Assembly (NCBI RefSeq): GCF_008710035.1
Contig: NZ_VYKI01000019.1
Span: forward strand, 1-64,000
Reading direction: 5' to 3'
DNA length: 64,000 bases
Source of the DNA: Stenotrophomonas cyclobalanopsidis
Lineage (GTDB): Bacteria > Pseudomonadota > Gammaproteobacteria > Xanthomonadales > Xanthomonadaceae
Below are positions 1 to 64,000 of the stretch, in pieces; position 1 is the stretch's first letter, and each line of letters begins with the position of its first letter. The position numbers were made by a program, and so were the translations under genes. The notes under the pieces are model-generated. The model made no database searches and was not told where the DNA came from. It saw only the letters and a program-made list of their open reading frames with translations.

Positions 1-56
1 GGCCCGGCGCTACCGGGACAACGCGCGACCTGGTAGCGCCGGGCCATGCCCGGCGG
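1..56. repeat. SMAG palindromic repeat pair, left copy cut by window start
   Basis: A palindrome starting GTAGCGCCGGGC and closing GCCCGGCG lies at 33-55. An inverted partial copy (ending GCGCTACC) occupies 1-14. The GTAG end and the CCGGGC-atg-GCCCGG core match the SMAG repeats known in Stenotrophomonas maltophilia. The same core recurs at 25128 and 59847 in this window. Such units are non-coding and may fold in RNA; there is no evidence for a specific role here. Confidence 0.8.
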
Positions 57-70
57 ATCCAGCGGAACCC

Positions 71-107
71 CAAAGAAAAACGCCCTCGAAGCAGCACTTC
101 GAAGGCG
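71..107 (-). terminator. Rho-independent terminator after the initiator tRNAs
   Basis: Read on the minus strand there is a stem built from CGCCTTCGAAG and CTTCGAGGGCG around a short loop (81-107), followed by TTTTTCTTTG (71-80). This is a classic intrinsic terminator. It lies 12 nt past the 3' end of the downstream tRNA-fMet gene and would end the tRNA transcript, and perhaps nuo read-through. Confidence 0.8.
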
Positions 108-118
108 ATCTCTTTACT

Positions 119-195
119 TGGTAGCGGGGGCAGGATTTGAACCTGCGACCTTCGGGTTATGAGCCCGACGAGCTGCCAGACTGCTCCACCCCGCA
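119..195 (-). tRNA. Initiator tRNA-fMet (CAU), copy 2
   Basis: A 77-nt cloverleaf with encoded CCA end. The anticodon arm reads TCGGG-CTCATAA-CCCGA, so the anticodon is CAT. The three consecutive G-C pairs in the anticodon stem, and the lack of a Watson-Crick pair at position 1-72 (T1 opposite T72), are the hallmarks of bacterial initiator tRNA. It is identical in the tRNA body to the copy at 279-355, so the two are a tandem duplication read in the same direction. It probably shares the promoter at 451-479. Confidence 0.95.
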
Positions 196-278
196 TCAGA
201 AGCGGAATTATGAGTGATAACTTCAAAACATGCAAGCTTTCCCTCATTCATCAAACCGGTTGGCGCCGATCTGAAGTT

Positions 279-355
279 TGGTAGCGGGGGCAGGATTTGA
301 ACCTGCGACCTTCGGGTTATGAGCCCGACGAGCTGCCAGACTGCTCCACCCCGCA
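279..355 (-). tRNA. Initiator tRNA-fMet (CAU), copy 1
   Basis: Same 77-nt sequence as the copy at 119-195, including the encoded CCA, the GGG/CCC anticodon-stem pairs and the T1-T72 mismatch that marks an initiator. The 83-nt spacer to the second copy shows no convincing promoter or terminator, so the pair is likely one transcript. The minus-strand promoter at 451-479 lies about 95 nt upstream. Confidence 0.95.
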
Positions 356-450
356 CCGGAAGCGTTTGAACTGCTGCCCTGCTCTTTCGAGGAGGGCTAC
401 CGCAACGATGTTCTGGCTGAACCGCTGCAGTGACAACTCAGGCTGCGCAT

Positions 451-479
451 ATTACACGAATCGCGCAGCTTTGTGTCAA
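451..479 (-). promoter_or_regulatory. Sigma-70-type promoter for the tRNA-fMet genes
   Basis: On the minus strand TTGACA (479-474) is separated by 17 nt from TGTAAT (456-451), with the sequence continuing into TAATAT. It sits between the end of nuoN and the first tRNA and points at the tRNAs. A perfect -35 box with consensus spacing is typical of stable-RNA promoters. The start point would be near 444. Confidence 0.65.
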
Positions 480-482
480 CTT

Positions 483-1943
483 TTATGCAAGATGCGCAAA
501 TGCCTGCTGGCACCAGACCATGATCGGATTCCAGGCCAGGCCCAGGGCCAGCAGCGCCAGGGCGTTCACGCCCAGCACCACGCCCAGCACGCGGTCGTTG
601 TTGCGCGGCATGGCCTCGCCCACCGGCTCATCGAAGTACATGACCTTGATGACGCGCAGGTAGTAGAAGCAGCCGACCACGGCGCACAGGACGCCGAGGA
701 TGGCCAGCCACAGCAGGCCGCCGTTGACGGCAGCGCCGAGCACAGCCAGCTTGGTCCAGAAGCCCAGGAACGGCGGGATGCCGGCCAGCGACGCCATGAT
801 GCACAGCACGAGGCCGGCCATCCACGGGTTGCGGGCGTTCAGGCCCTTGAAGTCCTCGATGTTCTCGGCTTCAAAACCGGCGCGCGACAGGGCGATGATC
901 GCACCGAAGGCGGCGGTGGACATGATGGCGTAAGCCAGTGCGTAGAACAGCGCGGCGGCATAGCCCTGCGCGCCACCACCGGCGATGCCCATCAGCAGGA
1001 AGCCGATGTGCGACACCGTGGAGAACGCCAGCATGCGCTTGAGGTTGCTCTGCGCGATGGCCATCAGGTTGCCGATGACCAGCGACACGGCGGCCAGGCC
1101 GGCGATCAGCAGCTGCAGTTCGGTCGACAGCGGGCCCACGCCCATTTCCAGCAGGCGGTAGGCCATGCCGAAGGCGGCCAGCTTCGGTGCCGAGCTGATG
1201 AACAGCGCGATCGGCGCCGGGGCACCTTGGTACACGTCAGGCAGCCACATGTGGAACGGAGCGGCACCCAGCTTGAAGGCCACGCCGGCGATCATGAAGA
1301 CCGCGCCGGTGATCAGCAGCACGCGCTCATCCGAATGCGGGATGGCGGCCTGGATGGCATCCAGGTGCAGGCTGCCGGTGGCGCCGTAGATCAGCGACAT
1401 GCCGTACAGCAGCAGGCCCGAGGCCAGCGAACCGAGGACGATGTACTTCATCGCCGCTTCCGAGGCCAGGCCGCTGTCGCGGTTGCTGGCGACCAGTGCG
1501 TAGGAGCATAGGGCCAGCAGTTCCAGGCCCAGGTAGACCATCAGCAGGCTGCCGGCCGAGACCAGGATCATCATGCCGGCGGTGCCGAACAGGATCAGCA
1601 CCGGGATCTCGCCCTGGAACAGGTTGCGGTCGCGCAGGTAGCGCCAGCCGTAGACGAGGGTAAGGCCGCTGAGCAGCACGATCCCGGTCTTCATCACGTC
1701 CGCGGCGGTATCGCGCACGAACATGCCGTGGAAGACCTCACCCTGCCCGCCCACGCCGGTGGCGAGCATGAACAGCACCACGGCCAGTGCAGCGACCGAG
1801 AACAGGTGGGTGACGATCTTGTTCCGGTTGCTGACGAACAGGTCGAGGATCATCAGGGCGAAGGCGCTGCCGATCAGCACCAGCTCGGGAGCGAGCGGTG
1901 GCAGGTCAGCGGCGGTCAATGGCAGCAGCGGCGAGGTGGTCAT
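483..1943 (-). CDS. nuoN: NADH-quinone oxidoreductase subunit N
   Basis: Antiporter-like membrane subunit of complex I (proton pumping in the inner membrane). The protein of about 486 residues is almost wholly hydrophobic with around 14 membrane segments, and carries the family helix LVYLGLELLALCSYALVA with its essential Glu and the GAAPFHMWLPDVYQGAP segment of the discontinuous helix. Three possible starts lie in a row (TTG 1949, ATG 1946, ATG 1943); the last has AGGA 7 nt upstream and is preferred. It is the last nuo gene, 15 nt after nuoM, and is followed by the tRNA-fMet promoter. Length fits the family (about 485). Confidence 0.97.
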   Translation of the reverse strand: MTTSPLLPLTAADLPPLAPELVLIGSAFALMILDLFVSNRNKIVTHLFSVAALAVVLFMLATGVGGQGEVFHGMFVRDTAADVMKTGIVLLSGLTLVYGWRYLRDRNLFQGEIPVLILFGTAGMMILVSAGSLLMVYLGLELLALCSYALVASNRDSGLASEAAMKYIVLGSLASGLLLYGMSLIYGATGSLHLDAIQAAIPHSDERVLLITGAVFMIAGVAFKLGAAPFHMWLPDVYQGAPAPIALFISSAPKLAAFGMAYRLLEMGVGPLSTELQLLIAGLAAVSLVIGNLMAIAQSNLKRMLAFSTVSHIGFLLMGIAGGGAQGYAAALFYALAYAIMSTAAFGAIIALSRAGFEAENIEDFKGLNARNPWMAGLVLCIMASLAGIPPFLGFWTKLAVLGAAVNGGLLWLAILGVLCAVVGCFYYLRVIKVMYFDEPVGEAMPRNNDRVLGVVLGVNALALLALGLAWNPIMVWCQQAFAHLA

Positions 1944-1958
1944 CATCAAATCCTGGAA

Positions 1959-3467
1959 TTACAGCAGCTTGCTGGATGCGATCTGCATCGCCAGCTTCGC
2001 GATCGAGGGCTCCATCAGGTCGGTCAGCGGCTTGGGGTAGATGCCCAGCGCCAGCACGCCGATGGCGAACACGCTCAGCAGCGCCCATTCGCGGCCGTTG
2101 ATGTCCTTCAGTTCGGCCACATGGCTGTTGGCCACTTCGCCGAAGAAGATGCGCTTGTACAGCCACAGGGTGTAGGCCGCACCGATGATCAGGGTGGTGG
2201 CGGCGCCCAGGGCGATCCACGGATTGCGCTGGAACGCAGCCAGGATGACCATGAATTCACCGGCAAAACCACTGGTGCCCGGCAGGCCGGCATTGGCCAT
2301 GAAGAACAGCATGGCGAAGGTGGCGAACCACGGCATCACGTTGACCACGCCGCCGTAATCGGCGATGCGGCGGCTGTGCATGCGGTCGTACAGCACGCCG
2401 ACGCAGGAGAACATCGCACCGGACACGAAGCCGTGCGAGATCATCTGCACCATGGCGCCCTGCAGGCCCAGGCGAGCTGCATCGGCGTTGCCGGCTTCAC
2501 GCACCAGCCACAGGGCGATGAAGGTACCCAGGGTGACGAAGCCCATGTGCGCGATCGACGAATAGGCGATCAGCTTCTTCATGTCGTCCTGCACCAGGGC
2601 GACCAGGCCGACGTAGATCACCGCGATCAGCGACAGTGCGATCACCAGCCAGGCCCATTCGTTGGACGCATCCGGAACGATCGGCAGGTTGAAGCGCAGG
2701 AAGCCATAGCCACCGATCTTCAGGGCGATGGCGGCCAGGATCACCGAACCGGCCGTCGGCGCTTCCACGTGGGCGTCCGGCAGCCAGGTGTGCACCGGGA
2801 ACATCGGCACCTTGACCGCGAAGGCGATCAGGAAGGCGAAGAAGATCCAGGTCTGTTCCTTGGCGCTCAGCGGCAGCGCGTACAGGTCGGCCAGCTGGAA
2901 GCTGCCACCCTTCATGTACAGGTAGATCAGCGCCACCAGCATCAGCACCGAGCCGAGGAAGGTGTACAGGAAGAACTTCATCGCGGCGTAGATGCGGCGC
3001 GGGCCGCCCCAGACACCGATGATGAGGAACATCGGGATCAGCATCGCCTCGAAGAACACGTAGAACAGCATTGCGTCCGTGGCCGAGAAGATGCCGACGG
3101 TGACGCCTTCCAGGATCAGGAAGGCCGCCACGTACTGGTTCACGCGCTTGTCGATCGCGCTCCAGGCACCCAGCAGGGCCAGCACGCCGACCAGGGTGGT
3201 CAGCAGGATCAGCGCGATGGCGATGCCATCCACGCCCAGGTTGTAGCCGATCTTGTACGCCGGGATCCACGCATGGGTCTCGACGAACTGCATGCCATCG
3301 GCAGCCGGGTTGTAGCCGCCGAGCAGCGAGAGACTCGCAACGAAGGTCAGCAGCGCCACGCCGATCGACGCCCAGCGGGCGGTCTGCGCATCACGGATCG
3401 CAAGGATCAGGGCACCGCCGAGGATCGGCAGCCAGATGAGGACACTGAGTAGGGGCCAGTTCGACAC
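1959..3467 (-). CDS. nuoM: NADH-quinone oxidoreductase subunit M
   Basis: Second antiporter-like proton channel of complex I. The protein has 502 residues and about 14 membrane helices. Recognisable are the VFFEAMLIPMFLIIG helix with the conserved Glu, the FPVHTWLPDAHVEAPTAGSV motif of the broken helix, and the Lys/His-lined segment around SSIAHMGFV. The start codon is GTG (3467), 23 nt after the nuoL stop. Order L-M-N is the usual one and all three are in the same transcript. Length agrees with the family (about 500-510). Confidence 0.97.
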   Translation of the reverse strand: MSNWPLLSVLIWLPILGGALILAIRDAQTARWASIGVALLTFVASLSLLGGYNPAADGMQFVETHAWIPAYKIGYNLGVDGIAIALILLTTLVGVLALLGAWSAIDKRVNQYVAAFLILEGVTVGIFSATDAMLFYVFFEAMLIPMFLIIGVWGGPRRIYAAMKFFLYTFLGSVLMLVALIYLYMKGGSFQLADLYALPLSAKEQTWIFFAFLIAFAVKVPMFPVHTWLPDAHVEAPTAGSVILAAIALKIGGYGFLRFNLPIVPDASNEWAWLVIALSLIAVIYVGLVALVQDDMKKLIAYSSIAHMGFVTLGTFIALWLVREAGNADAARLGLQGAMVQMISHGFVSGAMFSCVGVLYDRMHSRRIADYGGVVNVMPWFATFAMLFFMANAGLPGTSGFAGEFMVILAAFQRNPWIALGAATTLIIGAAYTLWLYKRIFFGEVANSHVAELKDINGREWALLSVFAIGVLALGIYPKPLTDLMEPSIAKLAMQIASSKLL

Positions 3468-3490
3468 GTCTTCTTATTCCGTACAGGTCA

Positions 3491-5662
3491 TCAACGCAGG
3501 TAATGCATCAGCACGCCCAGGAGGGCAATCAGGCCGATGATCATCGCGAAGGCGTAGTGATAGAGGAAACCGGATTGGGTACGACGCAGCACGCCGGCTG
3601 CGACGTCCACAACACGTGCCGAGAGATTGACCACGCCGTCGACGATGTTGCTGTCGATCCAGCGAGCGACCTTGCCGAGCTTGACGCTGCCACCCGCAAA
3701 ACCGTCGATCCACAGCTTGTCGAAGCCGTACTTGTTTTCCAGCACCGAGACCAGCGGAGCGAAGGTCTTGCGGGCCTTGCCCGACAGGTCCGGCTTCCAC
3801 AGGTAGAACAGCGCGGCCAGCAGGAAGCCCGCCAGGGTCAGCCAGAACGGCGGCAGCATCATGCCGTGCAGGGCGAACCTGACCGGACCATGGAACTCCT
3901 CGCCGAGGAAGGCTACGGTGTTCTTGGCCGGATCGTAGAAATCGACGATGCCGGTGAAGAACGTGGTCGCCTGGCCCTTGATCGCCTCGTGGGCGTGGTG
4001 GCCGGCCCAGTCGGTGCCGTGCAGCATCGGACCGATGCTGAAGAAACCGATGGCGATCGAGGGGATGGCCAGCAGGATCAGCGGCAGCGTCACCACCCAC
4101 GGGGTCTCGTGCGGCTCATGCGGACCGTGGCCATGGCCGTGGTCGTCATGGGCATCGCCGTGGTGCGCATCGGCGTGATGGGCATCGGCGGCATGATGGT
4201 CGTCATGGCCGTGGTCATCGTGGTGCGCGTCACGGAAGCGCTCCGGACCATGGAAGGTCAGGAACAGCAGGCGGAAGCTGTAGAAGCTGGTCACCAGCAC
4301 GCCACCCAGCACTGCCCAGTAGCCGTAGGTGGCCACCCAGGTGTTCTGCATGTGGGCGTGGATCTCGGCGGCCTCGATGATGGTGTCCTTCGAGTAGAAG
4401 CCGGAGAAGAACGGCGTACCGACCAGGGCCAGCGTACCGATCCACATGGTGATGAAGGTGATCGGCATGTACTTGCGCAGGCCGCCCATCTTGCGCATGT
4501 CCTGCTCGTGGTGCATCGCGATGATGACCGAGCCGGCACCCAGGAACAGCAGCGCCTTGAAGAAGGCGTGGGTCATCAGGTGGAACACGGCCGCCGAGTA
4601 GGCCGACACGCCCAGCGCCACGGTCATGTAACCGAGCTGGGACAGCGTCGAGTACGCGACCACGCGCTTGATGTCGTTCTGCACGATGCCGATCAGGCCG
4701 GTGAAGAACGCGGTGGTGGCACCGATGAAGAGAATGAAGTTCAGCGCGGTCTGCGACAGCTCGAACAGCGGCGACATGCGGGTGACCATGAAGATACCGG
4801 CGGTCACCATGGTCGCGGCGTGGATCAGTGCCGAGATCGGGGTCGGGCCTTCCATCGAATCCGGCAGCCACACGTGCAGCGGGACCTGGGCCGACTTGCC
4901 CATGGCGCCGATGAACAGGCAGATGCAGATGACCGTGGCGATCGACCAGACGACCGGCTCGCTCAGCAGCTGCATGCCGAACACGGTGCCATCCCAGATC
5001 TGCATCTTGGCTTCGGGGCTGGCCAGTGCGCCGGCCTGCGAGAAGACCTGCGAGTAGTCCAGGGTGCCGAACACCCACAGCACGCCGGCGATGCCCAGCA
5101 GGAAGCCGAAGTCACCGACGCGGTTGACCAGGAACGCCTTCATGTTGGCGAAGATCGCGGTCGGGCGCTTGAACCAGAAGCCGATCAGCAGGTACGACAC
5201 CAGGCCCACCGCTTCCCAGCCGAAGAACAGCTGCAGGAAGTTGTTGCTCATCACCAGGGTGAGCATCGAGAAGGTGAACAGCGAGATGTAGCTGAAGAAG
5301 CGCTGGTAGCCCGGGTCTTCTTCCATGTAGCCGATGGTGTAGATGTGGACCAGCAGCGACACGAAGGTCACCACCACCATCATCATCGCGGTCAGCTTGT
5401 CGACCATGAAGCCGACATGGGCCGAGTACTGGCCCACTTCGAAGAAGGTGTACAGGTTCTGGTTGAACGGCTGCGCACCGCCCCAGACCAGCTGGTACAG
5501 GGTGAACATCGACAGGGCGCAGCTGATGGCCACGCCGAGGATGGTGACGGTCTGCGCGCCGAAGCGCTTGACCTGGCGACCGAACAGGCCGGCGATGATG
5601 CTGCCGAACAGCGGTGCAAGCACCACTGCGATCAACAGACTCTTGGAGAGAGTGATTTCCAT
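3491..5662 (-). CDS. nuoL: NADH-quinone oxidoreductase subunit L, with His-rich loop
   Basis: Largest antiporter-like subunit of complex I, carrying the long lateral helix. The protein has 723 residues. The conserved helix LFFGWEAVGLVSYLLIGFW and the VPLHVWLPDSMEGPTPISAL motif are present. It is about 110 residues longer than the E. coli subunit (613). Part of the extra length is a His/Asp/Gly-rich loop at about residues 479-519 (codons near 4106-4226) with more than 15 histidines, placed between membrane helices in the C-terminal part. The frame is open and the flanking helices are normal, so this is an insertion rather than damage. The start is 8 nt after the nuoK stop. Confidence 0.97.
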   Translation of the reverse strand: MEITLSKSLLIAVVLAPLFGSIIAGLFGRQVKRFGAQTVTILGVAISCALSMFTLYQLVWGGAQPFNQNLYTFFEVGQYSAHVGFMVDKLTAMMMVVVTFVSLLVHIYTIGYMEEDPGYQRFFSYISLFTFSMLTLVMSNNFLQLFFGWEAVGLVSYLLIGFWFKRPTAIFANMKAFLVNRVGDFGFLLGIAGVLWVFGTLDYSQVFSQAGALASPEAKMQIWDGTVFGMQLLSEPVVWSIATVICICLFIGAMGKSAQVPLHVWLPDSMEGPTPISALIHAATMVTAGIFMVTRMSPLFELSQTALNFILFIGATTAFFTGLIGIVQNDIKRVVAYSTLSQLGYMTVALGVSAYSAAVFHLMTHAFFKALLFLGAGSVIIAMHHEQDMRKMGGLRKYMPITFITMWIGTLALVGTPFFSGFYSKDTIIEAAEIHAHMQNTWVATYGYWAVLGGVLVTSFYSFRLLFLTFHGPERFRDAHHDDHGHDDHHAADAHHADAHHGDAHDDHGHGHGPHEPHETPWVVTLPLILLAIPSIAIGFFSIGPMLHGTDWAGHHAHEAIKGQATTFFTGIVDFYDPAKNTVAFLGEEFHGPVRFALHGMMLPPFWLTLAGFLLAALFYLWKPDLSGKARKTFAPLVSVLENKYGFDKLWIDGFAGGSVKLGKVARWIDSNIVDGVVNLSARVVDVAAGVLRRTQSGFLYHYAFAMIIGLIALLGVLMHYLR

Positions 5663-5669
5663 CTGTGGA

Positions 5670-5975
5670 TCAGCCCTTCAGCGAATCGACTTCGCCGACA
5701 TTGATTGTGCGGCGTGTACGGAACAGGGTCACCAGGATCGCCAGGCCGATGGCGGCCTCGGCAGCGGCGACGGTCAGGATGAAGAACACGAACAGCTGGC
5801 CGGACGGATCGCCCAGCTGGCGCGAGAACCCGACGAAGTTGATGTTCACCGACAGCAGCATCAACTCGATGGACATCAGCAGGACGATGATGTTCTTGCG
5901 GTTGAGGAAGATGCCGGCAAGGCTGATGCAGAACAGCACCGCGCCCAGCGCCAGGATATGGCCGAGAGTGATCAT
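5670..5975 (-). CDS. nuoK: NADH-quinone oxidoreductase subunit K
   Basis: Small complex I membrane subunit (MrpC-like) of 101 residues with three helices. It contains the two conserved membrane glutamates: one in the stretch [20 protein letters not shown] and one in the C-terminal helix ([13 protein letters not shown]), both part of the central proton path. The ATG overlaps the nuoJ stop (ATGA), implying translational coupling. Length is exactly typical of the family. Confidence 0.97.
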
Positions 5976-6631
5976 GCCTGGGTCTCCTCGTCGCCCGCGA
6001 CCGGCTTGGTGTTGCTGTGGACCAGCGGCTTCTCAGCGTCCATCTTGACCACGCGCAGACGCTGCGAGGCCTTGACCATGGTCTGGTCGCCCGGGTTCTG
6101 GACCTTGACACCGGTACGGCGACGCAGGGTCAGCATGACGGCGGCAACCACGGCCACGGTCAGGATGACGGCGGCGAACTCGAACGGCAGCAGGTATTCG
6201 GTGAACAGGCTGCGGGCCAGCCAGGTGATGTTGGACGTGTCCGCGGCCAGGGCCGCAGCGTTGTCCGCCGGGAAGGCGTTGACCGCCCTGCCCTTCACCC
6301 CGATCAGGATCAGCATCTGCACCAGCATGGCGACGGCCACGATCAGGCCGACCGGCAGGTAGCGCACCCAGCCCTCACGCAGGTTCGTGGGGTCGATGTC
6401 GAGCATCATCACCACGAACAGGAACAGCACCATCACCGCGCCGACGTAGACCAGCACCAGGGCGACACCGAGGAACTCGGCACCCACCAGCAGCCACACG
6501 CAGGCAATGGAGAAGAAGGTCAGCACCAGGCAGAGCACGGCGTGAACCGGGTTGCGCACGCTGATCACCGCACCGGCCGAAACCGTTGCCGCGATGGCGA
6601 ACACCCAGAAAGCGATATTTACCCAATCCAT
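5972..6631 (-). CDS. nuoJ: NADH-quinone oxidoreductase subunit J
   Basis: Membrane subunit J of complex I, 219 residues with five predicted helices. The family signature is the third-helix region [22 protein letters not shown] with its pi-bulge Tyr-Val-Gly-Ala, important for linking quinone reduction to pumping. The C-terminal 50 residues are a polar tail, longer than in E. coli (184 total). It starts 9 nt after nuoI and overlaps nuoK by 4 nt. Confidence 0.96.
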
Positions 6632-6640
6632 CTCTCGACC

Positions 6641-7132
6641 TCAGCGGTAAGCGGCATCGGCGGCACGACGCTCGGCGATCTCGTTTTCGAGACGATCGCC
6701 AAGGGCCAGCAGCTGCGGCTTGGTAACGATGTTTTCGCCACGGTTCTCGAAGTGGTACTCGAGGATGTGGGTTTCGACGATCGAGTCCACCGGGCAGCTT
6801 TCTTCGCAGAAGCCGCAGAAGATGCACTTGAACAGATCGATGTCGTAGCGGGTGGTACGGCGGGTGCCGTCCTCGCGCTTGGCCGAGTCGATGGTGATGG
6901 CCAGTGCCGGGCACACCGCTTCGCACAGCTTGCAGGCGATGCAGCGCTCTTCACCGTTGGGGTAACGGCGCAGGGCGTGCAGGCCACGGAAGCGCGGCGA
7001 CTGCGGGAACTTCTCCATCGGGTACATCATCGTGTACTTCGGCTTGAAGCTGTACTTCAGCGTCAGCCAGAGACCGGCCAGCAGTTCGAGCAGCAGCAGG
7101 CTCTTGAAGTAATGGGTAATCCTGTTCATCAC
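6641..7132 (-). CDS. nuoI: NADH-quinone oxidoreductase subunit I (two 4Fe-4S clusters)
   Basis: Peripheral-arm ferredoxin subunit that passes electrons through clusters N6a and N6b to NuoB. The 163-residue protein has an N-terminal amphipathic helix and two CxxCxxCxxxCP motifs: [12 protein letters not shown] and [12 protein letters not shown]. Length is normal. It abuts the nuoH stop directly (no gap). Confidence 0.97.
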
Positions 7133-8227
7133 TTAGACGCCCTTTTGAATCACGCCGAAGAACACCATGACGGCGGTAACCGCGATCCACAGAATGGCCA
7201 GCGGGATGAAGACCTTCCAGCCCAGCCGCATGATCTGGTCATAGCGGAAGCGCGGGAAGCTGGCACGGAACCAGATGTAGGCACTGGCGAAGAAGAACAC
7301 CTTGACGAACAGCCACGGTGCACCGCCCTTCCAGATCCAGTCGACCAGCGGCGAGACATCACCGAAGTTCACCCAGCCCTGGATCGGGCTCAGCCAGCCG
7401 CCGAGGAAGAAGATCGAGATCAGGAAGCTGATCAGGATCATGTTCGCGTATTCGGCCAGGAAGAACAGGGCGAAGGCACCGCCGGAGTATTCGACCATGT
7501 GGCCGGCGACGATTTCCGATTCGCCTTCCACCACATCGAACGGCGCGCGGTTGGTTTCAGCCACGCCCGACACCCAGTAGATGACGAACAGCGGGAACAG
7601 CGGGATCAGGAACCAGTCGAAGAAGCCGGAGCTGCCGGCCTGGGCCATCACGATGCTGCTCAGGTTCAGGCTGCCCGAAGCGATCATCACGCCGACCAGG
7701 GCGAAGCCCATCGCGATTTCGTAGCTGATCATCTGCGCCGAGGCGCGCATGGCCCCCAGGAACGCGTACTTCGAGTTGGAGGCCCAACCGGCCAGGATGA
7801 TGCCGTAGATGCCCAGCGAGGTCATCGCCAGCAGGTACAGCAGACCGGCGTTGGCGTTGGACAGCACGATCTGCGAGTCGAAGGGCACCACCGACCAGGC
7901 GGCAAACGCCGGGGCCAGGGTAATCAGCGGCGCGAGCAGGAAGATCGCCTTGTTGGCGCTGCTCGGCTGCAGGACTTCCTTGAACAGCAGCTTGAAGACG
8001 TCGGCGAAGGCCTGGAAGATGCCCATGCCCACGTACATCGGGCCGTGGCGGACGTGCATCCAGCCGATCAGCTTGCGTTCCCAGACCACGTAGAAGGCCA
8101 CCGAGACGATCACCGGCACGGTGATCACCAGGATCTTCAGGATGATCCAGACCAGCGCGCCGATATCACCAAGGGCAAGCAGCCACTGGTGCAGCGGGTC
8201 GACCGCGTTCAACAGCAATTCGTTCAT
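7133..8227 (-). CDS. nuoH: NADH-quinone oxidoreductase subunit H
   Basis: Membrane subunit H of complex I that helps form the quinone chamber. The protein has 364 residues and about eight helices. Conserved features are the [15 protein letters not shown] stretch, the acidic loop [21 protein letters not shown], and the [10 protein letters not shown] segment. It is slightly longer than the E. coli protein (325). The start ATG overlaps the nuoG stop by 4 nt (ATGA). Confidence 0.97.
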
Positions 8228-10470
8228 GCAGCCACCACCGATACGCGAGCGGCACCCAGCGGCGCGGTCGCGCCGTGGCCCGATTCAATCCAGACCGAAC
8301 CCACAGCGACGCGGGCGTCGACCACCACCGGCAGGGTGGCCTTGCCGGCATCGGTGCCGACCTTGGCCATCTGCCCTTCCTGCAGCTGCAGGCGCGCGGC
8401 ATCGTCAGCGTTCAGCACGATGCGCGGGGCGTTGTTCAGCGGATGCGACTGCAGCGCCGGCGCGCGACGGACCACCGCATCGGTGCGGTAGATCGCGGCG
8501 GTCGAAGCCACTTCCAGGCCTTCGCCGGCAACGGCCGGCTGGGCCGAGGCCGCCACGGCGACCGACACCGGCGCCATGCTGGCACGCAGGCCGGCCAGGT
8601 CGGTGAAGTCGAAACCGGCCAGCGCCATCTCGCCGCCCAGTGCGCGCAGCACGCGCCAGCCCTCGCGGGCCTCGCCCGGCAGCTTGCCGCCGGCACGGGC
8701 CGACTGCTCGCGACCATCGAGATTGGTCAGGGTGGCGTCGATTTCCGGCAGCGCGCCGATCGGCAGGATGACGTCGGCAACGTCACGGGTGGAGACGCAG
8801 GCGAACTGGCTGAAGGCCACCACCTTGGCACCGACCAGCGCCTTGCGCGCGGCCGGGGCATCGGCGAAGTCCAGGCCCGGCTCGAGGCCGTAGACCACGT
8901 AGGCCTGGCGCGGCTGCGCCAGCATGGTGGCCACGTCCTTGCCGGCCGGCAACACACCGGCGCGGGTCAGGCCCACGGCATTGGCGCCCTGCGGGATGCG
9001 GCACAGCTTGGCACCGGTGGCGGCAGCGAAGTCACGCGCAGCGGCGCGGATCGCGGCAGCCTGCGGGTGGTTCTCGGCGATGCCACCGACGATCAGCACG
9101 GTGTTGGTACCGCCCTGCACCGCCGAACGCAGTTCTTCGCTGGCCAGCGCGTCGACGAACTTCGACGGGGCGACGATCTGCTTGCCGGCGATGCTGAAGG
9201 CGAAGTCGAAGTCCACCGGGTTGACGACGTGGATCTTCGCGCCCTTGGTGGTCTGCGCCTTGCGCAGCCGGGCGTGCAGCAGCGGCAGTTCGTGGCGGAT
9301 GTTGCTGCCCAGAACGACGATGCGGTCGGCGCCTTCGATCTCGGCCAGCGGCAGGCCGAACACTTCGGCGGTTGCGGCGTCGGAGAAATCGCGGTTGTTG
9401 ATGCGGTGGTCGATGTTGTTCGAGCCCAGGCCCTTGGCCAGGCGGGCCAGCAGCGCGCCTTCCTCGTTGGAGGTCGACGGGTGCACCAGCACGCCCAGAT
9501 GGTCACCCTGGTGGGCCTTGAGGATCTCGGCGGCCGCGGCCAGGCCTTCGGTCCAGCTCACTTCCTTCCACTCGCCGTTGACCTTGCGCAGCGGCTTGAC
9601 CGCACGGTCTTCGCTGTACAGGCCCTGGTGCGAGTAGCGGTCACGGTCGGACAGCCAGCACTCGTTCACGGCTTCGTTGTCGCGCGGCACGGTACGCAGC
9701 ACTTCGCCGCGACGCACGTGCAGGAACAGGTTCGAACCCATGGCGTCGTGGTAGCCCAGCGATTCGCGCGCGGTCAGTTCCCACGGACGGGCGCGGAACT
9801 GGAACACCTTGTTGGTCAGCGCGCCGACCGGGCAGACGTCGACGACGTTGCCGGACAGCTCGGTGGTCAGCGGCTTGCCGTCGTAGGTACCGATCTGCAG
9901 GTTCTCGCCGCGGTACATGCCACCCAGTTCATAGGTGCCTGCCACGTCGGCGGTGAAGCGCACGCAGCGGGTGCACTGGATGCAGCGGGTCATCTCGGTG
10001 GCGACCAGCGGACCCATGTCCTCGTCCGGCACCACGCGCTTGCGCTCGTTGAAGCGGCTGACCGAACGGCCATAGCCCAGCGAAACGTCCTGCAGCTCGC
10101 ACTCGCCGCCCTGGTCGCAGATCGGACAGTCCAGCGGATGGTTGATGAGCAGGAACTCCATCACCGAACGCTGGAACTTGAGCGCCTTCTCGCTACGGGT
10201 GGCGACCTTCATGCCGTCCATCACCGGGGTGGCGCAGGCCGGCGCCGGCTTCGGCGACTTCTCCACGTCCACCAGGCACATGCGGCAGTTGGCGGCGATC
10301 GGCAGCTTCTCGTGGTAGCAGAAGCGCGGAATGGAGATGCCGGCCTTGTCGGCGGCCTGGATGATCATCGAGCCCTTGGGCACGACCAGCGACTTGCCAT
10401 CGATCTCGATGGTGACGTGATCGGGTGGGACGCTCGGATTCCCACCCGGATTATTGGGTTGCGCGCTCAT
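8224..10470 (-). CDS. nuoG: NADH-quinone oxidoreductase subunit G
   Basis: Large iron-sulfur subunit of the NADH-oxidising arm (748 residues). The N-terminal 2Fe-2S ferredoxin domain shows RFCYHE and [11 protein letters not shown]. The His-ligated cluster motif is [18 protein letters not shown], the next cluster has [10 protein letters not shown] with a later CPVGALT, and the remainder is a molybdopterin-oxidoreductase fold without the metal cofactor. It is shorter than E. coli NuoG (908), as usual for xanthomonads and mitochondria-like versions. The start overlaps the nuoF stop (ATGA). Confidence 0.97.
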
Positions 10471-11807
10471 GCAGCGGCTGCCTCCACCTTCTTGCCGTCA
10501 ACCATCGAATGACCGTTGACGATGTAGTACTCGAACTCGTCCCAGAACTGGCGCAGGAAGCCCTGGATGGGCCATGCAGCCGCTTCGCCGAACGCACAGA
10601 TGGTGTGGCCTTCGATCTGGCCGGCCACCGCCTTCAGCTGGTGCAGGTCTTCCATCGTGGCCTTGCCGGCGACGATGCGCTCCAGCACGCGGTGCATCCA
10701 GCCGGTGCCTTCACGGCACGGGGTGCACTGCCCGCAGGATTCCTTGTGGAAGAACTGGCTGATGCGGCAGGCGAACTTGACGCAGCAGACGCTGTCATCC
10801 AGCACTACGACGGCGCCAGAACCCAGGCCGGAGCCCAGTGCACGGATCGTGTCGTAGTCCATCGGCAGGCCCTTCAGCTCGGCCGCGGTCAGCACCGGCA
10901 TCGACACGCCACCCGGGATCGCGCCCTTCAGGGTGCGGCCCGGACGCAGGCCACCGGCCATTTCCAGCAGGTCGTCGAAGGTAGTGCCCAGCGGCACTTC
11001 GAAGTTGCCGCCGTTCTGCACGCAGCCGGAGACCGAGAAGCACTTCGGGCCGCCGTTGGCGGTCAGGCTCAGGCCCTTGAACCACTCCGGGCCGTTGCGG
11101 ATGATCGCCGGCACCGAACCGTAGGTTTCGGTGTTGTTGATCGTCGACGGCTTGCCGTACAGGCCGAAGTTGGCCGGGAACGGCGGCTTGTAGCGCGGCT
11201 GGCCCTTCTTGCCTTCCAGCGATTCCATCAGCGCGGTTTCTTCGCCGCAGATGTAGGCGCCGGCGCCCAGGGCACCATAGATGTCGATGTCCACGCCCGA
11301 GCCCATCACGTTCTTGCCCAGCCAGCCATTTGCATAGGCATCGGCCAGGGCCTGTTCGAAGTTCTCGAACGGCTCGTGGTGGAACTCACCGCGCAGGTAG
11401 TTGTAGCCCACGGTCGAGCCGGTGGCGTAGCAGGCGATCGCCATGCCTTCCACGACCGAATGCGGGTTGTAGCGCAGGATGTCGCGGTCCTTGCAGGTGC
11501 CCGGCTCGGATTCATCCGAGTTGCAGAGGATGTACTTCTGCATGTTGCCCTTGGGCATGAAAGACCACTTCAGGCCCGTCGGGAAGCCAGCGCCACCGCG
11601 GCCGCGCAGGCCCGAGGCCTTGACCATCTCGATGACCTGCTCCGGCGGGATCTTCTCTTCGAGGATCTTGCGCAGGGCGGCGTAGCCACCGGTCTTCAGG
11701 TAGCTTTCGTACGACCACGGGGTGTCGTAATGCAGGGTGGTGTAGACCACCTGGTGCGGCAGCGGCGCGGGGCCGACCGGACCCTTGGATTCGTGGTGAT
11801 GTGCCAT
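10467..11807 (-). CDS. nuoF: NADH-quinone oxidoreductase subunit F (NADH and FMN binding)
   Basis: Catalytic NADH-dehydrogenase subunit, 446 residues. Visible are the NADH-binding glycine-rich motif [16 protein letters not shown], the FMN segment [19 protein letters not shown], and the 4Fe-4S motif [15 protein letters not shown] near the C-terminus. It begins 4 nt after the nuoE stop and overlaps nuoG. Size is standard. Confidence 0.98.
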
Positions 11808-11811
11808 GCCC

Positions 11812-12339
11812 TTACTCCAGCCCGTCCAGCAGCTCGTCGACCTTTTCCAGGGTCAGACGCTCATGGTAATGACCGTTGATGACCATCATCGGTGCACCAC
11901 CGCAGCCTGCCAGGCACTCTTCCTCGCGCTTGAGGTAGACGCGGCCGTCCGGGGTGGACTGGCCGTGCTTGATGCCCAGCTTCTTCTCGCAATGGCGCAC
12001 GATGTCCTCGGCGCCATTGAGCCAGCAGCTGATGTTGGTGCAGATGGCCACGTTGTTGCGGCCCACCTTCTCGGTCTCGAACATCGAGTAGAAGCTGGCG
12101 ACCTCGTAGGCCCACACCGGCGGCAGATCCAGGTACTTGGCGACGCCGGCGATCAGCTCGTCGGTCAGCCAGCCCTGGTTCTGCTCCTGGGCCGCATGCA
12201 GGCCCTGCAGCACGGCGGAGCGCTTGCGGTCCGGCGGGAACTTGGACAGCCAGTGATCGATGTGAGCGCGCGTCTTGTCGCTCAACACCACCATCGGGTC
12301 GACGTCGCGCGCCGTCTCGAAATTACCTGTCGCCTTCAT
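11812..12339 (-). CDS. nuoE: NADH-quinone oxidoreductase subunit E (2Fe-2S)
   Basis: Thioredoxin-fold subunit (175 residues) that carries cluster N1a beside NuoF. The four cysteine ligands appear as CTNISC and, about 40 residues later, CLAGC. The preceding helices ([20 protein letters not shown]) match the family. It is separated from nuoD by the largest gap in the operon (97 nt). Confidence 0.97.
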
Positions 12340-12387
12340 CGGCCGACCTCAGCGAAATGCATAACGTGAAATTGCAGAAACTGCGGC

Positions 12388-12416
12388 GCCGGCTTGCGCC
12401 GGCTGCCTGCAGCAGG
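12388..12416. other. Hairpins in the nuoD-nuoE spacer
   Basis: The 97-nt spacer between nuoD and nuoE holds a six-pair stem GCCGGC-ttgc-GCCGGC (12388-12403) and a small palindrome CCTGCAGCAGG (12406-12416). There is no T-run, so it is not a simple intrinsic terminator. A processing or stability element is possible but unproven. Confidence 0.35.
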
Positions 12417-12436
12417 CGTTGGCTTGGCAGACGTCA

Positions 12437-13759
12437 TTACCGGTCAACCTCGCCGAACACCAGATCGTAGGTGCCGATCATCGCCACCACGTCGGCCAGC
12501 ATGTGGCCGCGCACGATCGAATCGATCGAGGACAGGTGGGCGAAGCCCGGTGCGCGCAGGTGCACGCGGAAAGGCTTGTTGGCGCCATCGGAGACCAGGT
12601 AGCAGCCGAACTCACCCTTCGGGGCTTCCACCGCCGAATAGGTTTCGCCGGCCGGCACGCAATAGCCTTCGCTGAACAGCTTGAAGTGATGGATCAGCGC
12701 TTCCATGTCGTCCTTCATGTCCTCGCGGCTGGGCGGCGCGACCTTGAAGTTCTTCACCATCACCGGGCCCGGGTTGGCCTTCAGCCACGCCACGCACTGC
12801 TTGATGATGCGGTTGGACTCACGCATTTCCGCCACGCGGCACAGGTAGCGGTCGTAGCAGTCGCCTTCCTTGCCCAGCGGGATGTCGAAATCGACGGCAT
12901 CGTACTTGGCGTACGGACGCTTTTTGCGCAGGTCCCAGGCAACGCCCGAGCCGCGCAGCATCACGCCGGTCATGCCCCACTGGTGGGCCAGCTCCGGGCT
13001 GACCACGCCGATGCCGACCGTACGCTGCTTCCAGATACGGTTGTCGGTCAGCAGGGTTTCGTATTCGTCGACGCGACCCGGGAACTCATTGGTGAAGTTC
13101 TCCAGGAAGTCCAGCAGCGAACCTTCACGCGAAGCATTGAGCTGCTTCAGCGCCTTGCCCTTGTGCCAGCGCGATTCCTTGTACTTCGGCATGTGGTCCG
13201 GCAGGTCGCGGTAGACGCCGCCCGGACGGTAGTAGGCCGCGTGCATGCGCGCGCCGGAGACTGCTTCGTAGCAGTCCATCAACTCTTCGCGCTCACGGAA
13301 GGCGTACAGCATGACCGCCATCGCACCCAGATCGAGGGCGTTGGAGCCCAGCCACATCAGGTGGTTCAGGATGCGGGTGATTTCGTCGTACATCGTGCGG
13401 ATGTACTGCGCGCGTTCCGGCGCCTCGATCCCCATCAGGGTCTCGATCGAGCGCACGTAGGCGTGCTCGTTGCACATCATCGACACGTAATCCAGGCGAT
13501 CCATGTAGCCGATCGACTGGTTGAAGGGCTTGGACTCGGCCAGTTTTTCAGTACCACGGTGCAGCAGGCCGACGTGCGGGTCGGCGCGCATGATGGTTTC
13601 GCCGTCCATTTCCAGGATCAGGCGCAGCACACCGTGAGCGGCCGGATGCTGCGGGCCGAAGTTCATGGTGTAGTTGCGGATTTCCTGCCGGCTTTCGGCG
13701 GCGTTGCTGGCGAAGGCTTCGCCGGCCTGGTGAACATGCCTACTCATTTCCGGGCTCAC
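12437..13759 (-). CDS. nuoD: NADH-quinone oxidoreductase subunit D
   Basis: The 49-kDa-type subunit that forms the quinone site with NuoB. Typical motifs are [19 protein letters not shown] near the N-terminus, the [20 protein letters not shown] segment, and the C-terminal [23 protein letters not shown] start (13759) overlaps the nuoC stop as GTGA and has AGGAGG 7 nt upstream, so it is preferred over the ATG four codons on, giving 440 residues. NuoC and NuoD are separate, unlike the fused E. coli form. Confidence 0.97.
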
Positions 13760-14505
13760 TTCACTGCCTCCTGCGCGCGCTCACCTTCTGCGGTCTGCAG
13801 ACGGGCGTCGTCGCGGATCACACGCGGCACGCCGACGCGCGGCTCCACCGAGGTGACCGGTTCGTAGATCACGCGCTTCTTTTCTTCGTCGTAGCGGACT
13901 TCGACGTTGCCGATCAGCGGGAAGTCCTTGCGGAACGGATGGCCGACGAAACCGTAGTCGGTCAGGATCCGGCGCAGGTCCGGGTGACCTTCGAAGATCA
14001 CGCCGTACAGGTCGAACGCTTCGCGCTCGAACCAGTTCAGGCCCGGCCAGATGCCGGTCAGCGAGGACACCACCGGCAGTGCTTCGTCAGGGGCGAAGCA
14101 GCGCAGGTGCAACATCAGGTTGTGCTGGTAGGAGCGCAGCTGGGCGACCACGGCGAAACGCTGGGTCGGCATGTGCTGCGGGCTCGCGCCGTCGGCACCG
14201 TTCTCTTCGGTGGGGAACTCGCCCCACGCGAAACGGCCCTGGGCCTTGCCTTCTACGCCACGGCTGAAGCCCTGCGAGGACACGTCAGCGGTGTCCCATT
14301 CGTCGGAGCCATAACCGAGGTAATCGACGCCGCAGAGATCCACGGCCTGCTCGAAACCAAACTCGTCACGCAGCGCCAGCGCGGTGGCATGCCACTCGGC
14401 GGCAGGCACCTCCAGCGTCACTTCGCCGCGGGGTTCGACCACGATGACCTTCGCACCAGCGAAACGTGCGGAGAGTCGGTCGATGAAGGATGCTTGCTCT
14501 GCCAT
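13756..14505 (-). CDS. nuoC: NADH-quinone oxidoreductase subunit C
   Basis: The 30-kDa-type hydrophilic subunit of complex I (249 residues). The C-terminal family signature is clear: [20 protein letters not shown] followed by [20 protein letters not shown]. An extra segment of about 30 residues after residue 70 (rich in Gly, Ser, Glu) is not in the core fold. It overlaps nuoD by 4 nt, so the two products that are fused in enterobacteria are probably translated in a coupled way here. Confidence 0.96.
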
Positions 14506-14538
14506 GGGGGCTTGGCGCGCTCTTGTAGTGTGGAAGGG

Positions 14539-15093
14539 TCAGCGGGCGATGGTCTGTGTACGCCAGATCTTCTTCTGCAGCTGCAGGATCCCGTACACCA
14601 GCGCCTCGGCGGTCGGCGGGCAGCCCGGGACGTAGACGTCCACCGGCACCACGCGATCACAGCCGCGCACGACAGAATAGGAGTAATGGTAGTAGCCGCC
14701 GCCGTTGGCGCAGCTGCCCATCGAGATGACCCACTTCGGGTCCGGCATCTGGTCGTAGACCTTGCGCAGCGCCGGGGCCATCTTGTTGACCAGGGTACCG
14801 GCCACGATCATCACGTCGGACTGGCGCGGCGACGGGCGGAACACCACGCCGTAGCGGTCAAGGTCCAGGCGCGCGGCGCCGGCGTGCATCATCTCGACCG
14901 CGCAGCAGGCCAGACCGAAGGTCATCGGCCACATCGAGCCGGTACGCGCCCAGTTCAGCAGTGCGTCGACGCTGGTGGTGACGAAGCCCTTCTCCAGCAG
15001 CGGGTTGTCGCCCTCCGGCCGCAGGATGTCATCAACCCGCCCTTCCGGGACCGGATTGTTCATGAGGCCATCGAGAGTCTGAATCACTCCCAT
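14539..15093 (-). CDS. nuoB: NADH-quinone oxidoreductase subunit B (cluster N2)
   Basis: Carries the terminal cluster N2 that reduces quinone. The start chosen is the ATG at 15093, giving 184 residues beginning [18 protein letters not shown]; the frame is open further upstream but that part overlaps nuoA. The ligands are the tandem cysteines in [14 protein letters not shown] and the single ones in [11 protein letters not shown] and [14 protein letters not shown]. It overlaps the 3' end of nuoA by 10 nt. Confidence 0.97.
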
Positions 15094-15440
15094 TCCAGCG
15101 CTCCCTTCTTCCAGACGTAAATGAAACCGAGGAACAGCATGCCGACGAACAGGCCCATGGTGACGAGCGAACGGGCGCCCAGCTCCATGAAGACCTGGGT
15201 CCACGGCACGATGAAGATGATTTCCAGGTCGAAGACGATGAACTGGATCGCGATCAGGTAGTAGCGCACGTCGAACTTCATGCGCGCGTCTTCGAAGGCC
15301 TCGAAGCCGCACTCGTACGGCGAGAGCTTTTCCAGATCGGGGCGGCGGGGACCGAGGAATCGACCGATCAGCATCAGCGTGATGCCGATACCGGTCGCGA
15401 CGATCAGAAACAGCAGAGACGGCAAATATTCGGCCAGCAC
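15084..15440 (-). CDS. nuoA: NADH-quinone oxidoreductase subunit A
   Basis: First gene of the nuo operon. The GTG at 15440, with GAGAG 7 nt upstream, gives a 118-residue protein starting at [13 protein letters not shown], exactly the family length. A longer reading from 15518 would add an Arg-rich, non-conserved stretch. Three membrane helices and the conserved loop [20 protein letters not shown], which sits near the quinone site, identify it. The upstream 110 nt to tRNA-Leu include a short hairpin (CTGGCGC...GCGCCAG near 15511-15529) but no clear promoter. Confidence 0.96.
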
Positions 15441-15550
15441 AGCGATTCTCTCTTGCCTCTGCCGCCGCGCCTGCAGGCGCTTTGGCATGGGGGAGTGGAC
15501 GGGAAACGGCTGGCGCATTGCGCGCCAGGAGAACCCGCTTTACTTACAAA

Positions 15551-15635
15551 TGGTGCCCAAGAGGGGACTCGAACCCCTACGACCTAAGTCGCTACCACCT
15601 CAAGGTAGTGCGTCTACCAATTCCGCCACCTGGGC
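15551..15635 (-). tRNA. tRNA-Leu (GAG)
   Basis: An 85-nt class II tRNA with a long variable arm and encoded CCA. The anticodon arm reads CTACC-TTGAGGT-GGTAG, anticodon GAG, so it decodes CUC and CUU leucine codons. The acceptor stem GCCCAGG pairs with CTTGGGC using one G-U pair. It lies between secG and nuoA. A tRNA-Leu(GAG) beside secG is also found in E. coli (leuU), so this is conserved synteny. Confidence 0.95.
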
Positions 15636-15686
15636 AAACGATCACATCAGTCAGATAACCCGATGCGCCGCATATTGTAACCGTCT

Positions 15687-16124
15687 TCAGTCTTTCTGGG
15701 AGCCTTCCGAGGGCTTTTCTTCACCAGAAACCGAAGATTCCGCCTGAGCCGGCACATTCGCAGCCGGAACCGGGGCGACCGGGACCGCATCGGCCTTCGG
15801 AACGGCCGGGAGTTCACCTGCCGGAGCGGCCGGAGCGCTGGCCGCCGGGGCGGACATCAGGCCCAGATCCTGGTCGGCCGCCGGACGGCTGCCGTGGCCG
15901 GCATACCAGGCCATGAAGAGGCTGATGCCGAAGAACACGACGGCCAGCCACTTGGTCGACTTGGACAGGAAGTTGGACGCGCCGCGCGCGCCGAACACGG
16001 TGCCCGAGGCGCCAGCGCCGAAGCCCGAACCAGCCGCCGCACCCGAACCACGCTGCATCAGGATGAGCGCGATCATGGCCACGGCCACGAGCACGTAGAC
16101 GACATTGAGGATCAACATCAGCAT
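15687..16124 (-). CDS. secG: Protein-export membrane protein SecG
   Basis: Auxiliary subunit of the SecYEG translocon in the inner membrane. The ATG at 16124 (MLMLILNVVYVLVAVAMIAL) is chosen because it starts directly at the first membrane helix; an upstream in-frame start would add seven polar residues. The second helix is WLAVVFFGISLFMAWYA, and between them is the SecG loop LMQRGSGAAAGSGFGAGASG. At 145 residues it is longer than E. coli SecG (110) because of an Ala/Pro/Val-rich tail. The neighbour tpiA lies 33 nt upstream. Confidence 0.95.
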   Translation of the reverse strand: MLMLILNVVYVLVAVAMIALILMQRGSGAAAGSGFGAGASGTVFGARGASNFLSKSTKWLAVVFFGISLFMAWYAGHGSRPAADQDLGLMSAPAASAPAAPAGELPAVPKADAVPVAPVPAANVPAQAESSVSGEEKPSEGSQKD

Positions 16125-16157
16125 TGGGAATCCGCCCTCGGACAATACTTACAAGGA

Positions 16158-16913
16158 TTAGTTCGCGACCGCCGCCTCCGCGATGGCCAGGAAGTCCGCG
16201 GCCACCAGGGAGGCGCCGCCGACCAGCCCACCATCGACATCCGGCTGCGCGAACAGTTCCCCGGCATTGTCGGGCTTCACGCTGCCGCCGTAAAGAATGG
16301 GCAGTGAATCAGCGATTCTAGCATCGATGCACGCCACTTCGCCACGGATGAACGCGTGGACCTGCTGCGCCTGTTCCTTGCTGGCGGTCTTGCCGGTACC
16401 GATGGCCCATACCGGCTCGTAGGCGACCACGGCAGTGGCGAAGCCCTCGCCCCCGACCAGGGCCAGCACCGGGGCCAGCTGGCCGGCGATGACCGCCTCG
16501 GTCTGCCCCGCCTCGCGCTGTTCCAGGGTCTCGCCGACGCACAGCACCGGCACCAGGCCGGCATGCAGGGCGGCGGCAAATTTGCGCGCGACCAGCTCGC
16601 TGCTTTCATGATGGTACTGGCGGCGCTCGGAGTGACCGACCAGGCCGTAGCGGGCACCGACCTCATGCAGCATGGCGGCGCAGACCTCACCGGTATAGGC
16701 ACCCTTCTCGTTGCTGCTGACGTCCTGGGCACCGAACACCAGGCCGGTCTCGCCAAAGTCCTCGACCAGCTCCCCCAGGTAGGGCAGCGGCGGCAGGATC
16801 ACCACCTCGACCCCGGCCTTGGGCAGCCCGGCAGCCACCTGGCCCAGCAGGTCAGTGGCGAATTGACGGCTGCCGTGCAGCTTCCAGTTTCCGGCGACGA
16901 TCTTGCGGCGCAT
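16158..16913 (-). CDS. tpiA: Triosephosphate isomerase
   Basis: Interconverts dihydroxyacetone phosphate and glyceraldehyde-3-phosphate in glycolysis. The 251-residue protein from the ATG at 16913 has the substrate-binding Lys in GNWKLHG, the catalytic His in VGHSERRQ, and the catalytic Glu in VAYEPVWAIGTGKTA, with the C-terminal phosphate loop ILYGGSVKPDN. Length is standard. It is probably co-transcribed with secG. A near-perfect TGTAA-N4-TTACA palindrome lies 66 nt before the start (see 16965-17000). Confidence 0.97.
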   Translation of the reverse strand: MRRKIVAGNWKLHGSRQFATDLLGQVAAGLPKAGVEVVILPPLPYLGELVEDFGETGLVFGAQDVSSNEKGAYTGEVCAAMLHEVGARYGLVGHSERRQYHHESSELVARKFAAALHAGLVPVLCVGETLEQREAGQTEAVIAGQLAPVLALVGGEGFATAVVAYEPVWAIGTGKTASKEQAQQVHAFIRGEVACIDARIADSLPILYGGSVKPDNAGELFAQPDVDGGLVGGASLVAADFLAIAEAAVAN

Positions 16914-16964
16914 GAGCGGGTGGCTCCTGTATGAAGTCAGCCGCCCATGATACCCGTTACGGAA

Positions 16965-17000
16965 AAAACCCGTTTGCTTGTAAGCGGTTACATGGGTTTT
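16965..17000. promoter_or_regulatory. Possible LacI-type operator upstream of tpiA
   Basis: TGTAAGCGGTTACA (16979-16992) is a 14-bp palindrome with one mismatched pair. It sits inside a wider dyad with arms AAAACCC (16965-16971) and GGGTTTT (16994-17000). A minus-strand -10-like TATCAT is at 16952-16947, so the palindrome would fall near the -35 region of a tpiA promoter. The spacing and symmetry suit a LacI/GalR-family repressor of sugar metabolism, but the regulator is unknown. Confidence 0.45.
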
Positions 17001-17278
17001 CAGCGAACGGCGCAGCGCCTCGTGGCGGGTCGATTGGGTTGGGTGGGTTGCGGAACGCCCGGTTGGGTTGGGTGATTGGCCGGGCATCTGGGCTGCGCAG
17101 GGGACGCTGCAAGTACGTCCATGTAAGCTCGGTCGCCGCATCCATGCGGCTCACGCCCCTGCGCAACCCACCCGCCCGGCCTCTGACACATTCCGGCGGT
17201 TCCGCCGCCACGGAAAGAAAAAAGAAGAGCAAGAGCAGGAGCAAGGGCAAAAGCAGGAGCAGCATTCCGGGCTGTTCC

Positions 17279-17319
17279 GGGGTCAGATCCCTTTTCCGCA
17301 GGAAAAGGGACCTGACCCC
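17279..17319. repeat. 41-bp near-perfect inverted repeat
   Basis: Two 19-bp arms starting GGGGTCAG and ending CTGACCCC surround a 3-nt GCA loop, with CCCTTTTCC / GGAAAAGGG at the centre and a single mismatched pair. It would form a very stable hairpin. I have the impression that this is a dispersed element in Stenotrophomonas and Xanthomonas genomes, but the window holds only this copy. Confidence 0.7.
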
Positions 17320-17343
17320 GGCTCCACGTCGATCTGACAGATG

Positions 17344-17366
17344 TGTCGACCAAGGTCGACACCTAC
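17344..17366 (-). repeat. SMAG-type palindrome
   Basis: On the minus strand it reads GTAGGTGTCGACC-tt-GGTCGACA: the GTAG end and a perfect nine-base-arm palindrome. This is a different SMAG sequence variant from those at 33, 25128 and 59847. Confidence 0.65.
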
Positions 17367-17407
17367 CAGGAGCCGCCCGTACCCACCGTCACCGGGAAAC
17401 TGTCGAA

Positions 17408-17481
<74 letters not shown>

Positions 17482-17603
17482 TCCGCACGCAGAAACCCAG
17501 AGCCGCTTTGGCTTTGGCTTTGGCCTCTGCAGGTGCAGGGCGGAGCCCTGCCGAATACCCTCCGCTGCGCTCGCCGGGCACGGCCCGTCGCTACCTGTAA
17601 TGA

Positions 17604-17627
17604 AAAAGCCGCCTTTCGGCGGCTTCT
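17604..17627 (-). terminator. Intrinsic terminator of the 2-oxoglutarate oxygenase gene
   Basis: Read on the minus strand: GAAGCCGCC-gaaa-GGCGGC followed by TTTTTC. It starts just 4 nt after the stop codon at 17631, with a GNRA-type tetraloop and a T-run, so it is a confident Rho-independent terminator. Confidence 0.88.
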
Positions 17628-17630
17628 TCA

Positions 17631-18566
17631 TTACTTCAGCTTGATCTCGCGCAGGCGCTCCTCGAGGAAGCCGTGGGCGGTGATCGGCTCCGGGTACCGG
17701 CTCGGGTTTTCCGGGGTGATGCACGAAGGCAGCACGTCGATCAGGAAATCCGGGTTCGGGTGCAGGAAGAACGGCACCGAGTAGCGTGGCTGGCGGGCCA
17801 GCTCGCCCGGGGGATTGACCACGCGGTGGATGGTCGACGGGTACACGTGGTTGGTCAGGCGCTGCAGCATGTCGCCGATGTTGACCACGATGGTGTCGGC
17901 ATCGGAGGTGAACGGCACCCACTTCCCATCATGCGACTGCACTTCCAGGCCCGCGGCGCTGGCGCCGACCAGCAGGGTGATGAAGTTGATGTCGCCATGG
18001 GCACCGGCACGCACGTTCGGAATGTCGTCGGTGGTGATCGGCGGGTAGTGGATCGGGCGCAGGATCGAATTGCCGAAGTTGGTCTTGTCGGCGAAGAAGT
18101 CTTCCGGCAGGCCGATGTGCAGGGCCAGGGCCGACAGGACGCGCGAGCCCAGGTTGTCCAGCGCCTGGTACAGGCCGTAGCCGCGCTCACGGAAACCTTC
18201 GACCTCGGTCGGCCACAGGTTCGGCGCCATCACGTCACGGTACCTGGAGTCGTCGGCGATCTCGCGGCCGATGTGCCAGAACTCCTTCAGGTCGAAGTGC
18301 TTGGAGCCCTTGGCGGTCTCCACGCCGAACGGGGTATAGCCGCGGGCGCCGCCGCTGCCGGCCACGTGGTACTGGCGCTTGACCTCGTCCGGCAGGGCGA
18401 AGAAGGCCTTGAAGACATCGTAGGCCGCGTCGATGTCGGCCTGCGGGATGCCGTGGTTGCGGATGCCCGCGAATCCCCATTGGCGGTAGGCCGCGCCCAG
18501 CTCGGCCACGAAGGCCTCGCGGTCGCTGTCAAAACGGGTGATGTCGAGGGTCGGGATCTGGCTCAC
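17631..18566 (-). CDS. Iron(II)/2-oxoglutarate oxygenase, isopenicillin N synthase-like
   Basis: A 311-residue protein with an N-terminal non-haem dioxygenase domain (PTLDITRFDSDREAF, GFAGIRNHGIPQ) and a C-terminal 2OG-Fe(II) domain. The metal ligands are His and Asp in AGAHGDINFITLL and a His in YPSTIHRVVNP; the RYSVPFFLHP segment supplies the Arg-x-Ser that binds 2-oxoglutarate. The substrate cannot be told from sequence; flavonoid-type, amino-acid and ethylene-forming relatives all share this fold. It is transcribed alone, divergent from the sulfatase gene at 18765, and ends in a strong terminator. Confidence 0.9.
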   Translation of the reverse strand: MSQIPTLDITRFDSDREAFVAELGAAYRQWGFAGIRNHGIPQADIDAAYDVFKAFFALPDEVKRQYHVAGSGGARGYTPFGVETAKGSKHFDLKEFWHIGREIADDSRYRDVMAPNLWPTEVEGFRERGYGLYQALDNLGSRVLSALALHIGLPEDFFADKTNFGNSILRPIHYPPITTDDIPNVRAGAHGDINFITLLVGASAAGLEVQSHDGKWVPFTSDADTIVVNIGDMLQRLTNHVYPSTIHRVVNPPGELARQPRYSVPFFLHPNPDFLIDVLPSCITPENPSRYPEPITAHGFLEERLREIKLK

Positions 18567-18596
18567 AGCGGTTCCTGGCTTGTCGTTGGGTCAAAG

Positions 18597-18684
18597 GGCC
18601 GGCAGCTGTCTGCCGGCCAGCCTGAACATTGTGACAGATCGGCCGAAGTACGCCATCGATACAATGAAACAAACCGATACAATG
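18597..18684. promoter_or_regulatory. Divergent intergenic region: hairpin and tandem CGATACAATG repeats
   Basis: The 198-nt gap between the oxygenase and sulfatase genes contains a perfect 9-pair hairpin GGCCGGCAG-ctgt-CTGCCGGCC (18597-18618), which would lie in the 5' leader of the oxygenase transcript. It also has a direct repeat CGATACAATG at 18657-18666 and 18675-18684 (period 18). Each repeat holds TACAAT, a plausible plus-strand -10 box, so they may be tandem promoters or a regulator site for the sulfatase operon. Confidence 0.4.
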
Positions 18685-18764
18685 CGCCACCCGCGCGAGC
18701 AGGCGGCCCCTCCGGGCGCCCATGCAGCACGCCCCTCCGCCCCCTGCCCGCCCGCGCCTGCACC

Positions 18765-20648
18765 ATGTCCGCCGCCTCGCCCGATTCCGCCCCTGCCCCG
18801 CTTTCCGCACCTGACCGCCGCTGGCGCCGGCTGGCCTGGTGGTCGCTGTTCGTCGCCGCCAACGCAGCGCTGGCCCTGCTGATCACGCTGGGCAACGTGC
18901 CGCTGGGCGACAACCCCGGCGGCGGCCTCGGCCTGGCCTACCTGGCGGTCGCCCTGCCCGGCCACCTGCTGGCCATGGGCGCGCTGGCCGGCGCGCTGCC
19001 GCTGGTGATCGGCCTGTGGCCGCGCAGCGCGCGCACATTGACGCTTTCAGCCATCACGGTGCAGGGGCTGTGGATCTGCCTGCTGCTGGTCGATGCCAAG
19101 GTGTTCGCCCTGTACCGCTTCCACCTCAATGCGATGGTCGCCAACATGGTGTTCGGCGGCGCGCTGCACGACCAGGTCAGCCTGTCATGGAAGACCTGGC
19201 TGCAGGCGAGCGGCCTGGTGGCGGCCATCTTCGCCGCGCAGGCGCTGCTGGCCTGGGCCTGCTGGAAGCTGCTGTCGCCCGCACCGCACCGCCGCCGCGT
19301 ACTGCAGGCCTGGACCGCCATCGCCCTGCTGATGGGCGGCGGCCAGGCCGCCACCGCCTACTACGACGCGCTCGGCGAGCGCGCCGTGATCGGCCAGTGG
19401 AACTACCTGCCCTGGGCGCAGCCGATCACCGCCAAAAGCTTCATGCGCCGGCTCGGCGTGCACAGCCAGCAGCAGGCCGGCCTGCCCGACCCGCGCCACG
19501 CCCAGCTGCAGTACCCGCTGCAGCCACTGCGCTGCCAGAGCCATCGCCGGCCCAACGTGCTGATGGTGGTGCTGGAATCGCTGCGGCACGATGCACTGAC
19601 CCCGCAGTACATGCCGCACACCGCGGCGCTGGCGGACTCGGCGCGCGTTTACGACCACCATTTCAGCACCGGCAACGCGACCCGTTACGGCCTGTTCGGC
19701 CTGCTCTACGGCCTGCCCGGTGGCTACTGGCCGAGCATGCTGGATGAGCAGCGCGGATCGCAGCTGTTCAAGGTGCTGCAGCAGCAGGGCTACGACCTGC
19801 ACCTCTATGGCAGCGCGCCGCTGTACAGCCCCGAGTTCGACCGCACCGCCTTTGCCGACGTGCGCGACCAGCTGCACCAGGGGCCGGCGGAACTGGATTC
19901 ATCCGGGCGCGACCGCAGCATCGTGGTCTCGCTGCAGCAGGACATCACCCGCAGCCAGGACGCGCAGCGCCCGTGGTTCGGCTTCGTGTTCCTCGATTCC
20001 ACCCACGCGCCATACCACATGCCGGCCGGCTACCCGCCGGTGGCCACGCCGATGGCGGCCGACATCGACTTCCTCAAACTCGGCCCGGACCATGATCCGA
20101 CGCCGGAGCTCAACCGCTACCACACCGCCGTGCACTACGCCGACAGCTTGGTCGGCGAGCTGCTTGAACAGCTGCGTGCGCAGGGCCTGGAGCAGGACAC
20201 CATCGTGCTGGTGACCGGTGACCACGCCGAGGAATTCAACGACCTCAAGCTCAACTACTGGGGCCACAACGGCAACTTCTCCAACCACCAGCTGCAGGTG
20301 CCGTTCGTGCTGCGCTGGCCGGGCGAAGGCAGCGGCCACGACGCGCGCACCAGCTCCCACGAGGACTGGGTGCCGACGCTGATGCGGCATGCCCTGGGCT
20401 GCGAGAACGCGCTGGGCGATTTCAGCACCGGCCAGGACCTGCTCGCCGTGCCGCAGGGCCCGCGCTCACTGGTGGTGGAGAGCTGGTCGCAGCGCGCGGT
20501 CCGCCACGGCGACGCGATCTACGTGTTCGACAAGTTCGGCAACGCGACCGCACTGGACCAGAACTACCTGCCTCTTCCGCAGCAGACGCCGGACCCGGCC
20601 AGCCTGCGTACCGCGTGGGATGCCCTTACCCGCTTCCGCAACCGTTGA
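18765..20648 (+). CDS. YejM/PbgA-like membrane sulfatase-family protein
   Basis: A 627-residue inner-membrane protein. The first 170 residues hold five membrane segments (YejM-type DUF3413 region: FVAANAALALLITLG, PLVIGLWP, LTLSAITVQGLWICLLL, LVAAIFAAQALLAWACW). The rest is an alkaline-phosphatase-like sulfatase domain starting NVLMVVLESLRHDALTP, with STGNATRYGLFGLLYGLPGGYW where the active-site Thr is expected and VTGDHAEEFND for the metal site. E. coli YejM (PbgA/LapC) controls LPS synthesis through LapB and LpxC; the same role is possible but unproven. It begins a three-gene plus-strand operon. Start ATG 18765 is chosen because the frame upstream is Ala/Pro/Arg noise. Confidence 0.87.
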   Translation: MSAASPDSAPAPLSAPDRRWRRLAWWSLFVAANAALALLITLGNVPLGDNPGGGLGLAYLAVALPGHLLAMGALAGALPLVIGLWPRSARTLTLSAITVQGLWICLLLVDAKVFALYRFHLNAMVANMVFGGALHDQVSLSWKTWLQASGLVAAIFAAQALLAWACWKLLSPAPHRRRVLQAWTAIALLMGGGQAATAYYDALGERAVIGQWNYLPWAQPITAKSFMRRLGVHSQQQAGLPDPRHAQLQYPLQPLRCQSHRRPNVLMVVLESLRHDALTPQYMPHTAALADSARVYDHHFSTGNATRYGLFGLLYGLPGGYWPSMLDEQRGSQLFKVLQQQGYDLHLYGSAPLYSPEFDRTAFADVRDQLHQGPAELDSSGRDRSIVVSLQQDITRSQDAQRPWFGFVFLDSTHAPYHMPAGYPPVATPMAADIDFLKLGPDHDPTPELNRYHTAVHYADSLVGELLEQLRAQGLEQDTIVLVTGDHAEEFNDLKLNYWGHNGNFSNHQLQVPFVLRWPGEGSGHDARTSSHEDWVPTLMRHALGCENALGDFSTGQDLLAVPQGPRSLVVESWSQRAVRHGDAIYVFDKFGNATALDQNYLPLPQQTPDPASLRTAWDALTRFRNR

Positions 20649-20667
20649 ATTACAGGACTGATTCGCG

Positions 20668-21813
20668 ATGAACCGCCCGCTGCGCATTCTCCACACCGAA
20701 GCCGCCAAAGGAATGGGTGGCCAGGAGATCTACATCCTTCGCCACATGCAGGTGATGCGTGCGCGCGGCCACGAGGTCGCGCTGCTGTGCCAGCCCGACG
20801 CGCGGCTGGGCACGCTGGCCCGCGATGATGGCTTCACCGTGCACACCCTGCGCATGGGCGGCATGGCGCGGCTGATGCGCGGCATCTGGTCGGTGTCGCG
20901 GCTGGTGCGCCGCGAGCGCTACGACGTGGTCAACACCACCAGCCGCCGCGACACGCTGATCGCCGCGGCCGGTGCGCGCCTGGGGCGCACGCCGCTGGTG
21001 GTGCGCTCGCGGCACCTGATGAGTCCGGTCAACTCGCTGCTGACCTATACCGGGTTGCCGCACCGGGTAATCACCGTGAGCCGCTTCGTGAAGCAGCTGC
21101 TGGCCGAGCGTGGCATTGCCAGCGACACCATCGGCATCGTGCCGCCCATCGCGGTACCGCCACGCTGGACCGACATCCGCAAGGATGATCCGTGGCAGTG
21201 CCTGCAGGACGTCCGCGCCGAGGTCCGCGCCGAGCTTGGCTTCAGCGATGAGGACATCGTGGTCGGCTGCGTGGCGGTGCTGCGCGAACCGAAGGGCCAT
21301 GCCGACCTGCTGCGTGCGATCACGCCGCTGTGCAAGGCCAACCCGCGCCTGCACCTGGTCGTGGTCGGCCACGGCGAGGCCGTCATGCAGCGCCTGCTGG
21401 AGATGCGCGAGGAACAGGGCCTGCAACGGCAGGTGCACCTGCTCGGCTACCGTGACAACGCCTGCCGGCTGATGACCGGCTTCGACATCTTCGCCCTCGC
21501 CTCGCACAAGGAGGCCGCCGGCACGGTGTTCCTGGAGGCGGCCTACGTGGCGGTGCCGATCGTCGCCACGCGGGTCGGCGGTGTGCCGGAGATGGTGGCC
21601 GAAGGCAGCAATGCCATCCTCACCCGCTTGGGCGACAATGGCGCGTTGACCGCCGCCCTGCGCCTGCTGGTGGATGATCCGCAGCGCCGGCAGATGATGG
21701 GCCGTGCCGGCTGGGACTGGATGCGCACTGCGCACGATTTCAGCCCCGCCGGGCATGGCGAAACCACCGAACACTATTACCACCAGTGGCTGAAGGAGCT
21801 GGGACATGGCTGA
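20668..21813 (+). CDS. Glycosyltransferase, GT4-type
   Basis: A 381-residue GT-B-fold transferase. The N-terminal acceptor domain begins ILHTEAAKGMGGQEIYILRH with the Gly-Gly-x-Glu typical of GT4 enzymes. The C-terminal donor domain starts near residue 190 (VVGCVAVLREPKGHADLLRA) and has the nucleotide-sugar E-x7-E motif as KEAAGTVFLEAAYVAVPIVA, then TRVGGVPEMV. Cytosolic, probably membrane-associated. It starts 19 nt after the sulfatase gene and overlaps the deacetylase by 8 nt, so these products likely act on one glycan, perhaps LPS core. Sugar specificity is not predictable. Confidence 0.9.
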   Translation: MNRPLRILHTEAAKGMGGQEIYILRHMQVMRARGHEVALLCQPDARLGTLARDDGFTVHTLRMGGMARLMRGIWSVSRLVRRERYDVVNTTSRRDTLIAAAGARLGRTPLVVRSRHLMSPVNSLLTYTGLPHRVITVSRFVKQLLAERGIASDTIGIVPPIAVPPRWTDIRKDDPWQCLQDVRAEVRAELGFSDEDIVVGCVAVLREPKGHADLLRAITPLCKANPRLHLVVVGHGEAVMQRLLEMREEQGLQRQVHLLGYRDNACRLMTGFDIFALASHKEAAGTVFLEAAYVAVPIVATRVGGVPEMVAEGSNAILTRLGDNGALTAALRLLVDDPQRRQMMGRAGWDWMRTAHDFSPAGHGETTEHYYHQWLKELGHG

Positions 21814-22663
21814 TGCGCGAACCGTTCCGGTGCTGATGCACCATCACGTCAGCCCCTCGCCGGGGATGATCACCGTCTCGCCGGAAAACTTCGAGAGCCA
21901 GATCGCCTGGCTGGCCAACAACGGCTGGACCTCGCTGACCCTGGACCAGTACGCCGGCTTCCTGGCCGGCAAGCCGGTGCCGCGCCGTTCCATCGTCATC
22001 ACCTTCGATGATGGCTACCTGGACAACTGGGTGTACGCGCACCCGATCCTGCAGAAGTACGGCATGCACGCGGTGGTGTTCGTGGTGACCGGCTGGATGG
22101 GTGAAGGCGAGGTGCGCCCGCATGCGGGTATCGCCGGTGCGACGCTGCCTGCGACGCCGGACCACCGTGGCTGCGAAGCGGCGATCTTCGAGCACGACCG
22201 CAGCGACGACGTGATGATGCGCTGGAGCGAGGCACGCGAGGCAATCGAGGCGGGCACCTTCGAAGTGCATTGCCACACCCACACGCACACCCGCTGGCTG
22301 CGCCGCGACGACCTGGACCGCGCACAGCGCCGCGCCGGCATCAGCCAGGATCTGGCGATCTCGCGGCAGGTGCTGCAGGACAGGCTGGGCGAAGTGTCCG
22401 ACACCCTGTGCTGGCCCTATGGCGATTTCGACCAGGACCACGTCGAGGTCGCGCGCGAGCACGGCTTCCGTTACCTGCACACCACCCATCCGTTCGGCCG
22501 CAACGTGGTCGGCGGCGATCCGGAACGCATCTACCGCTTTGCGATCCGCAACCGTCCGGCCAGCTGGCTGCGCAAGCGCATCGCGCAGAGCTACAACCCG
22601 TTGATCGCGCCGTTCTTCAACGGTTTCAAGGCGCGCCAGAAGAAGATGGTGCCGGGGCCCTGA
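21806..22663 (+). CDS. Polysaccharide deacetylase (carbohydrate esterase 4)
   Basis: A 285-residue NodB-like deacetylase. It has the metal-binding TFDDGYLDNW motif (catalytic Asp and metal Asp) and the second metal motif in EVHCHTHTHTRW; the WPYGDFD segment fits motif 3-4. N-terminal VLMHHHVSPSPG matches bacterial CE4 proteins close to LPS glycosyltransferases. No signal peptide is seen, so it probably acts in the cytosol on a lipid-linked sugar. It overlaps the upstream glycosyltransferase gene by 8 nt (ATGGCTGA), showing tight coupling. A strong terminator follows at 22699. Confidence 0.9.
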   Translation: MADARTVPVLMHHHVSPSPGMITVSPENFESQIAWLANNGWTSLTLDQYAGFLAGKPVPRRSIVITFDDGYLDNWVYAHPILQKYGMHAVVFVVTGWMGEGEVRPHAGIAGATLPATPDHRGCEAAIFEHDRSDDVMMRWSEAREAIEAGTFEVHCHTHTHTRWLRRDDLDRAQRRAGISQDLAISRQVLQDRLGEVSDTLCWPYGDFDQDHVEVAREHGFRYLHTTHPFGRNVVGGDPERIYRFAIRNRPASWLRKRIAQSYNPLIAPFFNGFKARQKKMVPGP

Positions 22664-22698
22664 GCGGCCCTGGCCGTCATCCCATCGCTGCGGAACAA

Positions 22699-22729
22699 AA
22701 AAAACGCCCCGGTCTCCCGGGGCGTTTTC
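22699..22729. terminator. Bidirectional terminator between convergent genes
   Basis: AAAACGCCCCGG-tctc-CCGGGGCGTTTT is a perfect stem with an A-run on one side and a T-run on the other, between the deacetylase (plus) and glmM (minus). It can serve as an intrinsic terminator in both directions. Confidence 0.9.
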
Positions 22730-22752
22730 AGTCTGGACCTGCAGCAGGTGGC

Positions 22753-24116
22753 TCAGGCCGAGGCTGCCGACTTCACTGCAGCGGACAGGCGATCCAGCGT
22801 GTCCTGCATCAGCGTGGCTTCGTCGGCCTCGACGGTGACGCGCACCACCGGCTCGGTGCCGGACGGACGCAGGAACGCGCGGCCGCGGCCGGCCACGGCC
22901 TGCTGCGCATCAGCCAGCGCCGACTGCACACTGTCGGCCTGCACGGTGGCCTTGGCCGAGACATCGCCCAGGCGCACGTTGACGGTCTTCTGCGGCACCT
23001 TGGCCAGCGGCTGCAGCGCCTGCCGCAGGGTCTGGCCAGTGCTGCGCAGCGCGACCAGCACCTGCAGGGCGCTGACGATGCCATCGCCGGTGGTTGCCCG
23101 GTCCAGGCACAGCAGGTGGCCGGAGGCTTCGCCACCGAGCACGCCGCCGCCTTCGATCAGCGCCTGGTGGACATAGCGATCGCCTACGTTGCTGCGCACG
23201 AACGGGATCTGCAGCTCGCCCAGCGCCTTTTCCAGGCCGTAGTTGCTCATCAGCGTGCCGACCACGGGGCCACGCAGGCGGCCGTCGGCCTGCCACGCGC
23301 GGGCCAGGATGTAGAGCAGGTCGTCGCCGTCGACCGGGTTGCCCTGGTCGTCGGCCATCAGCACGCGGTCGCCGTCGCCGTCGAAGGCGATTCCGAGGTC
23401 CGCGCCGGTCTCGCGCACCTTGGCGGCCAGGTTGTCGATGTGGGTCGAGCCCACGCCGTCATTGATGTTGACGCCGTTGGGCTCGGCACCGATGCCGATC
23501 ACCTCGGCACCCAGCTCGCGGAACAGCAGCGGTGCGATCTGGTAGGTGGCGCCGTGCGCGCAGTCGAGCACCAAGCGCACGCCGCGCAGGTCGAAGGTGC
23601 GCGGCACGCTGGCCTTGCAGAATTCGATGTAGCGGCCGACCGCTTCGCGCGCACGCGCGGCCTTGCCCAGCTTTTCCGATTCGGCCGTCACGAACGGCAC
23701 GTCCAGCGCGGCTTCCAGCGCCAGTTCGGTGGCATCGTCGAGCTTCTCGCCCTGGGCGGAGAAGAACTTGATGCCGTTGTCGTAGTGCGGGTTGTGCGAG
23801 GCACTGATGACGACGCCGGCATCCACGCCCAGGGTGCGGGTGAGGAAAGCCACCGCCGGGGTCGGCATCGGCCCCAGCAGCTGCACGTCGGCACCGGCGG
23901 CCACCAGGCCGGCTTCCAGTGCGGCTTCAAACATGTAGCCGGAAATGCGCGTGTCCTTGCCGATCACCACGATCGGGCGGCGGCCACCGGGGCCGCGCTG
24001 CTCGACCAGCACGCGGCCCAGCGCATTGCCCAGGCGCAGCACGAAGTCGGCCGAGATCGGGCTCTGCCCGACGCGGCCGCGGATGCCGTCAGTACCGAAG
24101 TACCTGCGGCCCGACA

Positions 24117-24117
<1 letters not shown>
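22753..24117 (-). CDS. glmM: Phosphoglucosamine mutase
   Basis: Converts glucosamine-6-phosphate to glucosamine-1-phosphate on the way to UDP-GlcNAc for peptidoglycan and LPS. The protein of 454 residues has the N-terminal [14 protein letters not shown], the phosphoserine motif [12 protein letters not shown] (Ser about 107), the Mg loop [12 protein letters not shown] and the C-terminal phosphate-binding [14 protein letters not shown] 24117 has GGAGG 7 nt upstream; a GTG one codon earlier is the alternative. It overlaps the accD stop by one base (TGATG), so it is coupled to fatty-acid synthesis. Confidence 0.96.
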
Positions 24118-24992
<875 letters not shown>

Positions 24993-25127
24993 GCGGGAGG
25001 ACACTTCCGTTCAGGGCGGCCCGAGGGCCGCAAAGGCGGACAGTCTAGCTCTGCTGCGCCCGCCCGTGCACCCCTTGCGGGGAACGGGCCGGCGGTAAAA
25101 AACCATGCTGGGACGTACGTTTAGCGT

Positions 25128-25200
25128 CGCCGGGCATGGCCCGGCGCTACCTTCAAGGCGTCCAGCGCATCGCCGGTAGTGCCGGCCGCTGGCCGGCAAC
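25128..25200. repeat. Pair of SMAG palindromes between trpA and accD
   Basis: Unit one (25128-25150) is CGCCGGGCATGGCCCGGCGCTAC, ending in CTAC, the complement of GTAG. Unit two (25176-25200) starts GTAGTGCCGGCC and closes GGCCGGCA. The two face opposite ways with GTAG ends pointing inwards. They occupy most of the 226-nt spacer; no gene is seen there. Confidence 0.75.
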
Positions 25201-25218
25201 CCGTGGCGCACGCGTGGG

Positions 25219-26028
25219 TCAGGCGTCCAGCGCCTGCCGCAGCGGGGCCAGGAAGACACCGGCGCGCTGGGCAGCCTCCTCGGTCGATCCGGCATCGGCC
25301 AGCGCCGCCACCAGGGCGCTGCCGACCACCACGCCATCGGCCTGGCGGGCCATGGCTGCGGCACTGGCCGCATCCTTGATGCCGAAGCCGGCCACCACCG
25401 GCACGCTGGCGCGTGCACGCAGGGCCTGCAGGCGTGCGCTGGCGGCATCGCTGTCCAGGCGCTCGGAGGCACCGGTGACGCCGGCGAAGCTGACGTAGTA
25501 GAGGTAACCGCGGGCCAGCGCGAGCAGCTTGTCGGCGCGTGCTTCGCTGGTGGTCGGCGAAGCCAGCAGGACCAGCGCCAGGCCGGCCGCATCGAAGGCC
25601 TGCTGGGCTTCACCGGCTTCTTCCGGCGGCAGGTCCACCAGCAGCACGCCGTCCACGCCAGCGCCCACTGCAGCCTCGGCGAAGGCCGCGTAGCCGTGGA
25701 TCTCCACCGGGTTGAGGTAGCCCATCAGCACCACCGGGGTCTGCGCATCGCGCTGGCGGAACTGCGCCACCGCCTGCAGCACGTAGCGGCTGCCGGCACC
25801 GCGGCCCAGCGCGCGCTCGGAACTGCGCTGGATGGTCGGGCCATCGGCCATCGGATCGGAGAACGGCACGCCCAGTTCGATCACATCGGCACCGGCCTCG
25901 ACCAGCGCATGCATGACCGGCACGGTGGCCTCCAGCGACGGGTCGCCAGCGGTGATGAAGGGGATCAGCGCCTTGCGCTGCTGCTCGCGAAGGCGCTGGA
26001 AACAGGCATCGAGTCGGGATACGGACAT
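25219..26028 (-). CDS. trpA: Tryptophan synthase alpha chain
   Basis: Cleaves indole-3-glycerol phosphate to indole and glyceraldehyde-3-phosphate; indole is channelled to TrpB. The 269-residue TIM barrel has FITAGDP, the catalytic Glu in ADVIELGVPFSDPMADGP, the catalytic Asp in GVDGVLLVDLPPEE, and the phosphate loops GFGIKDAASA and GVVVGSALV. It begins one nucleotide after the stop of the lipoprotein gene that separates it from trpB, so all three are one transcript. Confidence 0.97.
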   Translation of the reverse strand: MSVSRLDACFQRLREQQRKALIPFITAGDPSLEATVPVMHALVEAGADVIELGVPFSDPMADGPTIQRSSERALGRGAGSRYVLQAVAQFRQRDAQTPVVLMGYLNPVEIHGYAAFAEAAVGAGVDGVLLVDLPPEEAGEAQQAFDAAGLALVLLASPTTSEARADKLLALARGYLYYVSFAGVTGASERLDSDAASARLQALRARASVPVVAGFGIKDAASAAAMARQADGVVVGSALVAALADAGSTEEAAQRAGVFLAPLRQALDA

Positions 26029-26029
26029 G

Positions 26030-26719
26030 TCAGGTACATCCTTCGATCAGGTCAACGGCGCCGCTGGCGCCCCAGTACATTCGGGAAACGGTGCCGTCGA
26101 CGATCTCCACGCGGATCGCCAGGTCGGAACCGGGGTCCTGCCAGAGCAGGGTCTCGCCGGCCTCGGCATCTTCGCCATAAGGACGCGCGACGGCGCCCCG
26201 GGGCAACAGCTGCTGGGCCTGCGCACGCGGCATGTCCAGGCGCAGGCCGAACGGCCCGAGCTGCACCACCACCTGGCCCGAGTCGTCGATGGGGGCCAGG
26301 TCAAAGCGCACCACGTCGCCCTCCTGCACCATCATCGCCACGCCTTCGGGCAGCGTGCCGCGCTCGTAATACTCACAGCGCCCGGCGGTGGCCTCGCCCA
26401 GCCCGGCCGAGTGCCACTGCGCCTCGCCCTGCAGTTCGCTGAAGGGCTGGCCGATCAGCACGTCGCCGGCATGGTCCAGCGCCACCGACACGACTGCCGG
26501 GGCGGTCTCGTCCTCGACGCTGTCGGCGCGGGTAGCCGCCGGCGCATCCTCGATCGGGCGATGCGCGGCGTCATCATCATTGCTGGCCGGCTGGCGGGCC
26601 GGAGCGATGGCTGCGGGCGACGCCGGCGCGGGTGCCAGCACCGGCGGATCCGGGGGCGTGCAGCCGCCCAGACCGACCGCCAGCACCAGCGCGCCACCGT
26701 GGCGCAGCACGTAGTTCAC
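26030..26719 (-). CDS. Putative lipoprotein encoded between trpB and trpA
   Basis: A 229-residue protein of unknown function. The N-terminus [20 protein letters not shown] is a lipoprotein signal with lipobox LGGC (Cys20), followed by a Pro/Ala-rich linker of about 60 residues and a compact domain of about 140 residues with a repeated pattern of Gln-Leu-Gly-Pro-Phe-Gly and Leu-Leu-Pro-Arg-Gly. There is no membrane segment after the signal. The GTG start overlaps the trpB stop (GTGA), and trpA begins one nucleotide after its stop, so it is translated as part of the trp operon although its product should be in the envelope. I do not recognise the family. Confidence 0.75.
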
Positions 26720-27933
26720 AGCACCAGGCCTTCGCGCGCGGCGATGGTGTGCACGTCCTTGTCACCACGGCCGGACAGGTTGCACAGCACCATCTGGTCG
26801 CGCGGGCGCTCACGCGCCAGCTTGATGGCCTGGGCCAGCGCGTGGCTGGATTCCAGCGCCGGCAGGATGCCCTCGACATGCGCCAGCAGGTGGAAGGCCT
26901 GCAGCGCCTCCTCATCGGTGATGCCGAGGTAGGTGGCACGGCCGCTGTCGGACAGGAAGGCGTGTTCCGGACCGACGCCGGGGTAGTCCAGGCCGGCCGA
27001 CACCGAGTGGGTCTCGATGATCTGGCCATCGTCATCGCACAGCACGTAGGTGCGGTTGCCGTGCAGCACGCCGGGGCGGCCGGCGGCAATCGACGCGGCG
27101 TGGCGACCGGTGTGGATGCCGTCGCCGGCCGCTTCGGCGCCGAATATCTCGACCTCACGGTCGTTGAGGAAGGCATGGAACAGGCCGATGGCATTGCTGC
27201 CACCGCCGACGCAGGCGGTGATCGCATCGGGCAGGCGGCCGTACTCGGCCAGCATCTGCTCGCGCGCTTCGCGGCCGACGATGGCGTTGAAGTCACGCAC
27301 CATGCGCGGGTACGGGTCCGGGCCGGCCACGGTGCCGATGATGTAGAAGGTGTCCTGCACGTTGGTCACCCAGTCGCGCATCGCTTCGTTGAGCGCGTCC
27401 TTCAGGGTGGCCGAGCCGGAGGTGACCGGCACCACCGTCGCGCCCAGCAGCTTCATCCGGTAGACGTTGATCTTCTGCCGCTCGATGTCGGTGGCGCCCA
27501 TGTAGACCACGCATTCCAGCCCCAGGCGCGCGGCGACGGTGGCACTGGCCACGCCGTGCTGGCCCGCACCGGTCTCCGCGATGATGCGCTTCTTGCCCAT
27601 CCGCGCGGCCAGCAGGGCCTGGCCGATGGTGTTGTTGATCTTGTGCGCGCCGGTGTGGTTCAGGTCCTCGCGCTTGAGCAGGATCTGCGCACCGCCGACA
27701 TGGTCGCTCAGGCGCTGGGCGTGATAGATCGGGCTCGGCCGGCCGACGTAATGGGCCAGGTCCTTGTCGTAGGCCAGCTGGAACGCCGGGTCCTGGCGGG
27801 CCTGGTCATAGGCCTGGGCCAGTTCCTGCAGCGGGCCGACCAGGGTTTCGGCGACGAAACTGCCGCCGTAGCGGCCGAAGTGGCCCTGGGCGTCCGGGAA
27901 GGCGTGGTAGTCGGCAATGGGGGAGGCAGACAT
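26716..27933 (-). CDS. trpB: Tryptophan synthase beta chain
   Basis: PLP enzyme joining indole and serine to form tryptophan. The 405-residue protein has the Schiff-base lysine in [14 protein letters not shown] (about Lys98), the [10 protein letters not shown] loop, and the PLP-phosphate motif [10 protein letters not shown]. Length is standard. It is the first gene of the trpB-lipoprotein-trpA group and divergent from the LysR gene at 28031, whose product probably activates it, as TrpI does in Pseudomonas. Confidence 0.97.
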
Positions 27934-27980
27934 GGAAGCGACCGCTGGTTCGAGACAGATTGATACTCTAGCGCACGGAT

Positions 27981-28021
27981 CCTGACCGGAATATCGATAT
28001 TATCTGGCGTATATCGTCAGG
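27981..28021. promoter_or_regulatory. Dyad in the trpB/LysR divergent promoter region
   Basis: The 97-nt gap contains a perfect 12-bp palindrome AATATCGATATT (27990-28001), flanked by CCTGAC (27981-27986) and its complement GTCAGG (28016-28021), with a second ATATC at 28011. The AT-rich dyad stands out in GC-rich DNA and lies next to the LysR-type start, as expected for an autoregulatory TrpI-like binding site. Confidence 0.5.
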
Positions 28022-28030
28022 AAATCTCAC

Positions 28031-28924
28031 ATGAGCACCTCCCTGCTGCCCCCGCTCAACGCCCTGCGCGCCTTCGAGGCCACCGCCCGCCTGGGGGGCG
28101 TGGGCCGCGCCGCCCAGGCCCTGCACGTGACCCACGGTGCGGTGAGCCGGCAGCTGAAGCTGCTGGAGGACCATCTGGGGTTGCCGCTGTTCCAGCGCGC
28201 CGGCCGCGGGCTGCGCCTGACCGAGGCCGGGCAGCGCCTGCACGCGGCCTGCGGCGAGGCCTTCGCCGGCATCGAAGACTGCGTGCGCGAACTGCGCCAG
28301 CCGGCGCGTTCCCCTGCTCTGGTGCTCGGCTGCAGCGGCAGCGTGCTGGCGCGCTGGATGATTCCCCGCCTGCCCGCGCTGCAGGCGGCCCTGCCGGGGG
28401 TGAACCTGCAGTGGTCGGCGCTGGATGGCGCCTTCACCGAAGCACAGGCGGCGCTGGATGCGGTGCTGCTGCTGGCACAGGGGCCGTGGCCGCGGGGCTG
28501 GCAGGTGCGCGAGCTGGCACCGGAACGGGTGGGCGTGGTGGTGGCGCCCTCGCATCCGGCCGCGCAGCGCCTGCGCCATGTACCGCCGGACGCGCTGCTG
28601 CAGGAGACGCTGCTGCACACCAGCTCACGCCCGCAGGCGTGGCCGGCATGGGCGCAGGCGCACGGGCTGGACCCGGCGCGGTTGCAGCTCGGCACCGGCT
28701 TCGAGCACCTGTACTACCTGCTGGAAGCGGCCGTTGCCGGACTGGGGCCGGCGATCGCGCCGGAGCCGCTGGTGGCCGAGGACCTGGCCGCGGGGCGACT
28801 GGTCGCACCGTGGGGCTTCGCCGCGACCGGCGGTTTCTGGGTGCTGGCGCGGCCGGATGGCCCGGCCGACCCGCGCGTGGACGCGTTGGCCGACTGGGCC
28901 ACGGCACGACTACGCGGCGGGTAA
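28031..28924 (+). CDS. LysR-family regulator, TrpI-like
   Basis: A 297-residue LysR-type regulator. The N-terminal helix-turn-helix is ARLGGVGRAAQALHVTHGAVSRQLKLLE, with GLPLFQRAGRGLRLTEAG completing the wing. The effector domain begins near residue 93. It resembles the GcvA/AmpR/TrpI branch (LPPLNALRAFEATARLG). Its position head-to-head with trpB, as with trpI in Pseudomonas, suggests that it activates trpBA in response to indoleglycerol phosphate; that is inference from context. It is convergent with the effector gene at 28965. Confidence 0.88.
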   Translation: MSTSLLPPLNALRAFEATARLGGVGRAAQALHVTHGAVSRQLKLLEDHLGLPLFQRAGRGLRLTEAGQRLHAACGEAFAGIEDCVRELRQPARSPALVLGCSGSVLARWMIPRLPALQAALPGVNLQWSALDGAFTEAQAALDAVLLLAQGPWPRGWQVRELAPERVGVVVAPSHPAAQRLRHVPPDALLQETLLHTSSRPQAWPAWAQAHGLDPARLQLGTGFEHLYYLLEAAVAGLGPAIAPEPLVAEDLAAGRLVAPWGFAATGGFWVLARPDGPADPRVDALADWATARLRGG

Positions 28925-28964
28925 TGCCGACCGCCAGCGCGGCCGGCATCGTCAGGGCCCGGAC

Positions 28965-30818
28965 TCAGCGTGCGCCGACCGCGATCTTCTGCTGTTCGTC
29001 CTGCACCTGCTGCTGGCGCGGCTGGTCATCCAGCAGCTTCGCACTGGTCTGTTCCAGCGACGGCGGCGGCTGATTCAGGTCCACCGCAGCGCGGAAGCCC
29101 GGCGTCGTCCCCATCACGAAGGCCTTCCCGTCCTGCAGGGTGATGCTCTGCAGTTTTTCCGGCGAGTCGATGCCGTTCTGCTTGGCCTGCTGGGTGATGT
29201 GGGCCGCGGCGTCCTCGGAGATCATGCTGGGCAGCTTGCCGCGGACCGCGTTGTGCAGCGCGTTGTCCGGGTGCGAGGCATCGTTGAGCGATGGCCCCTT
29301 CGCTGCCACGGCCGGCGCCTCATGGCGCGGGGTCTGTTCGGCCGCCAGCGCGGTGCGCGTATGGCGGCCGACGATGCCGTCGGCGGCGAGGCCCTGCTGC
29401 TTCTGGAAGGCGATCACCGCCTCGCGGGTGTGATCGCCGAAGCGGCCGTCCTCGGCCAGGCGATTGCCGTTGCCATCGCGCACACCCAGCTGGTTGAGAC
29501 TGTGCTGCAGCGCCTGCACATCGGTGCCGCGCTGGCCGTGCTTGAGCAGATCAGCCGACACCGCCGGTGCCGCCGCCGCGGGTGCCGGCTGTGCGGCCGT
29601 GCGCGCGGGTGCGGGCTCGGCACCGCCATGCAACGGCGCGCGCACTTGGAATTCGGGCTTCGGTGTCAGTGCGCCGACGATCCGCGTGCTGCCTCCATCC
29701 CAGTAGCCGCCCGGGCGGATGGTCACTTCGGCCGGACCCGTGCTGCCCTGCGAACCGATGAACTGGATGTTGCCCTGCGCGTCGTAGCCCTTGAAGATGC
29801 CGACGTGCTGGCCCTGCGACGAAGAGAACATCAGGATGTCGCCCTGCTTCAACGAGCCGTTCGGCTTGCGCGCTTCGGCCGCCGACGTCACGTCGAAGTG
29901 CTCGCGTGCGTACGCCGTGGTGTTGGCGCCGTTGAACAGCGTGGACGTGGTGAAGGCAGCAGCGTTCTCGCCGCGCACGTCATAGCCGGCGTTTTTCAGA
30001 CCGCGCCAGACGAAGGCGGAGCAGTCCACGCCGAGGCGCCCGTCACCATCGAGGTCGCGCTCCAGCCGGCTGCTGTCGCGGCCCGGACGCGGGTGATCCG
30101 GGCGGCCATACTCGTACTGCCGGCCCGACGCCATGAAGTGCTGGTAGGCCTCGTTGTAGACGGCGGCACTACCGGTGGCGGCCGCGGCCGCGGAAGGTGC
30201 CGTCGCAGTGGCGGTCGGAGCCTGTGACGGCGTCTGGGTCTGCACGGGTGCCGCCGCCTGGGTGCGCGTCGGCGCCTGCTGCGTCGTGACCTCGCCGGGG
30301 TTCCATCCTTCGAAACGGCGGATGCCATCGGCCAGGACTTCGCGCTCGCGCACGCTCATCTCGCCCACCTTCTTCGAGCGCAGATCGACACCGTTGCGAT
30401 CACCCTCGGCATAGATGGCCGCGGCCTGTTCCCTGTGATGGGTGCTGCCGCTGTAATCGGCCTTGGAATAGCTCGGCAGCATCTCCTCGACGGTCTTGTC
30501 GCCGAACCGACGTTCGAGCAGCTGGATCTTTGCTACGCGCCCTGCTTCATAGCTTTCGAATACGGCATTGCCCCACTGGTCCAGGCCGACGACGCCGTCA
30601 TAGCGCCCCTGTGCAGATTCCAGTGCCTGTTCGCGGGTACGGGTATTGGTGACGGTCTTGTCCGCGCTGCCCGCGAACTCGAACTTGAGATTGCCTGGAT
30701 TGTTGTTGCGCCATGAGACGCTGCCGCCGGAGCGTTCGATGATGCTGCCATCATCCATTTCCAGCGTACGCGTCGTGCCGACGCTGCTGACCAGGCGGGT
30801 GATCTTGGGGTCCGACAT
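28965..30818 (-). CDS. Putative X-T4SS effector: peptidoglycan hydrolase with XVIPCD-like C-terminus
   Basis: A 617-residue multidomain protein. Residues about 30-175 form a lysozyme-like domain with the RNNNPGNL motif. After a Thr/Ala/Pro linker, about 220-385 is an NlpC/P60-type amidase domain with catalytic Cys266 (VDCSAFVWRGL) and His338 (GQHVGIFKGY). Residues about 424-492 are a peptidoglycan-binding PG_binding_1 domain. The last 110 residues (HPDNALHNAVRGKLP to a Gln-rich end) resemble the XVIPCD secretion domain recognised by VirD4 in Xanthomonas. There is no signal peptide, as expected for type IV export into rival cells. A Ca-binding-like DLDGDGRLGVD sequence precedes Cys266. The upstream gene encodes a lipoprotein, likely its immunity partner, 48 nt away. 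Confidence 0.85.
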   Translation of the reverse strand: MSDPKITRLVSSVGTTRTLEMDDGSIIERSGGSVSWRNNNPGNLKFEFAGSADKTVTNTRTREQALESAQGRYDGVVGLDQWGNAVFESYEAGRVAKIQLLERRFGDKTVEEMLPSYSKADYSGSTHHREQAAAIYAEGDRNGVDLRSKKVGEMSVREREVLADGIRRFEGWNPGEVTTQQAPTRTQAAAPVQTQTPSQAPTATATAPSAAAAATGSAAVYNEAYQHFMASGRQYEYGRPDHPRPGRDSSRLERDLDGDGRLGVDCSAFVWRGLKNAGYDVRGENAAAFTTSTLFNGANTTAYAREHFDVTSAAEARKPNGSLKQGDILMFSSSQGQHVGIFKGYDAQGNIQFIGSQGSTGPAEVTIRPGGYWDGGSTRIVGALTPKPEFQVRAPLHGGAEPAPARTAAQPAPAAAAPAVSADLLKHGQRGTDVQALQHSLNQLGVRDGNGNRLAEDGRFGDHTREAVIAFQKQQGLAADGIVGRHTRTALAAEQTPRHEAPAVAAKGPSLNDASHPDNALHNAVRGKLPSMISEDAAAHITQQAKQNGIDSPEKLQSITLQDGKAFVMGTTPGFRAAVDLNQPPPSLEQTSAKLLDDQPRQQQVQDEQQKIAVGAR

Positions 30819-30866
30819 GAGCTGTTCCTTTGCCGATGGTTGATTGGGCCGCTGCGTTGGCGGTGC

Positions 30867-31553
30867 TTACATTCCGTTGGAGAACACGTCGAGCACGTCG
30901 GCGCTGACCCAGCCGCGTGCGCAGTTGCCGGCATACTGTCCCGGCGCTGCCGCGTGGCAGGCTTCGCCACTGCTGGCCAGGCCAGTGATCGGACGGTCGC
31001 CGTAGGTGTCACACAACGCGTTGCCCTTGCACTTGTCGACCGTCGCCGCGGGAACGGCAACGACGTAATAGAACATCGGGTTCTGCCCCGCGCGGCCGAT
31101 GCCCTGGACGCACACCAGCTGCCCCTTCGACAAGCGCGCGGTGGCCGCGGCCTTGCTGCCGGTGGTCGGCACCGTGTCCAGGGTTTCCGCGCCCTTGGCA
31201 TCAGCGACGCCGGCGAAGAAGCCCTGGTCGCCACAGCCCGGCGACAGTTCCACATCGTAGAAATCACCGCTGTCGACATCGCCGGCGGTGCAGCCGCGGC
31301 CCGCGCTGGCGTCGGTGCACGTCACGCCACTGGATTGGATCAGTGCAGCCAGACCGTCACCGGCCGCAGCGGTCGGCGTCGTTGCCGCCGGTGCGGAGGC
31401 AGCCATGGCAGGCGGTGCGGTGGCAGCGGGCGCAGCGGCCGGTGCGGCCGGACTCGATGAATCACCTGCCGCACAAGCGCCCAAGGCAAGCAGCAGGCCC
31501 GGAATGATCGCGAGGCCGGTCATGCGCGTGCGGCGGGAAGAGAAATGGGGCAT
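30867..31553 (-). CDS. Putative lipoprotein immunity protein for the adjacent effector
   Basis: A 228-residue lipoprotein from ATG 31553. It has a basic N-terminus, a hydrophobic core GLAIIPGLLLALGACA with lipobox Leu-Gly-Ala-Cys, an Ala/Pro linker, and a Cys-rich globular domain (about 10 cysteines, probably disulfide-bonded in the periplasm) starting at GLAALIQSSGVTCTD. No catalytic motif is seen. X-T4SS effectors in Xanthomonas (for example Xac2609 with Xac2610) are encoded next to periplasmic lipoproteins that protect the producer, and this gene sits directly upstream of the effector on the same strand. The immunity role is inference; the family itself is not recognised. Confidence 0.75.
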   Translation of the reverse strand: MPHFSSRRTRMTGLAIIPGLLLALGACAAGDSSSPAAPAAAPAATAPPAMAASAPAATTPTAAAGDGLAALIQSSGVTCTDASAGRGCTAGDVDSGDFYDVELSPGCGDQGFFAGVADAKGAETLDTVPTTGSKAAATARLSKGQLVCVQGIGRAGQNPMFYYVVAVPAATVDKCKGNALCDTYGDRPITGLASSGEACHAAAPGQYAGNCARGWVSADVLDVFSNGM

Positions 31554-31780
31554 ATCCGTTGCGTCCTCGTTGGAAAGATTGAACGTATCTGCAGGATTCC
31601 ATCGACGGCGGGCGCGCACAGCAAAGCGCCCGGCCATGGTCCGGCTGGGCGCATTGTCATTGATCAGATGTTGTGTCGATGTCGACTCGGCGATGACGGG
31701 TTCAGAGGCACATCAAACCAAGACATCGGTCACATTCAGCAATCACCTCGCCTTCACCCGGGGAGCATCCGCCGGGTCAA
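31554..31780. other. Spacer between TelA-like gene and immunity gene
   Basis: A 227-nt non-coding gap. Read on the minus strand it ends the TelA operon with a weak hairpin (ACCCGG...CCGGGT, 31759-31778, no T-run) and should hold the promoter of the immunity-effector pair. It is visibly more AT-rich around 31655-31740. No clear -35/-10 pair was identified. Confidence 0.5.
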
Positions 31781-32890
31781 TCAGGGGGCGGTGGGTGCGG
31801 CGAGCCGTTGCTGCAGGTCCTCGCGCAGGCGCGACAGCTCGACTTCGGCCTGCTGCCGCTGCTGCATTCCCTCGCGATGGATGCTGCGCACTTCCTCGAC
31901 CGTGGCGATCAGCTGGTCGTGGACGTGGCGCAGCGTGGCCACGTCGATCACGCCGCGCTGGTTGCTGCGCGCGGTATCCACCGAGGCCTGGCGCAGCAGA
32001 TCGGCATTGCGGCGCATCATCTCGTTGGTGGCATCGTCGATGGCGGTGGACAGTTCCGCCGCTGCCTTCTGCTCGCCCAGCGAGAGCTGGATGGCGAACT
32101 GGCGCTTCCACGACGGGATGGTGATCTCGCGCACCGTGTTGAACTTCTCGATCAGCTGCAGCGCATTGGCCTGGATCAGGCGGATCATCGGCAGCGACTG
32201 GTCGGCGGCGTGCTGCATCAACTGCAGGTCGGACACGCGCTTTTCGATCAGGCGGATCGCATTGTCGACCTCGCTCTGGCGGATGCGCTGCTGCGGGTCA
32301 TCACTGCCCTGCCCCGCCAGCTGCTCGGCCTGCAGTTCAGCCAGGCGCTGCTTGCCGGCGGCGGCATACAGGCCCAGCGCGTGGCGCTCCTCACGCACGA
32401 TCTCGTGCATGCGGTCGAACTCGCCCACGCGCTTGCCCATCAGCGCCTGCTGCACGCCAACATCGCCCAGCAGCTGCTCGATCTGCGCATTGGTATCGCT
32501 GAATTTCTGCACCAGCTCGCCCTTGGACACGCGCAGGCGATCGATCAGGCCACCGATGACCGGCACCTTGGAACGCTGGGCGAAGCCATCCAGTTTCAAG
32601 CTGCGCGCGATGCGCACCACTTCGCCGAGCTTGTCGCCGCTGGTATCGAGGTCGCGGTTGCGCACCTGGTCCAGCAGCTGGCTGGAAAACGCGGCGGTGC
32701 GCGACGCGGCTTCGCGGCCGAACACCTGCAGGTTGCCCGGGCGCAGGTCGTCCAGCTCCTTGCGGATCTCGGCGATGCGGGGAAGATCCTCGCGGACCAG
32801 GCCCAGGGCCTGCAGCGCGCCCTCGTCCAGTGCGGAAGGGGTGGCCGGGGTGGGCACGAGGGTGCCGGGGTGCTGGCTGTCCTGGGTCAT
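31781..32890 (-). CDS. TelA-family protein (toxic anion resistance family)
   Basis: A 369-residue, mostly alpha-helical protein of the TelA/KlaA family (tellurite or 'toxic anion' resistance). Family stretches include VPVIGGLIDRLRVSKGELVQKF, LQLMQHAADQSLPMIRLIQANA and FNTVREITIPSWKRQFAIQLSL. No membrane helix or signal peptide, so cytosolic. The molecular function of TelA proteins is not settled; genomic context links them to membrane-stress systems. It is the last gene of the five-gene operon beginning at 41834, 44 nt after the coiled-coil gene. Tellurite resistance in this strain is not implied. Confidence 0.9.
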   Translation of the reverse strand: MTQDSQHPGTLVPTPATPSALDEGALQALGLVREDLPRIAEIRKELDDLRPGNLQVFGREAASRTAAFSSQLLDQVRNRDLDTSGDKLGEVVRIARSLKLDGFAQRSKVPVIGGLIDRLRVSKGELVQKFSDTNAQIEQLLGDVGVQQALMGKRVGEFDRMHEIVREERHALGLYAAAGKQRLAELQAEQLAGQGSDDPQQRIRQSEVDNAIRLIEKRVSDLQLMQHAADQSLPMIRLIQANALQLIEKFNTVREITIPSWKRQFAIQLSLGEQKAAAELSTAIDDATNEMMRRNADLLRQASVDTARSNQRGVIDVATLRHVHDQLIATVEEVRSIHREGMQQRQQAEVELSRLREDLQQRLAAPTAP

Positions 32891-32934
32891 CGGGCAGTCT
32901 CCTTGCAGGTGGGTTAGCGGCAGCGGCGGCCGGC

Positions 32935-33642
32935 TCAGCGCAGTCTAGCCTGAGCCGCCGCGACCTCGTCATCGATCTGTGCGTGCAGCGTGGCCGCCTG
33001 CCCGGCGCGGACCGCGCCGGTGGCGGCCTGCGCGGCCAGTGCGGCCTGCCGCCAGGCCGGCAGCAGGACATCATGGATGCGGGCGAAGCGCTGCAGCAGC
33101 ACCGCGTCCTGTTCCTGCAGCAGCTGCCATTGGCCGGCTTCAATGCGGCGCAGTGCCGCCAGTCGCTGCAGGTGGTCAAGGCGCGGCGCCAGCGCGTCCT
33201 GGCCAGCGCCGTCCAGCGTAGGGCGCCACGCGGCGCCGGCATCCGCCCAGGCGTCCAGTGCCTCGGCGGCCTGCCCTGCGGCGCTGATCGCGGCAGCCCG
33301 CAGGTCCATGTGCTGCTGCAGCTGCTGGGCCTGCTCGCGTGCCTGCAGGGCAAGCACGCCGAGCTGCGACTGCAGCCCGCGGCCCTCGGCTTCGCGCTCG
33401 ACATCGCGGCCGAGCAGGCGGCCCCACCAGCTTTCCTGCCGACGCAGGCGGGCCGGATCGGCCGACTGCAGGGCCAGCGCGATGCGCGCCAGCGCCGCCA
33501 CCAGGCCGTCGCCAGCCGTCGCCGGCAGCGCAGCTTCGCGTGCGGCCAGCGCCTGCAGCAACGGCGCGCCGTACTCGCCCACGCGCGCGACATCGGCCGT
33601 GTCCAGCCGTTGCGGCGTTGGCAGGGGCGCTGCGTCGGTCAC
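32935..33642 (-). CDS. Hypothetical helical protein between TelA and the giant ATPase
   Basis: A 235-residue Ala/Gln/Leu-rich protein with long helical, coiled-coil-prone stretches (AREQAQQLQQHMDLRAAAISAAGQ; AATLHAQIDDEVAAAQARLR) and one Trp-Trp motif ESWWGRLLGRDVE. There is no signal, membrane segment or catalytic motif, and I do not recognise a family. The GTG start overlaps the stop of the giant ATPase gene (GTGA), so synthesis is coupled. It may be an adaptor between the ATPase and TelA, by position only. Confidence 0.8.
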   Translation of the reverse strand: MTDAAPLPTPQRLDTADVARVGEYGAPLLQALAAREAALPATAGDGLVAALARIALALQSADPARLRRQESWWGRLLGRDVEREAEGRGLQSQLGVLALQAREQAQQLQQHMDLRAAAISAAGQAAEALDAWADAGAAWRPTLDGAGQDALAPRLDHLQRLAALRRIEAGQWQLLQEQDAVLLQRFARIHDVLLPAWRQAALAAQAATGAVRAGQAATLHAQIDDEVAAAQARLR

Positions 33643-36600
33643 GGCAGCGGCGGCGGCATCGGTGTGCCGTCAGTGGCATCGGCGGGCAACGACTCGCCAT
33701 AGAAGTGGCGCATCAGCGCCTCATCCAGTGCGCGTTCCTCCGGCGTGCTGGCGCGGCGCACGCGCGGACGGCGCACCGCCGCAGCGTTGCTGCCGGCCGC
33801 GCCCTCGACCTGCTGCCGGGCCCACGCGGCGAATGCGGCCAGGGTCTGCGACACCTGTTCCTGCCGTGCCTGCGAAGCGACCAGAAGCTGCACCAGTGGC
33901 GCCAGCCCGGCCTGCAGGTCATCAGCCAGCGGCGTGGCCGGTGCGCTGGACGCAGCGGTCTGCACCGGCTCCGTTGCCGCCGCGGGTGCAGGCTCTGACG
34001 GTGCAGGCTCTGACGGTGCACGTTCTGCCGGGCGCACGTCGGCCAGGCGCTGCAGCGCGTCCAGCAGTGCCGGCCACGGCGCCGGATCCGCGGCCAGCAC
34101 CGGCGCGGCCGGCGGCAGCTGCAGGGCACTGGCGATATCGGCCAGCTGCGCGACCACGCGCCCACCGACATCACTGTCGTCGGCACCCATGGCCTTGTTG
34201 CGCAGGAAATCACGCTTGATCTGCGCCCAGCGCTGCACCTGTGCCTCATCCAGCACGCCACGCAGCTCGCCCAGCTTCAGCAGGTTCTCTTCGGCACCGG
34301 TGGTCAGCAGCTGCGCTTCGCCCAGGTAGTGGTCGGAAATCAGCTGCTGCAACTCGTCCTCGTTCATCACCGGCGAGATCTTCTCGGCCAGCTTGTTCAT
34401 GTTGCGGTAGCTGCCCTGCAGGCGGAACGGCGGCTCGGTGCGGTAGCGGTCATCCTGCGCGGCGCTGGCGATGTACTGCTGGTTGACCCGGTAGACCACG
34501 TCGCGCACGCGCAGCATGCGCTGCAGGGTGGCGGTGATCTCGTTGACCTCCGCGCCGCTGTAGGCGTGGCTGAGCCCGTTGGTCGACACGTCCTTGCCCA
34601 TCGCACGGTCGACCAGCAGGTACAGGTCGGCCATGTCACGGGTGGCCAGCGGTGCCAGCACCGGGTTGGAGGTCAGGCTGTTTTCGATGTAGCTGAGGGT
34701 GAACGCCGCCTCCATGCCGCCCAGCACGTCGCCGAGGTTGTAGATGTCGGCACGGTTGGCCAGCATGTCCGGAATCTTGAACACCTCGCCCGACTCGGTG
34801 TACGGGTTGCCGGCCATGACCACGCAGAACTTCTTGCCGCGCATGTCGTAGGTACGTGTCTTTCCGCGCCAGACGCCTTCGATACGGCGGGTACCGTCGC
34901 AGAGCGAGATGAATTTCTGCAGGAACTCCGGATGGGTGTGCTGGATGTCATCGACATACAGCATGGTGTTGTTGCCCATCTCCAGGGCCAGGTTGAGCTT
35001 TTCCAGCTCCTGCCGCGAGGTCGCGTCGGGCGCCTGTTCCGGATCCAGCGAGCGCACCTCGTGGCCCAGCGCCGGGCCGTTGATCTTCATGAAGACCAGG
35101 CCGAGCCGGTGCGCCACGTATTCCATCAGCGTGGTCTTACCGTAGCCCGGCGGCGAGATCATCATCAGCAGGCCCATCAGGTCGCTGCGCTTGTTCTCGC
35201 CCACCGTGCCCATCTGCTTGGCCAGGTTGTCGCCGATCACGCCCAGGTAGACATCGTTGATGAGCTTGTTGCGCACGAACGAGGACAGCGGCCGTGCCTT
35301 GAATTCGGACAGGCGCAGGGTCTGCCGCTCGCGGTTGATGATGCCCTGGCGTACCGCCTGGTAGGCATGGAAATCGGGCACGAAGCGCTTCAGGTGGTGC
35401 TGCAGGCGTGCCAGGAAATCATCCAGTGACAGCGACAGCGTGCCGCCGTGGATGCGCGGGTGTTCGCCCAGCAGGCCCGCCACGTCGACCCGCAGCGGTG
35501 CGTCGCTGCCGCGCGTGCGCAGCTGGCGCTGCACCAGCAGCAGCGCCGCGGCCTCGTCGGCATAGCCGGCATGTGCGGCCTGGGCCGGCAGACCGGCCAG
35601 TGCGCGCAGCCATTGCCCGGCCAGCGCCCAGCGCGCGGCCAGCGGCTCCTGTGCACGCTGCAGGGCGCGTTCCAGCGCCTCGCGCTGCCCGGCCTGTTCC
35701 AGCTGCTGGGCCAGCGCATCCAGCAGCGCCTGTGCATGCTTGCTGGTGCTGAACACCGGCTCGCCGTTGATCAGTTCTTCGCCCAGATAGGCGGCCCCCG
35801 CCTCGGCAGCCTCATCGTCGAACGGCAGGGCTTCGGCCTGCGCGAACGCGGCGATGGCTGCCGCCATTTCCGTGCGCAGGGCGCTGCGTCCTTCGTCGGA
35901 GCCGAACAGACGGGCGATGGTCTCCGCACCCGCCTGGCGGCTGGGCCACTGCTTCACCGCGTCCTCGCGCTGCTGCGCGGCCCAGAACAGCAGGGCCAGT
36001 GCGCGCACGCGCGGTTCATGCCGCAGCGCGCCGGCCGACTGCTGCAACGGCAGCAGCGCGCGCAGGATCAGCGCGGCGTCATGGTCGTGGATGCCACGTT
36101 CGTAGCCTTCGCGGTAACGCGGTGCGGCGAACGTGCGCACGCGCTGGTCCAGCGCCTCGGGGCTGGCGACGTCCTGCTGCAGCTGGGCCAGATCCAGGCC
36201 GTCGCGGCCGGCCTGCGCGGCCAGCAGCAGGCTGCCGGCCAGGTACTCGCCGCGGTAGATCGCATCGGATTCCGAATCCAGGGTCACCGGCCAGAACGGC
36301 TTAAGCGCATCCAGTTGCGGATCGTGCAGGGTTTCCAGGAAATCGGTGCCGGTGAGGTGGATGGCCAGCGTGTCGCCACGCGGCAACAAGGTCAGGTCCA
36401 GCGCCTGCGTGTTGACGCTGAAACGATGGCGCGGACCGAGCCGGACCACGTTGCCACCGGCCTCGTACAGATCACTGCGGTCGCGCAGCTGACGCACCGC
36501 TTGGTCGCGCACGCCCTTCAGGCGCGCCTCGATGTCATCGGCCTTGACGTTGTCACGCAGCGTGCGCAGGCGCTCGGCCAGTTCGCGCAGCTTGAGGATC

Positions 36601-39059
36601 AGCGGATCGCCGGCGAAGAACGCGTTGAGTTCATCGGCCGTGGCGAAGCGCTCGGTGCGCTTGGCCAGGCCATCGAGAATGCGGTTGGCCGCGTCGAGCA
36701 CCGAACGCGCCTTGCGCTGGCGGTCATCCAGCAGAGCCTGCTTGTGCGTCTCGAAGGCCTCGACCAGCTCCTCGCGCTTGCTGAGGATGTCGCCGAGGAA
36801 CTGCTCGTGCTCGCCGAACTGGCTTTCCAGCTCTTCCAGCTGCACCAGCAGGCGCGACAGCTGCTCGTCGGCCTTTTCCGGGTCGCTGGCCATCGCCAGC
36901 GCACTGGTGATGGACTGCGAGAACAGGGCGAACTGCGCGGCGAACTGGGCCACGGCCTCGGCCGAACCGAGGGTGCGGCGTCGCTGCTCGGCACGCGTGC
37001 GCGATTGGTTCAGGCGGCCGTACAGCGCGGAAATCGATTCGACCACGCGGGTACGCGCGGTGGCATCGTCCACCTTCAGCCCGGCCATCAGTTCGGACAG
37101 CATGTCCAGATCGCCGGCCATGCCACGCATGCCGTCCAGCTGCTCGTCCAGCTGGCGCGCACTGGCTGCCTGCTGGGCGGCTTCGTCCAGCACCTGCAGG
37201 CGGCTGCCCAGCGGCGCCAGCGCGGCATCGCCGGCGAGGAATTCGCCGGTGGCGGCGCCGACGCGGTCCTGCGCCTGCACCAGTTCGGCGGCCATCGCTT
37301 CGATGCGCGCGGTGTCGATGTAACGCAGCTCGCGGATGGTCAGCAGGCGCCCGCGCAGCGCGGTGATCTCGTTCAGTGCCTCGACGAAGGCCTGTATCTC
37401 GTTCCAGTTCTGCGGCTGCAGCCGGCCCAGCAGGGCCTTGAAGCTGGCCTCCGCCTCGACCATCGCCTGCGCCGACTGCTCGCGGATGGACTGGACCTTC
37501 TCGTATTCGTCCAGCACCGATTCGCCGGTGGCGCTGATCTGCCGCAGCAGCGCCTCGGCGCCGTCGCAGGCCTCGTCGCCCAGCCAGTGGTGGGCGTCGA
37601 ACAGGCGGCGGGTGTCGGCCACCAGGCGCTGGTAGCGCTGCACCGAGACATCCTGGCCGTCGATCTCGCGGGCCAGGTTGAACAGGTTGGAGATGCCGCG
37701 CACCAGCTCGGCATTGCCGATGCGACCCATGAAGGTGTTGCCGGGCGGACGACTCGCGGCGAACTCGTCGCTGCTGAACGGCGTCTGCCAGACCTGCATC
37801 GGGTGGATGCGCGTGGGCTCGGTGCCCTCGGCATGGAACAGCACCATGCGCCCATCCTGCATGAACGCATAGCCGTGGCCGAACACCGGGTTCTGCAGCA
37901 CGCGCTGGATGGTGTTGTAGACGAACAGCGCCGAGCGCCCGCCTTCGCGCTCGTAGAAGATGTACAGCACGTCCTCGCCATTGGGCGAACGGATGCTGCG
38001 CTTGAACTGCATGCCGGCCATCGAGGCATCGAAGGCCTTGTGCTCGCCGCCCTGCAGGTAATAGCCACCGGGGAAGATGACGCCATGGTCTTCGGGCAGC
38101 TGCACGCAGGCCTGGACGATGGCGTCGTTGCGCACGATGTCGCCGGTGAGCGTGTTGTAGATCAGCCCGCGCCAGACGGTCTCGCGGTACGGCAGCACCT
38201 TCAGCAGCAGCAGCGAGCCGACACGGGCGAACTCGAACTGGGCGTCGTCCAGCGACTGCGTGCTGTCCTCCACCGGTTCGCTGTAGATGCCCTGCCCGGT
38301 CTCGGTGTTGTTCTCGACCTTGATGGTCAGGTCGCCACCGGTGGTCTCCACGAACAGGGTGTCGAGGATGTTCAGGTGCGAATGGCGGCCGTTGACCGCG
38401 AGGTCGCGGGTGGCCTTGGTCCATTCGAAGTCGAACGGCGGCGGCAGGGCGATATCGCGTTCGCCGCGCGCATCGAGATAGGTCAGCTCGCCTTCGCGCG
38501 ACAGCGCCCAGCGGAACACGCGCACGTCGCTGCTGCGCTCGCCGATCTGGAACGAGGCCAGCAGCTTGTCGCCGACCACGATCAGCTGCAGCAGGCGCGC
38601 ATGCTTGTAGTAGGCGTACAGCTCGTTGAAGTCGTGCACGAAGCCGGGCTGGTCGAGGAAGCTGCCCTTCAGCTCCAGCGCGGCCACATCGTAGCCGTCC
38701 TTGCCCTGCACCAGCCGGTACAGGCCGAACACATCCTCGATGCGGGTATGGGTCTTGAGCCCGATGTAGACGTTGTAGCCGAACAGCAGGCGGTCAGGCC
38801 CGACCTGGACGATGTCCCGGCCAACGCAGTTGTTCTCGCTGCGGATGCGGAAGCGGCCGATCACCTCCAGCCGGCTGTCACCGAATTCGGCCAGGCGCTG
38901 GCGGTTGAGGGTCTCGGCCAGGGCCTGCAGGCGCTGGCCCTGCTCGCTGAGGCGGCGGCGCAGGACTTCGTAGGCACCGCCCTGGGCGACGGCCAGGTCG
39001 ACGGTGCTGCCGCCGGCCTCCGGCGCGGGGGTTTCGGCGGACGGATGGGTTTCAGACAT
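33639..39059 (-). CDS. Giant AAA+ ATPase with DUF3686-type N-terminus ('DNA repair ATPase')
   Basis: An 1806-residue cytosolic protein. The N-terminal 450 residues form a beta-rich region of the DUF3686 type (LEVIGRFRIRSENNCVGRDIVQ, FGYNVYIGLKTHTRIEDVFGLY). About 450-850 is predicted coiled coil. An AAA+ module follows, with Walker A SPPGYGKTT near residue 1305 and Walker B MLYVDDIQ near 1368, then sensor-like VVMAGNPYTESGEVFKIPDMLANR. A long helical C-terminal part ends in a low-complexity Ala/Pro segment. Databases call relatives 'DNA repair ATPase', but I see no nuclease or DNA-binding motif. It lies between a flotillin gene and a coiled-coil gene, which suggests membrane-linked work. Confidence 0.88.
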   Translation of the reverse strand: MSETHPSAETPAPEAGGSTVDLAVAQGGAYEVLRRRLSEQGQRLQALAETLNRQRLAEFGDSRLEVIGRFRIRSENNCVGRDIVQVGPDRLLFGYNVYIGLKTHTRIEDVFGLYRLVQGKDGYDVAALELKGSFLDQPGFVHDFNELYAYYKHARLLQLIVVGDKLLASFQIGERSSDVRVFRWALSREGELTYLDARGERDIALPPPFDFEWTKATRDLAVNGRHSHLNILDTLFVETTGGDLTIKVENNTETGQGIYSEPVEDSTQSLDDAQFEFARVGSLLLLKVLPYRETVWRGLIYNTLTGDIVRNDAIVQACVQLPEDHGVIFPGGYYLQGGEHKAFDASMAGMQFKRSIRSPNGEDVLYIFYEREGGRSALFVYNTIQRVLQNPVFGHGYAFMQDGRMVLFHAEGTEPTRIHPMQVWQTPFSSDEFAASRPPGNTFMGRIGNAELVRGISNLFNLAREIDGQDVSVQRYQRLVADTRRLFDAHHWLGDEACDGAEALLRQISATGESVLDEYEKVQSIREQSAQAMVEAEASFKALLGRLQPQNWNEIQAFVEALNEITALRGRLLTIRELRYIDTARIEAMAAELVQAQDRVGAATGEFLAGDAALAPLGSRLQVLDEAAQQAASARQLDEQLDGMRGMAGDLDMLSELMAGLKVDDATARTRVVESISALYGRLNQSRTRAEQRRRTLGSAEAVAQFAAQFALFSQSITSALAMASDPEKADEQLSRLLVQLEELESQFGEHEQFLGDILSKREELVEAFETHKQALLDDRQRKARSVLDAANRILDGLAKRTERFATADELNAFFAGDPLILKLRELAERLRTLRDNVKADDIEARLKGVRDQAVRQLRDRSDLYEAGGNVVRLGPRHRFSVNTQALDLTLLPRGDTLAIHLTGTDFLETLHDPQLDALKPFWPVTLDSESDAIYRGEYLAGSLLLAAQAGRDGLDLAQLQQDVASPEALDQRVRTFAAPRYREGYERGIHDHDAALILRALLPLQQSAGALRHEPRVRALALLFWAAQQREDAVKQWPSRQAGAETIARLFGSDEGRSALRTEMAAAIAAFAQAEALPFDDEAAEAGAAYLGEELINGEPVFSTSKHAQALLDALAQQLEQAGQREALERALQRAQEPLAARWALAGQWLRALAGLPAQAAHAGYADEAAALLLVQRQLRTRGSDAPLRVDVAGLLGEHPRIHGGTLSLSLDDFLARLQHHLKRFVPDFHAYQAVRQGIINRERQTLRLSEFKARPLSSFVRNKLINDVYLGVIGDNLAKQMGTVGENKRSDLMGLLMMISPPGYGKTTLMEYVAHRLGLVFMKINGPALGHEVRSLDPEQAPDATSRQELEKLNLALEMGNNTMLYVDDIQHTHPEFLQKFISLCDGTRRIEGVWRGKTRTYDMRGKKFCVVMAGNPYTESGEVFKIPDMLANRADIYNLGDVLGGMEAAFTLSYIENSLTSNPVLAPLATRDMADLYLLVDRAMGKDVSTNGLSHAYSGAEVNEITATLQRMLRVRDVVYRVNQQYIASAAQDDRYRTEPPFRLQGSYRNMNKLAEKISPVMNEDELQQLISDHYLGEAQLLTTGAEENLLKLGELRGVLDEAQVQRWAQIKRDFLRNKAMGADDSDVGGRVVAQLADIASALQLPPAAPVLAADPAPWPALLDALQRLADVRPAERAPSEPAPSEPAPAAATEPVQTAASSAPATPLADDLQAGLAPLVQLLVASQARQEQVSQTLAAFAAWARQQVEGAAGSNAAAVRRPRVRRASTPEERALDEALMRHFYGESLPADATDGTPMPPPLP

Positions 39060-39115
39060 CAGCAGGCTTCCGGCTCACGGACGGCCGGCCATGGTCGCGG
39101 CCGGCGCGGGCGGAC

Positions 39116-39134
39116 GATGGCCGCAGCGGCCATC
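39116..39134. other. Intra-operon hairpin between flotillin and giant ATPase genes
   Basis: The 85-nt spacer (39060-39144) contains a perfect 8-pair stem GATGGCCG-cag-CGGCCATC and just beside it a second dyad CCGGCC...GGCCGG (39084-39103). There is no T-run. They might set the ratio of flotillin to ATPase by pausing or mRNA processing. Confidence 0.4.
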
Positions 39135-39144
39135 GCCCGGTGCA

Positions 39145-41163
39145 TCAACGGTCGCTGTCGACCAGGGCGGGCGACACGCTCGGCGCCACCTCGGCGTCGC
39201 CGGCGATCTGCCGCGGTGACGGATCGGCCACGGCCACGCCCAGGTAGCGCTGCATCAGCTCCTGCACGATCGGGCTCTTGCCAGCGAAGCCTTCGATCGA
39301 CTTGCCCAGCGACACCGCCTTGACCAGGTTCTCGAACATGCCACCGTCGCCACCGACCAGGTCGATGTCGGCGTTGCGCAGTGCGCTGGCGATGACGTTG
39401 GCGTTCTCGCGCGACACTTCCTTGCCCGCTTCGATGGAGGCCAGCGCCTGCTTCAGGCTGTTGTCCAGCATCATTCGGAACTCTTCGTGGCCACGCGCCT
39501 GGTCGCTCAGCGAAGCGATCGCCTCGAACTTGCGCACCAGGCCCTCGGCTTCGGCCAGCAGCTTCTTCTGCACCACGCCGGCTTCGGCGTTGCCCAGCGA
39601 TTCGGTGGCTGTGGCACGGGCCAGGCCCATCTTCTCCTCGCCCTGGGCCTGGGCCTGCAGGGTCTCGGCCAGCACGCGGGCTTCGTTGCTGCCCTGCTTC
39701 AGGTTGGCTTCGGCCTTGGCTTCGATCACGCGGGCTTCGGCGATGCCGACCTTTTCGATGGCCAGCGCGGAAGCTTCACGCACCTGCGCTTCGGCCAGGC
39801 CCGGCGCGGCCTGTTCGGCACGGAACGCATCGGCCAGCAGGCGCTTTGCCTCGGCCTGCTTGCCGGCCGCTTCGTGCTCGGCCTGGGCCAGGGTGGTCAG
39901 CTCCACCGCGCGGTGTTTGGAGGCGGTCTCGCGGGCCTGCGCTTCCTTCACTTCGCGCACCAGCGATTCCTGCGCCTTGGCTTCGGCTTCCAGGATCAGC
40001 ACCTGCTTCTGGCGGTCGGCCTCGGAGACCTCGCGCACTTCCTTGATGCGCTCTTCTTCCTGGGCCACGGTCTTGTCGATGGAGATGCGTTCGCGGGTAA
40101 TGTTGGCCACGTCCATCTTGCCCTGCTCGACCACCTTGTCGCGCTCCACGCCCTGCAGCTGCACTTCGCGGTCGGTGGTGACCTGCTCCAGCTGGCGCGC
40201 ACGCTCCACGCGCTCGGCTTCGATGGCCACCGCACGCTGGCGGTTCTGTTCGGCCACTTCCACTTCGCGCAGGCGGTTCTGGTCGCGGATCTCGATCAGC
40301 TGCTGTGCTTCGATGCGAGCGTTCTCGGACAGCTGGCGCTGCTCTTCCTGCACCTTGGCAGTCTCGGCTTCCTCGCGGGCGCGGATGGTCTCGATCTCGC
40401 GCTTCTGCCGCGCCTCGGCCTCGGCCTGCTGGCGTTCCAGGGCCAGCAGCGCTTCGCGTGCTTCCACGTTCTTCTTAGTGATGGCGAGCTTCTCGTTCTG
40501 CTCCAACTCGTTGGTCACCACGTTCTGCGCGGCGGTCAGCTCGGTGATCTTGCGGATGCCCTGCGCGTCGAGGATGTTGAACTGGTCCAGCAGCGACTTC
40601 GGGGTCTGTTCCAGGTAATCGATGGCCACGTCTTCCAGCACATAGCCGTTCAGGTCGTTGCCGATGACCGCGATGATCTCATCGCGGAATTCCTGGCGCT
40701 TCTCGAACAGTTCGGTGAAGTCGAACTTCTTGCCGACCGTCTTCAGCGCCTCGGAGAACTTGGCGTTGAACAGCTCATCGACCGCGTGCTTGTCCGACGC
40801 ACGGTCGGCACCGATGGCCTTGGCCACGCGCAGCACGTCGGCCTGGGTTTCGTTCACCCGCAGGTAGAAGGCCACGGCGATGTCGGCGCGCATGTTGTCG
40901 CGGCAGATCAGGCCTTCCTTGCCGCGGCGGTCGATCTGCAGGGTGATCAGGCTGATGCGCATCAGCTCGGCGCGGTACAGCACCGGGATGATCAGCGCAC
41001 CGGTGAAGTGCACCTTGGGCGTGGCGCTCATGTCGTTGACGATCAGGGCCACGCCCTGGTCGACCTTGCGGTAGAACGCCTTGAACAGTCCGGCCAGGCC
41101 CAGCAGCAGGCCTACGACGACGATGATCCCGATCAGGAAGGGGGCCGCGCCAGCGAAACTCAT
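39145..41163 (-). CDS. Flotillin-family (YqiK-like) membrane scaffold protein
   Basis: A 672-residue protein with one N-terminal membrane helix (FLIGIIVVVGLLLGLAGLF), then a band-7/SPFH domain (about 30-220; YRKVDQGVALIVND) and a very long coiled coil (about 225-500, rich in Glu/Ala/Arg), with a C-terminal flotillin region (RNADIDLVGGDGGMFENLVKAV). Flotillins organise membrane microdomains. The ATG overlaps the last base of the upstream stop (TGATG) and the pair corresponds to E. coli yqiJ-yqiK. Here it is joined to an ATPase and TelA. Confidence 0.93.
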   Translation of the reverse strand: MSFAGAAPFLIGIIVVVGLLLGLAGLFKAFYRKVDQGVALIVNDMSATPKVHFTGALIIPVLYRAELMRISLITLQIDRRGKEGLICRDNMRADIAVAFYLRVNETQADVLRVAKAIGADRASDKHAVDELFNAKFSEALKTVGKKFDFTELFEKRQEFRDEIIAVIGNDLNGYVLEDVAIDYLEQTPKSLLDQFNILDAQGIRKITELTAAQNVVTNELEQNEKLAITKKNVEAREALLALERQQAEAEARQKREIETIRAREEAETAKVQEEQRQLSENARIEAQQLIEIRDQNRLREVEVAEQNRQRAVAIEAERVERARQLEQVTTDREVQLQGVERDKVVEQGKMDVANITRERISIDKTVAQEEERIKEVREVSEADRQKQVLILEAEAKAQESLVREVKEAQARETASKHRAVELTTLAQAEHEAAGKQAEAKRLLADAFRAEQAAPGLAEAQVREASALAIEKVGIAEARVIEAKAEANLKQGSNEARVLAETLQAQAQGEEKMGLARATATESLGNAEAGVVQKKLLAEAEGLVRKFEAIASLSDQARGHEEFRMMLDNSLKQALASIEAGKEVSRENANVIASALRNADIDLVGGDGGMFENLVKAVSLGKSIEGFAGKSPIVQELMQRYLGVAVADPSPRQIAGDAEVAPSVSPALVDSDR

Positions 41164-41834
41164 CAGTGATTCTCCTTGTTGCCCGGAAGCAGGTTGTCCT
41201 GGAAATCGAGGGCGACCGCGTCGGCGCGGACCACCCGGTAGTAGTGCTGTTCGGCCACGTGCTCGACCAGCACGATGCGCTCGCCACGCTGCAGTTCGAT
41301 GTCGCTGCGCACCTGCAGGATCAGCCCGGCGCCGCCATCATCGACATTGGCATGGCCGCTGCGGGCGTCCACCCGCGGCGAGGCGACCACGCCCACCCGG
41401 CCCAGCAGGGAGGCCTGCGCGACCGGCTGCAGGCGCTGCAGGAAACTGCGGATGGGCCGCAGCAGCAGTGCGGTGATCGGCACCGCCGGCAGCGGCGCGA
41501 GCACGGCCACGAGCGTGCCGAAGCCCCAGCGCAGCACGTCCGGCAGCGGCAGCAGGATGAAAAGATGGATGAAATAGGTCAGCGCCCAGCCGAAGAACCC
41601 CAGCAGGGTGACCACGACCATGACCGGCACGCCGCCGAGGCCGAAGCGCTGCAGCAGGGCCGACAGGCCGCTGAGGTCGGTGCCGCCGTCCAGCGCACCG
41701 TCGGCGCCGAGGTCGCCGAAGCCGTCATCAACCAGCCCAAATGCGGCAAGCCCCCAATAGACCAGCGAGACCGCCAGCAGGACGCTGTACGGCAGGGTCG
41801 GGTAACCGAACACGACGGTGAGGAATTCCTGCAT
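41163..41834 (-). CDS. YqiJ/NfeD-like membrane protein with OB fold
   Basis: A 223-residue protein with three membrane segments (PYSVLLAVSLVYWGLAAFG; VPVMVVVTLLGFFGWALTYFIHLFILLPL; LVAVLAPLPAVPITALLL) followed by a soluble C-terminal OB-type domain (LGRVGVVASPRVDARSGHANVDDGGAGL, GERIVLVEHVAEQHYYRVV) as in NfeD proteins, the usual partners of flotillins. It heads the operon; a possible promoter lies at 41939-41968. Function is inferred from the partnership only. Confidence 0.88.
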   Translation of the reverse strand: MQEFLTVVFGYPTLPYSVLLAVSLVYWGLAAFGLVDDGFGDLGADGALDGGTDLSGLSALLQRFGLGGVPVMVVVTLLGFFGWALTYFIHLFILLPLPDVLRWGFGTLVAVLAPLPAVPITALLLRPIRSFLQRLQPVAQASLLGRVGVVASPRVDARSGHANVDDGGAGLILQVRSDIELQRGERIVLVEHVAEQHYYRVVRADAVALDFQDNLLPGNKENH

Positions 41835-41938
41835 CGCTTTGCCTTCCCGGGCTGTGGGCGCGTGACGCCCCGTTCGGAATCCGCCGGGGGCGGTTCCGTC
41901 GATCCCACCACGGCCCTCATGGCCATGGCTTCCCCTTC

Positions 41939-41968
41939 ATCCTATGTGAAGAGGGCGTGCAGGGACAA
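41939..41968 (-). promoter_or_regulatory. Possible promoter of the flotillin-ATPase-TelA operon
   Basis: On the minus strand TTGTCC (41968-41963) and TAGGAT (41944-41939) are separated by 18 nt, about 105 nt before the first start codon. The match is moderate and no alternative sigma-factor signature is evident. Confidence 0.35.
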
Positions 41969-42021
41969 ATGTGAAGGCGCGAGCCGCCCGCAGGCGGCCA
42001 CGCGCGGGGTGCGCGCCGGGA

Positions 42022-42678
42022 TTACTCCAGCACGGTGCAGTCGGCGCTGCGCACTTCCTCGACGAACGTGCGCATCTTGTAGCCGTCCTTGATGCCCGGC
42101 TCGACCTCGATGCCGCTGGACACATCCACGCCCCACGGCAGGGTGGCGAGGATGGCGTCCTTCACGTTTTCCGGGTTGAGCCCGCCGGCCAGCAGGAACG
42201 GGCGGTGCAGGCCGGTCGGAATGCGCGCCCAGTCGAAGGCCACGCCGGTGCCGCCACCGCCGCCCGGGGCGTGGCTGTCGAACAGGAAGCCGGCCGCGCT
42301 CGGGTAACGCAGCTGCAGCGTGCGTGCGTTGACGTCCTCGCGGCCGCCCATGGCGATGGCTTTCAGGTAGGGCATGTTGAAACTGCGGCAGAAGCTCTCG
42401 TCTTCCTCGCCATGGAACTGCAGCAGGGTCGGACGCACGGTGCGCAGCACTTCACGCACCTCTTCCTTGCTGTTGTTGCGGAACAGCGCCACCACGTCGA
42501 CCATCGGTGCGATCGCCTGGCGCATTGCCCGGGCTTCGGCCGGGGCGACCCGGCGGCTGCTTTCACGGGCAAAGATGAAGCCCACCGCGTCCACGCCCAG
42601 TTCGCCGGCCAGGCGCACATCGCCGGCGCGGGTCATGCCACAGAACTTGATGCGGGTACGGTAGTAGGAGCGGCTCAT
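42022..42678 (-). CDS. trpF: Phosphoribosylanthranilate isomerase
   Basis: Third step of tryptophan synthesis from anthranilate. The 218-residue TIM barrel from ATG 42678 has the catalytic Cys in [12 protein letters not shown], the substrate region [13 protein letters not shown], the catalytic Asp in [15 protein letters not shown], and the phosphate loops [10 protein letters not shown] and [16 protein letters not shown]. It overlaps the truA stop by 4 nt (ATGA). In many relatives trpF is close to trpBA; here they are 14 kb apart. Confidence 0.96.
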
Positions 42679-43445
42679 AAGGTGACCTCGGCAGGCAGAT
42701 GCCAGTTGTCGGGGTACAGCGGCCCCAGGAACACCAGCCCCTGCGGAGGTGCGGTAGGGCCGGCAACGGTTCGGTCGCGTCCGGCCAGCAGCTCGGCGAT
42801 CCACTCCACCGGTTTCTCGCCGCTGCCGACCAGGATCAGCGAACCGACGATATTGCGGACCATGTGATGAAGGAATGCATTACCGCGCACCGCCACCTCG
42901 ATGACCTCGCCCTGGCGGCTGACCTGCAGCGACTGCAGCTCACGCCGCGCATGCAGAGCCTGGCAGTGCACCGAGCGGAACGCACTGAAGTCGTTCTCGC
43001 CGAGCAGCGCCTGGCCTGCGGCATGCATGAGGGTCTCGTCCAGCGCCCGTCGTTCCCAGCTGAGGGTCTGCCGGTCCAGCGCCGGGCGCACCTCGCGGTT
43101 GAGCAGGCGGTAGCGATAGCGGCGCGCACGCGCCGAGAAGCGGGCGTGGAAATCATCGGCCACCGGCACGCACCAGCGCACCGCGATTGAACGCGGCAGG
43201 CGGGTGGTGGTTCCCAGCATCCAGGCGCGCGGGTCGCGCACCACGTCGGTATCGAAATGCACGACCTGGCACTGGCCGTGCACGCCCGCATCGGTGCGGC
43301 CGGCGCAGACCACCTGCAGCGGCGCGTCGGCCACCGAGGACAGGGCCTTCTCCAGGCTGGCCTGGACACTGGGTCCGCCCTCGCCCAGGTTCTGCCAGCC
43401 CCTGAAATCGCTGCCGTCGTACTCGACGCCGAGCGCGTAACGCAT
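42675..43445 (-). CDS. truA: tRNA pseudouridine(38-40) synthase
   Basis: Isomerises uridines 38-40 of the tRNA anticodon stem. The 256-residue protein has the catalytic Asp motif [20 protein letters not shown], the N-terminal [16 protein letters not shown] and the C-terminal [17 protein letters not shown], all characteristic of TruA. Length is typical. It is coupled to trpF by a 4-nt overlap, a gene order shared with other gammaproteobacteria. Confidence 0.97.
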
Positions 43446-43480
43446 GTGCTGCTACCTCGATATTGCGGGTGGGACGGCGC

Positions 43481-43840
43481 TCAGGCCGGGTCGCGTTCGG
43501 ACCAGACCGCCAGTTCGTTGCCACCAGGCTCGACGAACTGGAAGCGGCTGCCACCGGGGAAAGAGAAAACGGGCCGGACGACCTGCCCGCCGGCCGCACG
43601 CACCGCGGCTTCGACCGGTGACAGCAGGTCGGCATACAGCACCAGCAGCGGTGCGCCGGACTCGGCACGCTGCGGCTGGCCGCGGAAGAAGCCGCCCTGC
43701 AGGCGGCAATCGTCGAAGGCGGTGTAGTCCTCGCCGTAGTCGACGAACGACCAGCCGAACACGGCCTCGAAGAAGGCACGGCTGGCGGCCGGGTCGGCCG
43801 AGGCGAACTCAACGTAGTCGATGCGGTTTTCGCGGCTCAT
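43481..43840 (-). CDS. VOC-family (glyoxalase/bleomycin resistance-like) protein
   Basis: A single VOC module of 119 residues: IDYVEFASADPAASRAFFEAVFGW opens the beta-alpha-beta-beta-beta fold and VEPGGNELAVWSE closes it, the latter with the usual metal-ligand Glu. The substrate is unknown; such proteins include glyoxalases, isomerases and antibiotic-binding proteins. It lies 23 nt after fimV's neighbour boundary on the same strand as truA and fimV. Confidence 0.85.
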   Translation of the reverse strand: MSRENRIDYVEFASADPAASRAFFEAVFGWSFVDYGEDYTAFDDCRLQGGFFRGQPQRAESGAPLLVLYADLLSPVEAAVRAAGGQVVRPVFSFPGGSRFQFVEPGGNELAVWSERDPA

Positions 43841-43863
43841 GGGTGGCCCCTGTGGTCCAGTGG

Positions 43864-45891
43864 TCAGTCCAGGCGGGCGAGCAGTTCGCGCGCCTGGGCC
43901 TGGCAGTGCATATCGCCATCGGTGGCGACTTCTTCCAGCAGGGTCCGTGCGGTCTGCGCATCGCCGAGGTCCAGGTAGGCGATGGCCAGTTCCAGGCGCT
44001 CCTGGCCCGCGCGCGGGGCCCAGTCGTTGCTGCTGGATCCTGCGGCCGGGTCCAGGTCTTCGCTGGCTGCCTGCACGGGCTGCGACTGCTCGCTCTGCTC
44101 GGCCGGCAGATCGAACACGCCACGGAATTCCGGCTGCTGCTCGGCGTGCAGGGCGTAGTCGGGCACGCCGATCTCATCGGCGGGCACGGGGGCCGCGTCG
44201 GCCGGTTCCGGCGCCACTGCCTCGGGCTCGCCCCAGCGCGGTGCGTCGCTCACCGCCGGCGGCAGTTCGTCGCCCTCGTCGGTCACCAGCGCCCCGACCT
44301 GCCAGGAGGCCTCGACATCGGCAGCAGGCTGCGGTACCGGCTCTACTTCCGGCTCGACCAGTGCAGAGGGCGCCTCATCGGCCCGCGCTTGGTCGTCATG
44401 CTGCGCGTGGACGACATGATCCTTTTCGATCGCCCAGGCCGGCATCGACGGTTCCTGGCGGCCGTCGTCTTCGTGGCCGGTGACCCAGGGCGATTGTTCG
44501 GCCAGCGAATCCAGCGCGGCACCGGCAGGCACCGCAGCGGCCAGCGCCACGGCATCGCCCTCCTCGCGCAGCGGCGGCAGCGGCGACGGCTTGCGCCGGC
44601 GTAGCAGCCAGGCGGCACCGGCCACCAGCAACAGCAGCGGCAGGCCCAGCCAGTACCAGGGCGTGCCACCGGCGGGTGCCCCGGGCGGCGGCGCCAGGCG
44701 CTGCTGGGCGGCAGCCAGATCGTTGTCCTTCATCGCGATCAACGACTGCTGCTGCTCCTTCAGCTTTTCCAGCTCGGCCACGCGCTGCTTCAGCTCGCCG
44801 ATCTCGGCATCGCGGGTGGCAACGTCTTCTCTGGCCTGCCGCAGTTGTTCATTGCCCAGCATGTCACCCTCGCTGCCGGCAGCGGTGCCGGTGGTTGTGC
44901 CCGCGTGCATGGCATCGGACGCCAGCGCCGGAGCGATCTCAAGACGTGCCCCGGCCGTGGCGGCAGCGGCGGTGGCTGCAGCGGCCACGGGCGCGGCCGG
45001 CGTCGGCGCACCGGCCGGCTGCGGCACGGTGCGCGCCTGCCGCCACTGCGCGGCATGCTCGCGGACCAGCGCGGCGGCTTCGTTGCCATCGATCGCGGCC
45101 AGGGCCTCGCTGCCTGGCACGCGCAGCACCGCGCCCTGCTTGAGCAGGTTGACGTTGCCGCGGATGAAGGCCTCCGGATTGGCGCGCAGCAGGGCGATCA
45201 TCGCCCGCTCGCGGCTGATCTGATTGCCACGGGCCAGCGCGCCGGCAATCTGCGACAGGGTCTGGCCCTGCTGCACGGTGATGCTGCCATCGGCGGCCGC
45301 CGGCGCAGCGGCACGCGGGCGCGACGCGGCCGGACGGGCGGCGCTGGCGGGTGCGGCCGGTGCTGTGTTGGCTGCAGCCTGTGCGGCCGGTTTGGCAGGC
45401 GTGTCGCGGGTGATCGTGTTGCCCAGCACGCTGGCCGGGGCGACGATCTCCGGCTCGGCCACGGCCAGCGCACTGGCCGGCGTATCGACCAGCGCGGAGT
45501 ATTCGCGGACCAGGCGGCCCTGGCCCCAGTCGGCCTCGATCAGGAAGCTCAGCGACGGGGTTTCCACCGGTGCCTGCGAGGTCACCCGCACCACCGCCCT
45601 GCCCTGACTGTTGGTGGTCAGCTCGAACTGCAGTTCGCTGACCAGCCCGGTCGGCCGCTGCAGGCCGACCCGCTCGAAGGTGACGGCCGAGGCCAGCGCC
45701 ACGCGCAGGTTCTGCAGTTCGGAAGGATCGGCGGACACCACCGGAATTTCGGCCAGAAGCGGCTGGCCGGGGCGCGACAGCACGCGGATGTCGCCCAGGC
45801 CCAGGGCCATGGCCGAACTGCTGGCCAATGCCAGCAGCGCGGCAGACAGATAGAGGAGCGGGCGCGAGGCGCCCTTGGCCCGTTTATTCAT
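43864..45891 (-). CDS. fimV: FimV/HubP-family polar organising protein
   Basis: A 675-residue protein from ATG 45891. It has a signal peptide (LLYLSAALLALASSSAMA), the FimV N-terminal domain (GLGDIRVLSRPGQPLLAEIPV), a LysM domain at about 203-260 (ITVQQGQTLSQIAGALARG), a coiled coil around 346-400, a membrane helix near 412-430 (WYWLGLPLLLLVAGAAWLL), an acidic cytosolic region and the C-terminal FimV TPR-like motif (LELAIAYLDLGDAQTARTLLEEV). Relatives place polar proteins such as type IV pilus machinery. Order asd-fimV-truA is conserved with Pseudomonas. Confidence 0.93.
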   Translation of the reverse strand: MNKRAKGASRPLLYLSAALLALASSSAMALGLGDIRVLSRPGQPLLAEIPVVSADPSELQNLRVALASAVTFERVGLQRPTGLVSELQFELTTNSQGRAVVRVTSQAPVETPSLSFLIEADWGQGRLVREYSALVDTPASALAVAEPEIVAPASVLGNTITRDTPAKPAAQAAANTAPAAPASAARPAASRPRAAAPAAADGSITVQQGQTLSQIAGALARGNQISRERAMIALLRANPEAFIRGNVNLLKQGAVLRVPGSEALAAIDGNEAAALVREHAAQWRQARTVPQPAGAPTPAAPVAAAATAAAATAGARLEIAPALASDAMHAGTTTGTAAGSEGDMLGNEQLRQAREDVATRDAEIGELKQRVAELEKLKEQQQSLIAMKDNDLAAAQQRLAPPPGAPAGGTPWYWLGLPLLLLVAGAAWLLRRRKPSPLPPLREEGDAVALAAAVPAGAALDSLAEQSPWVTGHEDDGRQEPSMPAWAIEKDHVVHAQHDDQARADEAPSALVEPEVEPVPQPAADVEASWQVGALVTDEGDELPPAVSDAPRWGEPEAVAPEPADAAPVPADEIGVPDYALHAEQQPEFRGVFDLPAEQSEQSQPVQAASEDLDPAAGSSSNDWAPRAGQERLELAIAYLDLGDAQTARTLLEEVATDGDMHCQAQARELLARLD

Positions 45892-45908
45892 GGGCGACAC
45901 TATAAAGC

Positions 45909-46040
45909 GTGCGGACCACGGTCCGCACCCACCCTGGGGGCGGCACCCGGTCGAGTCGAGCTTGCTCCACTGCCTTCAAAACAGTCGAGCAAGCTCGACT
46001 CTACGAAGGACAGACGCGGTCGAGCATGGCTCGACTCTAC
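45909..46040. repeat. Cluster of SMAG-type palindromes between fimV and asd
   Basis: Three palindromes: GTGCGGACC-ac-GGTCCGCAC (45909-45928); GTCGAG-caag-CTCGACTCTAC (45983-46004) and GGTCGAG-catgg-CTCGACTCTAC (46019-46040). The last two end in CTAC (GTAG on the minus strand) and are tandem near-copies. They fill the 160-nt gap, in which no gene is seen. Confidence 0.7.
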
Positions 46041-46051
46041 GGAAGCTGGGA

Positions 46052-47080
46052 TCAGCGCTGTTCGGCGGCCACCAGCTCGGCCAGCTGCACGGCATTCAGT
46101 GCCGCGCCCTTGCGCACGTTGTCCGAGACGATCCACAGGTTCAGGCCGCGCGGGTGCGACAGGTCTTCGCGGATGCGACCGACGTACACCGCATCGGTGC
46201 CCGAGGCGTGGGTGACCGGGGTCGGGTAGCCACCGGCTTCATGGCGGTCCACCACTTCCACGCCCGGCGACTGTTCCAGCAGCGCGCGCGCTTCGGCCAC
46301 GGTCACCTTGTCGCGGGTTTCGATCGCCACCGATTCGGAGTGGCCGTAGAACACCGGCACGCGCACGGCGGTCGGGTTCACCAGGATGCTGTCGTCGCCG
46401 AGGATCTTGCGGGTTTCCCAGACCAGCTTCATTTCTTCCTTGGTGAAGCCGTTGTCCTGGAAGTCGTCGATGTGCGGGATCAGGTTGAAGGCGATCTGCA
46501 CCGGGAAGCGCTGCGGATCGATCTCCTGGAAGCTCAGCAGCTGGCCGGTCTGCTTGCCCAGCTCTTCCATCGCCGAACGGCCGCCGCCGGACACCGACTG
46601 GTAGGTGGACACGTTGATGCGCTCGATGCCGTACTTGCGGTGCAGCGGCGCCAGCGCCACCAGCATCTGCATGGTCGAGCAGTTCGGGTTTGCGATGATG
46701 CCGCGCGGACGGTTGCCGACCTGGTCCGGGTTGACCTCGGACACCACCAGCGGCACGTCATCGTCGTAACGGAAGGCCGAGGAGTTGTCGATCACCACCG
46801 CACCGGCGGCGGCGAACTTCGGCGCGTATTCCTTGGACACGCTGCCACCGGCCGAGAACAGGGCGATTTCCACGCCGCTGGGGTCGAAGGTGGCGAGGTC
46901 CTGGATCTTCACCTTCTGGCCTTCGAACTCGACTTCGCCGCCGGCCGAGCGCTCGGAAGCGAGCAGGCTCAGGGTACCGACCGGGAAGTTGCGCTCGGCC
47001 AGGATGGCCAGCATGGTTTCGCCGACGGCGCCGGTGGCACCGACGATGGCGACGTGGACGCTGCGTTGTGCATTGCTCAT
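46052..47080 (-). CDS. asd: Aspartate-semialdehyde dehydrogenase
   Basis: Reduces aspartyl phosphate to aspartate semialdehyde for lysine, threonine, methionine and diaminopimelate. The protein (342 residues from ATG 47080) has the NADP motif VAIVGATGAVGETML, the active-site Cys in NPNCSTMQML, and the substrate-binding QSVSGGGRSAMEEL. Length is normal for the Pseudomonas-like class. Its leader contains an inverted repeat at 47138-47172. Confidence 0.97.
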   Translation of the reverse strand: MSNAQRSVHVAIVGATGAVGETMLAILAERNFPVGTLSLLASERSAGGEVEFEGQKVKIQDLATFDPSGVEIALFSAGGSVSKEYAPKFAAAGAVVIDNSSAFRYDDDVPLVVSEVNPDQVGNRPRGIIANPNCSTMQMLVALAPLHRKYGIERINVSTYQSVSGGGRSAMEELGKQTGQLLSFQEIDPQRFPVQIAFNLIPHIDDFQDNGFTKEEMKLVWETRKILGDDSILVNPTAVRVPVFYGHSESVAIETRDKVTVAEARALLEQSPGVEVVDRHEAGGYPTPVTHASGTDAVYVGRIREDLSHPRGLNLWIVSDNVRKGAALNAVQLAELVAAEQR

Positions 47081-47137
47081 GGGGGAACTCTCACGAAAAC
47101 GGGAAGGGGGAAAACTCACGCACGACAGCTGGGTTCG

Positions 47138-47172
47138 GGGAACCTCCTCAGGCGGGGCGCGCAGAGGTTCCC
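47138..47172. other. 9-bp inverted repeat between the dehydrogenase gene and asd
   Basis: GGGAACCTC (47138-47146) and GAGGTTCCC (47164-47172) form a perfect nine-pair stem with a 17-nt loop. It begins inside the stop codon of the upstream dehydrogenase gene and ends 57 nt before the asd start. With no T-run it is not a standard terminator; a leader hairpin for asd is possible. Confidence 0.45.
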
Positions 47173-48209
47173 TATCGTTTCCCGGTTTTTTTACCCAGCA
47201 CGGCACGCGCGGCGAGGGCCGCGTCGGCGTTGATCGCGCTCGGCATGCGCGCCGCTTCGCCAGCCAGGCCGAGGCCGGCCAGCAGGTTGTCCACGGCCAG
47301 CTGCACCATGGCGGTACGGGTGCCCAGCGAGGCGCTGCCGATATGCGGAGTCAGCACCACGTTGCGCAGCGCCAGCAGTTCCGGGCGCACCTTCGGTTCG
47401 CCTTCGTAGACATCCAGGCCGGCGGCGGCCAGGCGGCCATGGGCCAGCGCTTCGGCCAGTGCCAGCTCGTCGACGATGCCGCCGCGGGCGATGTTCACCA
47501 GGGTGGCCGACGGCTTCATCTTCGCCAGCGCGGCCGCATCGATGATGTGGTGCGAGCCCGGGGTGTAGGGCAGCACGGTGACCAGGTGGTCGGACTGCGC
47601 CAGCAGCGTGTCCAGGTCCACGTAGGTGGCACCCAGTGCGGCTTCGGTCTCGGCCGGCAGGCGCGAACGGTTGTGGTACAGCACCTTCATGCCGAAACCG
47701 AGCGCGCCACGGCCGGCAATGCCCTGGCCGATGCGGCCCATGCCGAGGATGCCCAGCGTGCTGCCGTGGATGTCGGCACCGAGCATGGTCTGGAACGACC
47801 ACTGCCCCCACTGCCCTTCACGCAGCCAGCGCTCGGATTCGGTGATGCGGCGCGCGGTGGCCATCAGCAGGGCGAAACCGAGGTCGGCCGTGGTCTCGGT
47901 GAGCACGTCCGGGGTGTTGCTGGCGAGGATGCCGGCCGCGCTCAGCGCGTCGACATCCAGATTGTTGTAGCCGACGCCGACGTTGGCGATCACCTGCAGC
48001 TGCGTGGCCTCGGCCACCTGGGCCGCGCCAATGCGCTCGTTGAGGGTGATGATCGCGCCGTCGACCGAGGCCAGGCGCTCGGCGATCTGCTGCGGCGACC
48101 AGGCGGTGACGGAGTCGGTGGCCAGCAGCTGCACGCGATCGCGCAGCGGCGCGATGGCCGCGTCGATCAACGGCTGGCTCACCCACACCGTCGGCCGGGT
48201 ATCAGCCAT
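47172..48209 (-). CDS. D-2-hydroxyacid dehydrogenase, glyoxylate/hydroxypyruvate reductase type
   Basis: A 345-residue NAD(P)-dependent enzyme from ATG 48209. The dinucleotide motif is [17 protein letters not shown]. The catalytic triad is Arg in [10 protein letters not shown], Glu in DVYEGEP and His in LTPHIGSAS. It most resembles the GhrB/GyaR group that reduces glyoxylate, hydroxypyruvate or 2-ketogluconate, but the exact substrate is not certain. It overlaps the aroC stop by 8 nt, so it is in the prmB-aroC operon. Confidence 0.9.
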
Positions 48210-49305
48210 CGATCTGCCCGGGAATGCGCGGGGTGATGGTGCCGACGTCACCACACTGGGCGCGGTGGCGCAGGGCCTGATCCATCAGCACCAGCGCCAT
48301 CATCGCCTCGGCGATGGGGGTGGCGCGGATGCCGACGCACGGGTCGTGGCGGCCGGTGGTGACCACTTCGATCACGTTGCCCTCGGTATCCAGCGACGGG
48401 CCCGGCAGGCGCAGGCTGGAGGTCGGCTTGAGGACGATGGACGCGACCACCGGCTGGCCGGTGGAAATGCCACCGAGAATGCCGCCGGCATGGTTGCTGG
48501 CGAAGCCCTGCGGGGTCAGCAGGTCACGATGTTCGGTGCCCGTCTGCGCGGCACTGGCGAAACCATCGCCGATCTCCACACCCTTCACAGCATTGATGCT
48601 CATCAGCGCGGCGGCGAGGTCGCCGTCGAGCTTGCCGTAGATCGGCTCGCCCCAGCCCGGCGGCACGTTGTCGGCCACCACGTCCACGCGCGCACCGACC
48701 GAATCACCGGACTTGCGCAGCGCATCCATGTACGCCTCCAGCTCGGGCACCTGTTCGGCGTGCGGCCAGAAGAACGGGTTGTCTTCCACCGCCGACCAGT
48801 CGAAGCCGGCCGGACGGATCTCGCCCAGCTGCGACAGGTAGCCGCGCACGGTCACGCCGAAGCGCTCGGCCAGCCACTTCTTGGCGACCACGCCGGCGGC
48901 CACGCGCATGGTGGTCTCGCGAGCCGAGGAACGGCCGCCACCGCGCGGGTCGCGGATGCCGTACTTGTGCCAGTAGCTGTAGTCGGCGTGGCCCGGCCGG
49001 AACTGCTGGCCGATGTTCGCGTAATCCTTGCTGCGCTGGTCGGTGTTGCGGATCAGCAGCGCGATCGGGGTGCCGGTGGTCAGGCCCTCGTACACGCCGG
49101 ACAGGATCTCGACCTCATCGGCCTCGCGGCGCGCCGAGGTGTGCCGGCTCTTGCCGGTGGCGCGACGCTGCAGGTCGTGGGCGAATTCGGCCGCGTCCAG
49201 CGCCAGCCCCGGCGGGCAACCGTCGATCACGCAGCCGATGGCCGGCCCGTGCGACTCGCCGAACGTGGTGACGGTGAACAGCTTGCCGAACGAATTGGAG
49301 CTCAC
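48202..49305 (-). CDS. aroC: Chorismate synthase
   Basis: Last step of the shikimate pathway; uses reduced FMN. The 367-residue protein begins [23 protein letters not shown] and has the conserved motifs [40 protein letters not shown] and [24 protein letters not shown] start (49305) forms a GTGA overlap with the prmB stop. Frame upstream is open but not conserved. Length standard. Confidence 0.97.
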
Positions 49306-50231
49306 GGGCGCTGCGCCGCCAGTTCGGTGATGCGTGCGCTGTGGGCGATCAGCTCGCGGCATTCGACCGCGAAGATGCCCATCTGGCCGACCTTGAATTC
49401 AACCCATGCGAAATCGACTTCCGGCAGCAGCTTGATCAGGTGCTGCTCGGAGTCACCCACTTCGCAGATCAGCAGGCCGTCCTCGCTCAGGTGCAGCGGG
49501 GCGTCGCGCAGGATCTTCAGCACCAGGTCCAACCCGTCGTCGCCGGCGCGCAGGCCCATTTCCGGCTCGTAGGAGTATTCCTGCGGCAGGGCATCGGTCT
49601 CGTCGTTGGTGACGTACGGCGGGTTGGTGACGATCAGGTCGTAGTGGCGACCGGTCAGGCCGTTGAACAGGTCCGACTTCAGCAGGGTCACGTTGTGCGC
49701 CTGCAGGCGTTCCTTGTTCTCTTCGGCCAGCGACAGCGCGTCATCGCTCAGGTCGACGCCGTCCACTTCCCAGTTCGGGTAGTAGTGGCCCATGGCGATG
49801 GCGATGCAGCCCGAACCGGTGCACAGGTCCAGCGCACGGCTGACGTCGCGGCCTGCCAGCCACGGCTCGAAGCCGCACTCGATCAGCTCGGCGATCGGCG
49901 AACGCGGCACCAGGGCGCGCGAATCGCTCTTGAAGCTGAGGCCGGCGAACCAGGCTTCACCGCTCAGGTAGGCGGCCGGGACGCGCTCGTCGATGCGGCG
50001 CTGGAACAGTTCCAGCACGCGGACCTTCTCGGCCTGCAGCAGGCGGGCCTGGCCGTAGGCCGGGCCGAGGTCGTGCGGCAGGTGCAGGCTGTGCAGCACC
50101 AGCTGGGTGGCCTCGTCCAGGGCGTTGTCGTAGCTGTGCCCGAAGGTCAGCCCGGCTTCGTTGAAACGGCTGGTGCCGTAGCGGATCAGGTCGATGATCG
50201 TGTGGAGTTCGGCGGCCGTTTCAGCGGTCAT
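49302..50231 (-). CDS. prmB: Ribosomal protein uL3 glutamine methyltransferase
   Basis: N5-glutamine methyltransferase acting on ribosomal protein uL3. The 309-residue protein from ATG 50231 has the SAM motif [20 protein letters not shown], the acidic motif [18 protein letters not shown] and the catalytic NPPY in [14 protein letters not shown]. The N-terminal helical bundle ([22 protein letters not shown]) is specific to PrmB rather than PrmC. The adjacency to aroC is conserved with E. coli and other gammaproteobacteria. Confidence 0.96.
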
Positions 50232-50353
50232 GGCGGTACTGCGGGCAAAGTGGCCCACGATTATAGAGGCTGGCGCCCGCGGCGGCATCCGTTGCGACGG
50301 AAACGATCAGGCTGCAGCCGGTATGATGGGGATTACTTCCTGCGGGGGCTCCC

Positions 50354-51004
50354 ATGTTCAATCGCAACGTCGGCATCATCCTGCTGATCGCCCTGGCGGC
50401 GGGCCTGGGCCTGCTGGCCGCGCAGCAGGTGTTCGCGCCGAAGCCGCCGGCCAAGCAGCCGGCCACCGAAGCGATCACCCTGTACCCGCACACCCGCGAG
50501 CTGCCCGATTTCAACCTGGCCCAGTCCGACGGCACCCGGCTCATCCCCGGTGAACTGAAGGGCCACTGGACCCTGGTGTTCCTCGGTTTCACCTTCTGCC
50601 CGGACGTCTGCCCGACCACCCTGGCCGAGCTGGCCGGCGCGCAGAAGCAGTGGGAAGCCCTGCCCGACACGCTGCGCCCGCGCGTGCTGTTCGTTTCAGT
50701 GGACCCGGACCGTGACAACGCCACCCGCCTGGGCGAGTACGTGCACGGCTTCCACAAGGACACCCTGGCCGCCACCGCCGACATTCCCTCGCTGGAGCGC
50801 TTCGCCACTTCACTGGGCTTCGTGTTCCAGAAGGTGCCGGGCAAGCATTTCGACGAGAATCCCGAGGATTACACCGTCGAGCACTCGGCCAGCCTGGCCG
50901 TGCTCGACCCGCAGGGCCGCCTTGCCGGCCTGGTGCGGCCCCCGTTCAACGCGCCGGCCATCGCCCGCGACCTGCAGAAGCTGACCGAGAAATCCGCCCC
51001 ATGA
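50354..51004 (+). CDS. SCO1/SenC-family copper chaperone-like protein
   Basis: A 216-residue protein with an N-terminal membrane anchor ([18 protein letters not shown]) and a periplasmic thioredoxin fold. The copper/redox motif is CPDVC (Cys82, Cys86) in [18 protein letters not shown], with the third ligand His in [19 protein letters not shown] proteins help to load copper into cytochrome c oxidase or act as thiol reductants. Its stop overlaps the psd start (ATGA). Confidence 0.92.
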
Positions 51005-51843
51005 GCCTGATCACCGCCCTGACGTACGCCCTGCCCCACCGCCTGCTGTCCTCGATGGCGCGCTCGCTGGCGTACTCGGACGACCCGCGCGTGTCGCGCT
51101 GGCTGATCGACACCGTCACCCGCAAGTTCAACGTCAATCTGGACGAAGCGGCCAATCCGGACCCGCGCAGCTACCCGACCTTCAACCAGTTCTTCACCCG
51201 CGCGCTGAAGCCGGGCGCGCGCGTGGCCGATGCCGATCCGCGCAGCCTGGTGATGCCGGCCGACGGCCGCATCAGCCAGCTGGGCAAGATCGAGGCCGGC
51301 CGCATCTTCCAGGCCAAGGGCCAGTCCTTCACCGCCGCCGAGCTGCTGGGCAGCGAAGAGGACGCCAAGCCGTACAACGACGGCCTGTATGCCACGGTGT
51401 ACCTGTCCCCGCGTGACTACCACCGCGTGCACATGCCGTGGACCGGCACCCTGCGCGAGACCGTGCACGTGCCGGGCCGCCTGTTCAGCGTCGGCCCGGC
51501 TGCGGTGAACGGCGTGCCGCGCCTGTTCGCCCGCAACGAGCGCCTGGTCTGCCATTTCGATACCAGCTTCGGCCCGATGGCCAGCGTGATGGTCGGCGCG
51601 CTGCTGGTGTCCGGCGTGGAAACGGTGTGGAGCGGCGAAGAGATTCCGCATTATGGCGACCGCATCACCCGCAAGGATTACCGCGGCCAGGGCATCAGGC
51701 TGGAGCGTTTCGCCGAAATGGCGCGCTTCAACTACGGCTCGACCGTGATCGTGCTGCTGCCGCCGGGCGTGGCCGAGTTCGCCCCGCATCTGGATGCCGA
51801 GCACCCTGTGCAACTCGGTCAGGCGTTGGCAAAGCTGCGCTGA
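51001..51843 (+). CDS. psd: Phosphatidylserine decarboxylase proenzyme
   Basis: Makes phosphatidylethanolamine at the inner membrane. The 280-residue proenzyme has the self-cleavage site Gly-Ser-Thr as [14 protein letters not shown] (cut before Ser247, which becomes the pyruvoyl group), the [10 protein letters not shown] motif and the His segment [16 protein letters not shown]. It uses Tyr in place of the usual Leu before GST. Length fits the E. coli-type enzyme (about 320 to 285). Translationally coupled to the SCO gene. Confidence 0.96.
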
Positions 51844-51864
51844 GGAAGCGCCAATACCGGGTCT

Positions 51865-51924
51865 GTAGAGCCGAGCCCATGCTCGGCTGCCGGGAAAAAC
51901 AGCCGAGCATGGGCTCGGCTCTGC
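51865..51924. repeat. Inverted pair of SMAG units after psd
   Basis: GTAGAGCCGAGCCCATGCTCGGCT (51865-51888) is followed by a 12-nt spacer and its exact reverse complement apart from one end base, ending CTCTGC (51901-51924). Each unit is itself palindromic, so the pair can make either two hairpins or one long 24-bp stem. It sits between convergent genes and may act as a transcription barrier. Confidence 0.8.
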
Positions 51925-51937
51925 AGAAAGCGGTGCG

Positions 51938-52285
51938 TTATTGCAGGGTCGGGGCCGGGCCGACGTCGACGCCGTCGTAGTCTTCCACGCCGGTCTGGCT
52001 GGCCAGGGCGGCCAGTTCCTGGTTGCGCAGGTCCAGCGAGGCTTCGTCGTGGATCTCCACGCGTTCCACGTGCAGCACGTGGAAGGGCGCATCGCCCTCC
52101 TCCGGCTCCTGTTCGAACAGCTCCACCACCGCATAGCCCTGGGCTTCCAGGGTGGCCGCCAGCGCCTGCAGGCGGTCCGGGGTGGAATGCACGAAGTAGT
52201 AGCCCCACAGCAGGGGCGTGGCGAGATCCCAGTCGGTGTTCTCGCGCAGGTTGGCGAACAGATCGCGGGTTGCTTCCAGGTCCAT
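51938..52285 (-). CDS. RraB-like ribonuclease E inhibitor family protein
   Basis: A small acidic protein of 115 residues. The core WDLATPLLWGYYFVHSTPDRLQALAATLEAQGYAVVELFEQ and HVLHVERVEIHDEASLDLRNQEL match the RraB family, whose E. coli member binds and restrains RNase E. It is shorter than E. coli RraB (138) and lacks its acidic tail. Activity on RNase E here is inference from family. It is 18 nt after the transglycosylase gene on the same strand. Confidence 0.82.
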   Translation of the reverse strand: MDLEATRDLFANLRENTDWDLATPLLWGYYFVHSTPDRLQALAATLEAQGYAVVELFEQEPEEGDAPFHVLHVERVEIHDEASLDLRNQELAALASQTGVEDYDGVDVGPAPTLQ

Positions 52286-52303
52286 GGCTCTCTTCCGGTT
52301 CGG

Positions 52304-53911
52304 TTACTTGTCGCAGCCCTGCAGCTTCAGCACCTGGCCGGGGCGCAGGCTGTAGCTGGGGGCCTTCAGGCCGTTGGCGCGCGCCAGGGTCGGCACGGCG
52401 CACTGGAACTTCGCCGCGATGCGGCCAAGGGTATCGCCCTTGCCGACCTTGTAGGTCTTGGCAGGCTTGGCCTTGGGCGCCGCCGGGCGCGGTGCGGCAA
52501 CCGGCGCGGTCGGTGCGGTCGGCACCGTGGCGCTGGCGTTCGGGTCGGCCAGCGGCACCACGCCGCCCACGGCCACGCTGCCGGTGTAGCTGGCGGCGGT
52601 CGGGCGCACGATGGCCGCGTTCAGATCGGCGGTGATCAGGGTACGGGCCAGGTCCGCGCGCGGGCCGCTGACGCAGTTGCGCTGGTACAGGCCGGCGATG
52701 CGGGTGGTGGCGTTGATCAGCGTGCCGGCCGGAATCCAGCCATCGGCTTCATAGCGCGGGTTGAGGTTGCGCAGCGCGCGCATGTAGCCGTCACGCGTGC
52801 CGTGGCTGCCCAGGCAGATGGTCAGCTCGTAGATGGTGGTCGACTTGGCCAGGCGCAGGGTGGCCGGCTGCGCACTGATCTTCGGGAACTCCACGCCGTA
52901 CTGCTGCGGGTGCAGGAAGATCCACGCCGCGGCGATCACCATCGGCACGTAGTCCTTGGTCTCGCCGGGGAACTGGTTGTAGACGCTGTCGGTCCAGAAG
53001 CTCTGCCCGCCGCTTTGCTTGAACACGCGCGCGGCGCGGCCTTCACCGCCGTTGTAGGCGGCCACCGACAGTTCCACGTTGTTGTTCAGTTCGCGCAGGC
53101 GCTCGTTGAGGTAGCTGGCGCTGGCTTCGGCGGCGCTGCGCGCGTCGAAGCGGGTATCGAAGCCGGTGCCGTCCGGGCCCAGGCCGAAACGGCGGCCGGT
53201 GGCCGGCATGAACTGCATCAAGCCAGCCGCACCGGCGCGCGAAGAGGCATGCACGCGGCCATTGGATTCCTTGGCCATGATGCCGAACAGCAGCGCCTCG
53301 GGCAGGCCGCGCTTTTCCCACTCGGGCCACATCACCGCGCGCAGGTTCTGGTAGTTCTCGTAGCTGGTCAACAGCGCCGGACGCATGTCAGTCAGCCAGC
53401 GGCGGATGCCCGCCTGCACGGCCGGGTTGTACTCGACCATGTTGTCAAAGGCATGGCGCTTGTCATTGAGCAGGGCCGCGGCGCGGGCGGCCTCGGGCAC
53501 GTCGGCGGTCAGCGGGCCCACGTGGTCGGGGTCGGCCTCAAGGCGGTCACCGCCCTCTTCGGCCACGTCGTCGCTGGCGGCCGCGTCGGCATCACGCTTC
53601 AGCAGGCGCTTGTAGGTGACCAGCATGTTGCTCATCTGGCAGCCCTTCTGCTTCACGCATTCGCTGATGACATCTTCCATGTCCTCCAGCGCCGCGTCGG
53701 CTTCGTTGCTGCCCTTGGGGTCGGCATTGGCGACCAGAAGCAGGGCATCGCTGTAGCGTTTCTCGGCGGTGGCCATGCGCTGCTGCAGCGCATCGGCCTT
53801 GGCCTGGTCCCGTGCCGAAACACGCTGCGCATGGGCGTCGGGCGCCAGGGATACCAGGCCGGCAAGCGCCAGCAGCGGCCAACCACGGGAAATCAGGACA
53901 GGAACGGGCAT
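52304..53911 (-). CDS. Lytic transglycosylase (SLT domain) with LysM
   Basis: A 535-residue periplasmic muramidase-like enzyme from ATG 53911. It has a signal peptide (WPLLALAGLVSLAPDAHA), a helical N-terminal region, and the SLT catalytic domain with the essential Glu in FGIMAKESNGRVHASSRAGA followed by AAGLMQFMPATGRRFGL and VAAYNGGEGR. The C-terminal LysM (YKVGKGDTLGRIAAKFQC...LRPGQVLKLQG) binds peptidoglycan. The layout is that of MltD, but it lacks a lipobox and has only one LysM. The open frame continues upstream into the divergent HerA gene but is not coding there. Confidence 0.9.
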   Translation of the reverse strand: MPVPVLISRGWPLLALAGLVSLAPDAHAQRVSARDQAKADALQQRMATAEKRYSDALLLVANADPKGSNEADAALEDMEDVISECVKQKGCQMSNMLVTYKRLLKRDADAAASDDVAEEGGDRLEADPDHVGPLTADVPEAARAAALLNDKRHAFDNMVEYNPAVQAGIRRWLTDMRPALLTSYENYQNLRAVMWPEWEKRGLPEALLFGIMAKESNGRVHASSRAGAAGLMQFMPATGRRFGLGPDGTGFDTRFDARSAAEASASYLNERLRELNNNVELSVAAYNGGEGRAARVFKQSGGQSFWTDSVYNQFPGETKDYVPMVIAAAWIFLHPQQYGVEFPKISAQPATLRLAKSTTIYELTICLGSHGTRDGYMRALRNLNPRYEADGWIPAGTLINATTRIAGLYQRNCVSGPRADLARTLITADLNAAIVRPTAASYTGSVAVGGVVPLADPNASATVPTAPTAPVAAPRPAAPKAKPAKTYKVGKGDTLGRIAAKFQCAVPTLARANGLKAPSYSLRPGQVLKLQGCDK

Positions 53912-54034
53912 TGGTGGCACTGTGTGCGAAACAGGCAGGCAGAGTAGCGGTGCCGCCGAGGTCGGGGCAACCCGGCCGTCGGCCCGCCACCGTCGGCGGT
54001 TAACATTGGGCGCATTCACCACAAGGGCTGGACC

Positions 54035-55540
54035 ATGGATCCGATTCTGCTCGGCAAAGGCATCACCGACGATGTGGCTGTCACCCTGCTGCCGAAACTC
54101 GGCAACCGCCATGGCCTGGTGGCCGGGGCCACCGGCACCGGCAAGACCGTGACCCTGATGACCCTGGCCGAGGGCTTCTCGCGGCTGGGCGTGCCGGTGT
54201 TCCTGGCCGATGTGAAGGGCGATGTGTCCGGCCTGGCCGTACCCGGCACCGGTGCCGATGCCCTGCTGCAGCGCGCCGCCCAGATCGGCGTGGCCGACTA
54301 CGCCCCGGCCGCCAGCCCCACCGTGTTCTGGGATCTGTACGGCAAGCTCGGCCACCCTGTGCGCACCACCATCAGCGAGATGGGCCCGACCCTGCTGGCG
54401 CGCATCCTGGAATTGAACGACACCCAGGCCGGCGTGCTCGACATCGTCTTCAAGCTGGCCGACGACCGCGGCCTGCTGCTGCTGGACATGGATGACCTGC
54501 GCGCCCTGCTCGGCCTGGTGGCCGAGGAGCGCAAGGACATCTCCACCGAGTACGGGCTGGTCAGCGCGCAGTCGATCGCCGCCATCCAGCGCGCGGTGCT
54601 GCGCCTGGCCCAGGACGGCGGCGAAGGCTTCTTCGGCGAACCGGCGGTGGAACTGGCCGACCTCATGCGGGTCAACCACGACGGCCGCGGCGTGGTCGGC
54701 ATCCTCGCCGCCGACCAGCTGGTGCTCAAGCCCAGGCTCTACTCCACCTTCCTGCTGTGGCTGTTGTCGGAACTGTTCGAGCAGCTGCCTGAAGTGGGCG
54801 ACCTGGAAAAACCCAAGCTGGTCTTCATCTTCGACGAGGCCCACCTGCTGTTCGACGACGCGCCGGCCTCGCTGGTGCAGCGCATCGAGCAGGTGGTGCG
54901 GCTGATCCGCTCCAAGGGCGTGGGCGTGTACTTCTGCTCGCAGTTCCCCGACGACGTGCCGGGCAACATCCTCGGCCAGCTCGGCAACCGCGTGCAGCAC
55001 GCGCTGCGCGCCTTCACCCCGCGCGACCAGAAGGCGGTGAAGACCGCCGCCGAGACCTTCGTACCGAACCCGAAGCTGGACGTGGCCAAGGTGCTCAGCC
55101 AGCTCGGCACCGGCGAGGCACTGGTCTCCACGCTGCAGGACAAGGGCGTGCCGATGCCGGTGCAGCAGACGATGATCGCCCCGCCGCGCTGCCGGATGGG
55201 GCCGATCACCGAGGCCGAGCGCGCACAGGTACGTGCGGGCAGCCCGGTCGGCACCCGTTACGACACCGCGGTGAACCGCGAATCGGCAGCCGAACTACTG
55301 GCCCAGCGCGCGCAGAAGGCCACCGAGAAGGCCGCAGCCCCGGCCGCCCGCAGCCGCGAACAGGATGATGCACAGGAAGGCGGCTTCGGCCAGTCGATCA
55401 AGGATGCGATTTTCGGCACCAAGCGCCGCCAGGGCATGATCGAAACCATGGCCAAGCAGACCACACGCACCGTCGGCACCAAGCTGGGCAACCAGATCGT
55501 GCGTGGCATCCTCGGCAGCATCTTCGGCGGCAAGCGCTGA
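54035..55540 (+). CDS. HerA-like ATPase, DUF853/YjgR type
   Basis: A 501-residue P-loop ATPase. Walker A is VAGATGTGKTVTLMTLAEG (about residues 28-46), Walker B is KLVFIFDEAHLLFDD, and a sensor-like Gln follows (YFCSQFPDDVPGNILGQLGN). It lacks a nuclease or membrane segment and matches the E. coli YjgR/DUF853 group related to HerA/FtsK helicases; its cellular role is not known. The C-terminal 90 residues are basic and helical (KRRQGMIETMAKQTTRTVGT). greB follows 51 nt downstream. Confidence 0.92.
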   Translation: MDPILLGKGITDDVAVTLLPKLGNRHGLVAGATGTGKTVTLMTLAEGFSRLGVPVFLADVKGDVSGLAVPGTGADALLQRAAQIGVADYAPAASPTVFWDLYGKLGHPVRTTISEMGPTLLARILELNDTQAGVLDIVFKLADDRGLLLLDMDDLRALLGLVAEERKDISTEYGLVSAQSIAAIQRAVLRLAQDGGEGFFGEPAVELADLMRVNHDGRGVVGILAADQLVLKPRLYSTFLLWLLSELFEQLPEVGDLEKPKLVFIFDEAHLLFDDAPASLVQRIEQVVRLIRSKGVGVYFCSQFPDDVPGNILGQLGNRVQHALRAFTPRDQKAVKTAAETFVPNPKLDVAKVLSQLGTGEALVSTLQDKGVPMPVQQTMIAPPRCRMGPITEAERAQVRAGSPVGTRYDTAVNRESAAELLAQRAQKATEKAAAPAARSREQDDAQEGGFGQSIKDAIFGTKRRQGMIETMAKQTTRTVGTKLGNQIVRGILGSIFGGKR

Positions 55541-55591
55541 TCTGCTACTGCCCCGCTCCCCATTTGTCATCCAGAAAAGAAGTCGTACCGC

Positions 55592-56098
55592 ATGTCCCGC
55601 TGGCGTCCCCCCGCAGAAAAAAGTACTGCCCTGATCACTGCCGCCGGCCACGCCCGGCTGAAAGCCGAACTGGATGACCTGTGGCGCGTGCGCCGCCCGG
55701 AGGTGGTGAAGGCGCTGGCTGCCGCCGCCGCCGAGGGCGACCGCTCGGAGAATGCCGAGTACACCTACCGCAAGAAGCAGCTGGGCGAAATCGACCGCCG
55801 CGTGCGCTACCTGACCAAGCGCCTGGAATCGCTGCGCGTGGTCGACACCACGCCGACCGACCCGCAGGCAGTGTTCTTCGGGGCGTGGGTGGAGCTGGAG
55901 AACGTGGACAGTGGCGAAACCAGCCGCTACCGCATCGTCGGCCCGGACGAGACCGATGCAGGACTGGGCTGGATCAGCATCGACTCGCCGCTGGCGCGGG
56001 CGCTGCTGAAGAAGCGCATCGATGACGAGTTCGCGGTCGAGCTGCCCGGCGGGCAGTTCACGTTCGCGGTGATCGGGGTGGAATACGCGGCCCCGTAA
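55592..56098 (+). CDS. greB: Transcription elongation factor GreB
   Basis: Enters the RNA polymerase secondary channel and stimulates cleavage of backtracked RNA. The 168-residue protein has an N-terminal coiled coil with the catalytic acidic tip [21 protein letters not shown] and the C-terminal FKBP-like domain ([50 protein letters not shown]). The basic patch and length favour GreB over GreA. Confidence 0.95.
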
Positions 56099-56128
56099 CG
56101 TCGACGGTCGGTCGACTGCGCCGCACTT

Positions 56129-56187
56129 GTAGAGCCGAGCCCATGCTCGGCTGCGGTACGGCCAGCCGAGCATGGGCTCGGCTCTAC
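56129..56187. repeat. Inverted pair of SMAG units overlapping a gene end
   Basis: GTAGAGCCGAGCCCATGCTCGGCT (56129-56152) is followed by an 11-nt spacer and its exact reverse complement AGCCGAGCATGGGCTCGGCTCTAC (56164-56187). Same core as at 51865. The CTAC end at 56184-56187 contains the complement of the TAG stop of the gene at 56184. Confidence 0.82.
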
Positions 56188-57005
56188 AAGAGCGGTAGGG
56201 GCGCGGGGTACTGGCGGCCGGCGCGCAGCGGGCGGAAGTACTCCGCGTTGCCGTAGAAGACGGCATCCTGCGCCTCATGCCAATCGGGGATACCGGCCAA
56301 CGGCAGCGGCCGCAGCTGCAGCGGATCGCGCAGCACCCTGCCCTCGTCGATGGCTCGGCTGACCGTCTCGATGCAGCCCGCTTCACCATCGCCCTGCACC
56401 ACCACGCATTTGCCGACCAGCAGCCGGCCCGGCAGCAGCGCCTGCTCCATCAGCGCATGGCCGAACACCGCCACCACAGCGATGCCACCGCCCTGCCAGT
56501 GCGAAGGAGCGAACAGCGCGCACCAGTCATGCGCATCCCAGGCGGCCAGCACGGCCGCATCGCGCACCTGCACGACCACGCCGGTCTCATCGAACTGGGT
56601 CAACGCGGCCTGTGCGCGGTTGCGCTGGCCGGGCGCCATCGCGGCAATGTGCCGACACTGCTGCAGATTGAGCGCACGCTTCAGCGGCAGCAGTGTGGCC
56701 CAGACCAACGCGTTGAACAGGTCGTGCCAGTTGTCCGCGCGGGTCGCGAGGCGGCCGCGGGCGATGCGGGTTTCATAGTGCAGGCCATCGGCCAGCAGCG
56801 CCGGATCCTGCTCGACCAGCTGCAGCCCAGGCAGGGCCAGCCGGGCATCGAGCGCGGCGATGGTCGGCCAACCCGGTCCCGCCAGCAGATCGGCAAAGCC
56901 GCGCACGCCATCGAACAGCGGATGCTCGAACACCCGCGCATCGACCGCCGCACGCAGCGGCGGGATGAAACGACGAGGGCCGCCGGCGGCCGTCGCTGCG
57001 GTCAC
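56184..57005 (-). CDS. DUF3025-type protein of unknown function
   Basis: A 273-residue protein from GTG 57005, which overlaps the rimO stop (GTGA). It resembles the DUF3025 family: [49 protein letters not shown], and the C-terminal [21 protein letters not shown]. No signal or membrane segment is seen, and no catalytic motif is known to me. The conserved [10 protein letters not shown] and FYxNxxYF suggest an enzyme or nucleic acid binder. Its stop codon lies in a SMAG repeat. Confidence 0.85.
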
Positions 57006-58363
57006 AGCACCTTGAGGTCGAACGCCGGACGCGTGGCACTGGCCAGTGCGTCGCCGTACAGGTCGTGCTCGTCGCTCTCGGTGATCTCCACGTCGACGAA
57101 CTCGCCCACGCGCAGGGGCACCTGGTCGGCGTTCTGGATGTGCACCAGGCCGTCGATCTCCGGCGCATCGGCCTTGGAACGGGCCACCGCGATATCGCCT
57201 TCGATGGCATCGACCAGGCACTGCTGCACGGTGCCGATCTTGGCTTCCAGGCGCGCGGCGGAAATCTGCGCCTGCTTCTCCATGAAGCGGGCCAGGCGTT
57301 CCTGCTTCACTTCTTCCGGCACGGCGTCGGGCAGGTCGTTGGCGGTGGCACCCTCGACCGGCGAATAGGCGAACGCGCCCACGCGGTCCAGCTGTGCCTC
57401 GTCCAGGAACGACAACAGTTCTTCGAACTCGGCCTCGGTCTCGCCCGGGAAGCCGACGATGAAGGTCGAACGCACGGTGATGTCCGGGGCGATGCGGCGC
57501 CAGTTCTGCACGCGCTCGAGGGTCTTCTCGACCGCGCCGGGGCGCTTCATCAAGCGCAGGATGCGCGGGCTGGCGTGCTGGAACGGGATGTCCAGGTACG
57601 GCAGGATGCGGTTCTCCGCCATCAGCGGCACCACTTCGTCCACGTGCGGGTACGGGTAGACGTAGTGCATGCGCACCCAGGCATCGAGCTCGGACAGGCC
57701 TTCGCACAGCGCCTTCAGGCGGGTCTGGTAGGCCTTGTCGCGCCACATCTTCTCGGCGTACTTCACGTCCACGCCGTAGGCCGAGGTGTCCTGCGACACC
57801 ACCAGCAGTTCACGCACGCCGCCGCGCACCAGGCGCTCGGCTTCGCGCAGCACCTCATCCACCGGGCGCGAAACCAGCTTGCCGCGCATCGACGGAATGA
57901 TGCAGAAGCTGCACTTGTGGTTGCAGCCCTCGGAAATCTTCAGGTAGGCATAGTGGCGCGGGGTCAGCTTGATACCGTAGTCCGGCACCAGGTCCACGAA
58001 CGGGTCGTGCTTGGGCGGCAGCGCTTCGTGCACCGCCTCCATCACGCTCTGGTAGTCCTGCGGGCCGGACACCGCCAGCACGTTCGGGTACGCCTCGCGG
58101 ATCTGTTCCGGGCGCTTGCCCAGGCAGCCGGTGACGATGACCTTGCCGTTCTGGTTCATCGCCTCGCCGATGGCGTCCAGCGATTCGGTCACCGCCGAAT
58201 CGATGAAGCCGCAGGTGTTGACCACCACCACGTCGGCCGAATCGTAGGACGGGACGATGTCATAACCTTCCGAGCGGAGCTGGGTCAGGATGCGCTCGGA
58301 ATCGACAAGGGCCTTCGGGCAGCCAAGGCTGACGAAGCCGACTTTAGGGTTCAGCTGGGACAT
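57002..58363 (-). CDS. rimO: Ribosomal protein uS12 methylthiotransferase
   Basis: Radical-SAM enzyme that methylthiolates Asp of ribosomal protein uS12. The 453-residue protein has the N-terminal 4Fe-4S ligands Cys15, Cys51 and Cys80 ([28 protein letters not shown]), the radical-SAM motif CNHKCSFC (147-154), and a C-terminal TRAM domain. Start ATG 58363 begins [18 protein letters not shown]. It is coupled to the DUF3025-like gene, with a hairpin in its leader. Confidence 0.96.
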
Positions 58364-58391
58364 GGAAATCGCGGGACTCTGGGGGCCTGGG

Positions 58392-58412
58392 CCCCTGCCG
58401 GCATGGCAGGGG
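58392..58412 (-). other. Hairpin in the rimO leader
   Basis: CCCCTGCC-ggcat-GGCAGGGG is a perfect eight-pair stem 29 nt before the rimO start codon. The sequence on both sides (GGGGGCCTGGG, GGTCCTGGGGGCCGG) offers alternative pairings. It could affect translation or be a degenerate SMAG unit; the GTAG ends are absent. Confidence 0.4.
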
Positions 58413-58568
58413 GTCCTGGGGGCCGGGGCCTGAAAGGGCGCCAGTATAACGGGGTTGGTGGCCGGGCTCTGAACGGCCAGCCGCCTGATCGGGCACAGCC
58501 GCTGACACGCCGCTAACCCGGCCAGCATCGACAATGCAGGCCTGTCCCCTGCAACGAGGTACCCGACG

Positions 58569-59240
58569 ATGTCCGAATGGATCACCCTGGATACGCATCA
58601 TGGCCCGGTCCGCGCCTGGCAGGTCCTGCCCGAGGGCAAGCCGCGCGCGGCGCTGGTGGTCATACAGGAAATCTTCGGGGTCAACGCGCACATGCGCGGG
58701 GTGGCCGAGCGCTTCGCCGCCGAAGGCTATGCCGTACTGGCACCATCGTTCTTCGACCTGGTCGATGGCCCGGAATCCGACCCTGATGCCCTGCCCTACA
58801 GCCCCGAGGGCGTTAAGGACGGCCTGGAACGGGTCGACACCCTGGGCATGGAGAAAGCGCTGGAAGTGGTCCGCGCCGCGGCGACGCGCTTGACCCACTA
58901 CGGCAAGGTCGGCACCGTCGGCTACTGCTGGGGCGGCAGCGTGGCCCTGCTGGCGGCGATGCGCCTGGGCCTGCCCTCGGCCAGCTACTACGGCGGCCGC
59001 AACGTCAATTTCCTCGACGAAACGCCCAAGGCACCGGTGATCTTCCACTTCGGCGCCCAGGACAAGAGCATCCCGCCGGAAGCCGTGCAGGCCCACCGCG
59101 AAAAGCTGCCGCAGATGGCCACCTACGTCTATCCGGCCGACCACGCCTTCAACCGGGAGGTCGGACATGCGTATGATCCAGACAGCGCCGCCCTGGCGCT
59201 GCAACGCACCCTGGACTTCTTCACGGAGCATCTTGGATGA
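58569..59240 (+). CDS. Dienelactone hydrolase-family protein
   Basis: A 223-residue alpha/beta hydrolase of the dienelactone hydrolase family. The catalytic triad is Cys120 (VGYCWGGS nucleophile elbow), Asp165 (FGAQDKSIP) and His192 (PADHAFNRE). The oxyanion Glu appears in QEIFGVN. Cytosolic. The true substrate is unknown; no chlorocatechol genes are near. It overlaps the HIT gene by 4 nt (ATGA). Confidence 0.92.
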
Positions 59241-59659
59241 GCGATTTCGAACTGGATTCACGCTTGGCCACCGACAGCGTCCTGGTAGCAGAAGGCCCGT
59301 TGTCGCAAGTGCGGTTGATGAACGACGAACGATTCCCCTGGCTGGTGCTGGTGCCGCGCCTGGCCGGGATCACCGAATGGATCGAGCTGGACGGCGAGCA
59401 GCAGGACAAGCTGCGCACCGAACTCAACCGCGCCTGCAAGGCCCTGCACGGCACGGACGGGGTGGAAAAGATCAATATCGGCGCGCTGGGCAACATCGTG
59501 CGCCAGCTGCATTTCCACGTGATCGGCCGCCATGACGGCGATCCTGCCTGGCCGGGCCCGGTCTGGGGCAGTGGGCCGGCGCACCGCTACGAGCCGGCCG
59601 CACTGGACCAGCATGTCGCCTACTGGAAGGAACGGCTAGGATATCCGGCCCACCCCTGA
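59237..59659 (+). CDS. HIT-family protein
   Basis: A 140-residue histidine-triad-like protein. The motif is QLHFHVIGRHDGDPAWP, so the first triad His is replaced by Gln and the sequence follows the HIT-like pattern of bacterial 'HIT domain-containing' proteins. The N-terminal half has the DERFPWLVLVPRLAGITEW strand pattern. It may bind or hydrolyse nucleotides; activity is uncertain because of the variant motif. Coupled to the dienelactone hydrolase gene. Confidence 0.88.
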   Translation: MSDFELDSRLATDSVLVAEGPLSQVRLMNDERFPWLVLVPRLAGITEWIELDGEQQDKLRTELNRACKALHGTDGVEKINIGALGNIVRQLHFHVIGRHDGDPAWPGPVWGSGPAHRYEPAALDQHVAYWKERLGYPAHP

Positions 59660-59674
59660 GCCTTTGACGACCCG

Positions 59675-59842
59675 ATGCGCTTCAATCTCGTCGCCGCCAT
59701 CCTGCTGATCCTGATCGGCTTGTTCATGCTCGCCAGCAACCTGGGCTGGACGCACCTGAACCTGTCCAAGCTGTTCCTGACCTGGTGGCCGGTCGGCCTG
59801 GTCGGCGTCGGCATCGCGATGCTGTTCGGACGCGGCAAATAA
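59675..59842 (+). CDS. Small two-helix membrane protein (55 residues)
   Basis: Starts ATG 59675, 15 nt after the HIT gene stop, and ends TAA at 59842. The product MRFNLVAAILLILIGLFMLA... has two hydrophobic helices (LVAAILLILIGLFMLASNL and WWPVGLVGVGIAMLFG) joined by the Trp/Leu-rich turn THLNLSKLFLTWW, and a basic C-terminus. This is the LiaI/DUF5668-like repeat layout often found in stress-related membrane proteins. It is probably third in the operon. Function unknown. Confidence 0.72.
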   Translation: MRFNLVAAILLILIGLFMLASNLGWTHLNLSKLFLTWWPVGLVGVGIAMLFGRGK

Positions 59843-59846
59843 GGGA

Positions 59847-59915
59847 GCGCCGGGCCATGCCCGGCGGATGCACCACGCGGCCCATACGAAAACGCCGGGC
59901 ATGGCCCGGCGCTAC
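59847..59915. repeat. Pair of SMAG units between convergent genes
   Basis: GCGCCGGGCCATGCCCGGCG (59847-59866) and CGCCGGGCATGGCCCGGCGCTAC (59893-59915) are inverted relative to each other across 26 nt. The left GTAG end is degenerate (GGAG). Same core as the units at 33 and 25128. They separate the small membrane gene from dcd and may replace a terminator. Confidence 0.75.
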
Positions 59916-59926
59916 CGATATGTTGA

Positions 59927-60499
59927 TCAGGTGCGCGGCAGGGTTACGCCGGTCTGGCCCTGGTACTTGCCACCGCGGTCCTTGTACGAGGTCTCGCAGA
60001 CGTCGTCGGCCGCCGCCTGGAAGAACAGCATCTGGGCCACGCCTTCGTTGGCGTAGATGCGCGCCGGCAGCGGCGTGGTGTTGCTGAATTCCAGGGTCAC
60101 GTGGCCTTCCCACTCCGGTTCCAGCGGGGTCACGTTGACGATGATGCCGCAGCGGGCATAGGTACTCTTGCCCAGGCACACCACCAGGGTGTCGCGCGGG
60201 ATGCGGAAGTACTCCACCGTGCGCGCCAGCGCGAAGCTGTTGGGCGGGATGATGCACTCATCGCCGACGATGTCCACGAAGCTGCCCGGATCGAAGTGCT
60301 TGGGGTCGACGATCGTGGAGTTGATGTTGGTGAACACCTTGAACTCGCGCGAGCAGCGCACGTCGTAACCATAGCTGGAGGTGCCGTAGCTGACGATGCG
60401 CTCGCCGTTGGCGTGCTTCACCTGCCCGGCCTCGAACGGCTCGATCATGCCGTGCTGCTCGGACATACGGCGGATCCAACGGTCACTCTTGATGCTCAT
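59927..60499 (-). CDS. dcd: dCTP deaminase
   Basis: Converts dCTP to dUTP, feeding dTMP synthesis. The 190-residue protein has [12 protein letters not shown] at the start, the conserved [17 protein letters not shown], the catalytic Glu in [18 protein letters not shown] and the substrate segment [17 protein letters not shown]. Length and ending ([13 protein letters not shown]) fit the trimeric family. Confidence 0.97.
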
Positions 60500-60578
60500 G
60501 CTTTGTCCTGGGTGCGAGGGGGCGCGTGGATTCTAGCAGGGGGCCGGGCACGCACGCCGCAGCCCCGCGGGCCTGGCC

Positions 60579-61433
60579 TTACAACAGCGAGGACAGGATC
60601 TGGATCGAGGCACGCGGGCGCTTGCCCACCTCTTCCACCAGGCGCTCGGCGGCGCGGCGGTAGGCCAGGGCCGCGGTCGACTCGGGCTGGGCGACGGTGA
60701 TCGGGCTGCCGGCGTCGCCCTGTTCGCGGATATCGATCTGCAGCGGCAGCGACCCCAGCAGCGGTACGCCGTACTGCGCGGCCATGCGCTCGCCACCGCC
60801 CTCGCCGAACAGGTGCTCGACATGGCCACAGTTGCAGCAGGTGTGCACGGCCATGTTCTCGACGATGCCCAGCACCGGCACCTCCACCTTCTCGAACATC
60901 CTCAGCGCCTTCTTCGCATCCAGCGTGGCGATGTCCTGCGGCGTGGTGACGATGACCGCCCCGGCAAGCGGAATCTTCTGCACCAGGGTCAGCTGGATGT
61001 CACCGGTACCCGGCGGCAGATCGATCAGCAGGTAGTCCAGGTCGTCCCACAGCGTGTCTTCGAACAGCTGGGTCAGGGCGGCGGTCGCCCGCGGCGCGCG
61101 CATGATCAGCGGGGTCTCGTCCTCCACCAGGTAGCCGATGGACATGGTGTCCACGCCGAATGCGCGCATCGGCTCGATGCTCTTGTTGTCCGGGCTTTCC
61201 GGGCGGCCGGAGAGGCCGAGCATGGCCGGCACGCTGGGACCGTAGATATCGGCGTCGAGCACGCCCACGCGCGCACCGAGCTGCTGCAGCGCCACGGCCA
61301 GGTTCACCGAGGTGGTGGACTTGCCCACGCCTCCCTTGCCCGATCCCACCGCGATCACGTTGCGGATGCGCGCATGCGGAGTCAGGCCCTTTTGGACCTG
61401 GCTGGCATGGGGACGGCGGGTCTGACTGTTCAC
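60579..61433 (-). CDS. mrp: Mrp/ApbC-type Fe-S cluster carrier ATPase
   Basis: A 284-residue P-loop ATPase that carries and transfers Fe-S clusters. The deviant Walker A is VGSGKGGVGKSTTSVNLA, with DADIYGPSVPAMLG and LLIDLPPGTGDIQLTL, and the cluster-binding Cys pair in VHTCCNCGHVEHLF. The start is GTG 61433, with GGAG 6 nt upstream; the open frame upstream is not conserved. It lacks the N-terminal DUF59 domain that E. coli Mrp also lacks. It is 79 nt from dcd, probably the same transcript. Confidence 0.93.
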   Translation of the reverse strand: MNSQTRRPHASQVQKGLTPHARIRNVIAVGSGKGGVGKSTTSVNLAVALQQLGARVGVLDADIYGPSVPAMLGLSGRPESPDNKSIEPMRAFGVDTMSIGYLVEDETPLIMRAPRATAALTQLFEDTLWDDLDYLLIDLPPGTGDIQLTLVQKIPLAGAVIVTTPQDIATLDAKKALRMFEKVEVPVLGIVENMAVHTCCNCGHVEHLFGEGGGERMAAQYGVPLLGSLPLQIDIREQGDAGSPITVAQPESTAALAYRRAAERLVEEVGKRPRASIQILSSLL

Positions 61434-61791
61434 TGCGGACTCCGAAGAGATCTGAATTGAGAGCCAGCCATCATACAAGCTGGGCCGGACCCGGCTTCCC
61501 GGCGGCGGCGGCCGCACGCTTGGCGCCATATACAAGCGATTGATATATATGCCTTTTATCGATGCAACAACAAAGTATTGCGCACCGCAACAAACTGACA
61601 CACTTCCAAATAATCCGCTTAGTCATTGATTGATAAAACGTTTTCAAGATCTCCCTGCGGAACGGCTGTTACAGGACGTGTGGAGCTTGTTAAAGCCGTG
61701 TTACGTTCGAAATGAATGGAATGAAACTGAACCCGGCTTAAAAGCCACCATGGATGACACCGCCTTGATCTGTTTCGATGGGAATCCTTCA
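61434..61791. promoter_or_regulatory. AT-rich upstream region of the TonB receptor, with AAAACGTTTT palindrome
   Basis: This 358-nt gap has no gene. From about 61530 it becomes clearly AT-richer than the rest of the window. It contains a 10-bp palindrome AAAACGTTTT (61635-61644) within TGATAAAACGTTTTCAAG, which resembles LacI/GalR-family operators. The receptor start (61792) is 148 nt further on, so a long leader or the true promoter lies between them. No confident -35/-10 pair was picked. Confidence 0.4.
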
Positions 61792-64000
61792 TGCACAGCC
61801 CCCGCACTGCGTTTTCGCGTCACCCACTGACTCTTGCCCTGATCGGCACCCTGCTGGCCAGCGGCGCCGCCGCGGCACAGGACGGTGCCACCACCCAGCT
61901 GGACCGCGTGACGGTTACCGGCTCGCTGATCCCGCAGACCGAAATCGAGAACCACACGCCGGTCCTCACCGTCACTGCCGAAGACATTCAGACCCGCAGT
62001 TTCACCAGCGTGGCCGATGTTCTGCAGCAGTCCTCGCTGTCCACCGGCGGCCTGCAGGGCGGCCAGACCTCGGCCTCGTTCACCCAGGGCGCTGAAGCGG
62101 CTGGCATGTTCGGCCTCAGCCCGGGGTACACCAAGTACCTGATCAACGGCCGCCCGATGCTTTCGTATCCAGCGCTGTACAACGGCAGCGATACGTTCAA
62201 CAACATCAGCGGCATTCCGATCGATATCGTCGAGCGCATCGAGATCCTGCCGGGCGGCCAGTCCTCGCTGTACGGTTCGGACGCCATTGCAGGCGTGGTC
62301 AACATCATCCTGAAAGAGCGCATTGACGGCGGCACGGTGAGCGTACGCGGCGGTGCTTACAGCGAAGGCGGTGGCAACAGCTTCCGCTTCAGCGCGGCGC
62401 GCGGCTTCAACTCCAAGGATGACCGCTTCAACGCGCTGGTGAATGTGCAGTACGAAAAGACCAGCCCGATCTGGGGTTATCAGCGTGACCCGACCAAGGT
62501 CAACAACCCCGATGGTTACAGCCCGCAGTACGTGTCCAACGATTTCCTGGTGCTGCTGCCGGCCAACGGTAATCGCTACGCAATGATGGATCCGGACCTA
62601 TGCGCCGACGTGGCCGGCCAGTTCGGTGGCACCACCGTGCTGGGCACCCGCCCCACCGGCCAGGCCTGCGGCTCGGTCTACGGCACCGGCTACAAGACCA
62701 TCAAGAACGGCAAGGAAAGCGGGCAGATCTACAGCTCGGCCACCTTCGATGTGACTGACAACTTCCAGCTGTTCGGCGACGCGCTGTACAGCCTGGAAGA
62801 AGTAAAGTACGCTACCGGTTCGAGCTACACCTGGTGGGGCACGTCCTCCGGCTGGGGCCGCTTCTACGACCAGGGCAGCGGCCAGTACATGAACCTGCAG
62901 CGCGTGTTCGCGCCGGAGGACATCGGCGGCGCAGGCTACCGCGACATCATGAACACCGACCGCAACAAGGCCTACCAGGTCACCCTGGGCGGCCGTGGCA
63001 CGGCGGGCAACTGGGATTACAGCGCCAGCTTCACCCGTGGCGAGTACAAGCTCACCGAGCGCAACTTCGTGCGCTGGGCTGACCCGATCAACGACTACTT
63101 CGAAAACCGCGTGCTGGGCCCGGTGCTGGGCACTACCAGCACTGGCTACAACATCTACAGCCCGGAGTGGGATGCGTTCTACTCGCCGCTGCCGTCGGGC
63201 GATTTCCAGAGCTTCACCGGCTACACCTACAGCCAGAGCCGCACCTGGCAGAACCTGCTGCGCGCACAGGTCACCAACGGCTCGCTGTTCAGCCTGCCCG
63301 GCGGTGATGCCGGCTTTGCGGTGGTAATGGAAGGCGGCAGCGAAGGTTGGGATTACACCCCTGATGCCCGCTTGGTCGATGGCAGCGTGTGGGGCACCAC
63401 GGCGGTGTCCGGCGCCGGCCATCGCAGCAATTACGCGGTGACCAGCGAACTGCGCATGCCGCTGCTCGACTCGCTGACCGTGACCGGCTCGGGTCGCTAT
63501 GACGCCTTCAAGATCGGTGGCAACACCATCGATAAGGCCACCTACAGCGTGGGCCTGGAGTTCCGCCCGATCGAGAGCCTGCTGTTCCGCGGCAAGTACG
63601 GCACCGCCTTCCGCGCGCCGACCCTGTCCGACGCCTTCCAGGGCGAGAGCGGCTATTACGCCAACGGTTCGACCGACTACTACCGCTGCGGCCAGCTGGG
63701 CTTCAACCCGGCCGACACCACCGGCTGCCCGTACGACAGCGTGTCGGTGTTCGGCACCCAGTCCGGCAACCCGGACTTGGAACCGATCACCGCTGACGTC
63801 TGGAACGCGGGCGTGGTCTGGGCACCGATCAACAACCTGTCGGTTTCGCTGGACTACTACAACTGGAAGATCGAGAACGAGGTCAACACCCTCAGCTCCG
63901 ACCAGCTGCTGCTGGCTGAGTACTACTGCCGCAACGGCCAGACCAACAACACCTCGGCCAGCTGCCAGAACGTGAGCGACTGGATCACCCGCGATGCATC
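61792..64000 (+). CDS. TonB-dependent outer-membrane receptor (3' end outside window)
   Basis: At least 736 residues, open to the window end. It begins MHSPRTAFSRHPLTLALIGTLLASG with a signal peptide ending near AAAAQD, followed by a plug domain (RVTVTGSLIPQTEIENHTPV, VADVLQQSSL, RIEILPGGQSSLYGSDAIAGVVNIILK) and the beta-barrel (FRGKYGTAFRAPTLSDAFQ). There is no N-terminal signalling extension. It carries at least seven cysteines in barrel loops (for instance DLCADVAG, QACGSV, YRCGQLG, TGCPYD, YYCRNGQ). The substrate is unknown; xanthomonads have many such receptors for iron complexes, sugars or peptides. Confidence 0.93.

What the first reader, a model, noticed from the sequence alone, without database searches (positions are those of the whole stretch)
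31781..41834. Five-gene operon: NfeD/YqiJ-like, flotillin, 1806-residue AAA+ ATPase, coiled-coil protein and TelA
All five genes run in one direction with overlaps or short gaps (TGATG at 41163, GTGA at 33642). E. coli has only yqiJ-yqiK. Joining a membrane-microdomain scaffold to a giant AAA+ ATPase and TelA suggests one machine that remodels or senses the membrane under stress, possibly also phage defence. No ter genes are present, so simple tellurite resistance is unlikely. The ATPase and coiled-coil protein have no assigned function.
Basis: partly seen in the sequence, partly recalled or inferred. Interest (0 to 1): 0.78.

Follow-up and report, generated by a model that had tools for sequence, protein, structure and literature searches.

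The report
TelA-bearing flotillin/AAA+ membrane-stress operon
A five-gene unit in Stenotrophomonas joins a widespread, already described membrane-stress machine (YqiJ, flotillin, giant AAA+ ATPase) to two extra proteins, one of them TelA, which may have taken the place of the usual partner PspA, and so gives the poorly understood TelA family a testable job.

Summary
In detail: five same-strand genes with the stated overlaps. Within the genus (Stenotrophomonas) they behave as a block: of 61 genomes 36 have the ATPase and 35 TelA, in the same genomes about 6 kb apart; the one mismatch is a contig end. The block has two parts. The YqiJ-flotillin-ATPase core is widespread and was described with CesT/Tir-PspA of the phage-shock response (Ravi et al. 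2024). The coiled-coil gene plus TelA is a later addition: 18 of 80 related loci, and one clade of 17 among 44 Xanthomonadaceae loci. In that clade PspA is strongly diverged (14) or not found (3); in 23 of the other 27 it is ordinary. No convincing PspA was found in 61 genus genomes. Best reading: an envelope-stress machine whose flotillin/ATPase core acts on TelA and the coiled-coil protein instead of PspA. Elsewhere in the class TelA sits directly before another SPFH gene in 12 of 24 places. The replacement idea rests on one evolutionary event, PspA and TelA coexist in most of the clade, and nothing was tested at the bench. Phage defence has no support. New variant of a known kind.

The parts
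41163..41834 (-). yqiJ-like membrane protein (NfeD2/YuaF type by position), 223 aa
   Evidence: 32% identical to the protein in the same place on pQBR103; E 0.024 to E. coli YqiJ; next to the flotillin in 73 of 80 related loci
39145..41163 (-). YqiK-type flotillin / SPFH protein, 672 aa
   Evidence: 28% to E. coli YqiK, 3e-37; 50% to an annotated SPFH protein; no Pfam match at 0.01; with the ATPase in 76 of 80 loci
33639..39059 (-). AAA+ ATPase with DUF3686, 1806 aa
37587..38930 (-). DUF3686 domain of the ATPase (described as beta-propeller by Ravi et al. 2024; fold not tested here)
   Evidence: Pfam residues 44-491, E 1.8e-192; same place; paper section
34785..35168 (-). AAA+ module of the ATPase: SPPGYGKTT (Walker A), GNPYTESG, ANRAD
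   Evidence: Pfam AAA_5 residues 1298-1425; the quoted residues are the same in the seven aligned sequences
33696..33728 (-). C-terminal tail LDEALMRHFYG of the ATPase, a marker of one TelA+ subgroup and a possible docking peptide (inference)
   Evidence: HFYG-type motif in 13 of 35 TelA+ and 0 of 89 TelA- ATPases; the two locus sets were pooled and five loci occur in both
32935..33642 (-). coiled-coil protein, 235 aa, TelA's constant partner in this clade
   Evidence: 18 of 18 TelA+ loci in the 80-locus set, 17 of 17 TelA+ and 0 of 27 TelA- in the family set; helical model pLDDT 91
31781..32890 (-). TelA (PF05816), 369 aa
   Evidence: helical model pLDDT 73
41939..41968 (-). candidate promoter upstream of yqiJ (-10-like TAGGAT; spaced TTGTCC)
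   Evidence: read by eye from 23 aligned upstream stretches; TTCACATAGGATG-type block shared by 9 of them; the consensus scan found no promoter

Best explanation
The locus encodes an inner-membrane (envelope) stress machine. Shown here: YqiJ, flotillin and the DUF3686 AAA+ ATPase are an old conserved unit that in many relatives stands with YjfI (CesT/Tir) and PspA; in one Xanthomonadaceae clade a coiled-coil gene and TelA were added, apparently once; in that clade PspA is strongly diverged, and it was not found in the window's branch. Inferred: flotillin and YqiJ build a membrane platform; TelA and the coiled-coil protein assemble under the membrane at stressed sites, the job PspA does elsewhere; the ATPase, held at the platform, spends ATP to remodel or take apart that assembly, as Vps4 does with ESCRT-III. 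TelA would be an unrelated stand-in for PspA: analogy, not homology.
For: Co-inheritance in the genus: ATPase 36 of 61, TelA 35 of 61, same genomes. Core: flotillin with the ATPase in 76 of 80 and yqiJ in 73 of 80 loci; PspA in 47, YjfI in 46. Family set of 44 loci: TelA+ 17 (PspA 14, absent 3), TelA- 27 (PspA 23, absent 4); coiled-coil gene in 17 of 17 TelA+ and 0 of 27 TelA-. Pfam PspA score 25-77 bits in the 14, 128-185 in the 23. TelA+ ATPases form one clade, support 1.0. PspA/ATPase distance ratio 2.19-2.96 (n=14) against 0.84-1.51 (n=23). PspA: 0 of 61 genus genomes with PF04012; a profile of mostly diverged PspA found only two partial 20-bit matches. TelA directly before a Band_7_1 SPFH gene in 12 of 24 other class places. 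In B. subtilis xpaC-yaaN (TelA), pspA-ydjGHI and yuaF-yuaG are in one regulon (PMC3498285 passages).
Against: One clade, so one evolutionary event; PspA and TelA coexist in 14 of 17 family TelA+ loci and 6 of 18 in the 80-locus set, so there is no strict exclusion. The whole TelA+ clade evolves faster (flotillin x1.55, YjfI x1.5), not PspA alone. Four family loci have the core with neither PspA nor TelA. In the 80-locus set PspA scores overlap: TelA+ 83-227, TelA- 95-345. TelA and PspA show no profile similarity (E 0.39) and fold search is uninformative. The four weaker TelA proteins of the family sit elsewhere. No experiment.
Confidence: 0.5

Rival explanations
1. TelA and the coiled-coil protein are an added envelope-stress effector that works beside the flotillin/ATPase core and never took over PspA's job; PspA decayed for other reasons, such as faster evolution or a lower need in this clade.
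For: PspA and TelA coexist in 14 of 17 family TelA+ loci; flotillin and YjfI are also faster in the clade; four loci lack PspA without having TelA.
Against: PspA is the fastest of the five proteins compared (x2.52) and PspA/ATPase ratios do not overlap between groups; TelA also pairs with another SPFH family elsewhere.
Confidence: 0.3
2. Phage-defence system.
For: Patchy in the genus (36 of 61); Ter components including TelA are discussed as anti-phage in jumbo phages (PMC7824862 passage).
Against: No PADLOC match but a weak coil-region one; 0 of 50,697 phage records; always one chromosomal site in the genus loci looked at, between trp-region genes; the core is a broad, old partner of PspA.
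Confidence: 0.07
3. Tellurite or toxic-anion resistance operon.
For: The TelA name; a Listeria telA mutant was 2-fold more tellurite-sensitive (PMC12791056 passage).
Against: The same mutant was 4-fold more nisin-sensitive; a TerB profile finds nothing in window 25001-48000. Other ter genes were not searched in the window.
Confidence: 0.04
4. DNA-repair ATPase, as the family name says.
For: Names only; a weak RuvB P-loop match (E 0.0025).
Against: Constant partners are membrane proteins; no nuclease or DNA-binding family reached 0.01 in the protein besides that P-loop.
Confidence: 0.03

Closest known systems
CesT/Tir-PspA + band-7/flotillin + coiled-coil/propeller AAA+ ATPase + YqiJ operons (Ravi et al. 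2024, PMC11237479; one section and passages seen)
   Same: Same three core genes in the same association; [quoted passage not shown]
   Different: Here no PspA was found elsewhere in the genome or in the genus, and a coiled-coil gene and TelA are added; 'TelA' and 'tellur' do not occur in the paper's main text.
XpaC-TelA(-Band_7_1 SPFH) gene sets of other gammaproteobacteria
   Same: A TelA gene preceded by a helical-protein gene and, in 12 of 24 places, followed by an SPFH gene.
   Different: XpaC is PF10112, to which the coiled-coil protein shows no profile similarity (E 0.27); the SPFH protein is Band_7_1, not YqiK type; no DUF3686 ATPase in those stretches.
B. subtilis PspA-YdjGHI (YdjI = SPFH)
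   Same: An SPFH protein serving a sub-membrane helical protein; YdjI is needed to localise PspA (statement in PMC10936438, passage).
   Different: PspA there, TelA here; another SPFH family and no giant ATPase.
E. coli YqiJ-YqiK
   Same: YqiJ/YqiK pair; flotillin 28% identical.
   Different: No ATPase, coiled-coil or TelA gene beside it.
ESCRT-III/Vps4
   Same: Proposed division of labour: membrane assembly plus AAA+ remodeler (inference).
   Different: No homology of TelA to PspA found; the ATPase is not a Vps4 by any match seen.

Membership tests
PSP-linked flotillin/AAA+ operon (Ravi 2024) | membrane protein of band-7/flotillin type | tested here: met
   28% to YqiK over 475 columns including the N-terminal part; 50% to an annotated SPFH protein. 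Note: no Pfam match.
[quoted passage not shown]
   AAA_5 and DUF3686 present; propeller fold not modelled (protein too long for the tool).
PSP-linked flotillin/AAA+ operon (Ravi 2024) | YqiJ/YuaF-type membrane protein | tested here: inconclusive
   Right place and conserved (73 of 80); E 0.024 to E. coli YqiJ.
PSP-linked flotillin/AAA+ operon (Ravi 2024) | CesT/Tir-PspA dyad in the operon | tested here: not met
   No PspA or YjfI match in window 25001-48000; PF04012 0 of 61 genus genomes. So at most the 'abbreviated' form with new additions.
TelA family PF05816 | score over the curated cut-off | tested here: met
   243 bits against cut-off 30.
PspA/ESCRT-III family (for TelA) | sequence-profile similarity to PspA | tested here: not met
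   hhalign TelA-PspA E 0.39; Foldseek lists a Vipp1/PspA-family chain only at rank 36, E 0.25.
XpaC family PF10112 (for the coiled-coil protein) | Pfam or profile match to XpaC | tested here: not met
   not among Pfam matches of 13 members at 0.1; hhalign E 0.27.
TelA family (for the coiled-coil protein) | Pfam match over cut-off or strong profile match | tested here: inconclusive
   TelA match in 2 of 13 members, best 0.0019, under cut-off; hhalign E 9.5e-5, probability 59%, over 44 columns, weaker against wider TelA (E 0.0017).
Ter (tellurite) cassette | ter gene neighbours | tested here: inconclusive
   TerB profile: no match in window 25001-48000; terC, terD, terF not searched.
Known anti-phage systems (PADLOC) | PADLOC model match | tested here: not met
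   only LmuB E 0.0022 in the coil region of the ATPase.

The most novel reading that the evidence does not exclude
TelA is a general, unrelated counterpart of PspA/ESCRT-III: a sub-membrane helical assembler that bacteria plug into SPFH platforms in PspA's place, seen in two settings (YqiK-type flotillin plus DUF3686 AAA+ in Xanthomonadaceae; XpaC-TelA directly before a Band_7_1 SPFH gene in other gammaproteobacteria), with the DUF3686 ATPase as its remodeler.
Probability: 0.3. Interest if true: 0.82.

Novelty: new variant of a known kind. Interest (0 to 1): 0.58.

Why it matters
TelA is a widespread family without an agreed mechanism. If the flotillin/AAA+ machine can switch from PspA to TelA, TelA gains a concrete hypothesis (sub-membrane stress assembly, client of an ATPase), and the idea of ESCRT-like membrane remodelling in bacteria gains a second, unrelated building block. 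Stenotrophomonas, with the machine but no detectable PspA, would be a natural place to test it.

Tried and rejected
1) Loss of the PspA membrane helix (alpha-0) in the TelA+ clade, suggested by partial Pfam matches that start at position 24: rejected, most of the sequences still begin with a helix-like stretch such as MxxLxxLFxR.
2) Strict mutual exclusion of PspA and TelA: rejected, 14 of 17 family TelA+ loci and 6 of 18 in the 80-locus set have both (five loci are in both sets).
3) Coiled-coil protein = XpaC: no support.
4) Placing TelA or the coiled-coil protein by fold: no Foldseek match at E <= 0.001 (0 of 255 and 0 of 800 listed); the TelA model is only pLDDT 73.
5) ATPase tail as a clean marker of TelA dependence: rejected, the HFYG form is in 13 of 35 TelA+ and other tails end in a similar short motif in both groups.
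6) The first, iterated coiled-coil profile drifted into TelA and was replaced by non-iterated seeds.
7) Promoter and terminator scan: 0 promoters, 4 terminator-like sites, not above shuffles.
8) Alignment A3 held one row in a wrong frame (L039) and was replaced by A5.
9) Literature on the combination: (listings only, capped). DUF3686: 0 papers. None of the listed titles is about TelA with a flotillin/AAA+ operon. Supplements could not be read, so this is no proof of absence from print.
Full report
WHAT IS THERE. The five genes are as described: one strand, from 41834 down to 31781, with a 1-nt overlap (41163), a 4-nt overlap (33639-33642) and gaps of 85 and 44 nt. TelA and the ATPase are clear Pfam members. 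The flotillin and the YqiJ-like protein miss every Pfam model at 0.01, but the flotillin is 28% identical to E. coli YqiK (3e-37) and 50% to an annotated SPFH protein of plasmid pQBR103. YqiJ is only marginally similar to the E. coli protein (E 0.024) and 32% identical to the protein in the same place on pQBR103. The genus is Stenotrophomonas: the contig of same-genus genome G058 has the length of S. maltophilia D457 in the named collection (4,769,156).

ONE UNIT IN THE GENUS. Of 61 genomes, 36 have DUF3686 and 35 TelA over cut-off. They are the same genomes, with the two genes on one contig about 6 kb apart; the one mismatch, G014 (83% complete), has a 5.5-kb contig that ends inside the ATPase gene. 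Nine of nine genus loci covering the region have the five genes in order (in L030 the flotillin reading frame is split). I fetched the trpF region of 19 of the 25 block-minus genomes: none of the five proteins matches there at 1e-5; 18 of the 19 keep genes from both flanks of the window's block and one (L231) only the trpF side. So presence is all or none where I looked.

OLD CORE, LATER ADDITION. With fixed profiles: flotillin in 76 of 80, YqiJ-like in 73, PspA in 47, YjfI in 46, phospholipase-D-like in 28, rhomboid in 22, a small TerB-like ORF in 17, coiled-coil in 18, TelA in 18, the last two in the same 18 loci. Of the loci without flotillin, L078, L092 and L114 begin at or near the ATPase; L108 (Moraxella boevrei) is a true exception. 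The flotillin stands more than 600 nt off in four (L054, L064, L065, L110). In L039 the recognised coiled-coil ORF lies about 5 kb upstream, with a second, overlapping match near TelA. Titles of TelA+ loci are Stenotrophomonas, Xanthomonas, Pseudoxanthomonas, Lysobacter and MAGs. In a phylum sample DUF3686 is in 6 of 299 genomes; the five outside the genus have the core and no match to coiled-coil or TelA in about 20 kb. The core with PspA is described by Ravi et al. 2024 (PMC11237479; [quoted passage not shown] TelA and 'tellur' are not in its main text; supplements were not readable.

THE PSPA-TELA PATTERN. In 197 Xanthomonadaceae genomes 44 have DUF3686. TelA over cut-off is in 21: in 17 it lies about 6 kb from DUF3686; in the other four (G432, G440, G474, G505; 159-180 bits) elsewhere. 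I read the region of all 44 (43 loci and the window). TelA+ 17: coiled-coil in 17, PspA and YjfI in 14, neither in 3 (window, L115, L124). TelA- 27: coiled-coil in 0, PspA and YjfI in 23, neither in 4 (L131-L134). By the Pfam model the 23 score 128-185 bits and the 14 score 25-77. The 17 TelA+ ATPases form one clade, FastTree support 1.0, without a TelA- member. Mean distance to eight outgroup loci, TelA+ over TelA- with PspA: PspA x2.52, flotillin 1.55, YjfI 1.5, ATPase 1.14, YqiJ 1.1; PspA/ATPase ratio 2.19-2.96 (n=14) against 0.84-1.51 (n=23). In the 80-locus set the separation is less clean: PspA profile scores 83-227 in TelA+ (6 loci) and 95-345 in TelA- (41 loci). Five loci are in both sets. 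In the genus PF04012 finds 0 of 61, while it rings in 9 of 14 control genomes; a 13-row PspA profile, mostly of diverged sequences, gives two partial 20-bit matches inside a 663-aa frame in two other genomes and none in the window's. This is one event on the tree: a clear pattern, a weak test. L124 comes from a genus whose other sampled members carry PspA, so transfer between genera is possible.

TELA ELSEWHERE. In a class sample TelA is over cut-off in 25 of 232 genomes, the window's included. I fetched 24 places outside the family (places in G587 and G693:C13 were left out; some stretches are short) and the four odd family ones. Of the 24, an XpaC-type gene (PF10112 in the one scanned) lies directly upstream in 18 and a Band_7_1 SPFH gene (one scanned) directly downstream in 12; the four family ones show neither. 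No PspA, DUF3686 or YqiK-type flotillin match appears in the 28 stretches. Passages: xpaC-yaaN, pspA-ydjGHI and yuaF-yuaG stand in the sigma-W regulon table of B. subtilis (PMC3498285); XpaC-like and telA1 genes are raised in a table of the Lactococcus CesSR study (PMC3139573); a Listeria lmo1967 mutant is more sensitive to nisin (4-fold) and tellurite (2-fold) (PMC12791056); YdjI is said to be required to localise PspA (PMC10936438).

STRUCTURE AND SEQUENCE. AlphaFold2: coiled-coil protein pLDDT 91, short helices, GRLLGRD, then helices 94-142 and 145-234; TelA pLDDT 73, helices 113-193, 199-312 and 317-364. No solved structure matches at E <= 0.001. Profile comparison links the coiled-coil protein to this clade's TelA over 44 columns (E 9.5e-5, probability 59%) against E >= 0.22 in the 11 other pairings run, but less to the wider TelA set (E 0.0017); relatedness is suggestive only. 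The ATPase keeps SPPGYGKTT, GNPYTESG and ANRAD in seven aligned sequences; likeness to MoxR-type ATPases beyond the AAA_5 match is from memory. NfeD2/YuaF typing of YqiJ follows PMC2636767 (passages).

MECHANISM. Shown: composition, order, co-inheritance, one TelA+ clade, PspA divergence and absence. Inferred: membrane platform of YqiJ and flotillin; sub-membrane assembly of TelA and its partner; ATP-driven remodelling. Others already listed TelA among components 'forming sub-membrane structures' (PMC7824862, passage). SPFH deletions in P. aeruginosa PA14 gave no pronounced phenotypes (PMC13086221, passages); whether one of them is this flotillin was not tested. A COG2268 (YqiK-type) knock-out in Shewanella altered iron metabolism and peroxide sensitivity (PMC1468410, title and passages).

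VERDICT. A real, well-conserved unit; a new variant of a known PSP-linked machine, with a testable proposal for TelA. Phage defence is unsupported.

Noticed in passing
L233 (NC_009444.1 86395-103305, plasmid pQBR103): A plasmid carries the core (YqiJ-like, SPFH, 'DNA repair ATPase') directly after DUF2491, DUF350, DUF1190 and glutathionylspermidine synthase genes, so two PSP-linked gene sets stand side by side on a mobile replicon.
   Followed up: partly
L048:9028-9270 and similar ORFs (17 of 80 loci): A small TerB-like or EF-hand-like ORF near the core, often between flotillin and ATPase in Pseudomonas-type loci; the TerB match is under cut-off (E 0.0048) and EF-hand matches are as good.
   Followed up: partly
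L187, L189-L191, L193, L195, L197-L199, L211-L213: TelA directly before a Band_7_1 SPFH gene, 12 of 24 class places, often followed by a further conserved gene; a TelA-SPFH association apart from this operon.
   Followed up: partly
L202, L203, L204: More distant TelA genes preceded by another membrane/coiled-coil gene; the one scanned (L203) has no Pfam match at 0.001.
   Followed up: no
L108: Moraxella boevrei has the ATPase with no flotillin or YqiJ-like match in 10 kb upstream.
   Followed up: no
L131-L134: Four Xanthomonadaceae loci keep the core with neither PspA/YjfI nor TelA.
   Followed up: no
L024:3550-5865: In one relative the ATPase is followed by PAAR, VRR-NUC and TsiV-type genes, a type VI effector/immunity set.
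   Followed up: no
window 42022-42804 and 25219-28924: In the genus the block lies between trpF and further trp-region genes; block-minus genomes keep these flanks.
   Followed up: yes
L058 and L093, about 4.8 kb upstream of the ATPase: Weaker TerB-like matches (81 and 71 bits to the local profile) upstream of the operon.
   Followed up: no
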